Assembly: GCF_000429545.1 (NCBI RefSeq)
Contig: NZ_AUCB01000015.1
Coordinates: forward strand, 1-64,000
DNA length: 64,000 bases
Direction: 5' to 3'
DNA from: Arenibacter certesii DSM 19833
Lineage (GTDB): Bacteria > Bacteroidota > Bacteroidia > Flavobacteriales > Flavobacteriaceae
Shown piece after piece: positions 1 to 64,000 of this stretch. Made by a program: the position numbers and the translations under genes. The notes beneath the pieces were generated by a model that was given only the letters and a program-made list of their open reading frames with translations, did no database searches and had not been told where the DNA came from. The stretch's first letter is position 1. Each line of letters starts with the position of its first letter.

Positions 1-361
1 AATGGAACGACAAGTACTCCTATGCCATAAAGAGCTGGAGGGACAACTGGGAAGAGCTCACGGTATTCTTTGAGTTCCCCATAGAGATCAGGAAAATAAT
101 CTATACTACGAACCTTATCGAGAACCTGAACGGGAAGATAAGAAAGTATACCAAGAACAAACTTTCCTTCCCTACGGACGATGCGGTGATGAAATCCGTA
201 TATTTGGCAGTGAGGGAAGCGACCAAAAAATGGTCCATGCCAGTAAGGAACTGGGGAATCATCCTAAATCAGTTCCTGACGATATATGAAAAAAGGGTCA
301 GACTTTAGATAAAAGTCAAACCCCTGTTATTTTAAACTTACACAGTTTACGGGATAGTGTC
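1..361 (+). mobile_element. IS256-family insertion sequence, right end (cut by window edge)
   Basis: This stretch holds the transposase 3' end followed by about 50 bp of non-coding DNA. It probably ends near 361, because the reverse complement of 338-361 begins GACACTATCCCGTAAACTG, which looks like an IS256-type terminal inverted repeat. The left end and any target duplication lie outside the window, so the exact boundary is inferred. A stem-loop begins only four bases later. Confidence 0.6.
3..308 (+). CDS. IS256-family (mutator-type) transposase, C-terminal fragment
   Basis: An open frame of 101 codons runs in from the window edge with no start and stops at TAG 306-308. The translation contains the stretch [16 protein letters not shown] and ends in [10 protein letters not shown]. 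It matches the C-terminal part of IS256/mutator transposases, where TTN-IE-N-IR is a conserved signature around the last acidic residue of the DDE catalytic site. The protein cuts and joins the element's ends. Whether the element is intact cannot be told because the N-terminal two thirds lie outside the window. Confidence 0.85.
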
Positions 362-364
362 AAA

Positions 365-395
365 AAATCCCGTGAATACTATCTTCACGGGATTT
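365..395. terminator. Stem-loop, likely bidirectional terminator
   Basis: A perfect 11-bp stem (AAATCCCGTGA at 365-375 with TCACGGGATTT at 385-395) encloses a 9-nt loop. An A-tract precedes it on the plus strand, so the minus-strand transcript would end in a U-tract. It fits termination of the minus-strand usp gene, with weaker use by the incoming transposase transcript. Confidence 0.7.
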
Positions 396-454
396 GTTCT
401 GTTTAGGTTATATGAAAAACAAACCTATTCTTAAATATGCCAAAGTAGAATTAC

Positions 455-1276
455 CTACAATTTAAAGGTCATAACCGGAGTTTTGGAACGGTTGGCAATA
501 TCTTCGCCTATACTGCCCATAAAAAAATGGTTAATTCCTTTTCTACCGTGGGTGGGCAGGCCTATAATATCGGCACTTCTACTTTCTCCAAAAGATAATA
601 TCCCTCTTTCTACAGAATAATCATTAAATATCTCTACCTCCAAACTGGCTTTAGCCTTGTGTAAAAACAGATTTATCTTTTTAAATGCATCCTTTGTGCT
701 TAAGAAATTGTCTCCAGGAGTATTAACATACACCATTATCATCTCTGCTGCCAACTTATCCGTTAACGCTTTCGCCTTATGGAACGCGGGGAGGTTCTCC
801 AGCCCAAAGTCACATGCAAAAACAAATCTTCTTACCTCAAAATCCACAATCTCATCTTTAATCACCAGTACTGGAACATGGGCATTCCTCACCATTTTCT
901 CCGCATTGGATCCCACAAATACGCCTTTTATTCCAGACGTTCCATGGGAACCCATAATTATTAAATCGGCTTGGTGTTTTTCTGCAATGGCATTTACCTC
1001 GCTATATACCTTATGCCGTTTTACAATGGGGGTTACCTTTACCCCGTTTAAGTACGGCTTATCTAGAAATTCCCCGAATTTCATTTCGGCATACCTCATT
1101 AAGAAAACAGCCTGTTGCTGAACAACATCTTCATTACTGGTCATCCACGAATCGGACATTTCTAACATGTGTAGTACAAAAATCTCTGATCCAAATTTCT
1201 TAGCTATGGATGCCGCTGTTTTAAGGGCAACTTCAGAAGTTTCAGAAAAATCAACCGGTACAATAATTTTTTTCAT
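455..1276 (-). CDS. Tandem universal stress protein (UspA family)
   Basis: This 273-residue cytoplasmic protein has two Usp domains in tandem. The first (about 1-143) begins KKIIVPVDFSE and carries the nucleotide-binding signature GSHGTSG near 109-115 followed by GSNAEK. The second ends in PTHGRKG (about 241-247) and GSIGED. Usp proteins of this layout bind ATP and support survival under starvation or oxygen limitation, and their exact targets are usually unknown. It lies about 60 bp downstream of hemN on the same strand. This usp-hemN pairing is common in Bacteroidota and suggests joint control by low oxygen, which is inference. Start ATG is at 1276. Confidence 0.9.
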   Translation of the reverse strand: MKKIIVPVDFSETSEVALKTAASIAKKFGSEIFVLHMLEMSDSWMTSNEDVVQQQAVFLMRYAEMKFGEFLDKPYLNGVKVTPIVKRHKVYSEVNAIAEKHQADLIIMGSHGTSGIKGVFVGSNAEKMVRNAHVPVLVIKDEIVDFEVRRFVFACDFGLENLPAFHKAKALTDKLAAEMIMVYVNTPGDNFLSTKDAFKKINLFLHKAKASLEVEIFNDYSVERGILSFGESRSADIIGLPTHGRKGINHFFMGSIGEDIANRSKTPVMTFKL

Positions 1277-1335
1277 AATGGCATATTTTTAAAATTTACT
1301 AATCCTATATTTTTATGATATCTCTTAGGGCTTCC

Positions 1336-2697
1336 CTAAATCGTCATGGAAAATAATCTAGTTTCCGGTGCTTTCCTGTGTAATAACAAATCAAAAGCCA
1401 TACAAATATTCCGCACAAATGGCCTCCCCTTCTCGGTAACCACAATTTGGTTATCCTCTATTTTAACGAGCCCATCTTTCTCCATTTCAATTAATCTTTC
1501 CCGAACCTGAGGCTGTTCTGGAAATACCTGCTCCTTAATTTCCATGGCAGTATTAAATCTACACATTAAATCTAAGATATGCTTACGAATCATCTTATCT
1601 TCCTCCGTTAAGATATGTCCCTTAAAGATGGGGATGATATTATTTTCTATTAGATGGTCGTATTCCTCTATATTTTTTACGTTTTGAGCAAAACTATCCC
1701 AGCTATCGCTGATACTAGAAACTCCCAACCCAATCATCACCTGGGTTTTAGAAGCGGTATAGCCCATAAAATTTCTATGAAGGCTCCCCTTCTCCATGGC
1801 TTTGTACAAGCTATCGGAAGTTAATGCAAAGTGGTCCATACCAATCTCGCAATACCCCACTTCCGCCAGCAGTTCTTTCCCTGTCTCATATTGATTCCGT
1901 TTTTCATCTGCCGTAGGCAGATCGGCATCTTGGAAGCCCCGTTGACCGTTTCCTTTTAACCAAGGCACATGGGCATAACTATAAAATGCCAAACGATCTG
2001 GCATTAATTCCTTGGTTCGCATAATAGTCTCCTCTACATGGGCCTGCGTCTGAAAAGGCAATCCAAATATAATATCGTGACCTACGGAAGTGTACCCTAT
2101 TTCCCTAGCCCATTCCGTAACGTTTTTTACATTCTCGAAAGGCTGTATCCTATGAATTGCAATCTGCACCTTCATATTATAATCTTGCACCCCATAGCTT
2201 ACCCGCCTAAAACCAACATCATATAACGCCTGCAGATGCTCCTTGGTCGTGTTATTGGGATGTCCCTCAAAACTAAACTCATAATTATCAGCTCTCTCGG
2301 CAGTCCTAAATATCCCCTTTATTAATCGGGTTAGATTTTCGGGCGAGAAAAATGTTGGGGTCCCCCCTCCCAAATGAAGTTCTTTGATCTTTGGTTTTTC
2401 CGGTAGTAAATCACAATAAAGTTGCCATTCCTTTAAGACATTGCTTATATATGGATTTTCTACTTCATGCCTTTTGGTAATCCGCTTATGGCACCCACAA
2501 AAAGTACATAGACTTTCACAAAAGGGCAAATGGATATAAAGACTAATTCCTTCGGATTCATTGCTCTTTATAAAACTATTGATTAGTGTAGATTTCCACT
2601 GCTTTCCCGAAAAGCTTCCTAAGTCCCAATAGGGAACAGTAGGATAACTAGTGTAACGAGGTCCTGGTATATTGTATTTCTGAATTAAATTCGCCAT
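1336..2697 (-). CDS. hemN: Oxygen-independent coproporphyrinogen III oxidase
   Basis: This 453-residue radical-SAM enzyme decarboxylates coproporphyrinogen III to protoporphyrinogen IX without oxygen, a step in haem synthesis. Near the N-terminus YIHLPFCESLCTFCGCH gives the CxxxCxxC cluster ligands (Cys60, Cys64, Cys67) plus the extra Cys69 typical of HemN rather than HemW. GGGTPT and SYGVQD follow as expected. Length agrees with bacterial HemN (about 450-460). It is the first gene before usp, with a TAATTTTG -7 box at 2723-2730 upstream. Expression under low oxygen is likely for the family but not shown by an operator here. Confidence 0.95.
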   Translation of the reverse strand: MANLIQKYNIPGPRYTSYPTVPYWDLGSFSGKQWKSTLINSFIKSNESEGISLYIHLPFCESLCTFCGCHKRITKRHEVENPYISNVLKEWQLYCDLLPEKPKIKELHLGGGTPTFFSPENLTRLIKGIFRTAERADNYEFSFEGHPNNTTKEHLQALYDVGFRRVSYGVQDYNMKVQIAIHRIQPFENVKNVTEWAREIGYTSVGHDIIFGLPFQTQAHVEETIMRTKELMPDRLAFYSYAHVPWLKGNGQRGFQDADLPTADEKRNQYETGKELLAEVGYCEIGMDHFALTSDSLYKAMEKGSLHRNFMGYTASKTQVMIGLGVSSISDSWDSFAQNVKNIEEYDHLIENNIIPIFKGHILTEEDKMIRKHILDLMCRFNTAMEIKEQVFPEQPQVRERLIEMEKDGLVKIEDNQIVVTEKGRPFVRNICMAFDLLLHRKAPETRLFSMTI

Positions 2698-2722
2698 TGC
2701 TCAATAATTATGAATGATTTAT

Positions 2723-2730
2723 CAAAATTA
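2723..2730 (-). promoter_or_regulatory. Candidate -7 box for hemN
   Basis: The minus strand reads TAATTTTG, matching the Bacteroidota -7 consensus TAnnTTTG, 26 bp before the hemN start. No clear TTG -33 element is seen at the usual distance. Confidence 0.4.
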
Positions 2731-2908
2731 CCATCCTATCCTCACTTAAAATATGATGCTTATCAGGTTTATCCATCTCAGGCCCTCCATAGAAGCAAAA
2801 AGATTCAGTTTCCAAAAATTTAGATCAGAATTGAACGTCATAAAAGGGGTTTTGCTGCTGAAATTTCGTATATAAACTTTTCCCCTCTTCGATTTATATT
2901 ATAATCCA

Positions 2909-2916
2909 TATTTTTG
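2909..2916 (+). promoter_or_regulatory. Candidate -7 box for the nucleotidyltransferase-kinase pair
   Basis: TATTTTTG matches TAnnTTTG and lies 22 bp before the ATG at 2938. The -33 region is AT-rich without a clear TTG. Confidence 0.4.
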
Positions 2917-2937
2917 CAGTCTTAAAAACAACTGATT

Positions 2938-3828
2938 ATGACATTACTTTTAATGGCCGCGGGAAGTGGCAGCCGATACGGGAAACTTAAACAATTTGAT
3001 GACTTGGGGCCAAAAGGCGAGTTCCTAATGGAATTTAGTATCTATGATGCCATAAAAAATGGCTTTGAGCATATTGTTGCCATAACAAAAAAAGAAAATG
3101 TAGATTTCCTAAAAGAACATCTTTCTCAGAGATTACCTAAAAACATTAAGATAGATGTCCTTGCACAAGAATTAAGCGACCTTCCTGAAGGAGTAACTTA
3201 TACTGGAGAGCGCGCAAAACCATGGGGAACCGCACATGCCGTGTGGACAGCCAGAAATGTAATTGATGGTCCATTTGCTATTATAAATGCAGATGATTAT
3301 TACGGTCAAAACGCCTTTAAAAGTGCAGCTGATTTTATAAAATCTAATAAGAGTGAATCTACTTACGGATTGGTGGCTTATACGCTAAAAAATACATTAT
3401 CAGAACACGGTTCGGTATCCAGAGGCGTTTGTAATTCAGAAAACAATAAACTGACTTCCATTCACGAGTATATCCAAATAGAGAAAACCGGGGATACTAT
3501 TAAAGATTTGGATAGTGGAACCGAATTTACCGGTGAAGAACTGGCTAGTATGAACTTTTGGGTTTGTCAACCTTCCATATTCCCTTTTATCACAGGATAT
3601 CTAACAGATTTTATAGAGAATAATGACAATATAGCTAAAGGAGAAATATACCTTCCCTTCGCTATTAAGGAAATGATAGATCAAGAACTTGTTGATGTCG
3701 ATGTACTTCCATCTAAAAGTCAGTGGTTTGGCGTTACTTATGCAAGCGACAAAGATACTGCCGTTGCCGAATTAGAGAGAATGACAGACAAAAATGAATA
3801 TCCTTCCCCAGTATGGGAGACCCTCTAG
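2938..3828 (+). CDS. Sugar-1-phosphate nucleotidyltransferase
   Basis: This 296-residue GT-A/NTP-transferase-fold protein begins MTLLLMAAGSGSRYG, the G-x-G-x-R phosphate-binding loop of sugar nucleotidyltransferases. NADDYYG near 118-124 supplies the metal-binding acidic pair. It should couple a sugar 1-phosphate to an NTP, making an NDP-sugar and pyrophosphate. The gene is followed after 12 bp by an APH-fold kinase, so the two probably act in sequence: kinase makes the 1-phosphate, this enzyme activates it. That pairing resembles the AmgK/MurU and NahK-type salvage modules. The sugar is not evident from sequence. Confidence 0.8.
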   Translation: MTLLLMAAGSGSRYGKLKQFDDLGPKGEFLMEFSIYDAIKNGFEHIVAITKKENVDFLKEHLSQRLPKNIKIDVLAQELSDLPEGVTYTGERAKPWGTAHAVWTARNVIDGPFAIINADDYYGQNAFKSAADFIKSNKSESTYGLVAYTLKNTLSEHGSVSRGVCNSENNKLTSIHEYIQIEKTGDTIKDLDSGTEFTGEELASMNFWVCQPSIFPFITGYLTDFIENNDNIAKGEIYLPFAIKEMIDQELVDVDVLPSKSQWFGVTYASDKDTAVAELERMTDKNEYPSPVWETL

Positions 3829-3840
3829 AACTTTTAATTG

Positions 3841-4920
3841 ATGATCGCAGACAAGGCTAGCATGCTCAACAAAATATTGGGCAATTTTAAAATAGACCAA
3901 AAAACCTATCAATTTCAAGAAATAACCCAAGGATATATCAATGATACCTATCTGGTACTAGACCAGAGCGGTCCACTGTACATTCTACAGCGGGTAAACC
4001 GGAATGTCTTTAAGGATATAAAGGGGTTGATGGGAAATATTGCAAGCGCCTTTAATTTCCTCATTGATACGGAATATACCCCTATTGCCCTGATAAGGAC
4101 CCAAGAGGATGCCACCTATTTTGAGGAAGAAGAGAAGGGGTATTGGAGATTAATGACCTATATTGATAACACCACCGCCTATGATAATGCCACCAACGTT
4201 AGCATAGCTCATGAGGCCGGTAAGGTGGTTGGTAAGTTCCATCAACTCCTAGCCAAAGCGCCTTTAGAGAATTATGTGGATACTATTCCACAGTTTCATG
4301 ATCTTTCTCTGCGGGAAGCTCAGTTTAATGACTCTTTAGAAACTGCACATCCCGAGAAACTAGAAATTTCTAAATCCGCTATAGCTTTCGCTAAAGCTAC
4401 CTTGGAGAAATTAAAAGTAATTAACAACTCCAAATTACCCTTGCGTGTCTGTCATAACGACACAAAGTTAAACAACATCCTTTTTTCCAAGGAAAGTAAT
4501 AAGGCCTTGTGCCTAATTGATTTGGATACCGTGATGAAGGGATACTTTTATTATGATTTTGGCGATGCTATACGAACTGTTGCCAACCAGGCCATTGAAG
4601 ATGAGCAGGATCATAGTAAAATTACTTTTAAGCGTCCACTGTTTGAAGCATTTGTTGATGGTCTAGAGGCAAATGGTCCCTTCTTGTATCAGGAAGAGCT
4701 GGACACCCTGGCTTGGGGCGCCGTTTTTATGCCCTTTATCCACGGACTTAGAGCGCTTACAGATTACCTGAACAATAATATATATTACAAGGTATCCTAT
4801 GAAAATCAAAACCTGGATCGCTGCCTTAGTTTGTTCCATTTTACAAATATGGCATTGCAGGAGATAGATTTTATGGAAACAGTGATCAAGCAAAAGCTAA
4901 CACCATTAAGTAAGTCATAA
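3841..4920 (+). CDS. APH-family sugar kinase (anomeric kinase-like)
   Basis: This 359-residue cytoplasmic phosphotransferase has the aminoglycoside phosphotransferase/choline kinase fold. VCHNDTKLNNILF (about 203-215) is the catalytic loop with the HxD aspartate and metal-binding Asn. CLIDLDT (about 224-230) supplies the DxD that replaces DFG. The start is ATG 3841; a TTG lies one codon earlier but ATG is preferred. Adjacent to a sugar nucleotidyltransferase it is better read as an N-acetylhexosamine or amino-sugar 1-kinase than as antibiotic resistance. Substrate is inferred from context only. Confidence 0.8.
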   Translation: MIADKASMLNKILGNFKIDQKTYQFQEITQGYINDTYLVLDQSGPLYILQRVNRNVFKDIKGLMGNIASAFNFLIDTEYTPIALIRTQEDATYFEEEEKGYWRLMTYIDNTTAYDNATNVSIAHEAGKVVGKFHQLLAKAPLENYVDTIPQFHDLSLREAQFNDSLETAHPEKLEISKSAIAFAKATLEKLKVINNSKLPLRVCHNDTKLNNILFSKESNKALCLIDLDTVMKGYFYYDFGDAIRTVANQAIEDEQDHSKITFKRPLFEAFVDGLEANGPFLYQEELDTLAWGAVFMPFIHGLRALTDYLNNNIYYKVSYENQNLDRCLSLFHFTNMALQEIDFMETVIKQKLTPLSKS

Positions 4921-4927
4921 TCAATCC

Positions 4928-5953
4928 TTACTGGTCTAACCTTTTTTTGGTTGAATCGCGCATAACTAAACTTGTTTTGATAGTTAGGGTGGAGAAATCC
5001 CTATTGGAATTATCTTCCATCCTTTCTATCAATATATTTGCCGCAGCTTCCCCAATATAGGTTCCATGCTGACTTACAGAGGTAAGCGCAGGGGTTACGT
5101 AACGTGATAATTTGCCGTTGGTAAAACCAATAATAGAGATATCCTCTGGCACCTTGTAGCCTTTATTCTTCACTATTCTTAAAACCTCCACCGCGGTCAT
5201 CTCGTCCAGTGCCATTATCGCATCTACCTTTTTATAATTCAATAAAAAAGATATCCTAAGTTCCAAGTCGTCCTTCTTATCAAGACGCACCACCAATTTG
5301 TCGTCATAGGGAATATTGGCTTCATCCAACGCCTTTTTATATCCTTCTACTCGGAGTCTACCCACACTAGAATGATCAATTGCTGTAACCACTGCTACGG
5401 TAGAGCACCCTGTGCTTAAAAAATAATTAGTAGTCTTATATCCGGCTTCATAATCGTCTACCACCACCTTATCACATGCCACCTCATTGGAAACCCTATC
5501 GAACATTACTAAGGGAATCCGCTCATCAACCAAATTTTGAAAATGGTCCATTTTATTTTTAAACTGCGTTTCCTCTGCCATGGATATGATGATGCCATCT
5601 ACCGTATTACCCCCTAAAAACTCCAAGGTTTTCACCTCTTTATCATAAGACTCGTCACTGATACAACTCAACAGATTATATCCTTTTTCATTAGCCACTT
5701 TTTCTATTCCTGAAAAGACTTGAGTGAAAAAATAATTTAGGATATTGGGCACTACTACTCCAATAGTCTTTGTTTTCTTCTGCCGTAAATTTAAAGCTAG
5801 TTTATTGGGCCTGTATTTATTTTCTTTGGCGTATTGCTGAATCTTCCCCTTTAGATCATCACTTATTTCATGACTATCATTTATGGCCTTGGAAACTGTA
5901 GATACAGAAACATTAAATACCTGGGCTATCTTTTTTAAGGTTATTTTCTTCAT
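4928..5953 (-). CDS. LacI-family transcriptional regulator (likely xylose regulator)
   Basis: The 341-residue protein begins MKKITLKKIAQVFNVSVSTVSKAIND, a canonical LacI helix-turn-helix. The hinge NKLALNLRQKKTKTIGVVVPN leads into a periplasmic-binding-protein-type sensor domain, with FDRVSNE and IIGFTNG as expected. It would bind a sugar effector and a palindromic operator with a central CG. It lies 157 bp downstream of xylA on the same strand, and a matching operator (9135-9148) sits before xylB, so control of xylBA is the simplest reading. A 28-bp palindrome separates it from xylA. Confidence 0.85.
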   Translation of the reverse strand: MKKITLKKIAQVFNVSVSTVSKAINDSHEISDDLKGKIQQYAKENKYRPNKLALNLRQKKTKTIGVVVPNILNYFFTQVFSGIEKVANEKGYNLLSCISDESYDKEVKTLEFLGGNTVDGIIISMAEETQFKNKMDHFQNLVDERIPLVMFDRVSNEVACDKVVVDDYEAGYKTTNYFLSTGCSTVAVVTAIDHSSVGRLRVEGYKKALDEANIPYDDKLVVRLDKKDDLELRISFLLNYKKVDAIMALDEMTAVEVLRIVKNKGYKVPEDISIIGFTNGKLSRYVTPALTSVSQHGTYIGEAAANILIERMEDNSNRDFSTLTIKTSLVMRDSTKKRLDQ

Positions 5954-6050
5954 AGTCCTACAATATAGCCCTAATTAAAATTAACACTAATCATAGATAT
6001 CATATAGATTATGGTACGGATTCAATCCCTCCATCTTCGCTATGGCGAAG

Positions 6051-6078
6051 CCACCTCCCTTTGGCCAAAGGGAGGTGG
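6051..6078. repeat. 28-bp perfect palindrome between xylA and lacI
   Basis: CCACCTCCCTTTGG (6051-6064) is followed directly by its reverse complement CCAAAGGGAGGTGG (6065-6078), with no loop. A smaller hairpin, CTTCGC-tatg-GCGAAG (6035-6050), abuts it on the left. The GC-rich palindrome is unlike the surrounding AT-rich DNA and could be a dispersed intergenic element, or an mRNA-stabilising or terminating hairpin after xylA. I noticed no second copy in the window. Confidence 0.7.
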
Positions 6079-6109
6079 CAAGGTCCATAATAATTTTAAG
6101 TACTAATCT

Positions 6110-7435
6110 TTATATATGCTGGTTGATGATGTTTTCAAACAATTCTTGCTTTCCACTGACTAACGGTAATTCCCCATTCTCCTGGGCAATTTGGTACAAG
6201 TCGGTAAGGCTGAGTTTCCCATTCTCAAAATCCTTGCCTTTGCCAGAATCAAAAGAACTGTATCGCTCTTGGCGCAACTTATCATAAGCAGAGGATGAAA
6301 TAATTTTATCTGCTGTTAACAAGGCCCGTGCAAAAGTGTCTGCGCCTCCAATATGTGCATGGAAAACATCATCTAAATCAGTGGAGTTTCTTCTTATCTT
6401 GGCATCAAAATTTACGCCCCCACCTTGTAGTCCGCCTGCCTTTAAAAACACTAGCATGGCCTCTGTAGTTTCTTGGATATTATTTGGAAACTGATCGGTA
6501 TCCCATCCATTTTGATAATCTCCCCTGTTAGCATCTATACTCCCTAACATCCCCGCTTTGGCAGCCACTGCCAACTCGTGCTGAAAAGTGTGCTGGGCCA
6601 AGGTAGCGTGATTGACCTCAACATTAATTTTAAAATCTTTCTCCAATCCATATTCTCGCAAGAATCCTATTGCAGTGGCGGTATCAAAATCGTATTGGTG
6701 CTTAGTGGGCTCCATGGGCTTGGGCTCTATAAAGAAAGTGCCTTTAAAACCCTGGGAACGAGCATAATCCCTAGCCATCCCTAAAAACTGGGCCATATGA
6801 TCCAATTCCCTTCCCATATCCGTATTTAATAGGGACATATATCCTTCTCTTCCGCCCCAGAAAACATAATTCTCACCATCTAGGGCAATAGTGGCGTCCA
6901 ACGCCAATTTTATCTGCCCGCCTGCTCTTGCCACCACATTAAATTCTGGATTAGTAGCAGCCCCGTTCATATACCTAGGGTTGGAAAAACAATTGGCTGT
7001 TCCCCAAAGCAGTTTAATACCCGAAGCGGCTTTCTTTTCCTTAATATAATCGGTAATGGCACGCAATCGTTTTTCGGATTCTGCAAAAGTGGCCCCTTCC
7101 TGAATTAGATCGAAATCGTGAAAACAGAAGTAGTCAAATCCCATTTTACTGATAAATTCAAAAGCCGCATCCGCTTTATCCTTAGCGGCCTGTAACGGAT
7201 CAGCTGCTTGGTCCCACTCAAAACTTTGCGTTCCAGGCCCAAAGGGATCGCCCCCTTGTCCGCAGAAGGTATGCCAATAGGCAATAGCAAATTTAAAATG
7301 TTCGCGCATGGTTTTCCCTGCAACTACCTGCTCTGGATTATAGTATTTAAACGCCAAGGGATTATCAGACTCCTTACCTTCAAATTTAATTTCCCCAATA
7401 CCCTTAAAATATTCCTTGTTTCCGATCAATGCCAT
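6110..7435 (-). CDS. xylA: Xylose isomerase
   Basis: This 441-residue TIM-barrel enzyme interconverts D-xylose and D-xylulose in the cytoplasm. Family signatures are all present: YFCFHDFDL with the catalytic His, the substrate-site [20 protein letters not shown] and [13 protein letters not shown] with metal-binding acids, and [19 protein letters not shown] near the C-terminus. Length equals that of typical class II enzymes (about 440). It starts 4 bp after xylB on the same strand, so the two are co-transcribed and make xylulose 5-phosphate from xylose. Confidence 0.97.
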
Positions 7436-7439
7436 TTTC

Positions 7440-8927
7440 TTATTTTTTGCTGTTAATAATTAACTCCAATTCTTTTTTCCACTTCTCAAACGCGCTTCTG
7501 TAACCCGATGTATCCCCACTTGGTTTAAATGTGTGTACGTGGTCATTATTAGTGATATAGGTGCTTAATTTTTCAAATCCGCCCTCGTAAATTCCAGCAG
7601 CACGTGCCGCTCCTATTGCACCAGTGGTATTATAGATCTCAATTTCCTGATCTATTAAACTTGCCAAGGTGTTGGAAAATATTTCCGATCGAAATAAATT
7701 ATCATTCCCAGCACGCATGGTTTGAATGCTAATTCCGTCAGATTTTAATATTTCCATCCCGTAGGCAAACGAAAATGCAATACCTTCTAAAGCAGCTCTA
7801 CAAATATGCCCTTTATGGTGATTATTTAGGTTTACATTCAGTAATCTAGACCCTACATCCATGTTGTTCAACATTCTTTCCGCGCCATTACCAAAGGGAA
7901 TTAAACAGACCCCATCCGCTCCTACTGGAATTTCATTTGCTAGCGCATTCATTTCTTCATAGGATCCCACACCCAAATTTTTCAATAACCATCTGTATTG
8001 TATCCCTGCTCCATTAATATTCAATAATTTGCCAATCCTAGGTGTTTCCTTGCTGTAGTTAACATGGGCAAAGTTATTTACGCGAGTACTTTCCTTACCA
8101 GAAAGATTATCCGTAACCGCATACACCACACCAGATGTTCCCCCTGTGGCCGCCACTTCCCCAGGGTTAAATACATTGAGCGACAAGGCATTGTTAGGCT
8201 GGTCTCCTGCCCTGTAGAAGATGGGGGTTCCTTGGGCCAACCCACTTTCCTTGGCTCCTTGAGCATCTACTCTAGATTGTAAACCAAAGGTATCTACTAG
8301 GTCCGGAATAAAAGATTCTAAAAGACCATAATGCTCCAGCACTAAGTTAGCTACCGAATCTTCCTTAAAATCCCATAGGATTCCTTCCGACAAACCAGAA
8401 ATAGTAGTATTCATCACATTGGAAAAGCAATAGGCAATATAATCTCCGGGAAGCATAAGTTTATGGGCCTTTTGGAAAACATTCGCTTCATTTTCTTTCA
8501 CCCATTTTAGTTTTGAAGCGGTAAAATTAGCGGGGGAGTTTAGTAAGTGCGACTTACATTTTTCTTCTCCTATTGTAGCATACGCTTCCCTACCTATCAC
8601 TACCGCCCTGCTATCGCACCAAATAATGGCATTACGGACAGGATTACCCTCTTTATCCAACAATACCAAGCCGTGCATTTGATACGCAATACCTATCCCC
8701 TTAATTTGATCTGGGTGGATATTAAACTTTTCCTTAATTTCCTTAATTCCCTTACATACATACCTCCACCAATCTTTTGGATCCTGCTCTGCCCATCCGT
8801 TTTTTAGAGCAATCATATCCATTTCAGACTCTGGCTCCTGCACTAACCCAACTAATTTGCCAGTAGCTATTTCAACTAAAGCTACTTTTATTGATGAACT
8901 CCCAATATCCAATCCCAAATAATACAT
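7440..8927 (-). CDS. xylB: Xylulokinase
   Basis: The 495-residue FGGY-family kinase phosphorylates D-xylulose to xylulose 5-phosphate. It begins [16 protein letters not shown], the phosphate-1 ATP-binding motif. [10 protein letters not shown] and WCDSRA mark the N-terminal sugar-binding domain, [10 protein letters not shown] and GGTSGVV the C-terminal FGGY domain. It is the first gene of the xylBA operon, and the 294 bp upstream hold a LacI-type operator. No xylose transporter is in the window. Confidence 0.95.
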
Positions 8928-9134
8928 ACTCCACTTATTATAAAGGACAACGTCCTAATTTGAAACAGCCATAGAGGCCTCTCTCAAATATATTAAAATA
9001 TAGGTCAATGACTACTATATACCCGAATGGGAAAAAGTAAGCGAAGTAAATTTGCTTGTTCCAAGAAATAAAAAATAATCACAAAAAGCTGTAAATCAGC
9101 CAACTACAACCAATCTTGTTCAAAATAAAATTTT

Positions 9135-9148
9135 CGAAAACGGTTTCG
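9135..9148. promoter_or_regulatory. LacI-type operator upstream of xylB
   Basis: CGAAAACGGTTTCG is a 14-bp palindrome with one mismatched pair and a central CG, the usual form of LacI-family operators. It lies 208 bp before the xylB start and 74 bp after the end of the siroheme gene. The regulator encoded at 4928-5953 is the likely ligand. Confidence 0.6.
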
Positions 9149-9221
9149 TAAAATATTTAAAAAGGAGTTCCACTTTACTTGGTATTCACGGATCCATAAA
9201 GCTAAAAGAAAGTAGCTGCGT

Positions 9222-9803
9222 TTATTCCTTTTTTTTGATCAGTCCTTTGGTGAATTCATTTAGCGTTTCCACCTTTTCCTCAAAATCTCCTTTAATTGTT
9301 TTTCGGAATTCGCTAAGATTTTTCACTAGGTCATCTATATTTTCTGGGATTACATCCTCAAAAAACTGCCGTAAACGCTTAGCTGTTGTTGGAGATTTTC
9401 CATTGGTAGAAATAGCCACTTTTACATTTCCTTTGGTAACTATACTCCCCATATAAAAATCACAGAAGGGAGGGTTATCCGCAACGTTCACCAGTATCTG
9501 TCGGGCCCTACAATCATGGTACACCCGCTGATTAACTTCAGTATTATCCGTTGCAGCAATCACCATATGGCGCCCTTCCAAATATCTACTATGGTAAGCA
9601 TCTTTAATAATTTTAACGTGATGCTCTTTGGCAAGTGCTAAGGTATCTTCCAAATAATGAATTGCAATCATTTCTACCGTTGCCTTTGGGCTCGATTTCA
9701 ACAAAAAGGTCAGTTTTTCTAACCCTACATTTCCACCGCCAATAATAAGTATATTAAGTTGGGAAACTTTTAAAAAAATAGGGTACAATTCATTCCTTTC
9801 CAT
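9222..9803 (-). CDS. Siroheme synthase domain: precorrin-2 dehydrogenase/ferrochelatase (Met8-like)
   Basis: This 193-residue protein begins MERNELYPIFLKVSQLNILIIGGGNVGLEKLTFLL, a Rossmann NAD-binding loop. ATDNTEVNQ, VNVADNPPFCDFYMGS and ISTNGKSPTTAKRLR match the N-terminal half of CysG and yeast Met8. It should oxidise precorrin-2 to sirohydrochlorin and insert iron to make sirohaem for sulfite or nitrite reductase. The methyltransferase half of CysG is absent, as is normal for stand-alone forms. Its partners are not in the window. Confidence 0.9.
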   Translation of the reverse strand: MERNELYPIFLKVSQLNILIIGGGNVGLEKLTFLLKSSPKATVEMIAIHYLEDTLALAKEHHVKIIKDAYHSRYLEGRHMVIAATDNTEVNQRVYHDCRARQILVNVADNPPFCDFYMGSIVTKGNVKVAISTNGKSPTTAKRLRQFFEDVIPENIDDLVKNLSEFRKTIKGDFEEKVETLNEFTKGLIKKKE

Positions 9804-9910
9804 AACACTGCAATGAGTTAAAATATAGATGTTCTGTTTAGAATTATAAATGGGATGGCTATTTCACAAACCTCAACATCAAATCCCTTTTATGGCATTA
9901 GTCGATAACT

Positions 9911-10438
9911 TTATAAACGCAATGCAACCCCTATACTTACATTCGCCACTCCAAACCCTAATTCAGTAAAGGCTCCAAAATTTTCTGTAAAGTACCATCT
10001 ACCACCCACAAATGCACTTATAGCGAGCTCGTTTCCATACGTACCGGCCGCATAGTACGTATTATCATAGGACAACATATTGTATGCAAGCATGACACCT
10101 CCGTATACATCCAAATTGTCTATTTCCAAACCATTATAATGATATGCACCCCGTACTCCTAAAATAGTATAGTTCCATTTATCATTATTGTCAAATCTAT
10201 ATGATTTATGACCTAGATAACCTCCTAAGCTAACCACTCCCGGACCAGGAACATCCCACATCCCATATTCGTAACTAGCGCTAATGGAGGGTTTTTGGCT
10301 AAGGGATCCTACGGTATTAAAACTACCTCCTAGCCCAAATCCGACATTTACGACACTGGTTCCTTGGTTAAACTCTTGCCCAATAGCAAATGAGGTCAAA
10401 AAAAAGGCTATAACTACATAAAAAAATGACTTCTTCAT
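9911..10438 (-). CDS. Small outer-membrane beta-barrel protein, function unknown
   Basis: The 175-residue product starts with a clear signal peptide (MKKSFFYVVIAFFLTSFAIGQ). The rest is rich in Gly, Tyr and Asn with alternating patterns such as SISASYEYG, YTILGVRGAYHY, AISAFVGGRWYF and AFTELGFGVA. This fits an OmpA/OmpX-like eight-strand barrel. It stands alone between the sirohaem gene and the proBA terminator. I do not recognise a specific family or function. Confidence 0.7.
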   Translation of the reverse strand: MKKSFFYVVIAFFLTSFAIGQEFNQGTSVVNVGFGLGGSFNTVGSLSQKPSISASYEYGMWDVPGPGVVSLGGYLGHKSYRFDNNDKWNYTILGVRGAYHYNGLEIDNLDVYGGVMLAYNMLSYDNTYYAAGTYGNELAISAFVGGRWYFTENFGAFTELGFGVANVSIGVALRL

Positions 10439-10643
10439 TATTCTCTTCTAAGATTAATATCCAGCATTCGCTGGCTTTTCGGAGCGAAGATAATGAATAA
10501 TTAGGTCGATGGTATTACATCCTATATTCATTTCAGCACTAAAATAGTGCAAGGCGGGTTTAAAAATAACCTGTAGAAAAACGTGATTTTCAATTGTAGT
10601 TGGCCGAAAATACGCTTCTATCCTTCTAGAGAAAGACCAAAGT

Positions 10644-10689
10644 AAAAACGGCAGTCCACAACACTTCTGCCTGTGAAACCGCCGTTTTA
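10644..10689 (-). terminator. Terminator of the proC-proB-proA operon
   Basis: GCCGTTTT at 10681-10688 pairs with AAAACGGC at 10645-10652, and on the minus strand the 3' arm runs into a T5 tract. It lies about 30 bp after the proA stop. The long inner loop may hold a second GGCAG/CTGCC stem. Confidence 0.65.
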
Positions 10690-10717
10690 ATACTAAAACA
10701 TGACAACTAATGGATTC

Positions 10718-11917
10718 TTATTCCCTTATTTGCCCATTTCCGTACACGTAGTACTTATTGGTCACCAATTGCTCCAAGCCCAATGGCCCTCTATGATGTA
10801 ATTTATCAGTACTAATCGCTAATTCTGCTCCAACACCCATTTGTCCCCCATCAGTAAACCTTGTGGAGGCGTTGTGGTATACCGCAGCACTATCCACTTG
10901 GTCCATAAATTCGCCGGCCGTATTCTCATCCTTGGACATGATAGTTGCAGAATGCCCTCCAGAATATTTGTTGATGCGATCAATGGCATCGTCCAAACTT
11001 TCTACTGGAGAAACCACACATTTCATAGCCAAGAACTCTTCATACCAGATGGATTCATCCACAACCCTCTCATTGTCTTTAAGTACTTTAGCAGCATCAT
11101 TATCTACCAAGACGGAAACTCCTTGAGAGGAAAGCACCTCATTCAATTCCTTCATTTTATTAGGATAATCCTCTATATTGGCATTGATGAGGATTTTATC
11201 CAATGCATTACATGCCGAGATCTTATCGGTCTTAGCGTTGATGATTACTTTTAGACTTTGCGCCCAATCTGCTGTTTCGTCTACGTAAATAAAGTTGTTT
11301 CCACGACCACTTACCAAGACTGCACATTTAGCATGCTCCTTAACAAAGGCGATTAAACGTTCACCACCACGGGGAACAATTAAATCTAGCTTCTCGGTAG
11401 GGTTCCTAAGAAACTCTTGTGTTTCCTCACGGTTCATATGGAGTAACTTAATCCAGTCAGTGCCCAATCCGTTTTCTTTTAAAGCTTGGTGCCAACATGC
11501 TTCCAAGGCTATATTACTGTTAATAGCTTCTTTACCCCCTTTCAACAAAATTTTATTATTGGCCTTAAACGCAAGAACCGCTGCTTCTATAGTAACATCT
11601 GGTCTAGATTCATAGATGATCATAATGGTCCCAAAGGGAGCTGTTTTATTCTGAATCTTAAGCCCATTTTCTAGTTTTCTCTCCGATTTTATTTTCCCTA
11701 CAGGGTCCTCCTGATTGAGGATTTCATCTATAGCCCCAATCATTCCATCTACTTTCTTTTCGTCTACAATGAGTCTATCGTACATTGCTCTATCGGATTC
11801 ATCAAAGAGATCTAGATCTTTTTTATTCGCAGCTATAATCTCCTTTTTATTACGGTCCAAAATCTGCATCATGGACTGCAGTACTTTGTTCTTTATATCT
11901 GTATTTAATAGTTTCAT
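10718..11917 (-). CDS. proA: Gamma-glutamyl phosphate reductase (glutamate-5-semialdehyde dehydrogenase)
   Basis: The 399-residue enzyme reduces gamma-glutamyl phosphate with NADPH, the second step of proline synthesis. ALDH-superfamily features include IYESRPDVT, LLKGGKEAINSN, IVPRGGERLI and the catalytic Cys in TDKISACNALDK. HNASTRFTDGGQMGVGAELAIST is the family's C-terminal signature. It is the last gene of the proC-proB-proA operon, 40 bp after proB. Length is slightly below the usual 410-420 and the N-terminus is complete. Confidence 0.96.
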   Translation of the reverse strand: MKLLNTDIKNKVLQSMMQILDRNKKEIIAANKKDLDLFDESDRAMYDRLIVDEKKVDGMIGAIDEILNQEDPVGKIKSERKLENGLKIQNKTAPFGTIMIIYESRPDVTIEAAVLAFKANNKILLKGGKEAINSNIALEACWHQALKENGLGTDWIKLLHMNREETQEFLRNPTEKLDLIVPRGGERLIAFVKEHAKCAVLVSGRGNNFIYVDETADWAQSLKVIINAKTDKISACNALDKILINANIEDYPNKMKELNEVLSSQGVSVLVDNDAAKVLKDNERVVDESIWYEEFLAMKCVVSPVESLDDAIDRINKYSGGHSATIMSKDENTAGEFMDQVDSAAVYHNASTRFTDGGQMGVGAELAISTDKLHHRGPLGLEQLVTNKYYVYGNGQIRE

Positions 11918-11957
11918 ATTTAAATTTTATCTTCTATTCTACTTCTTATCTTATTAC

Positions 11958-12728
11958 TTATACGGTTACCTTGGTTCCAACACTTTTTCCTTCTACAATA
12001 TCCAGGATCACCCGTTTACTTTTCCCATTTGCTATAAAGGTCGGAATATTTTTTGAGGCGGTCTGCTTTGCTATATTTATTTTAGAGCCCATACCTCCTC
12101 TTCCTTCAGCTTCACCTTTAACGATGGTCTTCACATACTTTTCTACGTTCTCATCTACACTTACATTTTTTATAACCTCGGTCCCTTTTTCATCGGGATG
12201 ACCTGTGTAAAGTCCGTCTGTATCCGTCAATATAATCAGCTTATCGGCATTTATTAGTTCCGCTACAAGACTGGCCAATTCATCGTTATCGGAAAACATA
12301 GATTTAGTAAGTGAAACGGCATCATCTTCATTTGCGATAGGCACAACTCCCTCAGACATTAAACCTTCATAACAATTCACCATATTATCTCTGTGGCTCC
12401 CAGGATTAAAATCTCTTTTAGTCGCTAATACCTGGGCGCATTTCATTCCATAATCTTGAAAAATATTATAGTAATGACGCATCATTCGGGGTTGACCTAT
12501 AGCTGAATAAACCTGACGCCGAGTTGCCTTATCTGTAATCTGGCTTTCTCCCATTACTTCCATTCCCGCTATTACGGAACCAGAAGATACCAAAACGGTC
12601 ATAATATTACGTTCGTATAATTCTGCAATCTGTTGCACCAAATGATCAAGAACAGGCTTCACTATCCTATTGTCCTTATTGGTCATTACATTGGTACCTA
12701 CTTTTATAACTACTCTTTCTTTATACAT
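11958..12728 (-). CDS. proB: Glutamate 5-kinase, short form without PUA domain
   Basis: The 256-residue amino-acid kinase phosphorylates glutamate, the first and usually proline-inhibited step of proline synthesis. It begins YKERVVIKVGTNVMT, with SSGSVIAGM, ANEDDAVS, DNDELASLVA and LTDTDGLY in order. GRGGMGSKINIAKQTAS is the nucleotide-site signature. E. coli ProB has about 367 residues with a C-terminal PUA domain, whereas this one ends after the kinase domain. The proC stop and this start are 3 bp apart. Confidence 0.95.
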   Translation of the reverse strand: MYKERVVIKVGTNVMTNKDNRIVKPVLDHLVQQIAELYERNIMTVLVSSGSVIAGMEVMGESQITDKATRRQVYSAIGQPRMMRHYYNIFQDYGMKCAQVLATKRDFNPGSHRDNMVNCYEGLMSEGVVPIANEDDAVSLTKSMFSDNDELASLVAELINADKLIILTDTDGLYTGHPDEKGTEVIKNVSVDENVEKYVKTIVKGEAEGRGGMGSKINIAKQTASKNIPTFIANGKSKRVILDIVEGKSVGTKVTV

Positions 12729-12731
12729 ATC

Positions 12732-13535
12732 TTACTTTTCTTTACCTAGCTCAACTGCTCTGTTAAATGCAGAATATGCTGCTTCCTTTATAAGTTCCTT
12801 TACATTATTATCTTCCATAGAGTCCAAAGCTGCCCTTGTTGTGCCCCCTTTAGAAGCTACTCTATCCATCCACGAATTAGGAGAAAGATCGGACTGGTTA
12901 AACAAATCTACCGCCCCTTCAAAGGTCTTGCTTACTAAAACCTTGCTATCATTAGCGGTAAAGCCCATTTTTAAGGCTGCCTCCATCATACTTTGCATAA
13001 AGTAAAACACATATGCAGGACCACTACCGGATATTCCAGTAGAGGCATCAATAAACTTTTCGGTACTCACAAAAATGGATTTCCCTGTTGTATCCAATAA
13101 ACTTTCAATGGTCAACAGCTCTATTCTAGACACTTCCGTAGACGCTGTGTACGAAGTTACCCCCTTGCCTATCTGTGCTGGCAAGTTAGGCATTGCCCTA
13201 ACAATCTTCTGAATCCCCAAAGCCTCCTGCATAGTTCCTATGGTAACACCTGCCATAATGGAGATTATTATTTGATCCTCACTTAAAAAGGTTTTAATTT
13301 TCTTAAAAAGACCTTCGCAATGGTATGGTTTTACAGCAATGAAGATTAAATCTGCCTTAGGAAGGGCCTCCTCCAAATTGTCGTAAACATCAAAATGTGA
13401 AATCTTTTTTAAGGAGGTGGTCTTTTCAGAGGAATTGTCGAAGATCATTAACTTCTTCTTTAAAAGATTTGATTTCGACATAGACTCTGCATAGGTTAAT
13501 CCCATGTTACCCGCTCCAATTACTAATACTCTCAT
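12732..13535 (-). CDS. proC: Pyrroline-5-carboxylate reductase
   Basis: The 267-residue enzyme reduces pyrroline-5-carboxylate to proline. It begins MRVLVIGAGNMGLTYA with the Rossmann GxGxxG. IFIAVKPYH, IISIMAGVTI and VRAMPNLPAQIGKGVT follow. The C-terminal GISGSGPAYVFYFMQSM and VASKGGTTRAALDSME form the substrate-binding helical domain. It heads the proC-proB-proA operon, so the complete glutamate-to-proline path is encoded in one transcript. Confidence 0.96.
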   Translation of the reverse strand: MRVLVIGAGNMGLTYAESMSKSNLLKKKLMIFDNSSEKTTSLKKISHFDVYDNLEEALPKADLIFIAVKPYHCEGLFKKIKTFLSEDQIIISIMAGVTIGTMQEALGIQKIVRAMPNLPAQIGKGVTSYTASTEVSRIELLTIESLLDTTGKSIFVSTEKFIDASTGISGSGPAYVFYFMQSMMEAALKMGFTANDSKVLVSKTFEGAVDLFNQSDLSPNSWMDRVASKGGTTRAALDSMEDNNVKELIKEAAYSAFNRAVELGKEK

Positions 13536-14003
13536 GTAAAATTTTTAGTTAATACTTAATTTACACTACCATAATGCGCAAAAACAATGCGAAACCCCCT
13601 ATTAAACAATAGAGTTTATCTGTTGCTAATAAATTATCATAGTAAAAGCTTATAGTCATCGTGCATCAACCACTATAGCTAAGATAAGGAGTTTGGATAT
13701 ATATAAAAGATTTGGTCAGATACCCTTCTAATGCCATTTTTCACCTGACAAAATGCGATAAAGGCGGAAAGCACTTATCATCAAATCACAATTTGGCACA
13801 CACCTCTTGTTTTGACTTTTGATATATGAGATTTAAGTGTTACAAATTAGGCATACCAATGTATTCCTATTCCATTTTAAGAAGCTAAAACTATTACTCG
13901 TTGGGTATCGATTGGATTTAATCACCCATAAGTAAGTTTAACCTTATCCTTCTCTCAAAAAATATTTTATTGTTAATCGATTAGGGTATGGGCTGATAGC
14001 AGC
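13536..14003. other. 468-bp intergenic region (proC upstream / TRAP operon 3' end)
   Basis: This AT-rich region has no convincing ORF. It should hold the proC promoter, but no clear TAnnTTTG box was found. Near its end are a perfect 10-bp palindrome, TAATCGATTA (13974-13983), and a weak GGCTG/CAGCC hairpin just after the TRAP permease stop that may help termination. A partial CG-centred site, TATCGATTGG, lies at about 13906-13915. Confidence 0.5.
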
Positions 14004-15314
14004 CTATTCTATCAATCCAAATGCTCTTGGCAACCATAGGGATAACTCCGGAAAATAGGTGAGTAGCATTAAAACACCTGCCATCGCCCCCAACAGGGGC
14101 AATAATGGCTTTATTACTTTGGTCACCGGTACTTTGGCCACTCCACTACCAACAAATAGTAAAGTTCCTACAGGTGGAGTACATACCCCAATACAAAGAT
14201 TTAGCACTATAACCATTCCAAATTGCACTGGATGCATCCCTAATGCCATTACCACAGGCAGAAAAATTGGAGTGAAAATAAGTACCGCTGGAGTCATATC
14301 CATAAAGGTGCCTACTACCAATAAGGTTATATTGATAAAAAGCAGAACCAATAACGGATTTTTCACAGATTCTAATAAGAATCCCGTTAAGGATTGGGGA
14401 ATAGATTCAAATGAAAACAACCAGGACATAGCCATGGAAGTAGCTATTAGAAACATAACTATAGCTGTGGTCTTGGCACTTCGCAATATAACTGGCCTAA
14501 AATCGGAAAACTTTAACTCTCTATTTACAAAACCAAGTAATATAGCATATACTACCGCAATGGCGGCTGCTTCTGTAGCCGTGAAAATTCCCGCTACAAT
14601 ACCGCCCACCACAATAACCAAAAGGGTTAAACTTAATAGGGCATGCTTAAAATCTTGGAACAGCTTTTTAAAACTGACTCGTTTCTCTTTTGGTAATCCT
14701 TTTCTTAAGGCATAAACATAGACAACACCCATGATAGCCAACCCTACCAAAATACCAGGAATATAACCAGCAATAAATAGAGCTGCTACTGAAGCGGTCC
14801 CGCCACTGGCCAATGCAAAAATGATTAAAACATTGCTAGGCGGAATCAATAGTCCGGTAGTAGAGGAACTAATATTAACGGCAGCACTAAACTCCCTTGG
14901 GTAACCGTCTTTTTCCATTTTATCTGTTAACGTACTTCCTATAGCAGAGGCAGCAGCAATGGCAGATCCCGAAATTGCTCCAAATAACATGGCAGAAATA
15001 ATATTTACATAGGCTAAACCTCCAGGCAAACTTCCTATTAAGGATTTAGCAAATTCAATTAACCGATTCGCAATCCCTCCCCTATTCATAATTTCCCCCG
15101 CCAAAATAAAAAACGGAATAGCCAAAAGAGAAAAATTATCTATACCTATTGTCATTCTTTGACTCACCGTAGTAGTCGCCGGCAGATAGGAAATATTAAC
15201 CAATAAGGTTATGGTTGTAGAAATTCCAATGGCATAGGCCACAGGCACCCCATAGGCCAATAGTCCCAGAAAACTAACGAACAATACAAAAATACTTATA
15301 GTTTCAATGCTCAT
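14004..15314 (-). CDS. TRAP transporter large permease subunit (DctM family)
   Basis: The 436-residue protein is strongly hydrophobic with about 11-12 predicted membrane segments. NFSLLAIPFFILAGEIMNRGGIANRL, here the first conserved block, and SSSTTGLLIPPSNVLIIFALASGG are typical DctM signatures, with the repeat MDMTPAVLIFTPIFLPV near the end. It is the ion-coupled permease of a tripartite uptake system in the inner membrane. It overlaps dctQ by 11 bp. Next to UxuA and the mannonate oxidoreductase the likely substrate is a hexuronate, which is inference. Confidence 0.93.
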   Translation of the reverse strand: MSIETISIFVLFVSFLGLLAYGVPVAYAIGISTTITLLVNISYLPATTTVSQRMTIGIDNFSLLAIPFFILAGEIMNRGGIANRLIEFAKSLIGSLPGGLAYVNIISAMLFGAISGSAIAAASAIGSTLTDKMEKDGYPREFSAAVNISSSTTGLLIPPSNVLIIFALASGGTASVAALFIAGYIPGILVGLAIMGVVYVYALRKGLPKEKRVSFKKLFQDFKHALLSLTLLVIVVGGIVAGIFTATEAAAIAVVYAILLGFVNRELKFSDFRPVILRSAKTTAIVMFLIATSMAMSWLFSFESIPQSLTGFLLESVKNPLLVLLFINITLLVVGTFMDMTPAVLIFTPIFLPVVMALGMHPVQFGMVIVLNLCIGVCTPPVGTLLFVGSGVAKVPVTKVIKPLLPLLGAMAGVLMLLTYFPELSLWLPRAFGLIE

Positions 15315-15792
15315 TGCTATTGGGGTTAAAGGTTATTTTGATATGATATATGGAAAAGAATATAATGATGAGACCACAAAGAGGCACTATAGCGTAGACA
15401 TAGCCTAAAGGCACTAACAAAGCTGGTGACAACTGCCCTAATTTTAGGGTGATATACACCAAATTCCCACCGCCGATAACCATAACCACCAAGGCGAATA
15501 TGGCCATTATGACTTGAATAACCCTATGTCTTTTAAACTGCTTTTTGGGAGGGAGTTTGGCCAGTAGAAAATCCATGGAAAGATGCCCTTCTTTTTGGCC
15601 GTTTATATAAGCAGCACCCAAAACCGTTAACCAGATTAGGGAAAAACGTGCAAATTCTTCCGTGAAAGAACTAGATTGTCCTACCACATACCTAGAAACT
15701 ACCTGCCATACCACATCTAATACCAACAAACTAAATATAAGTACAAGCATTCCTTCAATGATCTTATTTAATGTATTATATATGGTTTGCAT
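15304..15792 (-). CDS. TRAP transporter small permease subunit (DctQ family)
   Basis: The 162-residue protein has four predicted membrane helices, starting at about residues 10-32. RYVVGQSSSFTEEFARFSLIWLTVLGAA is the classical DctQ motif with the conserved EE-AR-SLIW. It bridges the binding protein and DctM. Its start codon overlaps the dctP stop by one base and its end overlaps dctM, so the three are translationally coupled. Confidence 0.92.
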   Translation of the reverse strand: MQTIYNTLNKIIEGMLVLIFSLLVLDVVWQVVSRYVVGQSSSFTEEFARFSLIWLTVLGAAYINGQKEGHLSMDFLLAKLPPKKQFKRHRVIQVIMAIFALVVMVIGGGNLVYITLKLGQLSPALLVPLGYVYAIVPLCGLIIIFFSIYHIKITFNPNSNEH

Positions 15793-16787
15793 TAGTAGTC
15801 GTTAATTTGATCGATTATTTTTTTCATAGTTGGGTCTTTCAATAACGCTTCCATGATCGGTTTGGTTTTAGCTATAAACGGACTTTTATCCGGGTTATAG
15901 ATTTTTACATTGGCCTTTTTCAAGACTTCCATATTTTCTTTAACCGTTTCGCTCCAAAATACCTTTTGTTTTGCAACGCTCTCATCAGCAGCGGCCTGGA
16001 GCCATTCTTTTTCTTCTTCATTTAAAGTGTCCCAAAACTTTGTACCAACTACCACAACATCAGGAGTCATGGTATGCTCATCTACGGTATAAAACTTACA
16101 AATCTCATAGTGGTTAGAGGTTACAAAAGAAGGTACATTATTCTCAGCTCCATCCACTACCCGTTGCTGTAACGCTGTGTATAGTTCCCCGTAAGCCATA
16201 GGCGTGGCAGACCCTCCTAGATCATTCACCATGTTTACGGCCATTTGATCGTTCATTACCCTAATCTTTTTACCTTTTAAATCTTCCGGTGTCTTTATAA
16301 ACCCATCCAAGGTGTAAAAACTCCTAGCGCCAGCATCATAGAAACAAAGTCCCCGTAGCAGGTACTCACTACCGCCCTCTAAAATTTTCTTGCCTACCTC
16401 CCCTTCCAAAACACCAAACATATGTTTAGAATCCCTAAACAAATAAGGAATTCCCAACACCTTATATTCTGGTGCAAAACTAGACATGGAGGCAGCACTT
16501 ACCTTGGTCATAGCAACACTTCCTATTTGTAAAAGCTCTAACATCTCCCTTTCCGATCCCAATTGGCCATCTGGAAAGATTTTAATCTGTAATTTTCCTC
16601 CAGACTTCTCGTTAAGTATCTCTTGCATGGATAGAATTCCCTTATGTACAGGATGCGTAATAGGTAAGGAATGCGCAAATAACAATGTTTTATGTGAGGT
16701 ATTCTCGGAACAAGACATAATAAAAAGGCAAACTACAGCCCCTATTAATCCACACAATTTAAGTTTTACGATTTTAAATTCCCACAT
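15792..16787 (-). CDS. TRAP transporter solute-binding protein (DctP family)
   Basis: The 331-residue protein has an N-terminal hydrophobic segment ending LFIMSCSEN, a lipobox, so it is probably a lipoprotein anchored in the periplasm. LFAHSLPITHPVHKG and LKGKKIRVMNDQMAVNMV, with ALQQRVVDGAENNV, are standard DctP features. The conserved Arg in KKIRVMN usually salt-bridges the substrate carboxylate, consistent with a sugar acid. It follows uxuA by 146 bp and overlaps dctQ by one base. Confidence 0.92.
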   Translation of the reverse strand: MWEFKIVKLKLCGLIGAVVCLFIMSCSENTSHKTLLFAHSLPITHPVHKGILSMQEILNEKSGGKLQIKIFPDGQLGSEREMLELLQIGSVAMTKVSAASMSSFAPEYKVLGIPYLFRDSKHMFGVLEGEVGKKILEGGSEYLLRGLCFYDAGARSFYTLDGFIKTPEDLKGKKIRVMNDQMAVNMVNDLGGSATPMAYGELYTALQQRVVDGAENNVPSFVTSNHYEICKFYTVDEHTMTPDVVVVGTKFWDTLNEEEKEWLQAAADESVAKQKVFWSETVKENMEVLKKANVKIYNPDKSPFIAKTKPIMEALLKDPTMKKIIDQINDY

Positions 16788-16933
16788 ATTTTTTATATTA
16801 CGTTGCTAAAGATAACATCCTTAGCCTTTTAATTCTATAAAAACACTAAAACCCTTTTTTTAGAAGAGCTAGCCCCTTTAAAAAACTGATAATATTTTCC
16901 TCCCCTTCAATTACAGTTTTATTTGAAATTTAA

Positions 16934-18142
16934 TTACACCTCACCATCTGTCAACAACACCTCTCTAAGTCCCATTTCCAAACCATATAGCTGCGCCATT
17001 CCGATTCCACGACCTACAAGGGAGTACCCAGGATAAAAATCATCCATTCTTTTTTTATCATCCAATAATACGTGGCCGTGATCTGGTCTAACTGGTATGG
17101 CCACTTCACCAATTCCGCTTAGGTACCTTCTTTGCTGCTCTTTAATAAGTGCCCTCATAATCTTCCCCATAGGTATAGAACCATCCAAATGGGCTGCTTC
17201 ATAAAATTGACCACCTGCTTCACGGGTGACGTTTCTTAGATGTAAAAAGTGAATTTTTGGTCCAAAATCCTCAATAATTTTCAACAAATCGTTAGAATCG
17301 GTTGCCCCTAAAGAACCAGAACAAAAAGTTAGTCCGTTACTGGGCGATGAAACACAATTCAAAATAAATTTTAAGTCTTCATAGGTAGAAGCGATTCTTG
17401 GAATCCCAAAAACAGAGAACGGAGGATCATCTGGATGTAACGCCATTTTTATGCCCAATTTTTCTGCCTCTGGGATTATAGCTTTTAAAAAATAAGCCAA
17501 ATTATCCTTTAATTCATTTTTATTTATTCCACTTACCTCTTCCAAAGTAGACTTAAATAAAGAGATTGGAATTGCTTTTTTAGAGCCGGGCATTCCGGCT
17601 AAAATAGAATTTTTTAGCAAGGACAATTCCTGAGTTTCTAAACCGTTAAAATAGACCTCAGCGGCATTACATACTTCCTCACTGTACATCTCTTTGGCAT
17701 TTTCACGTTTTAAGATAAATAGATCAAAGGCCGCAATAGCAATGGGATCGTACAATAAGCTTATAGCCCCATTGGGAAGCTTATAACTTAAATTAGTACG
17801 TGTCCAATCTATAAGTTGCATAAAATTATAGCAGACAATCTTAATTTCTTGAGCAGCTAAATGCTCAAGAGTTTCTATATAGTTCTGAATGTATTTATCT
17901 CTTTCCGGCAACCCAAATTTAATGGCCTTATGAATATTTACACTTTCTACCACCGCCCATTTCAGTCCATGGGACGCTATCTCGCTTTTAATGGCTTGGA
18001 TTGTTTCGATAGGCCAAACTTCCCCCACTGGAATATTATGGCAGGCGGTTACCACTCCTTCGGCTCCAAGTTCTCGGATATCTTGCAAAGACACCCCAAA
18101 ATCAGGACCGAACCATCGCAATGTTTTTTTCAGATATTCCAT
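16934..18142 (-). CDS. uxuA: Mannonate dehydratase
   Basis: The 402-residue TIM-barrel enzyme dehydrates D-mannonate to 2-keto-3-deoxygluconate. Family features include MRWFGP-like KKTLRWFGPDFGVSL, VCYNFMQLIDWTRTNL, MALHPDDPP, LTFCSGSLG with the metal-binding Cys, and IHFLHLRNVTRE. The C-terminal VRPDHGHVLLDD and YSLVGRGIGMAQLYGL are typical. Length equals E. coli UxuA (about 394). It lies 3 bp after the SDR gene. No KDG kinase or aldolase is in the window, so the last steps must be encoded elsewhere. Confidence 0.96.
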   Translation of the reverse strand: MEYLKKTLRWFGPDFGVSLQDIRELGAEGVVTACHNIPVGEVWPIETIQAIKSEIASHGLKWAVVESVNIHKAIKFGLPERDKYIQNYIETLEHLAAQEIKIVCYNFMQLIDWTRTNLSYKLPNGAISLLYDPIAIAAFDLFILKRENAKEMYSEEVCNAAEVYFNGLETQELSLLKNSILAGMPGSKKAIPISLFKSTLEEVSGINKNELKDNLAYFLKAIIPEAEKLGIKMALHPDDPPFSVFGIPRIASTYEDLKFILNCVSSPSNGLTFCSGSLGATDSNDLLKIIEDFGPKIHFLHLRNVTREAGGQFYEAAHLDGSIPMGKIMRALIKEQQRRYLSGIGEVAIPVRPDHGHVLLDDKKRMDDFYPGYSLVGRGIGMAQLYGLEMGLREVLLTDGEV

Positions 18143-18145
18143 AGA

Positions 18146-18964
18146 TTACACCCCGGAGAAGGAACTAAAACCACCATCAATATCATATACGGTACCCGTA
18201 ACAAAGGAAGAAGCATCACTAAGTAGATAATGGACCATTCCATTAAGTTCCGAGGCATCTCCAAAGCGACCCATAGGTGTATTGCCAATTATTTTATTGC
18301 CCCTATCTGTGAAGGAACCGTCCTCGTTAGTTAAGAGGCGTCTATTTTGATTTCCAATAAAAAATCCTGGAGCGATAGCATTTACTCGGATCTTATCACT
18401 AAACTTAGAAGAAAGCTCGTTCGCCATCCATTTGGTAAATATATCTACACCTGCTTTGGCCAATGAATATCCTAGTACCCTGGAGATTGTCTGTTTGGCA
18501 GCCATGGAAGATATGTTTATAATGGATCCATGACCTTGGTCGGCCATGATCTTACTGAGCACTATTGTAGGCATAACCGTTCCCATAAGGTTAATATCGA
18601 CTACTTTTTGTGTATCCCCAATTTCTATATCGTAGATAGTTTGATCAGGTTTTAAAGTGGCTCCTGGTATATTACCACCTGCAAGATTTATTAACCCGTC
18701 TAATTTCCCAAACTGGGATAGAATCTTATCCCGCAAATCGGTCAATTCTTTTTCGCTCATCACATCAACAACAAAATAATGGGCATTATCGGAACCTTGA
18801 CTATTCAATTCCTTACATTTTTCTTCCAATTTATCTTGGGACCGACCTAATAATATCACTTTTGCCCCATTCTCTACCAAGTAGGTAGAAATGGATCCTC
18901 CTAAAGTTCCCGTTCCTCCGGATAACGCATAAATCTTATCTTTTATATTAAATAAATGACTCAT
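18146..18964 (-). CDS. SDR-family D-mannonate oxidoreductase (fructuronate reductase)
   Basis: The 272-residue cytoplasmic short-chain dehydrogenase has LSGGTGTLGGSIS (cofactor loop, about 14-26), NLAGGN, INISSMAA (catalytic Ser) and YSLAKAG (Tyr and Lys). The C-terminal VTGTVYDIDGGF is typical. Placed 3 bp before uxuA it should interconvert fructuronate and mannonate, doing the job of E. coli UxuB although unrelated to it in fold. The substrate is inferred from context; SDRs in uxuA operons are repeatedly annotated in this role. Confidence 0.85.
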   Translation of the reverse strand: MSHLFNIKDKIYALSGGTGTLGGSISTYLVENGAKVILLGRSQDKLEEKCKELNSQGSDNAHYFVVDVMSEKELTDLRDKILSQFGKLDGLINLAGGNIPGATLKPDQTIYDIEIGDTQKVVDINLMGTVMPTIVLSKIMADQGHGSIINISSMAAKQTISRVLGYSLAKAGVDIFTKWMANELSSKFSDKIRVNAIAPGFFIGNQNRRLLTNEDGSFTDRGNKIIGNTPMGRFGDASELNGMVHYLLSDASSFVTGTVYDIDGGFSSFSGV

Positions 18965-19050
18965 TGAATGTTGTTTTAGTTTGCTATTCCATATCTAAAT
19001 GGAAAATAATTTTTTCTTAAAGTTAATTCCTATTCTAGAGCTATAGACAC

Positions 19051-20433
19051 CTATTTATCCTTTGCCATTTTATACCCTTCTATAGTGGTGTAATATTTTG
19101 CCAACATATTAGGTACTTCCCATTTTGGCAGCTGATCTTCTTTTAAATAGCGCAAATAATTTTGGGTCACCTGGGCGAAATGAGCCTCATGCCCAATTTT
19201 AAATTTTTGAGGAATGTTGATCCTCCAATACCCATCGCTTATTTTTTCCGATGTAGTTCCTGGATATAAAACTGCAATATTCCCCTGTAAAGCTGCTGTA
19301 ATGTCTGACTCAATATCTCCTTTTTCTTTTTGTTTGATATATAATGTTGGCTTATAATCTTCTTCTTCTCCCTGCTTTATTATAAGATCACTCTTTGTTC
19401 CTCTCATGATACTATAATGCGTATCCCCGGTACCTTCGGGAGCCTGGTAATTCCATATCACTGAAACTTTGGCATATTTCCCTTTAATCTTATAAATCAT
19501 CTCCCCATTGCAATACACCTTCAACTTATCTCCCGCGATATCCTTTTTAAGGTAATCGGGAAATGAATCCAAACCTGTAACCTTACTAAACTCTTCCAAT
19601 GACAGATCTGTAGCCCATCGTTTAGCACTGATCATTTCAATATCCGACTGGTTTATTATCTGTTCAGGAAAAAGCTCCCATTGCACCAGATCTACCAAAT
19701 GGGTAGTTACGTCCACAATTCCCTCCCCCTCCTCATTAACATCAAAAAACCAGGCAGGCCTTACCAAAGGCTCTCCTGATACATATTTAAAAAAGTGATG
19801 CACACTTTCCTTGCTAATAGCGGGCTCCTCACTACTCCCTTCCTTTATCTCTCCAAACACATTAGGCACGGCAGACAATAGACGTTGCATATCTGTAGTT
19901 ACCTCAAAGCGTTCAGTCATGATATCATAGATCAATACTCCTTTTTCTTCTGCTATTTTAAAAGCTTCCTCCAATTTTTGAAATCCCTCCGGATTTATAA
20001 CTAAGGGTTTATCGGCATATACATTTATACCCGCTTTTACTGCTTCAAGGATATAGTCTATTTTTTGGGAATTTTTTCCTGCTACTATCATTACATTCCC
20101 CGGTCTTTTGGCAATCATCTGTTCCAAATAGTCCTTCCCAAAAGAAGTTGCTACCTTCCAATGTGTAGGTGACTCAACTCTTGAATTATAAGATTCAATT
20201 TTATTTAGAAAGTCTTTTACCTCTGGCCCTTCAGGTGCAAAAACATAAATGGTAGAATCTACTTCCGGATACATGGTCTTTTGAACCAACGCTGCATGAA
20301 AATGCCCTGGATCTAAGGTCATTAAGGTTATTTGCGCATCCTCCTTCTGATTGTTTTTCATTTTTTTTGAACTTTCGGAACACGAGATACATAAAGAAAG
20401 TAAAAGTATGGTGGTTATTTTATTCATTATCAT
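19051..20433 (-). CDS. Exported lipoprotein Gfo/Idh/MocA-family oxidoreductase
   Basis: The 460-residue protein opens with a lipoprotein signal (NKITTILLLSLCISCSES). A Rossmann-type domain follows, with VMIVAGKNSQKIDYILEAVKAG and NVYADKPLVINPEGF, the DKP motif replacing the usual EKP. The larger C-terminal part contains VDVTTHLVDLVQW, the position of the conserved active-site His. It is of the Gfo/Idh/MocA superfamily, whose members oxidise or epimerise sugars with a tightly held NAD(P). Being exported, it must carry its cofactor with it. It follows a Tat-exported paralogue by 155 bp. Confidence 0.8.
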   Translation of the reverse strand: MIMNKITTILLLSLCISCSESSKKMKNNQKEDAQITLMTLDPGHFHAALVQKTMYPEVDSTIYVFAPEGPEVKDFLNKIESYNSRVESPTHWKVATSFGKDYLEQMIAKRPGNVMIVAGKNSQKIDYILEAVKAGINVYADKPLVINPEGFQKLEEAFKIAEEKGVLIYDIMTERFEVTTDMQRLLSAVPNVFGEIKEGSSEEPAISKESVHHFFKYVSGEPLVRPAWFFDVNEEGEGIVDVTTHLVDLVQWELFPEQIINQSDIEMISAKRWATDLSLEEFSKVTGLDSFPDYLKKDIAGDKLKVYCNGEMIYKIKGKYAKVSVIWNYQAPEGTGDTHYSIMRGTKSDLIIKQGEEEDYKPTLYIKQKEKGDIESDITAALQGNIAVLYPGTTSEKISDGYWRINIPQKFKIGHEAHFAQVTQNYLRYLKEDQLPKWEVPNMLAKYYTTIEGYKMAKDK

Positions 20434-20561
20434 CCACTTATTAACGACTCTAATTTAACATTTTATTGATTAATAGCCTTCTAAATCAATGGGCTCTACT
20501 ATCTTTCATTTTACTTAACCCACTAACAGTTATTCTATTGACCGTCTATCACAGAACGATC

Positions 20562-20569
20562 AATCGATT
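20562..20569. promoter_or_regulatory. AATCGATT palindrome, possible operator
   Basis: A perfect CG-centred 8-bp palindrome lies between the two oxidoreductase genes, 129 bp before the start of the downstream one. It resembles the half site of the operator at 28355-28366, but an 8-mer like this is expected by chance in a window of this size. Confidence 0.2.
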
Positions 20570-20588
20570 CTAAAATAGTTTAAAGTCC

Positions 20589-21965
20589 CTAAACCTTAAC
20601 ATAATTGGTACCATAAGGTGCTCTTTGCTCTCTTTGCAGTAACGCATTGGCTTCATCATCATTGATAAACATTTCTTTTTCATTGTCCCATTCCAGTTTT
20701 CTATCAAATTGCATGGCGATGTCACTGATTAAACAGATTACGCAGGCTTTATGTCCTTTTTCAACTGGTGAAATTGGAGCTTTTCTAGACTTGATACAAT
20801 CCAGCCAATTCCCGTGTTGGTCGTCTATTTTATATAAATGAGTTTCGTTCGCGCCAATCACCGATTCTAAAATCTTTGGATCGGATGCGTTTAAAGCCTT
20901 ACTGCTCTTTTCTTTATCCACAGGGTCTGATGCGGAGGCCTGATATGATCCACGAGATACAAATATCCAACCATCTTCACCAATATATTTTATCCCATTA
21001 GGATATCCACCACTGGTATAGACCGTAATATCATTGTCGTATTGATGTTTTACAAAAAAATCGCCGTGAACATTCCAGAGACCCGATTTTGGAAATTCTG
21101 CCAAGGCCTCTACAGAAATAGGACCGGAAAGTTCCGTATTCATTCCCCATGCTGCTGAATCGTAATGGTGTTGTCCCCAACCAGTAATCATCCCTGCTCC
21201 ATAGCTTCTAAGTCTAAGCCATCCAGGGCGACCATAACCCTGTTGTGGGTGCACGCCGATCTCTGTATAAGGCACTTCTGGCGTTGACCCCAACCACATG
21301 TCAAAATTTAAATTGTTAGGAACTGGCATTGCAGCGGCTTCTGGTCCTGAAGGGTCTCCAGGGAGTCCAACTTTCACAGTATGCAATTTCCCAATCCTAC
21401 CATTCCTAACCAATTCTGCAGCAATCCTAAATTGCGGCATTGCCCTTTGTTGGGTCCCCACTTGAAGAATAGCTCCTGTTTTCTGTATTACTTCTCGTAG
21501 CTGCTGTCCCTCTCTAACCGTTAGAGATGTAGGTTTTTGTAGGTAGATATCCTTCCCTGCCAAAGCGGCCTCCATTGCGGGTTGGGAATGCCAATGATCA
21601 GGAGTACTTATCACTACGGCATCTATGTCCTTGTTAAGGAGCATTTCACGATAATCATCATAAACCTTGGTATTCACATAGTTGTCTTTCCCTGTTTTCT
21701 CTTTGTAGAATTTATCTACCAACACTTTGGCATCGGCAGCTCTATTGGCATCTACATCACACACCCCTACAAAACGAGTCTGATCATAACGGATGGTATC
21801 ACGGATATCATGGTCCCGTGCTATTCTTCCACAACCAATCTGCCCTATATTTATCATGTTACTCGGAGCATTTTTCCCGAATACACTAGCCGGCACAATT
21901 GTTGGGAAGGCTATTGCAGCAGCAGTACCCAACGATGTTTTTTTAATAAAATTTCTTCTTTGCAT
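20589..21965 (-). CDS. Tat-exported Gfo/Idh/MocA-family oxidoreductase
   Basis: The 458-residue protein begins MQRRNFIKKTSLGTAAAIAF, a twin-arginine signal, meaning it is folded with cofactor before export to the periplasm. IGQIGCGRIARDHD is the dinucleotide loop, VVISTPDHWH and LQKPTSLTVREG are the substrate-side and (E/Q)KP motifs, and GWGQHHYDSAAWG holds likely catalytic His residues. Members of this group oxidise sugars, often at C3, in the periplasm. It lies 6 bp after the DUF6807 lipoprotein gene and is part of the SusCD-TRAP run. Confidence 0.87.
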   Translation of the reverse strand: MQRRNFIKKTSLGTAAAIAFPTIVPASVFGKNAPSNMINIGQIGCGRIARDHDIRDTIRYDQTRFVGVCDVDANRAADAKVLVDKFYKEKTGKDNYVNTKVYDDYREMLLNKDIDAVVISTPDHWHSQPAMEAALAGKDIYLQKPTSLTVREGQQLREVIQKTGAILQVGTQQRAMPQFRIAAELVRNGRIGKLHTVKVGLPGDPSGPEAAAMPVPNNLNFDMWLGSTPEVPYTEIGVHPQQGYGRPGWLRLRSYGAGMITGWGQHHYDSAAWGMNTELSGPISVEALAEFPKSGLWNVHGDFFVKHQYDNDITVYTSGGYPNGIKYIGEDGWIFVSRGSYQASASDPVDKEKSSKALNASDPKILESVIGANETHLYKIDDQHGNWLDCIKSRKAPISPVEKGHKACVICLISDIAMQFDRKLEWDNEKEMFINDDEANALLQREQRAPYGTNYVKV

Positions 21966-21971
21966 CTGTAT

Positions 21972-23213
21972 TTATAATTTAGTTTTAGTTAGTTTAATTT
22001 GTGGCGGATTCGCAAAGGATTGCCAATACCCTTCTGCTTCTTCTTTGGTCAGTTTCCCTTCAAAGACCACCATTCTATATTTTAACTGATATTCTTTATT
22101 GGGTTCTATCTGCCATTCTTCATGACGAATAGGAGAAAACTCAAAAAACATATCACCTCTACCCCCGTTACCATCAATAGGCCAAACCCGCATTGGTTCT
22201 GGGTGCGCCTTATTTTCCGGATAGCTTAAAAATAAAATACCATTGGTTCCGTTGCCATCAGCAGTTTCCCCGGATACCATACACCAACGTGCATTGGTCC
22301 CGTCCGCTGTAAGTCGGTCATTGCCCTCTGAAGTAAGTACGGTGCAATTGTCCTTATGCCAACGTTCCGTAAAACGCATCCCTAATCCACCACCATAACG
22401 ATAAGCTTCAAATAGAATCCCGGATTGCAGAGGCGTATTAAAAGTTGTAGTATAATCTACCATATATCGATCAGGCCTACCTAAATCCCACACCTTAACC
22501 TGCAGATCCTCGTTCAAGGCAATGCGTTTATCATCTTCGGTAGCTTTTAAGTTAATGTGCTCTTGATGCGCATTGAAGCCACCGTAAACTGCTCCTGAAA
22601 AAGCATTATTAAATTCTTTAAAATGCACGGTCCCTTGACCATCCCCTAAATTCCAAAAATCTACCTGCTCCCCCTCTATCTGTGTGCGCGTCCAGGGCCC
22701 CCATATACCATAATGGTGGTAATGGTCTTCTGGTTGAATTCTAGTAAGGGTATCCCCGGATGGGGAAAGCAAAGGGTGAATATATCCTGATTTTCCAAAG
22801 AGGGAATCTATTCCTTTTGGAGCATAGGTCATTCCGTATCTATAGGTAAGCACTGGCACGGATTCTTTTTCTAATTTAAGATCTCCATTACTTTGGCTCA
22901 TGGTTATTCCCGAAAGGTCCCCGTTCCTAGCCTCGCCTTTTTCAAGTTTATAGTTCCCCGTGTTTTCTGGTGAATGTACAAACCACAATTTATTCTGACT
23001 TGAATCAATCTGAACAGGAATTTTCATTTTCTCATAGGATAGCATCAGTTCTCCGGGGTTATCCAAATTAACATTGTCAAAATTTTCCAATTCCACTTCT
23101 ATAGGCAAGGCTTGGACTATCCTATCATTATCGGCTACTGTAAAAAGGTATCCTCCGTTATCATTACAGGATAGGGCAATAATCATAAAACAACCAAGGA
23201 AGATATATTTCAT
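21972..23213 (-). CDS. DUF6807 (PmoA-like) family lipoprotein
   Basis: The 413-residue protein has a lipobox signal (FMIIALSCNDN). The conserved core contains HHYHHYGIWGPW, a His-rich motif, DFWNLGDGQG, AHQEHINL and RYGGGLGMRFTERWHKDN. This matches the family often called methane oxygenase PmoA, a misleading name, now DUF6807. Its biochemical role is not established to my knowledge. Family members are frequent beside SusCD, Gfo/Idh and ThuA genes in Bacteroidota and Planctomycetes, which suggests a part in sugar processing. It sits 42 bp after SusD. Confidence 0.8.
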   Translation of the reverse strand: MKYIFLGCFMIIALSCNDNGGYLFTVADNDRIVQALPIEVELENFDNVNLDNPGELMLSYEKMKIPVQIDSSQNKLWFVHSPENTGNYKLEKGEARNGDLSGITMSQSNGDLKLEKESVPVLTYRYGMTYAPKGIDSLFGKSGYIHPLLSPSGDTLTRIQPEDHYHHYGIWGPWTRTQIEGEQVDFWNLGDGQGTVHFKEFNNAFSGAVYGGFNAHQEHINLKATEDDKRIALNEDLQVKVWDLGRPDRYMVDYTTTFNTPLQSGILFEAYRYGGGLGMRFTERWHKDNCTVLTSEGNDRLTADGTNARWCMVSGETADGNGTNGILFLSYPENKAHPEPMRVWPIDGNGGRGDMFFEFSPIRHEEWQIEPNKEYQLKYRMVVFEGKLTKEEAEGYWQSFANPPQIKLTKTKL

Positions 23214-23255
23214 TTGTTTAGGTTTGTGTGATCGAATTTAAGAAAAAGCCGTTAA

Positions 23256-25106
23256 TTATTGTTGCTCCGGAATAGTTGTCAGCGGCGGAATATTATTTTC
23301 CGCTCCTGGATATCCTATATTTTGGTTTATTATTCCTTGGGTATTAGCATTGATTGCGGAGGCGGGAATAGGCCAAAGTACGTGATATGGACTCATTGTA
23401 TACTCATCACCGTGAATTGTTTTCACTCCTTTATTATAAAAATCTGTAACCTCCATAATTCTATCATACCAAAAATTACTGGTGGAGAAATTATCCAAAG
23501 TATAGGTTTTACCATTATATGCTGTTTTTCCTGTTTTCGCAAAAATGTAAGCAATACGCGTCAGTTCTGTTTTCCTTCCCTCTTCGTAATACAATTCCCG
23601 AGCACGCTCATCCAAAATATAGGAAATGTTTACATCTGCAGCAGTAATCTCATCGGCCTCTGCTCTTCTTCTCACCACATTAATATCTTCTGCAGCAGCC
23701 CCTAAATTACCTTTCCAGAAGTACGCCTCAGCCCGCAGCAAATACGTCTCAGCTATCCGGTAAACGTACCAATCACCATGACCTCCCTGCGGTTTAACAT
23801 TAAGAGGGTCTGGAACAAAAAACTTATAATGCGGAAAGCCATACCAATTTCTGATTGTATCTGAACAAAGTGCGGTGCCATCGGGCAAATACAACTCTAA
23901 ATTCTTTCCATAATATGAATTTCCGGAGCTTTGCAAACTAGGGGCATTGTAAACCAAATCTTCCATATCGTACCAGTTACCCACCTTATGACGTTGATCG
24001 TTATTTGAATTTTTCCAAATGGCCTTGGTACTATAATGTGTACCTCTATTTCTACCAATTCCCCGGCCTATTGTAGTAACTTGATCTATATGAATTCCTG
24101 GAGTATCAGACATGCCATTCTGACCGTCTGGGGTATTGATAAAACGCCACCATAAAGGCACTGCTTGCCTTTGAATACTTGTGCCGCCATTATAGTCGCC
24201 ATTGTCCTCATAGCCTAACCTATCTACCACAATCAATATTCCCTCTGTATTCCCCGGGATACTTTTGTTCTCTACTCGGTGCAAATCCCAAGTAACATCT
24301 TTCTCCGGCTTAGCGGCGTCAATACCAAATCTATTAGTGACAAGAGAATGTGTACCTCCATTTATTATTTGTGTGGATGAGGCTATAGCCGCGTCAAAGT
24401 CGCCCAAAGCAAGATTAACTTTGGTTAATAGATGCAATACCGCATCCTTATTGACATCCCCGTTATTGGCTACTGCATTTACCATGGGAACTGCCATATT
24501 TAAATCTTCTTGCATTTTTCTTAAAATAGTTTCCCTGCTGGTGGATACAAAATTTAATCGAGGGGTTGTAATCTCCTCCAGTATCAGCGGGATATCTCCA
24601 AATTGTTGTGTTAACCTATAATACCTATATGCCCTGTGAAAAATGGCACGCCCTAAAATATCATTTTTCTGGGCATCACTTTCAAATTCAGCATCATCCA
24701 ATCTTCCAATTATAGTATTTGCATATTTAATGCCTTTATAGAATTCCTCCCAAAACCAACCAATTCTATTTGCGTCCGCACTATTGAGTCTGGCATCGGG
24801 CAAAATCAATAAATTTAAGTCCTGGGCAGGACCTGATTTATCAGTTGTACCTTCTACAGCGACTTCAGAAAAGATATTCTCCGTAATCATAGGTGCACCA
24901 TCTCCGTAGAATTCGGCTCTTAAGTTTCTCATGGCCTGAGACAAAAGACTGTTTAATCCCTCTGGTGTATTCAGGGCATTACTCGGTGTAAAAAAAGATT
25001 GCGGTTCTGCATCCAAAAATTCTTCCTCACAACCAATAAAGGTCATGGAAACAATAATGGCAAAGCCCATGAAGACTTTTCGAAAGTTATATATTATATT
25101 TCTCAT
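23256..25106 (-). CDS. RagB/SusD-family nutrient-binding lipoprotein
   Basis: The 616-residue protein has a signal ending IGCEEEFLDAEPQSFFTP, the typical SusD lipoprotein start with the E-FLD-P motif. A TPR-like N-terminal half includes ILGRAIFHRAYRYYRLTQQFGDIPLI, and the C-terminal part has YRIAETYLLRAEAYFWKGN and ELYYEEGRKTELTR. It is the surface lid that binds ligand over the SusC channel encoded 16 bp upstream. The ligand should be the glycoside or uronate-containing compound handled by the following genes. Confidence 0.95.
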   Translation of the reverse strand: MRNIIYNFRKVFMGFAIIVSMTFIGCEEEFLDAEPQSFFTPSNALNTPEGLNSLLSQAMRNLRAEFYGDGAPMITENIFSEVAVEGTTDKSGPAQDLNLLILPDARLNSADANRIGWFWEEFYKGIKYANTIIGRLDDAEFESDAQKNDILGRAIFHRAYRYYRLTQQFGDIPLILEEITTPRLNFVSTSRETILRKMQEDLNMAVPMVNAVANNGDVNKDAVLHLLTKVNLALGDFDAAIASSTQIINGGTHSLVTNRFGIDAAKPEKDVTWDLHRVENKSIPGNTEGILIVVDRLGYEDNGDYNGGTSIQRQAVPLWWRFINTPDGQNGMSDTPGIHIDQVTTIGRGIGRNRGTHYSTKAIWKNSNNDQRHKVGNWYDMEDLVYNAPSLQSSGNSYYGKNLELYLPDGTALCSDTIRNWYGFPHYKFFVPDPLNVKPQGGHGDWYVYRIAETYLLRAEAYFWKGNLGAAAEDINVVRRRAEADEITAADVNISYILDERARELYYEEGRKTELTRIAYIFAKTGKTAYNGKTYTLDNFSTSNFWYDRIMEVTDFYNKGVKTIHGDEYTMSPYHVLWPIPASAINANTQGIINQNIGYPGAENNIPPLTTIPEQQ

Positions 25107-25122
25107 CGCTAAAATTTTATTA

Positions 25123-28100
25123 TTAAAGACTTAAATCTATTCCGAATGTGAAAAACCTCGGCGTAGGTAAACTTGGATCGGTTGACCCATTGGAATTTCT
25201 TCCATCTATATTGGTAGGCTCTGGATCATAAAAGTCCCAATGTGGTGCATAAACCGCAATATTCCTAGCATTTGCATAAACCCGTAAGCTCTGCAGGGAC
25301 AACTTTTCTAGAATTGGTTTTGGAAATCTATACGCCACAGTAATATTACTTAACCTAATAAAAGAAGCATCTCTCCAAATAGCAAAATTGGAACCACCAT
25401 CGCTTGAAAACAATCTGGCATAATCGTTTATTGGATTATCAGGTGTCCAGTAAGGAGTTTGAACAGAATTAGTCCTATCTATAAACCCATTTCTGTTTTT
25501 AGCTTCATTAAAAACTCTTTTTTGACCCCAATTGGAATATACCTCAAAGGAAAAATCAATATTCTTTAGCAGCGTAAATTTATTGGACATTGCCCAACTG
25601 AATCGCGGTGACCTATGCCCTTGGAAAACGTTATCATCCACGGTAAAATCCCCACTATTATCTACGTCTCTTATTTTCCAGTCACCTGGGAAAACACCAT
25701 ACTCTGCAGCTTGCGCAGCTTCATTGATTTGCCAAATTCCAATTGCTTCCTGTCCCCAAATAACGTCGGAGGCTTGTCCTATAAAACGCTGATTTGTAAT
25801 ATCATCCAACTCCTTCCCATCTTCACCAATATCGCCATATAGTTTCCTTATTTTATTTCTGTTCAATGAGAAATTAAAACTGGTGTTCCATACAAAATTT
25901 TCCCTATTGTAATTTTGGGTCGTTAATGTAAATTCTAGACCTTTATTTTCTATTTCCCCAAGATTTGTTACTACATTATTAAAACCAATAATATTTGGCA
26001 ATTGTCTCGTAACAATTAAATCGTTGGTGATATTTTGATACGCTTCAATAGAACCTTCAAAAACGCCGTTAGCCAAACTAAAGTCCAATCCAAGATTGGT
26101 CGCTTTTGTTCGCTCCCATCTCAACTCCGTGTTTTCTTGGGTCTGATTATCAAATGTTGGGACAGTAATAACATTTCCTCCAGCGTCAACATTTAAATAT
26201 TTGTCAGCACCAAGTCGCGATAAAGCGGTAAACCTACCAATATCCCTATTTCCATTTTCTCCATAAGACAATCTAAATTTTAAGAAATCCACAAATTCGG
26301 AATTAAAGAAAGATTCATTGGAAATGGTCCAAGCTGCAGCTACCGAAGGGAAATATGCTCTTTTATTATTGGCGCCAAAAGCAGAGTAACCATCCCTACG
26401 AGTGGTTAAAGTTAAGAGATAGCGGGAATCATAATTATAATTTAACCTTGTCATTATGGCATCACCTGTACTTGTTACATCTTCACTGTCCACTGTTTGC
26501 ACAGTGCCAAGCTCCAATGCACTATACCCCAGTGCATCGCTAGGCTCAAAGGTATTTGCCTTAGCACGGGTAAAGTAACTCTGGTACTTCTCGCCATATA
26601 CTAGTAACATTACATTAAAAGAATGCTTATCTATCGACTTTTCCCAACGTAGAATGTTATCTAATTGCCATTCATTTATTTTGGTCGTTTGCCTTTCAGC
26701 CGAACCTACTACATTTGCGGGACTGGAGGCAGAAGCGTGGTTGTAATATTCTTGAAACTCCAAACGATTGGTGTATCCTATTTCATAAGAAAACCCCAAA
26801 GGCAACTCTAATTTTGCATAAACTCTGGAATTAAAGGTATGATCTAAGTCTATCCGATCGTTAAATTTTTGGCCTAAAAATGCGTTAACAGCACCCGCAC
26901 CATTATCATCCTGTGGACTTAAGCGGATATTGCCCTTATCATCAAATTCTGAACCCCATGGTGAAGACCTTTCAATTTGAATACGGTCTGCTGCAATGAA
27001 ACCTTCATCGCGTTTCGCAAACTGGGTATTCATTCCAACGGTTAACCAATCTGTAATTTTGGCATCTAAGTTTAATCGCGATCGTAAAGCCTCAAATTTT
27101 TCCCCATTAACAATACCTTCATTAGAGGTTCGCCCAATAGACCAATAGTAGTTTAACCCTCCGTTCCGCCCAGAGATACTAGTATTTATATCATTACGAA
27201 AACCAGTCTGCATTATCCTGTCGTACCAGTTAATACTTTTCCCCTCTAAATAATTCTGTATTTCCACATCTTGAAATCCAATTCTATTCAGCCAGGCCCT
27301 AGTGGGATCACCCGCAGAACCGTCATAGGCTAACCACTGATCCAAGGTTACACCAGATGGCAAATTGTTAGGATTATTATATCTTCCTGGATTATCTATC
27401 GTATTCTGGGGATTTATACTTTTAAAAACCTCAGTTCTCCAACTTGCATATCCCTGAGCATCATAAGGTCTTTCCTTATAGGCATCCGTTGCCAACCCCA
27501 CACTCGTATTTATGTTAATGGTTGGTTTATCACTAGTACCTCTTTTTGTGGTTACCAAAATTACCCCACTAGCTCCCCTTGCTCCATAAACCGCCGCAGA
27601 ACTTGCATCTTTCATTACGTCAAGCTTATCAATATCCGATGGCGCTATATCGGATAAATCTCCATTATAAATCATCCCGTCCACTACAATTAATGGACTG
27701 GAACCGGCAGAAAGGCTGTTGTTACCACGTATCCTAATCTGACTTGTACCTTTTGGAGAGGAAGACAACCCTATACTCAGTCCAGCTACATTACCGCGCA
27801 ACACATCAGTTACAGAGTTAGTGGACTGATCGGAGAGTGTAGCCGCATCCACCTGTGAAATGGCGCCAGTAAGATCCTTCTTTCTTACTGCACCATATCC
27901 CACTAAAACAACCTCATCCAAGGTAGATGCGGTAGAATGCATAATAACCTTAATCTCAGATTTGCCATTTATTGGTATTTCTTGGGTTTCGAAGCCTATA
28001 TAACTAATAGTTAAAGTGGCATTTCTATTTGCCACCTCAAAGCTAAAATTACCATCAAAATCAGCTACTACACCATTGGAAGTGTTATTTTCAATAATTG

Positions 28101-28251
28101 ATGCTCCTGAAAGAGGCACACCAGATTCATCCACTACAGAACCTGAAACCATAAAACCATCTTGCCCTAAAACGGACATTGAAAATAGTGTACACAGCAG
28201 TGTCGTAATAATTAGGGGCCTGCACCTAACTTTTTTTAATAAATTTCTCAT
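25123..28251 (-). CDS. SusC/RagA-family TonB-dependent outer-membrane transporter
   Basis: The 1042-residue protein has a signal peptide (to about residue 30), a carboxypeptidase-regulatory-like domain (VSGSVVDESGVPLSGASI to about 108) and a TonB-box/plug start at DEVVLVGYGAVRKKDLTGAIS. SPLIVVDGMIYNGDLSDIAPSDIDKLDVMKDASSAAVYG is the SusC plug signature, given here only as its position around 195-235. A 22-strand barrel follows and ends LSL. It imports the ligand captured by SusD. Its promoter region carries a LacI-type operator, so it is probably controlled by the divergent regulator. Confidence 0.97.
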   Translation of the reverse strand: MRNLLKKVRCRPLIITTLLCTLFSMSVLGQDGFMVSGSVVDESGVPLSGASIIENNTSNGVVADFDGNFSFEVANRNATLTISYIGFETQEIPINGKSEIKVIMHSTASTLDEVVLVGYGAVRKKDLTGAISQVDAATLSDQSTNSVTDVLRGNVAGLSIGLSSSPKGTSQIRIRGNNSLSAGSSPLIVVDGMIYNGDLSDIAPSDIDKLDVMKDASSAAVYGARGASGVILVTTKRGTSDKPTININTSVGLATDAYKERPYDAQGYASWRTEVFKSINPQNTIDNPGRYNNPNNLPSGVTLDQWLAYDGSAGDPTRAWLNRIGFQDVEIQNYLEGKSINWYDRIMQTGFRNDINTSISGRNGGLNYYWSIGRTSNEGIVNGEKFEALRSRLNLDAKITDWLTVGMNTQFAKRDEGFIAADRIQIERSSPWGSEFDDKGNIRLSPQDDNGAGAVNAFLGQKFNDRIDLDHTFNSRVYAKLELPLGFSYEIGYTNRLEFQEYYNHASASSPANVVGSAERQTTKINEWQLDNILRWEKSIDKHSFNVMLLVYGEKYQSYFTRAKANTFEPSDALGYSALELGTVQTVDSEDVTSTGDAIMTRLNYNYDSRYLLTLTTRRDGYSAFGANNKRAYFPSVAAAWTISNESFFNSEFVDFLKFRLSYGENGNRDIGRFTALSRLGADKYLNVDAGGNVITVPTFDNQTQENTELRWERTKATNLGLDFSLANGVFEGSIEAYQNITNDLIVTRQLPNIIGFNNVVTNLGEIENKGLEFTLTTQNYNRENFVWNTSFNFSLNRNKIRKLYGDIGEDGKELDDITNQRFIGQASDVIWGQEAIGIWQINEAAQAAEYGVFPGDWKIRDVDNSGDFTVDDNVFQGHRSPRFSWAMSNKFTLLKNIDFSFEVYSNWGQKRVFNEAKNRNGFIDRTNSVQTPYWTPDNPINDYARLFSSDGGSNFAIWRDASFIRLSNITVAYRFPKPILEKLSLQSLRVYANARNIAVYAPHWDFYDPEPTNIDGRNSNGSTDPSLPTPRFFTFGIDLSL

Positions 28252-28327
28252 ATATAAATGTTTAAAGTTGGTTGGTTATTGATATGTAGTTAGTCCATGA
28301 TGGGTCAAATCATACTTGCATACTAAA

Positions 28328-28358
28328 CAAATCTAATTAATCGCACCCTAATACGCAA
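28328..28358 (-). promoter_or_regulatory. Promoter of the SusC-SusD-TRAP run
   Basis: On the minus strand TTG (28358-28356) and TAGATTTG (28335-28328) fit the Bacteroidota -33 and -7 boxes with a 20-nt spacer, 77 bp before the susC start. The -33 box lies inside the palindrome at 28355-28366, so a repressor bound there would block the promoter. Confidence 0.6.
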
Positions 28359-28366
28359 CCGATTGC
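28355..28366. promoter_or_regulatory. LacI-type operator between susC and lacI
   Basis: GCAACCGATTGC is a 12-bp palindrome with one mismatched pair and a central CG. It sits in the divergent region between susC (minus) and the LacI gene (plus) and overlaps the -33 box of susC. Autoregulation plus repression of the transport run is the natural reading. Confidence 0.6.
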
Positions 28367-28527
28367 TCACAATAACTTATATAATTTAACCAATAAATCA
28401 ATTATTACTAATAAAAATGGCGATGTATTCGCATATTACAATATATTTTCCTTAAAATTTACTCACAACTTTATTAAATACATATAATTGCGTAATATTG
28501 TTTCGGGGATTATGCAACAAAAACCAC

Positions 28528-29547
28528 ATGAGTAAAAAAATTACGATTTATGATTTAGCTAAAACTCTTGGCGTTTCGGCTGGTACCATAAGTAGAAGCC
28601 TAAACGACCATCCATCCATTAGCCAAAAAACAAAGGATCGGGTAGTTGCCAAAGCAAATGAACTTGGCTATAAGACCAATAAATTTGCCGCCAACCTCAG
28701 CAAGCAGCAGACCAATACCATAGGCGTAATTGTGCCTAGATTAAACTCCAACTTTATGTCCACTATACTAGCTGGGATAGAGAAAATAGTAAACGAGGCC
28801 GGCTATAATTTAATTATAAACCAATCCTTGGAATCCATGGAAAAAGAGAAATTAAATGCCAAGACCCTTTTTAATAATAGTGTTGATGCCTTAATCGTAT
28901 CACTAGCATACGACACATCTAGTTTTGACCATTTTACTCCTTTTATCCAACATAAAGTCCCGCTGCTTTTTTTAGACAGAGTGCACAATCTACCCAATTG
29001 CGCAACTTTAATCATAAACAATAGGCTAGCCGGATATGAGGCAACGGAACATTTAATCCAACAAGGCTGTAAGAACCTCCTTTATGTGGGTGGCAACCAA
29101 AAAAGAAATGTATATTCAGACCGATTTAAAGGCTTTAAAGACGCTCTTGCCAATTACGAATTAGTGTTTAAAGAAGCTAATATTTTAGAATCTGACCTCA
29201 ACCCAACTTCTATTGGTGAGGTAATTAATCACATAAAAAAATCAGCAAAACAAATTGATGGGGTTTTTGTAGCTAACGATACGCTTGCTGCACACCTTAT
29301 AAAAAATTTAATCATAGAAGGCTATAATATTCCAGAAGACCTTAAAATAATCGGCTTTAATAACGATCCAGTTTCAGAATTAGTTACCCCTAGCCTTAGC
29401 ACCATAGACTACCCTGGATATGAGATGGGAGTTTTGGCAGGCCAAAGTGTTATAAGTCATTTAAATGGTAGCATCAATTTTCAATCTGCCAACACTATCA
29501 CGCTAAGACACCAATTAATAATACGAGAATCTACTCAAAAACAATAA
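28528..29547 (+). CDS. LacI-family transcriptional regulator of the uronate/SusCD locus
   Basis: The 339-residue protein begins MSKKITIYDLAKTLGVSAGTISRSLND, a LacI helix-turn-helix, with hinge NKFAANLSKQQTNTIGVIVPRL and a sugar-binding-protein-like domain (LLFLDRVHN, IDGVFVANDTLAAHLI, KIIGFNNDP). The ATG at 28528 is chosen; an in-frame TTG ten codons earlier precedes the conserved domain and is less likely. It is transcribed away from susC and is followed after 9 bp by the ThuA-like gene. The effector is probably a uronate-pathway intermediate, which is inference. Confidence 0.92.
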   Translation: MSKKITIYDLAKTLGVSAGTISRSLNDHPSISQKTKDRVVAKANELGYKTNKFAANLSKQQTNTIGVIVPRLNSNFMSTILAGIEKIVNEAGYNLIINQSLESMEKEKLNAKTLFNNSVDALIVSLAYDTSSFDHFTPFIQHKVPLLFLDRVHNLPNCATLIINNRLAGYEATEHLIQQGCKNLLYVGGNQKRNVYSDRFKGFKDALANYELVFKEANILESDLNPTSIGEVINHIKKSAKQIDGVFVANDTLAAHLIKNLIIEGYNIPEDLKIIGFNNDPVSELVTPSLSTIDYPGYEMGVLAGQSVISHLNGSINFQSANTITLRHQLIIRESTQKQ

Positions 29548-29556
29548 ATACCAATT

Positions 29557-30474
29557 ATGAAAAAAACAATCTTAACTAGCTTAACCCTTCTTTTTATCGG
29601 CTCACTATGGGCGCAAAGCTTGGAGTCTTTTCCTATAACCGACCAATGGCTAGCCAATATAGAACGTATGGCTCCTACCGCTCCCCGCGTTAAAGCAAGT
29701 ACAAAAAAAGTGCTTGTCTTTTCACAACATACCGGCTTTTATCATTGGACTACCCCACACAACAATGAAATGCTAAAAATTTTAGCAAATAAAACAGGCG
29801 CCTTTGAGATTACCATTGCATACGACATTGATAGCTTTGACAAAAGAAACCTTAAAAAATATGATGCCATCGTCCTAAACAATTCCAATCCTGCCGGTCC
29901 TAAGCGCGATTTGTTCTGGGACCTTTTAAAAAAGAACAGTAGCCTTTCCGAGCCAGTGATAGCAAAATTGGCGGCTGATTACGAGAAAAACCTAATAGAT
30001 TTTGTAGCAAAAGGAGGTGGACTAATGATTCTACATGGAGCAATCACAGTTCAGAACAACTCTGAAGAATTTAGCGCAATGACAGGAGGAAGTTTTGATT
30101 ATCACCCCAAACAACAGGAAATGCACCTAAAAGAAGTAGACCCCAACCACGTATTGGTACAAGCTTTCAAAGGAAAGGGATTTATCCACGAAGACGAACC
30201 TTATTTTTTTAAGAATGCCTATTTTGATTATAACTTTCGACCGCTTTTATATATAGAAGCAGATAAATTGGAAGATGTAAGACATGAAGTAAAACATAAT
30301 AAAGTATATGTTTCTTGGATAAAGCGACATGGAAAGGGAAGGGTATTTTATAGCTCTCCTTCCCATAATGCGCAGAGCATGGACAATCCCGAACTACTCC
30401 AATTCTTTCTGGATGGCCTGCAATATGTTGTTGGAGACCTAAAAGCTGATGACAGCCCAATTGGCAAACCTTGA
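29557..30474 (+). CDS. Exported ThuA-like domain protein
   Basis: The 305-residue protein has a signal peptide ending SLWAQS. The ThuA-like glutamine-amidotransferase fold follows: KVLVFSQHTGFYHWTTPH, YDAIVLNNSNPAGPKRD, GGGLMILHGAI, DYHPKQQEMHLKEVDPNHVLVQAF and GRVFYSSPSHNAQS. ThuA was linked to trehalose use through 3-keto-trehalose, and ThuA domains recur with Gfo/Idh oxidoreductases and DUF1080 proteins. No catalytic mechanism is established for this branch. Co-transcription with the LacI regulator ties it to the SusCD locus. Confidence 0.82.
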   Translation: MKKTILTSLTLLFIGSLWAQSLESFPITDQWLANIERMAPTAPRVKASTKKVLVFSQHTGFYHWTTPHNNEMLKILANKTGAFEITIAYDIDSFDKRNLKKYDAIVLNNSNPAGPKRDLFWDLLKKNSSLSEPVIAKLAADYEKNLIDFVAKGGGLMILHGAITVQNNSEEFSAMTGGSFDYHPKQQEMHLKEVDPNHVLVQAFKGKGFIHEDEPYFFKNAYFDYNFRPLLYIEADKLEDVRHEVKHNKVYVSWIKRHGKGRVFYSSPSHNAQSMDNPELLQFFLDGLQYVVGDLKADDSPIGKP

Positions 30475-30501
30475 TGATTTAACTAAAAATAGCTATTTCA
30501 A

Positions 30502-30536
30502 AAAAAATGCGCATCTAATTTGGATGCGCATTTTTT
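30502..30536. terminator. Bidirectional terminator between thuA-like gene and uxaC
   Basis: A perfect 14-bp stem (30502-30515 with 30523-30536) encloses a 7-nt loop, with A and T tracts as the outer arms. It serves the convergent genes on both strands. Confidence 0.9.
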
Positions 30537-30584
30537 ATACTACCCTAACATACAGTGCCCTATTAGAGACCACAGTAGTTAGGT

Positions 30585-31991
30585 CTATTTATTAAATTCG
30601 AAATAGGACTTTGCATTATAATAAGAGATATCCGAAACAATCTTGCCCAGCCACTTTTCATCCGCAGGCAATTCGCCGTTTACCACATCCTTGGCAATAA
30701 GATTACACAATATCCTTCTAAAATATTCGTGTCTAGTGAACGATAAGAAGCTGCGTGAATCGGTTAACATCCCCACAAAACAGCTTAGCAGCCCCATGTT
30801 AGACAAGGTATTCATTTGGTCTTCCATGCCGTCTTTTTGGTCCAAAAACCACCAGCCCGATCCAAATTGCACTTTTCCCTTTACGGATCCATCGTTAAAA
30901 TTACCTATCATGGTTGCAATAACCGGATTATCGGCAGGATTAAGATTATAAATGATGGTCTTCCCCAATTGATCAGTACTATCCAAAGCATTTAAAAATC
31001 CACTTAAAGCCCTCGCTTGGGAAAAATCCCCAATGGAATCAAACCCAGTATCGGGCCCCAATTTTGTTAAGAGTCTTTTATTATTATCACGAATGGCCCC
31101 GAGATGAAACTGTTGCACCCATCCCATTTTATGATATGTTCTTCCTAAGAATAACAATACCTGGGCTTTAAAATAATGCACCTCTTCTTGAGAAATAGTT
31201 TGTGCATTCTTAACCTTTAGAAAAATATCTTTTAAATTATAGCTTCCTTCTTTAAAGAAGTACAATTGTTCCAAACCGTGGTCTGCCAATCTGCAGCCAT
31301 GATCATGAAAATATTGAATCCTATTATCCAAAACAGATAGCAAATCCTCATAGCTATTAATCGCTATCCCAGAAGCTTCAGTCAACTGCTCCAAGTACTG
31401 CAAAAAAGCTTTTCCTCCTTCTATTGCAAAAGCCTTATCCGGTCTAAAGGTAGGATAGACCTTTGGTGAAACTCCCTGCTCCTGAATACTTTTATGGTAT
31501 TCCAAGGTAGCTATTGGTTCATCCGTAGTGCAAAGCGACTCTACCTGCTGTTGTTGCAATAAGCCTTGTGTGAAATGGGATTTATTTACTAATTGCGCAT
31601 TGGTTTTTTCATAAATACCTTCTGCTGTATTAGGTCCCAACAATTCCTGGACACCAAAATACCGCTTCAACTCCAGATGTGTCCAATGATACAATGGATT
31701 TCTAACCGTAAAAGGAACGGTAGCGGCCCAATGCACAAATTTCTCCTTGTCAGAAGCGCTTCCTGTAATATATTTTTCATCTACACCTATTGTACGCATG
31801 GCCCTCCATTTATAGTGATCACCAGCCAACCACGCCTCACTTATAGTCTGAAACTGATGATTATCCGCTATTTCCTTAGGCGACAAATGGTTGTGATAAT
31901 CTATAATAGGTAAGTCTTTGGCATAATCGTGATATAGTCTTTTAGCGAAATCACTCTGCAATAAAAAATCATCATCCAAAAAATTCTTCAT
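30585..31991 (-). CDS. uxaC: Glucuronate (uronate) isomerase
   Basis: The 468-residue enzyme of the amidohydrolase fold isomerises D-glucuronate to D-fructuronate, and D-galacturonate to D-tagaturonate. LPIIDYHNHLSPKEIADN contains the metal-binding HxH. ESLCTTDEP, PTFRPDKAF, LADHGLEQ and KMGWVQQFHLGAIRDNN match UxaC, as does SFLSFTRHEYFRRILC near the end. Length equals E. coli UxaC (470). It completes the path shared with the SDR and UxuA, although it lies in a separate minus-strand unit behind the cytochrome gene (92-bp gap). Confidence 0.97.
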   Translation of the reverse strand: MKNFLDDDFLLQSDFAKRLYHDYAKDLPIIDYHNHLSPKEIADNHQFQTISEAWLAGDHYKWRAMRTIGVDEKYITGSASDKEKFVHWAATVPFTVRNPLYHWTHLELKRYFGVQELLGPNTAEGIYEKTNAQLVNKSHFTQGLLQQQQVESLCTTDEPIATLEYHKSIQEQGVSPKVYPTFRPDKAFAIEGGKAFLQYLEQLTEASGIAINSYEDLLSVLDNRIQYFHDHGCRLADHGLEQLYFFKEGSYNLKDIFLKVKNAQTISQEEVHYFKAQVLLFLGRTYHKMGWVQQFHLGAIRDNNKRLLTKLGPDTGFDSIGDFSQARALSGFLNALDSTDQLGKTIIYNLNPADNPVIATMIGNFNDGSVKGKVQFGSGWWFLDQKDGMEDQMNTLSNMGLLSCFVGMLTDSRSFLSFTRHEYFRRILCNLIAKDVVNGELPADEKWLGKIVSDISYYNAKSYFEFNK

Positions 31992-32083
31992 TTCATAAGG
32001 GCGTTAAATGTGTTTTATACTATCTTATAATACGCTATCTCATAACTATCTTGCAGAACAGCAGTAGATCTATCAATATTTTG

Positions 32084-34339
32084 CTAATGATCAGCATCGA
32101 TCAAATCTCTTAATTCTGCCTCCGTAAACTCCATACCACTTTTTGATTTTTGGTCACGAAGTGATTTTATGTTAGAAGCCTTCAAAGATCTAGGCCTATT
32201 AGAAAAAGCATTGGTTACGTACGAAATCATATCTGCAATATCCTGATCAGAAATATCCCGATTGTTAACTAGGCCAGGCATTTGATGCCCCTCATCATAG
32301 GTTTCACCATTTATTAATAATGGTCCTTTTAGACCATGTAGCATTATTAATCCCAATTGCTCCAAATGCGTAGAAATATATTCGGAACCCAATAAAGGAG
32401 GTGCTAATCCGGCAATACCCTCCCCACTAGGAGAGTGGCAAGAAGCACATATTTGCCTAAAAAGGGTTGCTCCCTTGGTTCTAGAATCCGTTTGCGGTAA
32501 TTTTTTAGAATAAATAAAATTAGGCTTGTCATTAATTTTCCGCTCCCTTGTCACAGCTATCATTGAACTCATATCCGACTCCTCATTAACACCTTTCTCC
32601 CCTAAATAAACCTCTAATGGATCTATCACAGCTTCGGCACCACTTATTATAGCTTCATGAACTATTTTATTTTCCTGGTATTTTTTTATTAATTCATCAA
32701 TAATTGGGAAAAACAGCTCTTTATTTTCCTTAGCCCAAATACCTACAGTGGAGGCCAGGTACATGTCCAAAGCAACCTCATCCCTTTTTAAAAGTTCTTT
32801 AAAAAGATCATAAGCCACAGGTAGATTTCTCTCCTCTACAAAATTCTCCATCAACACCAAACCATGTGCCGCTACCTCAGCACTAGAACTTAACACCACT
32901 TCGTGCAACACATCAAAATTAAGCGCATCCAAACCTTCCAAGGTATATAGTGCGTGTATCTGACTCAGAGGGTTGCTGCTATCCTCTATCAGTTTCTTAA
33001 GTTCAGGAACAAGAGCTAAGTTGCGCCTATGAATCAATAATTGTTGGGCACGGTCTCGGATCCATCCATTACTACTGCCCAATAAATTCACTAGATCTTT
33101 CTCCGATAATGTACTGAGGTCCACAGTTTTGGTTTCTGGCGCATTGGAATTTTTAATCCTAAGAATCCTACCGTAATCCAAAATCGTATCCAACTGTTTT
33201 TCTGCCGATATTTTTTTAAGGTAGGGGGTTAAAAATGCATAGTGTTGTATTACTCCCCGATGCATATCTACCACATACATATTTCCATCTGGCCCATTGG
33301 AGAGGTTTACGGGTCGAAACCCTTCATCAACTGAAGCTAAAAACTCCTTTCCCTCCCATGCCTGTTTAGCCTCTACCATGCCATCTTTAAAGGTAGTAAT
33401 ATTTCTTTTGATGGCATTTATTTCTGGGATACACACAAAAACATTTTGGTCATAACCATCGGGAAACAACCCCCCTCTATACACCAAGGGGCCACAAGCA
33501 GCTGTCACATGCATCAGCAGACTATCTTGGTTTAGCACCCCTTTCTCATAACCCCTGTTTACCGATGCAGCATGTAGCGGATATACACGCTGGTCTTTGG
33601 TAAGCACTTGATTTACACCATGTCTTGGCACCATATACTTATTACGCACCAATCTATTTGGCAGAACATGATCTCCCATTAATTGGGTAGAATTATTGTT
33701 GTAATAGAGTCGGCCAAAATTATCATGGGTAATTCCCCACTGTCCCCTTTGGGTAGTAGGTTCTTTCTTCCAAACTCCGTTTTTTCGCTGATATCTGAAG
33801 TTAGATTTAGCATTATATATCCAATTGTCCACGTTCATCATTAACCCATTGGGTTGATGCTCTGGATTCCCTACGGTTGCATATAGTGAATCTACTAATA
33901 CCCTGTTAGTAGGTTTATCCTCTTCAATTTCCACGAACCATAGATTGGGCGACTCTACATATAATAGCCCCCCATAAACCAAAGCCAAAGCCCGCGGCAT
34001 AACTAGACTGTCTAAAAAGGGTTTGGCATGATCCATAATCCCGTCCTTATCCAAATCCTCTAATATCGTAATAGACCCTGTAGGCAACTCTTCTCCGGTA
34101 CCATCCAAATTTTGCATAAAACCAGGCATCTCTGCTACCCAAATTCGACCTTTATCATCAAAATCCAAGGCCACAGGTGCAACTAGGAGTGGCTCTGAGG
34201 CTACAACCTCCAACGAAAAACCATCTTCCAGAGTATAATCGTCAAGAGAAATGACAGGCTCTTTAAATGAGGGTTTACAAGAAATTATGACAAGAAAAAG
34301 TAAAAAATATCGTGCTAAACCCATGAATTGTGATGACAT
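32084..34339 (-). CDS. Exported PVC-type propeller/HEAT/cytochrome c lipoprotein
   Basis: The 751-residue protein has a lipobox signal (FLVIISCKPSF). The N-terminal half (about 35-390) is a beta-propeller of the putative membrane-bound dehydrogenase type, with VAPVALDFDDKGRIWVAEMPGFM, NGPDGNMYVVDMHRG and NPEHQPNGLMMNVDNW. A HEAT-like helical stretch follows. The C-terminus is a cytochrome c domain with CASCH at about 632-636 and a likely Met ligand in GHQMPGL. It probably oxidises a sugar or alcohol and passes electrons on through haem. It lies directly before uxaC. Confidence 0.85.
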   Translation of the reverse strand: MSSQFMGLARYFLLFLVIISCKPSFKEPVISLDDYTLEDGFSLEVVASEPLLVAPVALDFDDKGRIWVAEMPGFMQNLDGTGEELPTGSITILEDLDKDGIMDHAKPFLDSLVMPRALALVYGGLLYVESPNLWFVEIEEDKPTNRVLVDSLYATVGNPEHQPNGLMMNVDNWIYNAKSNFRYQRKNGVWKKEPTTQRGQWGITHDNFGRLYYNNNSTQLMGDHVLPNRLVRNKYMVPRHGVNQVLTKDQRVYPLHAASVNRGYEKGVLNQDSLLMHVTAACGPLVYRGGLFPDGYDQNVFVCIPEINAIKRNITTFKDGMVEAKQAWEGKEFLASVDEGFRPVNLSNGPDGNMYVVDMHRGVIQHYAFLTPYLKKISAEKQLDTILDYGRILRIKNSNAPETKTVDLSTLSEKDLVNLLGSSNGWIRDRAQQLLIHRRNLALVPELKKLIEDSSNPLSQIHALYTLEGLDALNFDVLHEVVLSSSAEVAAHGLVLMENFVEERNLPVAYDLFKELLKRDEVALDMYLASTVGIWAKENKELFFPIIDELIKKYQENKIVHEAIISGAEAVIDPLEVYLGEKGVNEESDMSSMIAVTRERKINDKPNFIYSKKLPQTDSRTKGATLFRQICASCHSPSGEGIAGLAPPLLGSEYISTHLEQLGLIMLHGLKGPLLINGETYDEGHQMPGLVNNRDISDQDIADMISYVTNAFSNRPRSLKASNIKSLRDQKSKSGMEFTEAELRDLIDADH

Positions 34340-34617
34340 TGTAATTTGAATATTTGTACTGCTTGAGCAATGAACTTTTTAGTAATAGCAAATTAGGGTC
34401 ATTAAAAATTCCTGACAATTCACTATTAATTTTAAAATCATTAAAAATAGCACAGTACCTCTTAAATTACTAACCTAACAAAACATTTTTAAATAGATTT
34501 AAAAAATGAGGTAAGTTATAAATGTTAAATTTAGGCCCCTATTTATATTTCATATAAGCTTAAGCACCAATATTCATCAAAAAAAACTAATTCTGAATAA
34601 TACTATTATTGATTAAA

Positions 34618-36495
34618 TCATCTGATAGGCAACCGTATTTGCGAAGGATATTTTTTAGAGTGATGCACTTTATTTTTGGCTATAACGCCTTCGGATTCAT
34701 CATAATTATTTCCACCGGTGTTTAGATTGCGTGCAAAACGCGGAAAATTACTACTTGAAATCTCAATTCTAATACGATGGCCTTTTTTAAAATAGTTACT
34801 TGTGGACATTGGTGTTAAATCTACTTTATATACTTTTCCTTCTTCCATGAATACTTCTTTATCATAGCCTTCCCTATACCGCACACGCTGTATAGTTTCG
34901 TCAAGGTTGTACGCCGTACCGTCGGGGTATACATCTATTAGCTTAATAGTAAAATCTGTATCCTTAGCATCCGAAGAAACGTAGAGGGTAGATTCAATAA
35001 AACCGGTCACTTCTGTCCCTTCTTTAAGAACGTCGGTTGTATACACAAGGATATCGGAGCGTTCTTCCAACTTCTGCTGATCAAAAGCACCACCTTCCAC
35101 GGCATTTCCAGTGCAACAAACATTGCCGCCCAAAGAACTCACTGGGTCCATGGGATCATAAATAAAGGCATCGGGGTTATCATTGGAAGCCCGCTTCCTT
35201 GTTAGGGTGCCATTGCCATTAACGGTATTGGCATCCCCGTTGCTATTTAGATAATACGTAACCATTTTAGAGTCTGCCGGCGGCCATTCATCTGCCGACT
35301 TCCATTCGTTAGCACCCATTGTATAATATTGCACTCGAGGAGTTTTTGCCTTAAAATCGTTCTTTTCTCCTTTAAGCCAAAGATCCCACCACCCATAGAT
35401 CTGTTCCTCATAATTTAAACGCGCATCACCTACACTGCGTTGTCCTACTATAGTGTTTTCAGTTGCACGGGTAAAGGCACAATGCAAAGTGGGTGCAATT
35501 ACTAAATATTGATTTTCACGGATCTCGGCGTCTTTTGAATTATTGCGAACATGGTTAAACAATGCCAAATTTGGGGTAATGGAAACATCGTACCAAGAGG
35601 CGAACCAAAAACTTGGGGCGCCTATTTCCATAGTATCGTGATAAAGGCCCCCTTCATACCAGGCTGGATCGTTTGGTTTCCGAACCACCATTCTATCAAA
35701 AATTTCGCGTTTCCCATTCATGTTTTTTACGATATCCTGAAGAGGCAAATGCTTAAGTGCCTCTTCCATGTCTATCACTGGGTTTTTAGGAGCTAGGTCA
35801 TAAAATCTAGAAATTCGGATTAAATCTTCCTGGGTAGCCCCCTCGGGTATCCTAGGTTTAAATTTATCATGCTCTACACCGTATAACCAAGAGAAAAACA
35901 GAAGCTGTTCTACACCCCCACGATACCAGTTCCCCTGTTCCTGGATGTTACCGACAGTGCCAATTCCTGCTCCAAATCCCTGTGGTACCATAGCGGCATG
36001 TGATGGATGATCAAGAGCAGAAACTGCCATTTGCCATTCAGCTGTTGAAGAACAGCCATAAGTTCCTATTTTTCCATTAGACCAAGACTGATCTGCCATC
36101 CAAGAAAAAGCATCATATCCATCTGTGAGCGGCAGTCCCAAAATATCCCATTCCCCTTCGGAGAAAAACCTTCCACGTTCATTTTGTACCACATAGGCAT
36201 AACCACGTTTAACCGCTTCATAAGCTTGTTCGGCAGTTCGGGTCCGGCGTTCGCCATCTACCCAAGTATTAAAATTGTACGGGGTACGCGAAAAAATAAC
36301 AGGCACTTTTTCATTCATTTTAGGTCTGTAAATATCAGTTGCCAGACGAACACCGTCTCGCATGGGCATCATTACCTTTTGTTCAACAATTGCGATTTCA
36401 TCCAGTTTTTTAAAAATATCGGAAGCCTCTTGTCCATAGAATATTTGCAAAGAAAATATGAGGAATAATACGAAAGGAATTCGGTAAAGTTTCAT
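34618..36495 (-). CDS. Exported CocE/NonD-family (S15) hydrolase
   Basis: The 625-residue protein has a signal peptide ending FYGQ. The alpha/beta-hydrolase domain begins [17 protein letters not shown], as in cocaine esterase, glutaryl-7-ACA acylase and X-Pro dipeptidyl-peptidases. [12 protein letters not shown] holds the likely nucleophile Ser, where most relatives have GxSYxG. The C-terminal jelly-roll domain includes [26 protein letters not shown]. It should cut an ester or amide in the periplasm. It stands between a SusCD pair and the cytochrome-uxaC unit, and its natural substrate is unknown. Confidence 0.88.
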
Positions 36496-36670
36496 TAATC
36501 AAAGTTTTATTTATGGTTTTACCTTTTTCCTCTCTTCTAGTGGAATAGGGCGTAATTAAAATTTCTTGAGCTAAAAAATTTATGACTACAAAAGTGAATT
36601 GCCTTTTTAAAGAGACAGACTAATTTAAAGAAATTAATTATATCCTAAGCGCTTATACTTCTGAAAGTCA

Positions 36671-36699
36671 ATAAAAAAACCCGATAATAAATCATCGGG
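36671..36699 (-). terminator. Terminator after the second SusD gene
   Basis: CCCGAT (36680-36685) pairs with ATCGGG (36694-36699), and the minus-strand transcript runs into a T7 tract (complement of A7 at 36673-36679). It lies 50 bp after the susD stop and separates this pair from the S15 hydrolase gene. Confidence 0.75.
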
Positions 36700-36748
36700 C
36701 TTTAATTAGGGTCTGTTTATCCCTATGCTATATAAAATTGATAGTACT

Positions 36749-38080
36749 TTAATTGTTCTCAGGTAAAGGTATTGGCATAACATTGAACACCTGATCCCCA
36801 GCTCTATCGATAGGCAATGTATTTGATAAACCATATCGTCTTAAATCGAACAGTCTATGGTTTTCTGCCCATAATGAATACCTCCGTTGTTTTAAAAGTT
36901 CCGCAGTCAATGCAGCTACGGTTTGGGCACCTGTATAATCTGGAAGACTAGCTGAGTTCCGAATAACGTTTAAGGCATCCTCCGCATCCTGAAGGTTATT
37001 GGCAAGAATATTTGCTTCGGCATACACCAAAATTAATTCTTCGTTCCGAAGGAAATCTATAGGGCTAGTATCAGATTCATATAATAATGCTTCATGAGTT
37101 CCACTAAGATCATCTTGGGTTGTTGGGTTTGGTCTTAAAGCTGTTTTCTCCGCTACCCTTGTATCCCCATTCTCTGCATCCGCTATCCAAGAATTATGGA
37201 CTATTATCTGGTCTCCATTATTTGGCTTATCAACGGTTGAAGGAACTCTAAATACGGGGTTGCTTTGATCTCCACCGCCCAAACCAAAAATATGCTTAGG
37301 CCCAATTTCTAAATCTCCAGCTAAATCGAAATAAGAGTTAGTTAATGCAGTCAAGGCAGCATCGCCCTCACCAGCATATACCGCTGCTACACCTGCCAGT
37401 GCCCTATTAAACTCAGAAAAAGTAGAAGGAGTATCAAAGCCCTCAAAACCAGTACTTAATTCAAAAACAAAATTGTTCCCAGCATTGGAGAGGTGCTGTT
37501 CACCTTCATCTAATAGGGTGCGGACTCTCGCTAAACCTTCGTCAAACTCTACTATTGGCCCCATATTATCTGGATCGGATACATCTAAACGCGCTTTTCC
37601 ATACGATTTAAGCACTTGTATTAATTCTTCTGCCATCATGGTCTTGGCAAATCCGAGATAGCCATTCATTTCTGTTTCGGTTACGGCATCAGTATTCATA
37701 ACAGCTTCTAACAAGAGACTTACGTTCTTGATACATCTATAATTCCCGTTCCATGATCCCGTGCTATAGAAAGAGTTATTATCCAAGGTAAGACCTCCCT
37801 TACCCAGCATATCTCCAGTATACCTAGGCTCTGCATTAAAAAGATAAAGTTCTCTGGCCATGGTGCCATTGGCCATCACCTCTGTAGCCATACCATTACG
37901 AGAAGTAGATTCAATGCCCACCACTAGTTCGTTCAATTGACCTTTGGATGCCCCCTTTAGTACACCATCCACACTGGGTCCGTTGGGGTCTATCACTTCA
38001 TCAAAAGTACAAGAAACCATAAGGAAGACTATTGGGATCATGAAGGTCTTGATCACTATAATTTTTATATTATTTTTCAT
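36749..38080 (-). CDS. SusD-like lipoprotein, short form
   Basis: The 443-residue protein has a lipobox signal (FLMVSCTFDEVIDPNGP). It lacks the length of most SusD proteins (500-650). C-terminal features such as NEELILVYAEANILANNLQDAEDALNVIRN (around 345-375) and LLKQRRYSLWAENHRLFDLRR match the SusD/RagB TPR region. It is translated 10 bp after its SusC partner and should be the surface binding subunit. No nearby enzyme fixes the ligand. Confidence 0.88.
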   Translation of the reverse strand: MKNNIKIIVIKTFMIPIVFLMVSCTFDEVIDPNGPSVDGVLKGASKGQLNELVVGIESTSRNGMATEVMANGTMARELYLFNAEPRYTGDMLGKGGLTLDNNSFYSTGSWNGNYRCIKNVSLLLEAVMNTDAVTETEMNGYLGFAKTMMAEELIQVLKSYGKARLDVSDPDNMGPIVEFDEGLARVRTLLDEGEQHLSNAGNNFVFELSTGFEGFDTPSTFSEFNRALAGVAAVYAGEGDAALTALTNSYFDLAGDLEIGPKHIFGLGGGDQSNPVFRVPSTVDKPNNGDQIIVHNSWIADAENGDTRVAEKTALRPNPTTQDDLSGTHEALLYESDTSPIDFLRNEELILVYAEANILANNLQDAEDALNVIRNSASLPDYTGAQTVAALTAELLKQRRYSLWAENHRLFDLRRYGLSNTLPIDRAGDQVFNVMPIPLPENN

Positions 38081-38090
38081 GTTATATATT

Positions 38091-41045
38091 TTAGAAATTT
38101 ACATTTAGGCTAAAGAAAAACTGCCGTGCACTTGGGAAAGGACCTACTTCAATACCTGTAGATAATCCAGAACCACCATTAACGGACACCTCTGGATCGT
38201 AACTACTGTAGTCCGTAATGGTGAAAATATTTTTTCCCGAAAATCCAAATTTAACACCCTCTACGGTACTTCCAAATAGGTTCTCTACCGCATTCCTAGA
38301 TAAAGAATAGTGAATTGCAGCTTCGCGTAATCTTAAATACCCTGCAGGTTCCACAAAACGAACGGCATTTGCAGTGGACACAAGTCGCGCTTGGCCATCT
38401 GGAGTATCCAAGTCTGGAGTAACTTGTCCCAAATCACTAAGATATGTAGATAAGTTTAGGTTTTCCCCTCCCTTCTTCCATTGGAAGAGGAAAGAAACGT
38501 CAAATTGCTTAAAAAAGGTAAGGTTATTGCTCCAAGCCATTTGAAAGTCGGGCTCTACATCCCCTACCTTCGTAGGTTTTGTTCCAGTACCATCTAGGTT
38601 TAAATTACCTACCAATTGAGTGGCCGACTGTCCTTCTTGGATAAAGAAAGTCCCAAGTCCTAGACCAAATCCTGCACCTGGCTGCGGAAAAGCGGGTACC
38701 TCTAAACGCGTGACTTCAGATCGGTTTCTATACCATTGTACGGCAGAGTTCCAACTAAAATTTTCATTATCAAACACAAAAGCTTTTAACGCCAATTCTA
38801 CCCCAGAATTCTTAAGGTCCCCAAGATTAGTGGTTTCTTGGGTAAAACCAGAAGAAGAGGGCAGTGCCCTGGTTAAGATTAAATCTTTTACTTTCTTATC
38901 ATAATAGGTAGCTTCCAAAGAAAGTTTATTATCAAAAATTCCCACATCAAAACCAAATTCCAGCTCACTGGCTGTTTCTGGCTTTACTAAGGCATCACCT
39001 TTACTTCCTACTACGCTTTGACCAATATTACCTCCAATATTATTAGCACCTAAACTTGTAAAAGTAGAACCATAATTAGCAGGACTTCCCGTCTCTCCAT
39101 ATGCGGCCCTTAATTTTAGTTGGGATACAGATTCCAAACTCCAGAAATCAAAATTTGCGATGTTAAGAGCTAAGGAAGCCTTTGGAAAACCATAAAACTT
39201 GTTGGGATCACCATTTCTGGTAGATTTATCAACTCTATATCCAACAGTAGCAATAATTTGATCTTTATAATTTCCTTCTACCTGTCCGAAATATCCAAAA
39301 TCCTTTTCTTCCGAACGGAATTGATCGATAACTTGGTTCACGGATTGATCCACACTGGTCTGACCAGCTGCCAAAAGGGAGCCTCGGCTGTTCACCAAGT
39401 TGGATTCTTGATAAAGGTAGGCAATACCCAATTGTGTGGTTAGGCCTAAATTACCCTCCATAGCCTCGCGGTTCCAAACTCCAATCAATTGAGTATTCAA
39501 TTGGGTAAAATTGTTCTTCCCAACAGATATAAAACCTCCTGGTCCAGGTTGTACTTGAGACTGATGGGTTTCGGGAACATATACATAAGTTTGATTTGCC
39601 AAATAGTCTAAACCACCACTTGTTACTATTTTAACCCTATCCATATCCGTTTTTAAAATATTAGTATTTAAAGTGATTCCCTGAACAAGTCGGTCATTGG
39701 AATCATCGTTTAAAGCTTTATCCCTTACAAAGATTGGATTTCCAGAATAGTTGGGATTAACAGGATAGTTGCCATTGGCATCTGGAAAAAGATTTACCCA
39801 TGGCCGGGTAAATGCCAAAGTATATCCATAGCTCAATCCCCCATCGTTTTCATTTCCCGTAAAACTTCTGCTGGCATTACTCCTACTATAACTTGTGGTA
39901 GAAGTAAAATCAAAAACATCAGAAATACGATGATCGATATTGGTCCGTAATGAGAATCTATCAAAACCTGTATTTTTTATGATTCCTCCCTCATCCCTAT
40001 AGGAACCACCCAAATAAAATTTCGTTTTATCGTTACCTCCGGTAGCACTTAATCGAGTTTCTGTTATAAATCCAGTGTCACCGTAAATGATATCCTCAAA
40101 ATCATAAAGCGCACCATTTTCCGCTATAGTTGCCTCATATTTAGCTCTTTCGGCAGCATTGAAAACACTTTCTACCTTATCTGCCGTCCATGGTCGTATT
40201 CCTAAACGATTTGCGATCTTGTTCATTCCTACATCCTGACTAAAACTAATTTTGGTTTTTCCTGTTTTACCACGTTTTGTGGTAATCAAAACTACCCCCG
40301 CATTACCCCTTTGTCCATATATTGCAGCAGCAGAAGATCCTTTTAACACTTCAATGTTTTGAATATCGTTCGGATCTAGATCCGCTAATCGGTTTCCAGA
40401 ATTCTCTTCATTCCCACGGTTTGCACCCGAAGCAAAACGAAGTCCACTCGGTATCTCCACATTATTATAATACACGCCATCCACAATTATTAGAGGCTGG
40501 TTATTTCCATTAATCGACGATATTCCACGCAATCTTAGTGCAAATCCACCTCCCGGTGCACCCGATGTTGAGGTAATATTTACTCCAGGAATTTTACCGT
40601 ATAGCGCCCCATCAACTGTAGATTGACTTGTAGTACCTACTAATTCATCAGCAGAAACTGTGGCAACTGCATTTGCAAGATTTTCCCGCTTCACGGAACT
40701 AGCCAACCCTGTAACCACCACCTCCTCTAGTCCGGTTGCCGACTCCTCCATAGTAACATTAAGACTAGTTACCCCGGTGACCCTAACTTCCGTATTGGCA
40801 TACCCAAGAGAAGAAAACACTAAGGTTGCAGGGAAAGAGCCAACCGTGATTTCAAAATTACCATCAAAATCCGTTGTAGTCCCTGTTGTTGTTCCTTTTA
40901 CAACTACGTTTACGCCTGGTAGGGGCAGTCCCTCCGATGCTTCAGTTACATTTCCTGTTACGCCTCCTTGCGCCGCCAGTAAGAACGGAATGGCAAAAAA
41001 CGTAATGAAAAGCACACTTTTCCAATAAGATTGTTTCATTTCCAT
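38091..41045 (-). CDS. SusC/RagA-family TonB-dependent transporter, second copy
   Basis: The 984-residue protein has a signal peptide ending FLLAAQ and a carboxypeptidase-regulatory-like domain (VTGNVTEASEGLPLPGVNVV). The TonB box/plug starts at LEEVVVTGLASSVKRENLANAV. QPLIIVDGVYYNN and VEVLKGSSAAAIYG-like NIEVLKGSSAAAIYG are SusC plug features. The barrel ends FFFSLNVNF with a C-terminal Phe, as needed for Bam-mediated insertion. It forms an operon with the following short SusD. ATG codons at 41045 and 41039 are both possible starts. Confidence 0.96.
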   Translation of the reverse strand: MEMKQSYWKSVLFITFFAIPFLLAAQGGVTGNVTEASEGLPLPGVNVVVKGTTTGTTTDFDGNFEITVGSFPATLVFSSLGYANTEVRVTGVTSLNVTMEESATGLEEVVVTGLASSVKRENLANAVATVSADELVGTTSQSTVDGALYGKIPGVNITSTSGAPGGGFALRLRGISSINGNNQPLIIVDGVYYNNVEIPSGLRFASGANRGNEENSGNRLADLDPNDIQNIEVLKGSSAAAIYGQRGNAGVVLITTKRGKTGKTKISFSQDVGMNKIANRLGIRPWTADKVESVFNAAERAKYEATIAENGALYDFEDIIYGDTGFITETRLSATGGNDKTKFYLGGSYRDEGGIIKNTGFDRFSLRTNIDHRISDVFDFTSTTSYSRSNASRSFTGNENDGGLSYGYTLAFTRPWVNLFPDANGNYPVNPNYSGNPIFVRDKALNDDSNDRLVQGITLNTNILKTDMDRVKIVTSGGLDYLANQTYVYVPETHQSQVQPGPGGFISVGKNNFTQLNTQLIGVWNREAMEGNLGLTTQLGIAYLYQESNLVNSRGSLLAAGQTSVDQSVNQVIDQFRSEEKDFGYFGQVEGNYKDQIIATVGYRVDKSTRNGDPNKFYGFPKASLALNIANFDFWSLESVSQLKLRAAYGETGSPANYGSTFTSLGANNIGGNIGQSVVGSKGDALVKPETASELEFGFDVGIFDNKLSLEATYYDKKVKDLILTRALPSSSGFTQETTNLGDLKNSGVELALKAFVFDNENFSWNSAVQWYRNRSEVTRLEVPAFPQPGAGFGLGLGTFFIQEGQSATQLVGNLNLDGTGTKPTKVGDVEPDFQMAWSNNLTFFKQFDVSFLFQWKKGGENLNLSTYLSDLGQVTPDLDTPDGQARLVSTANAVRFVEPAGYLRLREAAIHYSLSRNAVENLFGSTVEGVKFGFSGKNIFTITDYSSYDPEVSVNGGSGLSTGIEVGPFPSARQFFFSLNVNF

Positions 41046-41430
41046 ATGGTTTGAGTTAATTATTTCAAGGTCAAGTTAATGAAGATTTTAAGCTTTTAAA
41101 ATTTTATTTTAAATTTTAAACACAAATAATTAACACATCCACAATTTCATGAGCATTTTCTGCACATATCCATAAATTTAAATCCAATAAACTGCGCAAT
41201 ACATATCTAACTACCACAAAGACAAACTCGAAAAAGAGCTAAAAAAGAATCATTATTTTGGACAATTTAATATTGACCGCATCACTAGAATGTTCAAACA
41301 ATTTAAAGCTTTTCCAAAAATGTGTTCTAACAGCATCATAGTTACCCCCTATTATAAAATTCACTCTAATTATTTTTAGCCGTTAACCCCATATCTTCTT
41401 ACATTTGCGTTTTCATAGATCAAGTATAAA
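41046..41430. other. 385-bp divergent intergenic region between susC and aspS
   Basis: This is AT-rich DNA without an ORF. It holds the aspS -7 box near its right end and must hold the susC promoter, for which no clear TAnnTTTG match was found on the minus strand. A run of A/T-only sequence at about 41090-41130 lies just upstream of susC. No LacI-type palindrome, sigma/anti-sigma gene or hybrid two-component gene accompanies this SusCD pair. Confidence 0.5.
41400..41407 (+). promoter_or_regulatory. -7 box of aspS
   Basis: TACATTTG matches TAnnTTTG and lies 23 bp before the aspS ATG. A T-rich stretch is upstream, without a clear TTG. Confidence 0.5.
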
Positions 41431-43185
41431 ATGTATAGAAGTCATAATTGCGGTGAATTAAGGGAAACCCATCAGAATTCAGAGGTTACCCTATCAGGTT
41501 GGGTACAAACGGTAAGGGATAAAGGATTTGTAATTTGGGCCGATTTAAGGGACCGGTACGGAATTACTCAGTTAATCTTTGACGAGGAGCGCTCTTCCGA
41601 AGAGATTATGGATATTGCAAGATCTCTTGGGCGCGAATTTGTAGTACAAATAAAAGGTACAGTTTTAGACCGTAGCTCCAAAAACCCCAATATCCCCACC
41701 GGGAATGTGGAGGTTTTGGTCTCCGAAATAAAAATCCTAAATAAATCCATTACCCCTCCATTCACCATAGAAGATCAGACCGACGGAGGAGAGGACATCA
41801 GGATGAAATACCGCTATTTGGATATTCGTAGAAATCCAGTAAAGAACAATCTTATTTTTAGACATAAGGTTGCTATGGAAGTACGGAAATATCTATCCGA
41901 TCAGGACTTTATAGAGGTAGAAACCCCATATTTAATAAAATCCACTCCCGAAGGTGCAAGGGACTTTGTAGTTCCTAGCAGAATGAACCAAGGACAATTT
42001 TATGCCTTACCACAATCCCCACAAACTTTTAAGCAGTTATTGATGGTGGGAGGAATGGATAAGTATTTCCAAATTGTTAAATGCTTTAGGGACGAAGATT
42101 TACGGGCAGACAGACAGCCAGAATTTACCCAAATAGATTGCGAGATGGCATTTGTTGAACAAGAAGATATATTGAATGTCTTTGAAGGCCTTACCAGACA
42201 TCTATTACAAGAAATTAAAGGGATAACTTTGGAGAAATTCCCTAGGATGACCTATGACGATGCCATGAGAAAATATGGCAATGACAAACCAGATATCCGC
42301 TTTGGAATGGAATTTGGTGAGCTAAACGCCGTTGCACAACACAAAGATTTTGGGATTTTTAACGATGCAGAATTAGTAGTAGGTATTGCAGTACCAGGTG
42401 CTGCTGCATACACTAGAAAAGAAATTGACGCCCTCGTAAATTGGGTACGCCGCCCGCAGGTTGGAGCTAAAGGTATGGTTTATGCAAAATATAATGAAGA
42501 TGGGTCCTTTAAGTCTTCTGTAGATAAATTCTTTGACCAAGAAGATCTTGCCAAATGGGCCATCGCTACAGGAGCAAAACCAGGTGATCTTATATGTGTG
42601 CTATCTGGTGATGCCAACAAAACTAGAACCCAATTGAGTGCACTAAGAATGGAATTGGCAGAGCGATTGGGGCTCAGAAACAAAGAAGAGTTTGCCCCAC
42701 TTTGGGTAATAGATTTCCCATTATTGGAATTGGATGAGGAAACTGGTCGTTTCCATGCCATGCACCACCCTTTTACCTCACCAAAACCAGGACAAATGGC
42801 CCTTTTAGATACCGATCCGGGAGCTGTAAAGGCCAACGCCTACGACCTAGTGCTAAACGGAAATGAAATTGGTGGTGGATCTATACGTATACATGACAAG
42901 CAAATGCAATCTACCATGTTTAAGCATCTTGGCTTTACCCCAGAGGAGGCCAAAGCGCAGTTTGGCTTCTTAATGGACGCTTTTCAGTACGGAGCGCCTC
43001 CACACGGTGGCTTGGCATTTGGATTAGATAGATTGGTTGCTATTTTAGGAGGACAAGAAACTATTAGGGACTTTATAGCCTTCCCAAAAAATAATAGTGG
43101 TAGGGATGTTATGATCGATGCTCCTGCAGCAATAGATCCCGAACAGCTAAAGGAATTGAACTTAAAGTTAGCTATAAAATCCTAG
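41431..43185 (+). CDS. aspS: Aspartyl-tRNA synthetase
   Basis: The 584-residue class II synthetase charges tRNA-Asp. The N-terminal OB-fold anticodon domain begins [19 protein letters not shown]. Motif 2 is [20 protein letters not shown] and motif 3 is [19 protein letters not shown] insertion domain lies between, and the tail [16 protein letters not shown] is typical of bacterial-type AspRS. Length matches the bacterial form (about 585-590). A strong hairpin terminator follows, so it is probably a single-gene transcript. Confidence 0.98.
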
Positions 43186-43237
43186 AATTCTAAGACCATT
43201 TGGGATTTTGGACTTTATCTTTATCACAGGCTACTAT

Positions 43238-43276
43238 AAAAAGGTTGGAAGCAAGTATTGTGCTTCCAACCTTTTT
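43238..43276. terminator. Terminator after aspS
   Basis: A perfect 16-bp stem (43238-43253 with 43261-43276) encloses a 7-nt loop and ends in T5. It is 52 bp after the aspS stop. Confidence 0.92.
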
Positions 43277-43352
43277 ACTATCTTAACCAATAGGATGCAA
43301 ATGTGATGTTTCCCTTCTTTACTAATGGTCAAAAAAAGCGTTGTTGACAATT

Positions 43353-45161
43353 ATGGTTTCCCATAAAAATACTTTTTTCAGAAAATTCTTAAAATGGAGG
43401 TATAAAAATATATCCGAAAAGAATTTTATAATTATTCTGGGGGTTATTGTCGGGTTGCTAGCGGGGTTAGCCTCTGTTACCATAAAAAACTTAACCTATA
43501 GTGTAGCATCCATATTGGAAGAAGGAATTATTTTCTCCGAAAACCAGCTTTATTTTATTTTGCCTTTTATAGGCCTCCTTCTTGTTTTTATAGCCAAGAA
43601 ATTACTTTTTAGGAGTGGGTTTCGCCCTGCCATTCCCTCGTTTCTTAAAAGAGCCATCCCCTCTTTGCTGTACTCCTTACTTAGGCAGAACGGAATGCTA
43701 TCTTATAAGCTTATTTACCATCCCTTAATCATGGCTCCTTTAACGGTAGGGTTCGGGGGATCTGTGGGACTATTGGGACCGGCCATAACTTCTGGATCGG
43801 CTATAAGCTCCAATCTAGGTCGCTTATTACATGTAGATAGTAAAACACGAACCCTGCTAATTGCCTGTGCCACATCTGGAGCTGTAGCCTCCATGTTTAA
43901 AACACCCATAGCCGCAGTAGTGCTGGCTATAGAACTTTTTAGCTTAGACCTTACCTTTGCCTCATTATTGCCCCTTTTAATGGCCTCGATCTCCTCGGTG
44001 CTTACCTCCTATTTTTTTCTAGGCGATGAAACACTATTTAGTTTCAACGTAGTGGATAAATTCACCATAAACGATGCAGCTCCATATATTTTGCTTGGTT
44101 TAGGCACCAGTATTGGATCTATCTACTTCACAAAAATATATTTTGCCGTATATTCTTTTTTTGATCGATTTAAAACGCCCTTTCTTAAAGTTCTGGTAGG
44201 CGGACTCACTATTGGAGTGATGCTATACTTCATTCCGCCCTTATATGGGGAGGGACTAAGTTTTACCAAAGATTTATTTGAAGGCGACCACCTACAAGCA
44301 TTGGGAGCCACTCCTTTTGATGATTTTATAGATAATATCTGGGTGGTTATTGCGCTTCTGGTAGGCTTCACCATCTTTAAGACTTTTGCCATGACCATCA
44401 CCTTTGCCGCAGGGGGTGTGGGCGGGGTTATTATCCCTACCATGGTAATGGGTAGCGCATTAGGAAATGTAGTTGCTAAAGTCCTAAATAATTTGGGGTT
44501 GGGCCTACAGGTTTCGGAAGCTAACTTTACTTTGGTGGGTATGGCCGGACTAATTGCCGGTGTAATTCATGCACCTTTAACGGCCATATTCCTAATTGCA
44601 GAAATAACTGGTGGTTATGAGCTGTTTATACCCCTGATGATTACCGTTGCCATCTCTTTCCTTATAACAAAACAATCTATGGAACACACCATATACACTC
44701 GGGAATTAGCAGAAAGAGGCGACTTGCTAACCCATGATAGGGACCAAAATGTGCTCACTCTAATGACTTTGGAAAGCGTAATAGAGAAAAATTTTAAACC
44801 CATTCACCCTGAAATGACCCTAGGAGATATGTTACATGAAGGCGTTTCCAAATCTACTAGAAACCTCTTTCCCGTAATTGACGACAACCGGATTTTAGTT
44901 GGAATTGTGCTCTTGGACGATATACGGGAATTTATGTTTGACACTTCCCTATACGAAACGATGAAAGTTCAAAATTTCATGCACAATCCTCCAGAGCATA
45001 TTATTTTTGAAAAGGATAATATGAAAGCGGTGATGCAAAAGTTCCAAAATACCGAAGCTTGGAACCTACCTGTAATAAAAGATGGAAAATACCTAGGCTT
45101 TGTTTCAAAATCAAAGCTCTTAACCGCTTACCGAAGAAAATTAATTAATTTTACAAGATAG
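43353..45161 (+). CDS. ClC-family chloride channel/transporter with CBS domains
   Basis: The 602-residue inner-membrane protein has a ClC core of about 10-12 helices (about 25-440) and two CBS domains (about 465-600, with LFPVIDDNRILVGIV and LPVIKDGKYLGFV). AAGGVGGVIIPTMVMG is the GxFxP-type filter region. In the segment matching GREGP of E. coli ClcA this protein reads GLLGPAITSG, so the gating glutamate is replaced by leucine. ATG 43353 is chosen over an in-frame TTG four codons earlier. It is followed after 11 bp by a small membrane protein. Confidence 0.92.
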   Translation: MVSHKNTFFRKFLKWRYKNISEKNFIIILGVIVGLLAGLASVTIKNLTYSVASILEEGIIFSENQLYFILPFIGLLLVFIAKKLLFRSGFRPAIPSFLKRAIPSLLYSLLRQNGMLSYKLIYHPLIMAPLTVGFGGSVGLLGPAITSGSAISSNLGRLLHVDSKTRTLLIACATSGAVASMFKTPIAAVVLAIELFSLDLTFASLLPLLMASISSVLTSYFFLGDETLFSFNVVDKFTINDAAPYILLGLGTSIGSIYFTKIYFAVYSFFDRFKTPFLKVLVGGLTIGVMLYFIPPLYGEGLSFTKDLFEGDHLQALGATPFDDFIDNIWVVIALLVGFTIFKTFAMTITFAAGGVGGVIIPTMVMGSALGNVVAKVLNNLGLGLQVSEANFTLVGMAGLIAGVIHAPLTAIFLIAEITGGYELFIPLMITVAISFLITKQSMEHTIYTRELAERGDLLTHDRDQNVLTLMTLESVIEKNFKPIHPEMTLGDMLHEGVSKSTRNLFPVIDDNRILVGIVLLDDIREFMFDTSLYETMKVQNFMHNPPEHIIFEKDNMKAVMQKFQNTEAWNLPVIKDGKYLGFVSKSKLLTAYRRKLINFTR

Positions 45162-45172
45162 TTACCCAAATC

Positions 45173-45424
45173 ATGAAGTATTTAATTTCTATCATTTTAA
45201 TCGCATCTATTACCTCCATCATTTATGGCTTTACCATACAGGAGACCGATGTGGTCTTTGCCCATAAATGTATTGGTTTTGGTACCGTAGGCATTTTTCT
45301 AATTGCCATGCCCCTATTCCTTATAACAGTCAGCAAGGGCAAAAACATGAAAGATTATATGCTGAACGAGGAAAACATAAGAAGAATGCAAGGGAAGGAT
45401 AGTAGGTCCAAGAAGAAAGAGTAA
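45173..45424 (+). CDS. Small two-helix membrane protein, function unknown
   Basis: The 83-residue protein has two predicted membrane helices (about 3-20 and 32-53) with a short loop containing HKCIGFGTVG. A basic cytosolic tail (EENIRRMQGKDSRSKKKE) follows. It begins 11 bp after the ClC gene and is probably co-transcribed. I recognise no named family; similar small proteins occur in flavobacteria, but no function can be assigned. Confidence 0.75.
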   Translation: MKYLISIILIASITSIIYGFTIQETDVVFAHKCIGFGTVGIFLIAMPLFLITVSKGKNMKDYMLNEENIRRMQGKDSRSKKKE

Positions 45425-45446
45425 CCGATCCCTTACTTCGGTTTTT
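45423..45446 (+). terminator. Weak terminator between the small membrane protein and tadA
   Basis: AACCGA (45423-45428) pairs with TCGGTT (45438-45443), followed by T3 to complete a T5 run. The first base overlaps the stop codon region of the upstream gene. Confidence 0.5.
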
Positions 45447-45458
45447 AACTTCAATTTG

Positions 45459-45908
45459 CTAATTAAGATTTCTTCTTTGGATAAAGAATCTTTTTAATAT
45501 TTCGGAAGCTTCCCCTGCTAATACACCCCCTACCACCTCAGTCTTTGGGTGCAGTTTGGTGTTCATATTAATAAAACCCCTCTCCTTGTCCCTGGCCCCG
45601 TATACTATTTTGGAAATCTGACTCCAATACAAAGCGCCCGCGCACATCTGACATGGCTCTAACGTTACATACATGGTGCAGTTCTGAAGGTATTTCCCAC
45701 CTAGAAAGTTAGAGGCCGAGGTAATTGCTTGCATTTCCGCATGTGCGGTAACATCTACGAGCTGCTCCGTTAGGTTATGCCCACGGGCAATTATCCTATT
45801 TTCCACTACCACTATTGCCCCAACGGGAATCTCTCCTTTTTCATAGGCAACCTCTGCCTCTTGCAAGGCCTTTTTCATAAAATAAGTATCGTCAAATGGC
45901 TCAATCAT
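45459..45908 (-). CDS. tadA: tRNA-specific adenosine deaminase (TadA-type nucleoside deaminase)
   Basis: The 149-residue zinc deaminase converts A34 to inosine in tRNA-Arg. VTAHAEMQAI holds the zinc His and catalytic Glu, and EPCQMCAGALYWS holds the two zinc Cys. KIVYGARDKERGF and the N-terminal YFMKKALQEAE are typical of TadA. Length is close to E. coli TadA (167). It is convergent with the small membrane protein gene and divergent from dxs. A guanine deaminase-like role is less likely given these motifs. Confidence 0.93.
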   Translation of the reverse strand: MIEPFDDTYFMKKALQEAEVAYEKGEIPVGAIVVVENRIIARGHNLTEQLVDVTAHAEMQAITSASNFLGGKYLQNCTMYVTLEPCQMCAGALYWSQISKIVYGARDKERGFINMNTKLHPKTEVVGGVLAGEASEILKRFFIQRRNLN

Positions 45909-46218
45909 AGTCCGGATTTTATACTACAATAGTAATCAATAAATAAGTTTAAAGTTCTGTCCAACCCAAAATTTTCAATTGAACCATCACTTCTTTTCTA
46001 TTAAATTCTCACGAAAAAACCACACTATACCCAAGCTTAAAATAGATTATATTTGTTTCTCTGACATGGAAGTTAATACATAGTTTTATTTGGATCTTAA
46101 ATCGAGATAAAAAAACCTAATTCAGTTATAACTATAAATACAAAAAGCACTAATCATATCTTAGGTAATGTACCATTCAACCTCTAAATACCTTAGTTTT
46201 GTATTTTATCTATAATAC
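45909..46218. other. 310-bp divergent region between tadA and dxs
   Basis: AT-rich DNA without an ORF. It contains the dxs -7 box near its right end. I see no riboswitch-like conserved core, although Dxs uses thiamine diphosphate. Confidence 0.5.
46194..46201 (+). promoter_or_regulatory. -7 box of dxs
   Basis: TAGTTTTG matches TAnnTTTG and lies 17 bp before the dxs ATG, implying a very short 5' leader. Confidence 0.45.
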
Positions 46219-47997
46219 ATGTTACAAGGTATCCTACAACATATTGACTCCCCTTCGGATATTCGCCAGTTAACTCAGGTAGAACTAACCCAACTGACTA
46301 AAGAATTACGCGCCTTTATCATTGATATTGTGGCTACCAAAGAAGGACATCTAGGCGCAAGTTTAGGTGTTGTGGAATTAACCATAGCACTACATTATGT
46401 ATTTAATACACCATATGACAACCTTATTTGGGATGTTGGTCACCAGGCCTATGGACATAAGATACTAACGGGACGCAGAGATGTTTTCCATACGAATAGG
46501 CAACTAAATGGTATCAGTGGATTTCCTAACAGGGAAGAAAGCAAATACGATACTTTTGGAACTGGACATAGTTCTACTTCCATCTCTGCCATATTAGGAA
46601 TGGCAATAGCCTCACACTTGAAAGGCCAAACAGACAAGCGACATATTGCCGTAATTGGAGATGCTTCCATTGCCAGCGGAATGGCTTTTGAAGGACTAAA
46701 CCACGCAGGAGATACCAATCCAAACATCTTGATAGTTTTAAACGATAATGCCATTGGCATAGATCCTAGTGTTGGAGCATTAAAGAAGTATTTGACCAAT
46801 GTAAAGAAGGGAACAGCAAAGGATGAAAATATTTTTGAATGTCTAAATTTTAATTATACGGGGCCCATAGACGGCCATGACCTACCCTTACTAATAAAAG
46901 AGCTGGTCAGACTAAAGTCTATCCCGGGTCCAAAACTATTACACCTTATTACAACAAAGGGTAAGGGCCTAAAAAAGGCCGAAGAGAATCAGGTGGTTTA
47001 CCATGCTCCTGGAAAATTTGATAGTACAACAGGTGATCTATTGCCAAAACCCTATAGAGATGAACCACCAAAATATCAGGATGTATTTGGGCATACCATA
47101 GTAGAATTGGCAATGTTAAATCCCCGAATAGTTGGGATTACTCCCGCGATGCCTACGGGAAGCTCCTTAAAATATATGATGGACCGTATACCGGAAAGAG
47201 CATTTGATGTGGGTATTGCCGAGCAACATGCAGTAACTATGGCGGCCGGAATGGCAGCAGAGGGGATGGTCCCATTTTGCAATATCTATTCCACCTTTCT
47301 CCAACGTGCCTATGATCAGGTAATCCACGATGTGGCCTTGCAGAACCTTCCTGTTATTTTTTGCCTGGACCGCGCAGGAATAGTTGGACAGGACGGCGCT
47401 ACCCATCACGGATTATTTGATATAGCCCAGTTACGATGTATCCCAAATCTTATTATTTTTGCACCGATGAACGAAATGGAATTGAGAGACATCATGTATA
47501 CCGCTCAATTGGGTTTAGATCATCCTATTGCTATTAGATACCCCAGAGGGAGAGGAGTTATTTTGGATTGGAAACAAAAATTTTCCAAAATCCCCATCGG
47601 AAAAGCACAAGAATTACAAAAAGGTACGGAAATTGCTGTACTATCGATTGGTCATATTGGAAATATGGTATCGGAACTGTTACATGAAATAAATAATGAA
47701 CATCTAATTGGCCATATCAATATGAGATTTGTAAAGCCATTGGACAGAAAAATGTTGCTAAATGTTTTTAATGAGTATTCCAATATCATCACTATAGAGG
47801 ACGGGTGTAGCACCGGTGGATTTGGGAGTGCAATATTGGAATTTGCCAATGAAATAAATTCTAGGAAACCAATAAGTATAATTGGAGTTCCAGATACATT
47901 TTTAGAGCACGGAACTGTAGAAGAATTACATAGTATTGCCCAAATAGACAAAATAACCTTAAGAAAACAGATTAATAATATATTGAATAAAGACTAA
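46219..47997 (+). CDS. dxs: 1-deoxy-D-xylulose-5-phosphate synthase
   Basis: The 592-residue thiamine diphosphate enzyme condenses pyruvate and glyceraldehyde 3-phosphate, the first step of the MEP isoprenoid path. IWDVGHQAYGHKIL, GTGHSSTSISA and GDASIASGMAFEGLNHAGD give the substrate and cofactor sites; the last reads GDAS where E. coli has GDGA. EQHAVTMAAGMAAEG contains the catalytic Glu. It is shorter than E. coli Dxs (620), as is usual in Bacteroidota. It is followed after one base by the DUF3078 gene. Confidence 0.95.
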   Translation: MLQGILQHIDSPSDIRQLTQVELTQLTKELRAFIIDIVATKEGHLGASLGVVELTIALHYVFNTPYDNLIWDVGHQAYGHKILTGRRDVFHTNRQLNGISGFPNREESKYDTFGTGHSSTSISAILGMAIASHLKGQTDKRHIAVIGDASIASGMAFEGLNHAGDTNPNILIVLNDNAIGIDPSVGALKKYLTNVKKGTAKDENIFECLNFNYTGPIDGHDLPLLIKELVRLKSIPGPKLLHLITTKGKGLKKAEENQVVYHAPGKFDSTTGDLLPKPYRDEPPKYQDVFGHTIVELAMLNPRIVGITPAMPTGSSLKYMMDRIPERAFDVGIAEQHAVTMAAGMAAEGMVPFCNIYSTFLQRAYDQVIHDVALQNLPVIFCLDRAGIVGQDGATHHGLFDIAQLRCIPNLIIFAPMNEMELRDIMYTAQLGLDHPIAIRYPRGRGVILDWKQKFSKIPIGKAQELQKGTEIAVLSIGHIGNMVSELLHEINNEHLIGHINMRFVKPLDRKMLLNVFNEYSNIITIEDGCSTGGFGSAILEFANEINSRKPISIIGVPDTFLEHGTVEELHSIAQIDKITLRKQINNILNKD

Positions 47998-47998
47998 T

Positions 47999-49141
47999 AT
48001 GAGTAGTAAAATTATCTTCATTACCCTTTTATATCTATGCATTGCTCCCCTAAACGCACAGATAAATCCTTCTCATAAATCAGAATCTGATACTCTTAGA
48101 GTAACGCCCATCTCGGTAGATACCATGAGAATAGATACAATGCGTGTAGACACCATAGTTATCCGTACGCTACAAAATAAAATTAAAAACATTTCTAGAG
48201 GCGCTAATTTAACAGGGCCAACTATCAACTTCAATAAAACAAAGGCCCTGGATGAAGAATACCGGCCCTTTAGAATTCCATCCTTTTGGGATAAAGAAAA
48301 TAAATTAAGCATTAATTTAAATGAGGTAGCCTTTGTTAACTGGAATGCAGGGGGAAATAACTCTATCTCTGCACTAGCCAATATAAAATTTCTCCGAAAT
48401 TATAAATTTAGATATGTTCAATGGGAAAATTTATTGGAACTCCGATACGGCCTCAATTCCCAGGAAAATCAAAAGTTGCGAAAAGCGGACGATGCAATTC
48501 GTTTTAGTTCAACATTTGCTTATAGACGAGATACTATTAGCAATTGGTACTATAGTGTTAGAGCTAATTTTAACACCCAATTCTCTAATGGATACAAGTA
48601 CCCTAACAGAGAAGCTCCTGTTTCTAGATTTATGTCCCCTGGGTATGGTTTTATTGGTGCGGGTACCTCGTATATTCCTGAAGGAAAAAAGTTTAACCTC
48701 TATTTATCGCCCTTTACTCAAAAAGTAACTTTTGTATTGGACCAAGATCTAGCAGATAAAGGTGCATTTGGCGTAGAAAAAGCAAAGTACGATGCCAATA
48801 AGAATAAAATTAAGGATGGAGAGAATTCAGTTATAGAATTTGGAGTGTTGATCACCAATACTTGGCAAGGTGAAATTTTTGAGAATGTTGGAGTAAGGCA
48901 TCGTTTAAGCTTGTATTCGGATTATTTAGAAAGCTTTGGAAATATTGATGTGGAATGGGAGCTTAATTTTGCTCTAAAGGTCAATAAATACATAAGTACG
49001 ACCTTTGGGACGCATATACTCTATGACGATGATATTAAGTTTGATCCAATTAAAGCCGATGACGGATCCATTATAAGTGACGGTAGCCCAAAAATTCAGT
49101 TTAAACAACTCTTTGGGGTAGGTGTCAACTATAATTTCTAA
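47999..49141 (+). CDS. DUF3078 family protein
   Basis: The 380-residue protein has a signal peptide (ending LNAQ) and a short stretch of repeated T-M-R-(I/V)-D residues (about 38-52). LSINLNEVAFVNWNAGGNNSISALAN is the core signature of DUF3078, and the rest alternates as in an outer-membrane beta-barrel (WYYSVRANFNTQFSNGY), ending QLFGVGVNYNF with a C-terminal Phe. Function is unknown. It begins one base after the dxs stop, so the two are translationally coupled. Confidence 0.85.
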   Translation: MSSKIIFITLLYLCIAPLNAQINPSHKSESDTLRVTPISVDTMRIDTMRVDTIVIRTLQNKIKNISRGANLTGPTINFNKTKALDEEYRPFRIPSFWDKENKLSINLNEVAFVNWNAGGNNSISALANIKFLRNYKFRYVQWENLLELRYGLNSQENQKLRKADDAIRFSSTFAYRRDTISNWYYSVRANFNTQFSNGYKYPNREAPVSRFMSPGYGFIGAGTSYIPEGKKFNLYLSPFTQKVTFVLDQDLADKGAFGVEKAKYDANKNKIKDGENSVIEFGVLITNTWQGEIFENVGVRHRLSLYSDYLESFGNIDVEWELNFALKVNKYISTTFGTHILYDDDIKFDPIKADDGSIISDGSPKIQFKQLFGVGVNYNF

Positions 49142-49148
49142 TTAACTT

Positions 49149-50492
49149 TTACAGGGACTTACCCATAATTTTATTGTGAATATGTACTGCAGCACTATCC
49201 GATAGACTAGCCACATAACAACAAGCGTTAAGTAAGATAGAATAAATAGACCCATTGGTATCCGTATAGAATTTGGGCAGGGTAGAGATTATTAATTCAT
49301 CATAATTGGAGGCCTTATTATCTTTCTTTCTTATTAAAGCGGTAGTATAGACTTCCAAAATATCCGAGATTATCTTATACCCGGCAATTTCTTTTTCTAT
49401 AACTTCTTGAGATTGATATACGTTCTTAACACTAATCGATAAAATATCTTGGATCTGAGCTTTAAACTTACTTTTCTCCATCAGGGAAACATTAAACTCC
49501 CCTTTTAAAATAGCCTCCTCATTCGCTACAAAAGTTGCTATAGCGTCAGAAATAAGGGTGTTGATAGCTAGGGCTCGTAGATAACTCATCCGGTCCTCCA
49601 TATACACCAACGCGTTATATTTTTTAATATTGATGCTATCCTTTACCAATTTTATTAGGTATTCCAAAGCAAAATCCTCCGATATAAGCCCTAAATTAAT
49701 CCCATCTTCAAAGTCGATTATCGTATAGCAAATATCATCTGCAGCTTCTACCAAAAATGTTAGTGGATGCCTACAATAACCCACATCCGTTCCCTTAGCA
49801 GTAGCAATCAATCCCAATTCATCTGCAATTTCCCTAAAGGAATCCACATCGGATTGAAAGACACCAAATTTCTTATCCGCAATATGTTGCGTAGGACGCT
49901 TAGGAAGAGATTCTTTAGGATACTTCATAAATGCTCCCAAAGTTGCATAACTAAGTCGTAGACCCCTCTCTACACCTTTCTTGGATTCAGTCAATAATTT
50001 ATACCCATTGGCGTTTCCTTCGAAATCTAGGATATCCTGATATTCCTTATTGGTCAACAGATTCTTAAAGCGCTGTCCGTTCCCGTTCTTAAAATACTCA
50101 CCAATAGCTTTTTCGCCACTATGTCCAAATGGAGGGTTGCCTATATCATGTGCCAAAGCCGCCGCAGCTACTATAGCTCCAAAATCATTAAACTTATAGC
50201 CGTGAATTTCACTTAAGTAGGGGTGTTTCTCTAATATCTGCCTGCCAGCAATCCGCCCCAAGCTTCTTCCTACTACGGAAACTTCCAAACTGTGGGTTAA
50301 TCGGGTATGTACAAAATCTGTCTTAGACAAAGGTATAACTTGCGTCTTGTCCTGTAGACTTCTAAAAGCAGCGGAAAAAATAATCCGATCATAATCTACC
50401 TCAAAACCCAAACGGGTTTCATCCTGTTCTTTTCGCAATCTTTTCTTAGCATCTCCAAAGCGTCTTAAGGAGAGTAATTGTTCCCATTCCAT
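49149..50492 (-). CDS. dgt: Deoxyguanosinetriphosphate triphosphohydrolase (dGTPase)
   Basis: The 447-residue HD-domain enzyme cuts dNTPs to deoxynucleoside and triphosphate. RRFGDAKKR, AAFRSLQDKTQV and HTRLTHSLEVSVVGRSLG lead to AALAHDIGNPPFGHSGEKA with the metal-binding HD pair. ICYTIIDFEDG holds the distal Asp. Length lies between E. coli Dgt (505) and the shorter family members. It is convergent with the DUF3078 gene, with stop codons 7 bp apart and no terminator between. Confidence 0.93.
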   Translation of the reverse strand: MEWEQLLSLRRFGDAKKRLRKEQDETRLGFEVDYDRIIFSAAFRSLQDKTQVIPLSKTDFVHTRLTHSLEVSVVGRSLGRIAGRQILEKHPYLSEIHGYKFNDFGAIVAAAALAHDIGNPPFGHSGEKAIGEYFKNGNGQRFKNLLTNKEYQDILDFEGNANGYKLLTESKKGVERGLRLSYATLGAFMKYPKESLPKRPTQHIADKKFGVFQSDVDSFREIADELGLIATAKGTDVGYCRHPLTFLVEAADDICYTIIDFEDGINLGLISEDFALEYLIKLVKDSINIKKYNALVYMEDRMSYLRALAINTLISDAIATFVANEEAILKGEFNVSLMEKSKFKAQIQDILSISVKNVYQSQEVIEKEIAGYKIISDILEVYTTALIRKKDNKASNYDELIISTLPKFYTDTNGSIYSILLNACCYVASLSDSAAVHIHNKIMGKSL

Positions 50493-50612
50493 AGTAACTA
50501 ATTAAAGCTTGCAAGATACATTATTCACGGATGGGCAACCTATAAAATCCATTTCAAAATCCTCATTGTTTGCTTAAGTTTAACGATAATTTAATTCAAT
50601 TTTTACATCCCT

Positions 50613-50696
50613 ATGGCAGCCACATACTACTTTTGCTGCTCTTATATTAAAAACAGTTTCATTGATTTTATTAGTTTTTGTCGACTATTTACGTGA
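50613..50696 (+). CDS. Possible 27-codon leader peptide (uncertain)
   Basis: ATG at 50613 opens a 27-codon frame ending TGA 50694-50696, six bases before an intrinsic terminator. It begins MAATYYFCCSY and is rich in aromatic residues and Cys. It is the only small frame between the start of dgt and the terminator on this strand. The spacing is that of a leader peptide/attenuator, but no ribosome-binding site is clear and chance is quite possible. Confidence 0.2.
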   Translation: MAATYYFCCSYIKNSFIDFISFCRLFT

Positions 50697-50701
50697 AACT
50701 C

Positions 50702-50729
50702 AGCTACCTTTAACCAAGGTAGCTTTTTT
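50702..50729 (+). terminator. Orphan plus-strand terminator upstream of the porin gene
   Basis: A perfect 9-bp stem (AGCTACCTT 50702-50710 with AAGGTAGCT 50716-50724) encloses a 5-nt loop and is followed by a T6 run. The upstream neighbour dgt reads the other way, so no annotated plus-strand gene uses it. Confidence 0.85.
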
Positions 50730-50737
50730 ATTTAAAG

Positions 50738-50745
50738 TAAATTTG
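50738..50745 (+). promoter_or_regulatory. Candidate -7 box of the porin-PiT operon
   Basis: TAAATTTG matches TAnnTTTG, 69 bp before the porin ATG and just after the orphan terminator. No clear TTG is found at the -33 position. Confidence 0.45.
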
Positions 50746-50814
50746 TTTGTTTCTTTACATTAAGTTAACAATCATTTCAGAAATTTGCAGCCGACAAAAA
50801 CTAATACTTTATCT

Positions 50815-52011
50815 ATGAAACAAATAGCGCTATTGCTATTCATTTTCTCCTGCACCCAATCTTTTTCCCAAACCCCAGCCCCAGAATTTGGTAAAGGATT
50901 ATTAAATCTCGTTGGCAAGGATAGCACGTGGACAATGAAACTTGCAACACGAATGCAGTTTTTATCCGCTACAACCTGGGACCAAAACAGTGATGATAAA
51001 TGGGTAGACCCCCACAGCACGGCATTGGTCCGTAGAGCACGATTTAAATTTGATGGATTTGCCTATTCCCAAAAATTAAAATATAAAATAGAACTAGGAT
51101 TATCTAACCGCGATATGTCAGGGGCTTCCGAATACACAAGCAATGCCCCTAGATATATTTTAGATGCGGTGGTTATGTGGAACTTTTACGAAAACTTTGA
51201 ATTATGGATCGGACAGGCTAAATTGCCTGGCAATATGGAGCGCGTTATCTCTTCTGGAAACCTACAACAGGTAGACCGATCAATGCTAAATAGCAAATTT
51301 ACTTTAGACCGTGAGACAGGACTTCAGCTTAGGCACCATTTTTATCTCCACAATAATTTCTTAATTCGTGAAAAGTTTGCCTTATCTCAAGGGGAAGGTA
51401 GAAATGTTACCAACGGAAATATTGGCGGCGCACAGTTTACCGGTAGAATAGAATTACTCCCTTTCGGTGAGTTTTCCGGTGAGGGCGAATATAAGGGAAG
51501 CGACCTAGCACGCGAAGAACAACCTAAACTTATGCTCTCTGCTACCTATGACTATAATAGCAATGCCGTTAAAACCAGGAGCAATCAAGGCACCTACATG
51601 GTAAATGATATAGGCTTTCATAAAACCGACATAAATACTTTATTTTTGGATGCCATGTTTAAATATAGGGGCTTTTCCTTTATGGGCGAATATGCACATA
51701 GAAATGCACAAGATCCTATAGCAAAAAACGCAGATGGCAGCCCTACTGGAGATAAAGTAGCGGTTGGCGATGGCCTAAATTTACAATCAGGCTATCTTTT
51801 AAAGAATAATTGGGAGGTTTCTGGAAGGTATACCCATATTTCCTTAGATGAAGCCATAACTGGCAACCCACCCGAAAATCAATATACTTTAGGTCTTTCT
51901 AAATACATAGTAGGCCACAAATTAAAAATTCAAACGGATCTAAGTTATTTATCCGTTAATGGCGGAACCAACGAATTAATGTATAGATTACAATTCGATA
52001 TTCATTTTTAA
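50815..52011 (+). CDS. Porin, phosphate-selective porin O/P type
   Basis: The 398-residue protein has a signal peptide (MKQIALLLFIFSCTQSFSQ). Features of OprO/OprP-like porins are KLATRMQFLSATTWDQ, RRARFKFDGFAYSQKLKYKIELGLSN, WIGQAKLPGNMERVISSGNLQQVDRS around 135-165 and a C-terminal strand ending LQFDIHF. ATG 50815 is chosen; an in-frame TTG ten codons earlier would precede the signal peptide. It lies 74 bp before the PiT gene, so phosphate or polyphosphate passage is likely, which is inference from family and context. Confidence 0.9.
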   Translation: MKQIALLLFIFSCTQSFSQTPAPEFGKGLLNLVGKDSTWTMKLATRMQFLSATTWDQNSDDKWVDPHSTALVRRARFKFDGFAYSQKLKYKIELGLSNRDMSGASEYTSNAPRYILDAVVMWNFYENFELWIGQAKLPGNMERVISSGNLQQVDRSMLNSKFTLDRETGLQLRHHFYLHNNFLIREKFALSQGEGRNVTNGNIGGAQFTGRIELLPFGEFSGEGEYKGSDLAREEQPKLMLSATYDYNSNAVKTRSNQGTYMVNDIGFHKTDINTLFLDAMFKYRGFSFMGEYAHRNAQDPIAKNADGSPTGDKVAVGDGLNLQSGYLLKNNWEVSGRYTHISLDEAITGNPPENQYTLGLSKYIVGHKLKIQTDLSYLSVNGGTNELMYRLQFDIHF

Positions 52012-52085
52012 GCAATAAGATAACATTAAGATAACATTAGCAACCAACGGACTTCAGATATTTGCAAACATTTTTCTTAGCTACT

Positions 52086-54353
52086 ATGGATAATATATAC
52101 TTTTTAATGATCATTGCCCTAGTCTTTTTGGCAGTAGCCGATTTGATAGTGGGCGTTAGTAACGATGCAGTTAATTTTTTAAACTCAGCTATTGGCTCCA
52201 AAGCCATCTCTTTTAGGACTATTATGGTCGTAGCGAGTCTAGGTATTGCTATAGGTGCCATTTTTTCGAGTGGGATGATGGAAGTAGCCCGAAAAGGGAT
52301 ATTTAATCCCAGTGAGTTTATGTTCAGTGAGATCATGATTATTTTTATGGCGGTAATGATTACCGACATCCTGCTTCTAGACTTCTTTAACACTATAGGA
52401 ATGCCCACCTCTACTACCGTCTCCATTGTATTTGAACTTCTGGGAGCATCAGTAGCAATGGCATTTATAAAAGTAGGGGCAGATTCTGGAAGTTATATAG
52501 ATGTATACAACTATATTAACACCTCCAAAGCGACCGAAATTATCATGGGTATTCTCCTCTCCGTGGTAATCGCATTTTCTGTAGGAGCTTTTGTTCAGTA
52601 CATATCCCGACTATTACTCACCTTCGAATTTAGAAAAAAAGCGAAATGGATGGGAGCACTTTTTAGTGGAATAGCACTTACTGCAATTACCTATTTTATC
52701 TTGATAAAAGGATTAAATGGAGCCTCTTTTGTCAGCGAAAATTTTTTAGCAATTATCCAGGCAAATACATTGGCAATTGTTGTTGGTAGTCTTTTCCTTT
52801 GGTTCCTAATTTCCTATATCATATCAACCGTTTTAAACTACGACATTTACAAGCTTATTATTATTGTAGGAACCTTTGCATTGGCACTTGCATTTGCCGG
52901 TAATGATTTGGTGAACTTTATAGGTGTGCCTATAGCCGCTTGGGAATCTTTTGAGGCCTGGAATAGCTCCGGAGTAGCTGCCAATGAATTTAACATGGGG
53001 ATGCTTTCGGCAAAAGTAGCCACCAATCCATATATCTTGTTTGGGGCGGGAATGATCATGGTGCTTACCTTATGGTTTTCCAAAAAAGCGCGCTACGTAA
53101 CACAGACCGAAATTAACCTATCCCGAGAGGGGGAATCGAAAGAGCGATTTCAACCAAATTTTTTATCCAGGACCATCGTTAGGGTCGCCATGCTCATATC
53201 GTCTGGAACAAACGCATTGATCCCGGCATCCCTTAAGAAAAAAATTGACATTAAATTTGAGAAGCCCGTAATAGCCCTATCAAAAGATAAAACTTTTGAA
53301 ATGCCCGCTTTTGATATTATTAGAGCAGCGGTAAACCTTATGGTAGCCGGGGTATTAATATCTTTAGCTACCTCATACAAACTACCATTATCTACCACCT
53401 ATGTTACCTTCATGGTAGCCATGGGATCTTCTCTTGCAGATAGGGCATGGGGTGCAGAAAGCGCTGTTTACCGAGTTGCCGGAGTATTAAATGTTATTGG
53501 AGGATGGTTTTTCACCGCATTTATGGCATTTACTTCTGCTGCAGTAATTGCATATCTGATCAATATACATGTACCTTCCATGGTTGCAATCCTTCTATTG
53601 GTAGCGGTATTTCTTTTAGTACGTAATTATATTTCCCACAGCAAAAAATCTAAAGAAATTAGTGCAGAAGATAGCTTGAGAAAAGCAGAAAGCAGTTCTA
53701 TACAAGGTGTAATTGAAGAAAGTGCCAACAACATTTCTAACGTGGCCAAAAGAAGCAACAAGATATACACTAACACCATAAACGGATTGGCAAAACAAGA
53801 TTTGGACATGCTTAAGAAAAATAAAAAGCAAGTGACAAAACTTTCTGCCGAGGTAGATGATCTTAGAGATCATATCTTTTTCTTCATTAAAAACCTGGAC
53901 GAAGCCAGTGTCGGGGCAAGTAATTTCTACATTAATATCCTAGGATATTTGCAGGATATGGCTCAATCACTAGAGTATTTATCCAAAATAAGTCACAAGC
54001 ACATTAATAATAATCATAAGAAATTAAAATACAATCAAATAAAAGAGATCAAGGAAATAGATCAAAAGCTAGATCTGTTACTTAGCGAGACCAAGGAAGC
54101 TTTCGAGACCCGTAATTTCACCAAAATAGGGACTATACTAGGCAGTAAACAAACTTTGCTCGATATGGTCTCCCAGAAAATTGAAAAACAGATTGAACGG
54201 ACCCGTACAGAGGAATCCAGTCCAAAGAATACTACCCTGTATTTCACCATTCTATTGGAAACTAAAGATTTTATAAACGCCACTATGAATCTATTGGAAC
54301 TATACTATCAAGAACATGATAGTACGGTAAAACCTGCCAAGGTAGAAGTGTAG
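52086..54353 (+). CDS. Inorganic phosphate transporter PiT with fused PhoU-like domain
   Basis: The 755-residue protein begins MDNIYFLMIIALVFLAVAD (ATG 52086; an in-frame TTG eight codons earlier is less likely). The PiT signatures are GVSNDAVNFLNSAIGSKA, GMPTSTTVSIVFELLGA and AFAGNDLVNFIGVP. About 12 membrane helices end near residue 520 (VAILLLVAVFLLVRNYI). The last 230 residues are soluble, charged and helical, like PhoU/DUF47 proteins, which usually are separate genes beside PiT. The fusion suggests built-in regulation of phosphate uptake. Confidence 0.9.
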   Translation: MDNIYFLMIIALVFLAVADLIVGVSNDAVNFLNSAIGSKAISFRTIMVVASLGIAIGAIFSSGMMEVARKGIFNPSEFMFSEIMIIFMAVMITDILLLDFFNTIGMPTSTTVSIVFELLGASVAMAFIKVGADSGSYIDVYNYINTSKATEIIMGILLSVVIAFSVGAFVQYISRLLLTFEFRKKAKWMGALFSGIALTAITYFILIKGLNGASFVSENFLAIIQANTLAIVVGSLFLWFLISYIISTVLNYDIYKLIIIVGTFALALAFAGNDLVNFIGVPIAAWESFEAWNSSGVAANEFNMGMLSAKVATNPYILFGAGMIMVLTLWFSKKARYVTQTEINLSREGESKERFQPNFLSRTIVRVAMLISSGTNALIPASLKKKIDIKFEKPVIALSKDKTFEMPAFDIIRAAVNLMVAGVLISLATSYKLPLSTTYVTFMVAMGSSLADRAWGAESAVYRVAGVLNVIGGWFFTAFMAFTSAAVIAYLINIHVPSMVAILLLVAVFLLVRNYISHSKKSKEISAEDSLRKAESSSIQGVIEESANNISNVAKRSNKIYTNTINGLAKQDLDMLKKNKKQVTKLSAEVDDLRDHIFFFIKNLDEASVGASNFYINILGYLQDMAQSLEYLSKISHKHINNNHKKLKYNQIKEIKEIDQKLDLLLSETKEAFETRNFTKIGTILGSKQTLLDMVSQKIEKQIERTRTEESSPKNTTLYFTILLETKDFINATMNLLELYYQEHDSTVKPAKVEV

Positions 54354-54376
54354 GCCAATTCATTGATTAAAATCCG

Positions 54377-54417
54377 AAAAGGCAAACCGTAGCTTTATAG
54401 CACAGTTTGCCTTTTTT
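54377..54417 (+). terminator. Terminator of the porin-PiT operon
   Basis: AAAAGGCAAAC (54377-54387) pairs with GTTTGCCTTTT (54405-54415), followed by further T. The 17-nt loop holds a smaller GCT/AGC stem. It is 24 bp after the PiT stop. Confidence 0.85.
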
Positions 54418-54547
54418 AGTTTTTTAATAATAGAAGGAATCTCATTGATGGTTACAGTACGACTCACTGCCACCAATTTAGGCGCATTAGAACTAATATC
54501 TCCCTAGAATCACAGCATCGAAACAGTTAACTACTATTAGCCTCGTC

Positions 54548-55135
54548 TTAACCATAGAAGTTCATATGATCTATATATTCCCATACTGCATCGGGAAGTA
54601 AAGGCCGTATATTTTTCTTTAATTTAATTTGGTCGCGAATAAAAGTGGAAGATATTTCCATAATTGGAGCCGCAACATGATGTATGCTCTCATGACCTTC
54701 AAATCTATTTTCTATTTTCCCTTCAGAAATCCTAGGGTACACATAGATATCGTGATGCTCCAGTATAACCTCATAGTTCTTCCATTTATGGAAACCCTTT
54801 AGGTTATCCTCACCCATGATAAGGGAAAAATCGTATTTACCCTTGTATTTTTCATTGATATGAGCCAACGTATGTATCGTATAATTGGGCTGTGGCAAAT
54901 TAAATTCTATATCACTTGCTTTTAATTTGGGATAGTTTTTTACCGCCTCAAAGACCAGTTGATATCTATCATTGTTATCCAACAAGGTTTTTTTGGTTTT
55001 AAAGGGACTTTGTGGTGTTATTACAAACCACACCTCATCTAAATCCGAGAACTCCACCATATGATTGGCAAGTACCAAATGACCAATATGTATGGGATTG
55101 AACGTCCCAAAAAACAGTCCTATTTTTTTCTTCAT
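54548..55135 (-). CDS. nadD: Nicotinate-nucleotide adenylyltransferase
   Basis: The 195-residue enzyme makes deamido-NAD from nicotinate mononucleotide and ATP. It begins KKIGLFFGTFNPIHIGHLVLAN, the HxGH nucleotidyltransferase motif. WFVITPQSPFK, DFSLIMGEDNL and ISSTFIRDQIK (ISSTxIR) complete the NadD pattern. Length is typical (190-215). It follows gmk on the same strand after 79 bp. Confidence 0.95.
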   Translation of the reverse strand: MKKKIGLFFGTFNPIHIGHLVLANHMVEFSDLDEVWFVITPQSPFKTKKTLLDNNDRYQLVFEAVKNYPKLKASDIEFNLPQPNYTIHTLAHINEKYKGKYDFSLIMGEDNLKGFHKWKNYEVILEHHDIYVYPRISEGKIENRFEGHESIHHVAAPIMEISSTFIRDQIKLKKNIRPLLPDAVWEYIDHMNFYG

Positions 55136-55214
55136 GCCTTTACAAAGTCCGTTATCACTTTAAAAAAACTTTATTTGATCAGCTAGAGAGAACAAACTGC
55201 AAATTAAAGTTGGC

Positions 55215-55799
55215 TTAAGCTTTAGCTTCTGCACCTATAAATTCTGCCACCAGTTTATGCGCTTCATCTAGCGCTACCTCTAGATCATAATTCTTTATAA
55301 TCTTATCAAATTGGGGTGCAGTTGCCAATTCTACCGAGGCCTTGGCAATACGCATATTAATTTTGTCCTCAGATTCAGTACTTCGTTTTTTTAACCTAAT
55401 TTTTAGCTCATCCACGCTTGGTGGCTTCACAAAAACAGCAAGCGTCCGTTCCGGAAACTTCTTCTTGATCCGTAAGCCTCCTGCAACATCTATATCAAAG
55501 ATTACATTTTTCCCTTCGGCCCACAGTCGCTCTACTTCACTTTTTAGGGTTCCATAGAAATTATCCCGATATACCTCTTCCCATTCTAAAAAGTCATCTG
55601 CTTTTATATGTTTCTTAAACTCGGACAAACGCATAAAATAATAATGTTCCCCGTGTTTTTCCTTGCCCCGCCTTGGCCTAGATGTGGCAGATATGGAAAA
55701 CGCCAAATTAAGTTCTGGTTGCTCCAGAAGGTGCCTTACTATGGTTGTTTTACCACTTCCTGAAGGCGCTGAAAATATAATTAATTTACCTCCTTTCAT
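55215..55799 (-). CDS. gmk: Guanylate kinase
   Basis: The 194-residue enzyme phosphorylates GMP to GDP. The P-loop is FSAPSGSGKTTIVRHLL (about 9-25), the GMP site TSRPRRGKEKHGEHYYFM, and FDIDVAGGLRIKKKFP is the usual Walker-B-like region. It overlaps the yicC stop by one base, an arrangement conserved in many bacteria, and is followed by nadD. Confidence 0.96.
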   Translation of the reverse strand: MKGGKLIIFSAPSGSGKTTIVRHLLEQPELNLAFSISATSRPRRGKEKHGEHYYFMRLSEFKKHIKADDFLEWEEVYRDNFYGTLKSEVERLWAEGKNVIFDIDVAGGLRIKKKFPERTLAVFVKPPSVDELKIRLKKRSTESEDKINMRIAKASVELATAPQFDKIIKNYDLEVALDEAHKLVAEFIGAEAKA

Positions 55800-56656
55800 T
55801 ATAATACATTGAGCATTTGTTCTTTAATCTTCTCCAACTCATCCTTCATCTGCACTACCAATTGTTGCATGGGCGCAAAGTTTGCCTTAGAACCAATGGT
55901 ATTTATCTCCCTACCGATTTCCTGCCCTATAAAAGCCAGTTTCTTTCCGTTAGAATCTTCAGAGCCCAAGGTAGATGTGAAATAATCCAAATGGTTTTGT
56001 AATCTTACTTTCTCCTCTGTTATATCGTATTTCTCTAGATAGTAGATCAATTCCTGCTCAAACCGATTCTCATCTAAATCCACCTTTAAATCGGATACGG
56101 CCTTTTCTAATCGCTCTCTTATGGTTTGCAACCTATCCTTATCCATAATAGCTACTTTGGACAATAACGCTTTTAAAGTAGCTATCCTAGCCTTAAAATC
56201 ATCCTCCAAGACTTTTCCTTCCTCGGTTCGGAAATTATTGATTTCCTTTAAAGCTTCGGTAAGTGTATCCTTTATAACTAAAAACTCCTCTTCATCTATA
56301 TCCTCTCTTTCAGTTTTCATGGTATCCGGAATACGCATTGCTATTTCTAGTAACGCCATATCATTTCCTGGTACAATCTTTCCCAATTGCTGCATATACT
56401 GTCGTACTACGGTCTCATTCACCATTGAAGAGGTCTCCTCACCTGTATTTTCAATATATAAACCAAAATCTACCTTCCCCCTTACAAGAGAACTGGCAAT
56501 GGTCTTGCGCAATTCCAATTCCTTTTCCCTGTATGCAGATGGTATCCTAGCATTTAGATCTAGACTTTTGCTGTTAAGGGATTTTATCTCTATGGTGATT
56601 TTTTTTGATGGAAGCTGTATTACATGCTTCCCAAAACCCGTCATGGATTGAATCAT
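55799..56656 (-). CDS. YicC-family endoribonuclease
   Basis: The 285-residue protein begins MIQSMTGFGKHVIQ, the hallmark of YicC. IEIKSLNSKSLDL and the C-terminal TLGSEDSNGKKLAFIGQEIGREINTIGSKAN are the family's two conserved blocks, the latter with the DUF1732 acidic and basic residues. E. coli YicC is an RNase that influences small-RNA decay. It heads the yicC-gmk-nadD unit, with a TACATTTG -7 box at 56677-56684. Confidence 0.93.
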   Translation of the reverse strand: MIQSMTGFGKHVIQLPSKKITIEIKSLNSKSLDLNARIPSAYREKELELRKTIASSLVRGKVDFGLYIENTGEETSSMVNETVVRQYMQQLGKIVPGNDMALLEIAMRIPDTMKTEREDIDEEEFLVIKDTLTEALKEINNFRTEEGKVLEDDFKARIATLKALLSKVAIMDKDRLQTIRERLEKAVSDLKVDLDENRFEQELIYYLEKYDITEEKVRLQNHLDYFTSTLGSEDSNGKKLAFIGQEIGREINTIGSKANFAPMQQLVVQMKDELEKIKEQMLNVL

Positions 56657-56676
56657 AAATTAATTTTAAGTTTTGA

Positions 56677-56684
56677 CAAATGTA
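56677..56684 (-). promoter_or_regulatory. -7 box of the yicC-gmk-nadD unit
   Basis: The minus strand reads TACATTTG, 20 bp before the yicC ATG. A TTG occurs 23 nt further upstream (56710-56708), a little farther than usual. Confidence 0.45.
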
Positions 56685-56750
56685 ATCAAAATAGATTTTT
56701 TTAGCTTCAATCTATGTTACATTCAAGAAATTACAGCCCAGAAGAAATTA

Positions 56751-57137
56751 CTAGCTTTGGAAATTACATAAAATTACTGTACGAGGGGTTAAGGGCTTTC
56801 CATCTTTATCGAAGTGAACTATTAGTTGGTTTTCGCACCACCAAAGTCCAATAATGACACCTATTACAAGTGAAAAAGCAGAAATAACAACTACCCAAGA
56901 AGGTGATATAGTATATGTAACAGCACCTATAGCCGTGGTGGAAACACCTAAATAAAATAGCATTTTTGCGCCAATTATATGGGCAAAATCCCATGTTTCC
57001 TTGGTCTTCATACTCCTGCGAGTGCGATAACCATAGAAGTAACTGATATTTTTAGGAGGGAATTTTTTATAAAACCAAGCTATCGGTAGTAATATACCAC
57101 CTGGAGTCAAGGCTAATATAAAAAATTCCCATTCCAA
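56751..57137 (-). CDS. SdpI-family membrane protein
   Basis: The 128-residue protein has three predicted membrane helices (about 5-24, 58-76, 82-103). YGYRTRRSMKTKETWDFAH is the SdpI/YfhL signature. SdpI in Bacillus is an immunity and signalling protein for a peptide toxin; in other phyla the role is unknown. The start is TTG at 57137, five bases after the TGA of the DUF1080 gene: the nearest in-frame ATG upstream is followed at once by TAG. Coupled translation from the upstream gene is likely. Confidence 0.8.
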   Translation of the reverse strand: MEWEFFILALTPGGILLPIAWFYKKFPPKNISYFYGYRTRRSMKTKETWDFAHIIGAKMLFYLGVSTTAIGAVTYTISPSWVVVISAFSLVIGVIIGLWWCENQLIVHFDKDGKPLTPRTVILCNFQS

Positions 57138-57142
57138 CTATA

Positions 57143-57973
57143 TCATAATTCCCTTACCCAAATATTCCTAAAACTCACCCTGCTATTATCTCCATGGTCT
57201 TGAAGCTTTAGAGGGCCTTTTCCGTGTGGCGGGTTCTTGGGCCAACCTACATAAGGTGTAGTTCCCTTTATCTCTACATTATCCTGAATCAAGATGCCAT
57301 TATGGATTACCGTCATGGTTCCCGATTTAGTTTTGTCCCCTTTTTCATTAAACTCCGGGGCATGATAAATTATATCATAACTATTCCATTCCCCACTGGG
57401 CACAGAAGCCATGGCCAGAGGAGTGTGTTGCTTGTAGATGGAGCCTACTTGGCCGTTTACATAGGTTTCATTATCGTTATTATCCAATATCTGAACCTCG
57501 TAAAGCCCTTGTAAAAAAACACCACTATTACCCCTACTCTGTCCTTTTCCTTGAATATCGGCGGGAGATTTCCACTCCAAGTGCAATTGCACGCTACCAA
57601 ACTTCTGTACGGTCTGTATATCACCGGTCTTATTGGCAACAGTCATACTTCCATCCGAATTTACGAGCCACTTGGCATTGGTACTATCCTTAGCACTCAC
57701 CCAATTATCCAAATTATCACCGCCAAATAGCACAATGGCGTCACTTGGGGGGGCAATAAAATTAACGTTCGATTTTATAACCGGAGGGACAGGCTTGTAC
57801 ACCTCAGTTTCTTCGGGCTTGGTAGGCTCGGCTCCATTATACTCTTCATGAACTACGATAGTATTTGTATTTGAAGCGATCTCTTTTGGCTGTAATGGAT
57901 CTACTTCTACTTTCTCCTTACAAGCCACAGTAAGCAACAATATTAGGAGGACATAACTAAATTTCAATTTCAT
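57143..57973 (-). CDS. DUF1080 (3-keto-disaccharide hydrolase-like) lipoprotein, copy 1
   Basis: The 276-residue protein has a lipobox (LLLTVACKEKVEVDP), then a Glu/Pro-rich linker to about residue 70. The DUF1080 laminarinase-like jelly roll starts at DAIVLFGGDNLDNWVSAKD. QLHLEWKSPADIQGKGQSRGNSGVFLQGLYEVQILD marks the core (about 130-165), and GPLKLQDHGDNSRVSFRNIWVREL is the typical end. Characterised relatives act on 3-keto-glycosides. It follows copy 2 by 18 bp. Confidence 0.88.
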   Translation of the reverse strand: MKLKFSYVLLILLLTVACKEKVEVDPLQPKEIASNTNTIVVHEEYNGAEPTKPEETEVYKPVPPVIKSNVNFIAPPSDAIVLFGGDNLDNWVSAKDSTNAKWLVNSDGSMTVANKTGDIQTVQKFGSVQLHLEWKSPADIQGKGQSRGNSGVFLQGLYEVQILDNNDNETYVNGQVGSIYKQHTPLAMASVPSGEWNSYDIIYHAPEFNEKGDKTKSGTMTVIHNGILIQDNVEIKGTTPYVGWPKNPPHGKGPLKLQDHGDNSRVSFRNIWVREL

Positions 57974-57991
57974 AAGTTTTAGATTTATAAA

Positions 57992-58774
57992 TTAATCCAA
58001 GGATTTGATTTTTATATTTCTAAACGCTACTATATCCCCATGATCTTGAAGACCGATTCTACCAGTTGGATACTTCCCAAAATGCTCAGATCCCTTAAAT
58101 TTGGATTTGTCTACCATAGCCTCCCAATCTGCTCCATTAACGGGGAAACTAGCAATTTCAGTTCCGTTTAACACTACACTACCTTCATTGGTTTTATGGT
58201 TTACTGTGAGCACACAGGTATTCCATTCCCCAACAGGTTTGGTAACATCCTCACTTGGCCCAACCATATCGTACAATGCCCCGGCCTGACGAATAGGTCC
58301 GTTTTTGGCATCCGGGTGCTTTTCATTATCCAAAACTTGGATCTCCGGCCCAGAAAGATACGCTTCGTGCAAACTTTCTACTTCCTTTACTCCCCAAAAG
58401 ATACCGCTATTACCACCTTCGGATATTCTCCACTCCATAGAAAGTACAAAATTGGTAAAATCATCTTTGGTCACTAGATTATACTTCTCTCCTTTTTTGC
58501 GGTCTTTGGGTGGGTAGAATACCATAGCGTCATCCTCTATCTTCCAAGCATCTCCTACACCGTCTTCCAAATACCTTTTCCAAGCGTCAAAATTCGTCCC
58601 ATCAAAAAGCACCTGCCATTCTCCATCTGTTGCAGAGAGCGGTGATGGAGGCGTTCCCTTCTTTTCTGTGTTTGCCATTGGATCTGAATCTACATCCATG
58701 TTCTTTTTATCTGATTTATCCTTACAGCCGATCATTAAAACAGCGATCAAGGCAGTGTATACTAAATTTTTCAT
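57992..58774 (-). CDS. DUF1080 (3-keto-disaccharide hydrolase-like) lipoprotein, copy 2
   Basis: The 260-residue protein begins MKNLVYTALIAVLMIGCKDKSDKK, a lipoprotein signal (ATG 58774; an in-frame TTG lies one codon earlier). The domain has WQVLFDGTNFDAWKRYLEDG, LSMEWRISEGGNSGIFWGVKE, GPEIQVLDNEKHPDAKNGP and TGRIGLQDHGDIVAFRNIKIKSLD. The two copies share the fold and motif order but differ clearly in sequence, so they may act on different anomers or aglycones. It follows the TIM-barrel gene by 18 bp. Confidence 0.88.
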   Translation of the reverse strand: MKNLVYTALIAVLMIGCKDKSDKKNMDVDSDPMANTEKKGTPPSPLSATDGEWQVLFDGTNFDAWKRYLEDGVGDAWKIEDDAMVFYPPKDRKKGEKYNLVTKDDFTNFVLSMEWRISEGGNSGIFWGVKEVESLHEAYLSGPEIQVLDNEKHPDAKNGPIRQAGALYDMVGPSEDVTKPVGEWNTCVLTVNHKTNEGSVVLNGTEIASFPVNGADWEAMVDKSKFKGSEHFGKYPTGRIGLQDHGDIVAFRNIKIKSLD

Positions 58775-58792
58775 CAATGTGTAGTTATATAA

Positions 58793-59845
58793 TTAAAGTC
58801 CTAATATTTTTTTTAGCATTTTTTCATCAGTCTTGGCGCCTGCGAAATCATCAAACGTTTTTTCAGTTGCCTCTATGATATGGTCTTGAATAAACTTGGC
58901 ACCTTCCCTAGCCCCTTGCTCAGGACTTTTTATACAGCATTCCCATTCCATTACTGCCCAAACATCACACCCGTACTGCGTTAATTTTGAAAATATGGTT
59001 TTAAAATCGATTTGTCCATCTCCAAGTGAGCGATATCTTCCTGCACGGTCTCCCCAATCATTATACCCCCCAAACATCCCTTTTTTCCCAGTTGGATTAA
59101 ATTCAGAGTCCTTTACATGAAACGATTTAATAAACTCGTGATAGTGATCTATATAGGAAATATAATCTAGTTGCTGAAGCACAAAATGACTTGGATCGTA
59201 CAAAATATTCACCCTTTTATGGTTCCCGGTCGCTTCCAAAAAGCGCTCAAAAGTATCGCCATCATGAAGGTCTTCTCCGGGATGAATTTCATAACAAACA
59301 TCTACCCCCTCCTTATCATAATGATTTAGAATTGGCAGCCATCTCTTTGCCAATTCCTCAAAACCCATCTCTACCAATCCCGCAGGACGCTGTGGCCAAG
59401 GGTGCATGGTATGCCATAAAAGGGATCCAGAAAAAGTGGCATGGGCTTTTAATCCCAACCTACGGCTAGCAGTAGCTGCCTTTTTAACCACCTCTACGGC
59501 CCATTCTGTACGTGCCTTAGGATTATTCCTAACCTTCTCTGGCGCAAAACTATCGAACATAAGATCGTACGCCGGATGCACAGCTACTAATTGGCCTTGC
59601 AAATGGGTAGAAAGCTCCGTGATTTCCAATCCATAAGAGTTTACCTTTGCTTTAAGTTCATCACAGTAGGTCTGACTCTCCGCTGCCTTATCTAGGTCGA
59701 TCAGGAAATCTACCCAAGTAGGAATTTGAATCCCTTTATACCCTAGATCAGACGCCCATTTACATATCCCGTCCAAAGAATTGAACGGCGCTTTTTCATC
59801 TATAAACTGTGCCAAAAATACGGCTGGCCCCTTAATTGTTTTCAT
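58793..59845 (-). CDS. Sugar phosphate isomerase/epimerase-like TIM-barrel protein
   Basis: The 350-residue cytoplasmic protein belongs to the AP endonuclease 2/xylose isomerase-like TIM-barrel family. ELSTHLQGQLVAVHPAYD, DVCYEIHPGEDLHDG, YDPSHFVLQQLDYI, FHVKDSEF and AVMEWECC hold the likely metal-binding Glu, His and Asp residues. It opens the operon with two DUF1080 genes and SdpI. It would isomerise or epimerise the keto-sugar released by those proteins, which is inference from context. Confidence 0.85.
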   Translation of the reverse strand: MKTIKGPAVFLAQFIDEKAPFNSLDGICKWASDLGYKGIQIPTWVDFLIDLDKAAESQTYCDELKAKVNSYGLEITELSTHLQGQLVAVHPAYDLMFDSFAPEKVRNNPKARTEWAVEVVKKAATASRRLGLKAHATFSGSLLWHTMHPWPQRPAGLVEMGFEELAKRWLPILNHYDKEGVDVCYEIHPGEDLHDGDTFERFLEATGNHKRVNILYDPSHFVLQQLDYISYIDHYHEFIKSFHVKDSEFNPTGKKGMFGGYNDWGDRAGRYRSLGDGQIDFKTIFSKLTQYGCDVWAVMEWECCIKSPEQGAREGAKFIQDHIIEATEKTFDDFAGAKTDEKMLKKILGL

Positions 59846-60347
59846 ATGTAACTATTTATTGTTTTTAACGGTCATATGTAATTCGCATATCTTCATTCCT
59901 GTTCGCGACCAGATTTCAGTCATGCTCATTTCATATAGGTATCTAATAATTTATTATTTCCAACTGTTAATAAAAGGCATTACCATGAAAAAATAGAAAA
60001 ATAAAAAGTTGGCAATTGATAATTGGCCACTTTTACTCCCCATTAAACTGGACAACTATTTAAATGCCTTATCGTTTAAAAAATTTAATAATTTAGTTCT
60101 ATATTTAAAAAATGGTAGACTTTTTACCATTCTAAAAAGTGAAGTCATAAATATAAGGAAACCAAAAGAATTATCAGAATAATATAACATGGAATAACCT
60201 TAGAATTTAAGGCAGCGTTTTGGATAGCAAAAGAACAACAAATCCTTTACTCAGATAAGACGCCAATTAATCTGTCCAACAAGGCTTTTAAACGGTAAAG
60301 ACATGAGCAATTTGGTGATTATGGAAAAATAATCTTAGATTACATTA
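59846..60347. other. 502-bp divergent intergenic region with possible decayed coding remnant
   Basis: The DNA is strongly AT-rich. It holds two imperfect hairpins, at about 60004-60035 (AAAAGT arms) and 60108-60135 (AATGGTA with TACCATT). From about 60195 one frame reads ITLEFKAAFWIAKEQQILYS then, after DKTPINLSNKAFKR, a stop and RHEQFGDYGKIILDYINGK in the same frame, ending over the start of the ASCH gene. This could be a gene broken by a nonsense change. No start codon was found. Confidence 0.4.
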
Positions 60348-60803
60348 ATGGAAAATAGATCAGCTAAACATATGTGGGGTGACTTCTTAGAAGCTCATCC
60401 TGAATTCGCCAGTACGAAAGACCCGGACACTATTCAATTTTTTGAGAATGAAAACGATGCCGACCGGCATTCACAATTGGCGCTCAACAGAACCAAAACA
60501 GCAACTTCCTTCTCCTTGTTAGGCATACAGCACAGGAAGGAATCGCTACCAAAGATCGGGTCTTTTTTAATTATTGTGGACGGGAGAGGGAATGCACAAT
60601 GCGTGGTACGCATACTATCTTCTGCTTTAAAGCCGTGGTTCAGCATCACCGAAGAATATAGTAGGCGGGATGGCTTTGATAACCTTACTCAATGGAAAAA
60701 CACCTATTGGGATTATTTCTCCAAACAATTATCTCCTTTTGGCCGCACTCCCCAGGAAAGCATGATTGTGATTTGTGTTTCCTTTGAGAAAGTATATGGC
60801 TAA
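60348..60803 (+). CDS. ASCH domain protein
   Basis: The 151-residue protein has the ASCH beta-barrel related to PUA domains. HSQLALNRTKTATSFSLLG corresponds to the conserved G-K-x-x-TxR-like pocket, and LIIVDGRGNAQCVVRIL and FEKVYG follow. The C-terminal half has FSITEEYSRRDGFDNLTQWKNTYWDYF. ASCH proteins bind RNA or nucleosides, and some such as E. coli YqfB are amidohydrolases of N4-acetylcytidine. A specific role here is not evident. The gene stands alone, with a strong terminator 18 bp after it. Confidence 0.85.
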   Translation: MENRSAKHMWGDFLEAHPEFASTKDPDTIQFFENENDADRHSQLALNRTKTATSFSLLGIQHRKESLPKIGSFLIIVDGRGNAQCVVRILSSALKPWFSITEEYSRRDGFDNLTQWKNTYWDYFSKQLSPFGRTPQESMIVICVSFEKVYG

Positions 60804-60821
60804 TGCACTTCAAGCAAATAA

Positions 60822-60855
60822 AAAAAGAGGCTGCCCTTATGGACAGCCTCTTTTT
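60822..60855. terminator. Bidirectional terminator between ASCH and Gfo/Idh genes
   Basis: A 12-bp perfect stem (60822-60833 with 60844-60855) has A and T outer arms and a 10-nt loop with two further possible pairs. Confidence 0.92.
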
Positions 60856-60873
60856 GGTTTTGGTCGCTAGCGT

Positions 60874-62010
60874 TTAATCAAGCTCCACCCAAACGTTACC
60901 TTTCTTATTAGATTCTACCGTACTTTCAATAAAATCCATTCCACGGACAGCATCCAACATAGTTGGGAATTCCCCGTCGTTATATTCTTGTCCTCGGATA
61001 GCTCTAGCTACTCCCTTATAGATGTTCGCCATGGCATCAAAAATTCCTTCTGGATGTCCTGGAGGTAATTTAGTACCGTCCAATGACAGTTCTGAATTAT
61101 AGGCATGTCCTGGCTTAAATATCTGCAATGGTTCTGTATCGCTTTGAACTTGTAGATAATTTGGATTCTCTTGCTCCCATCTTAGTCCGCCTTTATCGCC
61201 ATAAATAGCAATGGCAAGACCATTTTCTTCTCCGGTGGCCACCTGGCTGGCACGGACCACTCCCTTTACATGCGAATCCATGCGTATCAACACAGTTCCA
61301 TCCACATCCATTTGGTTATCATCATACAAGTAGTTAAAATCGGCCAAAATAGATTTTATCCTTAATCCAGTAGTAAATTCTACCATATTAAATGCATGTA
61401 CCCCAATATCGGCCATACAGGAACTTATTCCTGCTTTTTTAGGATCCAGTCTCCACACAGTGGAACGCTTTTCCTTGTCGTGGATAATGGAGTTGATCCA
61501 CCCTTGGTAATAGCGCACATCTACCTTATGAACTTTTCCAATAGCTCCAGCCTTTATCATTTCCCTCATTTGACGCACCATGGGATAGCCGGTATACGTA
61601 TGGGTAATAGCAAATATAGTATTCGTCTTTTCTTGAGCCGCCTGCAATATTTTTGCCTCCTCATAAGTGGTGGTCATCGGTTTCTCACAGATGACATGAA
61701 ATCCGTTATCCAATAACTTTTTAGCCATTGGAAAATGCAGGAAGTTGGGTGTAAGGATAGAACATACTTGAATACGCTCTTCCTTTGGTAACTTCAACTC
61801 CTCTTCTACCAAGGTATCAAAATCCTTATAGATCCTATTTGTTGGGATATCTATTTCCTTGGCAAAAGCAATGCTTTCTTCGTAGTTAGGGTTGAACACC
61901 GCACCTACAATTTCATAATTATCATTTATTTGGGAGGCTACCCGGTGTAATATTCCGATAAGGGAATCACCCCCGCCACCTAAAATTCCTAATCTAATTT
62001 TTTTAGCCAT
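60874..62010 (-). CDS. Cytoplasmic Gfo/Idh/MocA-family oxidoreductase
   Basis: The 378-residue protein has no signal peptide. KIRLGILGGGGDSLIGILHR is the dinucleotide loop, CSILTPNFLHFPMAKKLLDNG and VICEKPMTTTYEEA hold the EKP motif, and CMADIGVHAFNMVEFTTG contains the catalytic DxGxH. The end, DGEFPTMLDAVRGMDFIESTVES, is typical of IolG/IolW-like dehydrogenases. It lies 20 bp after the MFS gene. It probably reduces or oxidises the imported (keto-)sugar in the cytoplasm, paired with a TIM-barrel isomerase. Confidence 0.9.
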   Translation of the reverse strand: MAKKIRLGILGGGGDSLIGILHRVASQINDNYEIVGAVFNPNYEESIAFAKEIDIPTNRIYKDFDTLVEEELKLPKEERIQVCSILTPNFLHFPMAKKLLDNGFHVICEKPMTTTYEEAKILQAAQEKTNTIFAITHTYTGYPMVRQMREMIKAGAIGKVHKVDVRYYQGWINSIIHDKEKRSTVWRLDPKKAGISSCMADIGVHAFNMVEFTTGLRIKSILADFNYLYDDNQMDVDGTVLIRMDSHVKGVVRASQVATGEENGLAIAIYGDKGGLRWEQENPNYLQVQSDTEPLQIFKPGHAYNSELSLDGTKLPPGHPEGIFDAMANIYKGVARAIRGQEYNDGEFPTMLDAVRGMDFIESTVESNKKGNVWVELD

Positions 62011-62030
62011 ATGATTAATTTTAAACTTAA

Positions 62031-63260
62031 TTATTCTTTATACTCTACTTCCTCGTTCTTAAAAAATATAGTGAACAATATCATAACCCCAAATGCAAAA
62101 ATAGCAGGGAAAGTCCAAATATCTACCCAGCTGTGTATTCCATCGCTCACAATATAACTATCTGTAATCACTCCTGCAACCCAGAATCCTATTAACATTC
62201 CTACTCCATAAGTAGCTAATGTAATTAGACCTTGTGCTGCACTCTTATATCTCTCCCCTGCTTTGGAATCTGTATAAATTTGTCCAGAAACAAAGAAAAA
62301 GTCGTAACAGATACCATGAAGTGCAATCCCTATTATTAGCATATAGGCTTGGTCTCCCGCATCGCCAAATGCAAACAAAAAGTACCTCACAGTCCAAGCT
62401 AGCATTCCTGCCATTAGAGTTTTCTTAAATCCAAACTTTCTAAAGAAGTAGGGTAGCAACAACATAAAAAGCACTTCCGATCCCTGGCCAATAGTCATTT
62501 TCCCTGTTGGATTTTCCATTCCTATTTCTGATAAAAAAGGATTTGCATTTTGATAATAAAATGCTAGTGGAATACATATTAAGATTGAAGAAACAAAGAA
62601 TATTAAAAAGTTTCTATCCTTTAAAAGTGTAAGGGCATCCAAGCCCAGGATTTCCGAGATGGACGGTTTTTCGCTATTGCTTACTTTTGGCGGAGTTTTT
62701 GGAAGTGTAAAACTGAACAGCCCCAAAACCGCAGAAGCAATAGCCACCATTAGAAAAGTGTTCCTTAACAATCCACCTGCTCTAGCGGCTTCAGAATCCC
62801 ATACAAACACAAAACTGATAACCAATCCTGCAACAATCCATCCTATAGTACCAAAAACACGCACAAATGAAAATTCCTTGGCCGGATTTTTCATCTGGTG
62901 AAAAGATATGGAGTTCACCAATGCCAATGTAGGCATATAAACGATCATATATCCCAATACATAAGGATAGAAAGCGGCAAAATCTACCGCTGTATACATT
63001 TGATACATCAATACCGCACCCAATAAATGCAGGATACCCAAAATACGTTCCGCATTAAAATACCTGTCAGCAATTAAGCCTATAATAAAAGGAGCTATAA
63101 TGGCTCCCCAACTCTGAGTGGAAAATGCCATTGCTGTTTCTGCTCCGGTGGCATTGAGGTTATTGCCTAAAAAGGTACCTAAGGTAACAAACCAGCCTCC
63201 CCAAATAAAAAACTCGAGGAACATCATTGTAGAGAGCTGTGTCTTAATTTTTAAATTCAT
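62031..63260 (-). CDS. MFS transporter, nucleoside permease (NupG)-like
   Basis: The 409-residue protein has about 12 membrane helices. The start, TQLSTMMFLEFFIWGGWFVTLGTFL, and FIIGLIADRYFNAERILG match the NupG/nucleoside:H+ symporter branch of the major facilitator superfamily. GQGSEVLFMLLLPYFFRKFG and HGICYDFFFVSGQIYTD are further signatures. In Bacteroidota such proteins recur beside Gfo/Idh and TIM-barrel isomerase genes, so the cargo is more likely a sugar derivative than a nucleoside. A TAATTTTG -7 box lies at 63306-63313. Confidence 0.88.
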   Translation of the reverse strand: MNLKIKTQLSTMMFLEFFIWGGWFVTLGTFLGNNLNATGAETAMAFSTQSWGAIIAPFIIGLIADRYFNAERILGILHLLGAVLMYQMYTAVDFAAFYPYVLGYMIVYMPTLALVNSISFHQMKNPAKEFSFVRVFGTIGWIVAGLVISFVFVWDSEAARAGGLLRNTFLMVAIASAVLGLFSFTLPKTPPKVSNSEKPSISEILGLDALTLLKDRNFLIFFVSSILICIPLAFYYQNANPFLSEIGMENPTGKMTIGQGSEVLFMLLLPYFFRKFGFKKTLMAGMLAWTVRYFLFAFGDAGDQAYMLIIGIALHGICYDFFFVSGQIYTDSKAGERYKSAAQGLITLATYGVGMLIGFWVAGVITDSYIVSDGIHSWVDIWTFPAIFAFGVMILFTIFFKNEEVEYKE

Positions 63261-63305
63261 ATTACTATATGTCGTTGTTTTTTGAGTAGTCTATCTGGTT
63301 AAAAG

Positions 63306-63313
63306 CAAAATTA
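63306..63313 (-). promoter_or_regulatory. Candidate -7 box of the MFS-Gfo/Idh unit
   Basis: The minus strand reads TAATTTTG, 46 bp before the MFS start. A TTG lies 24 nt further upstream, longer than the usual spacer. Confidence 0.4.
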
Positions 63314-63557
63314 TCCAAGACTTATGCTTCTATCGCACAATCCTTAAAATAGACCGAAATATATAGCATCCCTAATTAGTATGATTAATGATATTAACAG
63401 TATCTCCTATTATATATAGCCCTAAGCTAATACGCTACTGGAGATGCTATTCCAATTACTCCAGTTGTTACTTATCTGCAATAACATATTGGTATTACAT
63501 CTATTACATCATTAAAAAACTCCATTCTAACTATGGTGGCCACTACTATAAAACTAA

Positions 63558-63607
63558 AGAGCGCAATAGCCGGTCTGAAAAAATATTTTTTCAAGCTATT
63601 GCACTCT
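63558..63607. terminator. Compound hairpin, probable terminator of the TIM-barrel gene
   Basis: AGAGCGCAATAGC (63558-63570) pairs with GCTATTGCACTCT (63595-63607) with one mismatch. The loop holds an 18-bp perfect palindrome, TGAAAAAATATTTTTTCA (63576-63593). It lies 78 bp after the stop of the minus-strand gene ending at 63685. The T-tract after it on that strand is broken (CTTTAGTTTTAT), so termination is probable but not certain. Confidence 0.55.
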
Positions 63608-63684
63608 TCGATCCTCTTTTTATAGTCATTAAAATTGTAGTTAAAAGATTTACTTAAAGAATCATTCTACAATTTTAACTTTGA

Positions 63685-64000
63685 TTAATTTAATTTACTA
63701 CCTTCTTTTATTAGTAGGTCTCTAGTGGCTAAAATACCCTCTTCTTCACTTAATTCACCACCTTCATATTCTACCCCAATATATCCTGTATACCCAGCAT
63801 CCTTAACGATCTTAAGAATTCTGCCATAATCTAAATTTCTTTCATTCCCATTTTCATCAAAAACGTTGGACTTGGCACTTACTGCTAAGGCATGTGGCAT
63901 TAGCTCACTAAGTCCTTGGTAAGGATCGTAGCTCTCATCACACCCATTTGGAGTACGCTTTATACAGAAATTACCAAAGTCTGGAAGTGTACCACAGTTT
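63685..64000 (-). CDS. Sugar phosphate isomerase/epimerase-like TIM-barrel protein, C-terminal part
   Basis: The frame is open from the window edge to the stop at 63685, giving 104 residues of the C-terminus. [34 protein letters not shown] and [20 protein letters not shown] match the AP endonuclease 2/xylose isomerase-like family, with the last Glu (VEYEG) a metal-ligand position. The N-terminus lies outside the window; the internal Met in LMPHAL is not the start. It lies upstream of the MFS-Gfo/Idh unit on the same strand. Confidence 0.85.

Follow-up and report, generated by a model that had tools for sequence, protein, structure and literature searches.

In enterobacteria the small RNAs (sRNAs) MicF, MicC, MicA and RybB cover the translation start of porin mRNAs, and to our knowledge none of them is located immediately before a sole target. 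Toxin control offers, in the IstR-1/tisB and RalA/ralR pairs, familiar examples of an sRNA that neighbours its target gene and shares extended complementarity with it. FasX pairs with the outermost 5' end of the streptokinase mRNA, keeps the ribosome site clear and makes the message more stable. We know of few sRNA/target pairs in the Flavobacteriaceae, a family of a phylum that lacks classical Shine-Dalgarno initiation. Described in this phylum are FopS and GibS of Bacteroides thetaiotaomicron (PMC11697453), which have intrinsic terminators, base-pair around the start of mRNAs for outer-membrane transporters and repress their translation. FopS, according to the same source, exists in 14 copies, carries its seed in a single-stranded 5' stretch and has SusC mRNAs as its many targets; it pairs near the start codon of a SusC transporter mRNA, blocking translation. 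Rfp18 of Flavobacterium psychrophilum is described in PMC9723704 as a conserved sRNA with predicted protease targets.

The window, as we call the whole stretch of 64,000 nucleotides that was analysed, comes from Arenibacter certesii and holds, ahead of a porin gene and a phosphate transporter gene, what looks from its sequence like a real but undescribed small RNA (Table 1). Our preferred explanation, to which we give a probability of roughly 0.78, is that a dedicated trans-acting sRNA encoded at 50640-50729 blocks translation of the phosphate-uptake porin; we infer its transcription, the repression and the control by PhoB. Rfam 15 returned no family at the gathering cut-off for the window and seven homologous loci, the best sub-threshold match in 50560-50860 being RnaG (18.6 against a cut-off of 153), and in the open-licence literature we found no description of such an sRNA or of any phosphate-uptake sRNA/target pair. 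Among the best 80 of 164 loci, the closest named porin is that of Arenibacter latericius (89% identical). In a search over 13 genomes a PF12849 (PstS-type) match was absent from the A. certesii genome at 1e-8, and the PiT transporter may therefore be the main phosphate importer of this organism.

Table 1. Features of the locus, in positions of the window; RNA and promoter features are predictions
Feature	Position	Strand	Basis
HD-domain gene directly upstream	49149-50492	-	
11-bp-phased repeats TTTAACGATAA TTTAATTCAAT TTTTACATCCC upstream of the sRNA promoter, putative PhoB/OmpR-type site	50579-50611	+	sequence, TTAA spacing
Predicted sRNA -7 box TACTTTTG	50628-50635	+	sequence, TAnnTTTG consensus
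Predicted small RNA, about 90 nt	50640-50729	+	model R1, fold z-score, covarying helices
Outer stem (50655-50662 with 50693-50700) enclosing the seed hairpin (50672-50676 with 50683-50687, loop 50677-50682)	50655-50700	+	fold, covarying helices
Second antisense arm, 10/11 complementary to 50811-50821, crossing the porin ATG	50656-50666	+	sequence, duplex
Antisense seed TATTAGTTTTTGTCG, exact complement of 50792-50806	50669-50683	+	sequence
Intrinsic terminator of the sRNA	50702-50729	+	stem 50702-50724, 9 pairs, then T run
11-bp repeats of the porin promoter, TTTACATTAAG TTAACAATCAT	50754-50775	+	sequence, spacing counts
Predicted porin -7 box GAAATTTG; predicted +1 at 50792-50793	50780-50787	+	sequence, promoter alignment
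Site paired by the sRNA, at the very start of the predicted porin mRNA	50792-50806	+	complementarity, covariation
Target gene, porin of the Porin_O_P family (PF07396)	50815-52011	+	ORF list, Pfam match
11-bp repeats ahead of the PiT gene	52020-52038	+	sequence
PiT-type (PHO4/PiT) phosphate transporter (PF01384), no target site in leader	52089-54353	+	

The predicted small RNA and its promoters

The preliminary description had pointed to a strong plus-strand terminator with no plus-strand gene before it, and so it proved: the stem is present, the upstream neighbour lies on the minus strand, and the nearest large plus-strand ORF upstream (counting ORFs of at least 80 aa) ends at 49141. A single such site is not by itself above chance, with one terminator-like site found in 2 kb against a shuffle mean of 1.6; its weight comes from its conservation across homologs, and all 7 counted pairs of the helix changed on both sides in some sequence.

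The fold was studied with R1, a covariance model built with a hand-set structure from 57 aligned sequences, the window's among them; RNAalifold, unaided, recovered only the seed hairpin and the terminator from the 57-sequence alignment. R1 matches the window, one of its own 57 sequences, at 50633-50729 with 82.2 bits. Covariation was scored over the 93 of 99 source sequences that matched R1 at 1e-5, in an alignment that was fitted to the R1 structure and included some rows that had also built R1. Across these 93 matches 89.7% of cells in the whole fold are paired and 317 cells changed on both sides, against a shuffled mean of 91.5, and the fold covariation is 0.487 compared with 0.214 when shuffled and at most 0.151 when slid. 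Helix by helix, 88.5% of cells are paired in the 5' hairpin, 77.5% in the outer stem, 94.1% in the seed hairpin and 98.2% in the terminator. One of four pairs of the seed hairpin changed on both sides, its own covariation being weak because its sequence hardly varies. The window's RNA has a fold z-score of -3.57 and the loop UUUGUC in its seed hairpin; one of four homologs folded alongside it (L036) prefers another fold. The window's sRNA has a degenerate version of the 5' hairpin. Elsewhere the 5' end of the sRNA, GTCTTAAGAC (for example at L013:2794-2803), varies as a covarying mini-hairpin whose loop is mostly UUAA.

On comparative grounds, the RNA element and its fold can be regarded as established, and we infer a discrete transcript from a promoter of its own. 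Conservation extends to the region upstream of the sRNA as well as to its terminator. The earlier proposal of an sRNA that pairs with the porin mRNA is upheld by the covarying fold, the covarying pairing and the separated loci described below, except in its start, which had been put at 50590 and probably lies near 50640. A 27-codon frame at 50613-50696, proposed as a possible addition of attenuation, is present in the window but has no counterpart resembling it in the five relatives checked, and the proposal is not supported.

In PMC9723704 the main -7 box of Flavobacterium, TAnnTTTG, is placed at -12 to -5. The sRNA -7 box is loose among homologs, only 51 of which are alignable on it. For the porin, 179 aligned promoters give the consensus TTTGCAGCGACA, and their arrangement TTTG-CAGC-GACA places the predicted +1 at the G of GACA or at the preceding C, with a predicted leader of median length 20 nt (n = 159 loci) and of 22 nt in the window. 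The preliminary description had placed a -7 box at 50738; TAAATTTG is indeed present there, but the conserved porin promoter has its TTTG at 50784-50787, next to the target.

Direct repeats with an 11-bp period lie upstream of the -7 box, with spacings of 11 at the sRNA promoter and of 11 and 22 at the porin promoter. Among 166 sRNA promoters 11 is the commonest TTAA spacing (141; next 69), and when TTA[AC] is counted a spacing of 23 comes close to one of 11 (182 against 190); in porin promoters a TTAA spacing of 22 is commoner than 11 (99 and 63), and many PiT promoters have 11-bp-period repeats as well. Direct repeats of this period are what we take to be the known PhoB form, and since they stand at both promoters it is probable that one PhoB-like phosphate response regulator controls sRNA and porin alike. 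The repeat consensus is not enriched in the A. certesii genome (223 sites with at most 3 mismatches against 278 in the reversed control), and by eye none of 11 other two-mismatch repeat sites in that genome precedes a phosphate gene. In Flavobacterium johnsoniae an OprP-type gene of the phoBR operon, which may not be the same porin, is given as not significantly changed on phosphate depletion in PMC8115612.

Pairing with the first bases of the predicted porin mRNA

The 15-nt complementarity reported earlier between 50669-50683 and 50792-50806 is exact and turns out to be stronger than claimed: it extends to 17 of 18 positions (50669-50686 with 50789-50806), and the second arm (50656-50666 with 50811-50821, 10 of 11), shifted by two bases, reaches the porin ATG. 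For comparison across relatives, 183 sRNA/target pairs (160 distinct) were chosen by fuzzy patterns, which in R1-match loci allowed at most 4 mismatches; these patterns favour the consensus, 11 of the 160 pairs come from loci without a close porin and include some chance matches, which lowers the pairing figures, and L007 and L008 carry both arms yet were filtered out of the 160-pair set. An exact complementary run of at least 12 nt occurs in 133 of the 183 pairs, compared with none of 504 random windows of the same loci. Duplex energy is -26.5 kcal/mol for cognate and -23.3 for non-cognate combinations, against -12.5 for random windows, and the cognate duplex is better than the non-cognate in 128 of 167 cases.

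Over the 160 distinct pairs the paired fraction is 15-34% at target positions -6 to -2, 88% at -1 and 91-100% from 0 to 11. The complementarity ends at the predicted transcript end, which is the pattern expected from RNA pairing. At positions 3, 10, 12 and 13 pairing is more frequent than in any of 200 shuffles; at positions 14-21 it is not. The pairing core is mostly invariant across these pairs; invariance alone could have other causes, and it is the changes that are informative. Compensated states are found at target positions 3, 10 and 12 in 3, 9 and 19 of the 160 pairs: in 3 pairs GACAAAAA becomes GACTAAAA together with a change from TTTTTGTC to TTTTAGTC, in 9 pairs CTAA becomes CTTA together with TTAG becoming TAAG, and in 19 pairs there is a swap at position 12. 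On a tree of the 160 downstream translations (a quick FastTree, some of the translations not homologous) these states, counted there as 3, 9 and 20, need 2, 6 and 9 changes. Covariation of the region in relatives, which had been proposed as a check, is thus found in the sRNA helices and in the sRNA/target pairing, and by comparison the pairing can be taken as established, compensatory changes included.

Support for the second arm comes from single lineages only. Pairing of the start codon is equally common in cognate duplexes (141 of 159) and non-cognate ones (86%), and exact runs of 17-26 nt are lineage-specific (26 nt in L062, 21 nt in L070/L167 and in L173). At L216/L062 (G122) the complementarity continues past the predicted +1 into the porin promoter, an exception to the +1 limit; the same genome also holds a second, more standard copy of the sRNA (L160, L305).

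Distribution, phosphate genes and candidate further targets

Loss of the complementarity in relatives that keep the flanking genes had been named as evidence that would tell against the pairing, and the pair proves to be retained: among the best 80 of 164 loci from bacterial genomes, sRNA and target lie upstream of 62 of the 80 named porin homologs, as they do in the window. What is shared is TATTAGTTTTTGTCGACTA or a near form with its flanking stem and terminator, and GACAAAAACTAA or a near form ahead of the porin start. In the other 18 named loci the pair was not found together nearby, and about 11 of the 80 keep neither arm. A model search of the genomes of these 18 found R1 in three at E below 1e-7 (L026, L068, L076) and as a doubtful fourth match at 0.08 (L021), R1 being absent from the remaining 14, several of which are fragmented MAGs. 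At L076 the sRNA and porin pieces are both at contig ends, so that the break is probably an assembly gap; at L026 the sRNA is near the end of another contig, with none in the 3 kb upstream of the porin, and this is a possible further case of separation. Five MAGs (L006, L011, L044, L048, L064) keep all or part of the target, and the sRNA was not found in their genomes.

In a sample spread evenly over the genera of the Flavobacteriaceae, R1 matched 134 of 299 genomes at an E value of at most 0.01, with a single match in the A. certesii genome; the matching genomes cover 112 of 236 genera. The sRNA is present, then, in about half of the sampled genera of the family, and patchily, many listed family genomes in the wider samples having no R1. 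The searches at all three levels were run with stricter filters, which lose weak matches; the wider samples gave R1 in 12 of 296 genomes of the order at 0.001, 10 of the 12 from the same family, and in 6 of 395 genomes of the phylum, all from the same family. Three model matches (L212-L214) were rejected as false positives, with the terminator present and the seed absent, and because L214 is the only match in G049 this genome should not count among the 134. A close porin lies on the same strand within 300 nt downstream, at a median distance of 92 nt, in 109 of 130 fetched R1-match loci, a set that leaves out some listed weak matches and all unlisted ones and in which L097 (wrong orientation) and L100 (odd distance) count as misses. 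Some genomes occur in both the named and the other set, L070 and L167 for example being a single locus, and removal was limited to identical rows. One R1 match at 7.9e-9 (G560:C16:4526-4616) falls in a 64% complete genome from another family of the order, where it may reflect transfer or misbinning. G141 has at L122 a second copy of the sRNA, the target and the porin start; its reading frame is cut off at about 32 codons, and the intact copy (L126) lies some 117 kb away.

The best available link of the module to phosphate appears to be the outer-membrane genes that lie beside phosphate transporters. Among the R1-match loci without a homolog of the window porin, three carry a more distant Porin_O_P protein (L094, L125, L215) and three another protein with weak porin and outer-membrane-barrel matches at best (L177 in G269, L161 in G047, which is of the same genus, and L176 in G151). 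The L161 and L176 proteins are related to that of L177 (54% and 67% identity), and the L177-type protein is hardly related to the window porin (one comparison, E 0.002). It is followed by a PstS gene in L177 and L161 (TIGR02136, 2.2e-85 and 1.6e-95) and by a PiT homolog in L176 (66% identity). Duplexes at these six loci range from -21.7 to -28.4 kcal/mol, and all except that of L215 lie below all 200 shuffled targets; at L161 the target stands ahead of a short ORF and the outer-membrane gene starts some 230 nt further on. Given that targets also precede outer-membrane genes hardly related to the window porin, beside PstS or PiT, the module stays with such genes whatever their family. The target-bearing outer-membrane protein of L177:1389-3402, L161 (reverse strand) and L176:1343-2365 has no confident Pfam family and may represent another type of phosphate porin, one not described before.

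It is conceivable, though somewhat unlikely in our judgement, that the sRNA acts on several mRNAs, among which the porin's is merely the neighbour with the longest match, a reading compatible with the preferred one. In its favour, the sRNA is kept in three near-complete genomes without a close porin (G107, G121 and G014; L300, L299 and L301), where it lies with an intact seed directly before PiT; their best porin identities are 30%, 41% and 38%, the target site is absent before these distant porins, and the combination suggests either recent porin loss or another target. Candidate sites were inspected in A. certesii (6 of 22 non-porin sites), G014 (2 of 9), G121 (2 of 18) and G107 (0 of 18), and in four of the 10 stretches a longer ORF has its start codon no more than 100 nt away (ATG at 31 nt in L346, 54 in L337, 87 in L344 and 97 in L345). 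L346, one of the six inspected in A. certesii, precedes an ORF of 237 aa or longer and also speaks for further targets; the sites of L337, L344 and L345 lie, by eye, inside a reading frame. Against several targets, however, no second conserved target was found among the 6 of 22 non-porin sites inspected, and the promoter-anchored pattern is not enriched in the A. certesii genome, with 23 sites compared to 29 in the reversed control.

The predicted mRNA for a lipoprotein-like protein at L346 (contig C29 of A. certesii) would begin CGACAAAAA, in which 9 nt are complementary to the seed. PiT was tried as a second target and rejected, GACAAAAACT occurring with at most one mismatch in 0 of 73 PiT leaders (95 nt before the start).

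Proposed mode of action and known systems

In the mechanism that we favour, a separate promoter ahead of the porin gene would give rise to an sRNA of about 90 nt, whose outer stem would display a small hairpin holding the seed in the loop UUUGUC. This seed would meet the single-stranded first bases of the porin mRNA; in the window the first 25 bases of the target are unpaired in the fold, so that the sRNA loop could make its first contact at the 5' end and pairing could then proceed in the direction of the start codon, the helix growing to about 15 bp and, in some lineages, on to the start codon itself. With a whole 5' leader of only about 20 nt, the resulting duplex would cover the ribosome loading place, the porin would be translated less and its mRNA would probably decay faster. 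Such a brake on the porin would leave the neighbouring PiT gene untouched, as this gene lacks a target site and is preceded by a promoter-like region of its own. Repression as the sign of regulation is argued by analogy, the FopS precedent in Bacteroides making reduced porin translation the likeliest outcome.

It is also imaginable that the same sRNA protects the porin mRNA by sealing its 5' end, raising porin output, and the paired block does begin at the predicted +1, where such sealing acts, while the sRNA and porin promoters both bear 11-bp-period repeats. FasX-streptokinase provides a precedent. We consider this distinctly unlikely, however: the best duplex pairs on average 17.7 bases of a leader of about 20 nt, which should hinder ribosome loading, and the free leader, as folded in the window, has no structure for an sRNA to open.

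Three genomes bear on whether the two arms act within one molecule. About 3.1-3.3 kb separate the sRNA from the downstream porin in G078, G101 and Lutibacter oceani (L295/L068). The interval holds two genes on the opposite strand, one for a sulfate permease (PF00916, STAS), the other for a carbonic anhydrase (PF00484), and the duplexes (-23.3, -23.2 and -20.2 kcal/mol, respectively) are each below all 200 shuffled targets. To carry both arms in an orientation that allows pairing, one transcript would need to cross two genes backwards, and the separated loci therefore support a diffusible RNA; by comparison, sRNA and target can be encoded apart. The preliminary description had offered as an alternative a long read-through leader in which the arms fold together and hide the porin start, a shorter transcript leaving it free. 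The arms are indeed complementary, on the same strand and adjacent in 109 of 130 R1-match loci, but a leader of this kind is very improbable, being contradicted by the conserved terminator, by the porin's own conserved promoter directly ahead of the target and by the three genomes, in which regulatory arm and target do not share a transcript. Leader folding and the box at 50738 were set aside together, given the conserved promoter adjoining the target and the separated loci. L297, L298 and L295/L068 share this intervening pair of sulfate permease and carbonic anhydrase genes.

That the arms are instead oppositely oriented DNA sites of one regulator, as the very high conservation of GACAAAAACTAA in both might suggest, is scarcely credible, since they change together so that pairing survives, show lineage-specific exact runs of 17-26 nt, stop matching at the predicted +1 and, on the sRNA side, lie inside a covarying RNA fold.

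Taking the dedicated trans-acting sRNA further, we would tentatively picture a widely kept RNA brake on outer-membrane phosphate entry. One regulator would turn on both porin and sRNA, the start-site-anchored duplex would mask the ribosome site and set the porin-to-transporter ratio, and the module would follow the phosphate-porin slot across porin families and across Pst and PiT, acting on other targets after porin loss. In a phylum that lacks classical Shine-Dalgarno initiation, the locus offers an example of sRNA control open to direct testing, and the sRNA/target set is a natural record of their coevolution.

FopS and GibS share with this sRNA the phylum, a terminator and an outer-membrane target, repression being presumed here. 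FopS is multicopy, whereas R1 has one match in the A. certesii genome; the seed here lies in a nested hairpin loop, and there is one clear target next door, at the first bases of its mRNA. By this description the sRNA looks like a family separate from FopS. Like MicF, MicC, MicA and RybB it would cover a porin translation start, although, in contrast to them, no Rfam family reaches its cut-off for the sRNA. It resembles IstR-1/tisB and RalA/ralR in adjoining its target with long complementarity, and differs from them in that the target is a nutrient porin, on the same strand and without overlap; on 50560-50860 RalA reaches 11 bits, its cut-off being 170. In targeting the outermost 5' end of an mRNA it recalls FasX, but the leader here is about 20 nt and nearly all paired. 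With Rfp18 it has in common conservation in the Flavobacteriaceae, the predicted Rfp18 targets being different ones (proteases). Judged by comparison, this is a new sRNA family of a familiar sort, a base-pairing sRNA on an outer-membrane porin, whose uncommon traits appear to be its neighbouring target, the start-site-anchored match, the clear coevolution of the two partners and the way in which it follows the phosphate-porin slot.
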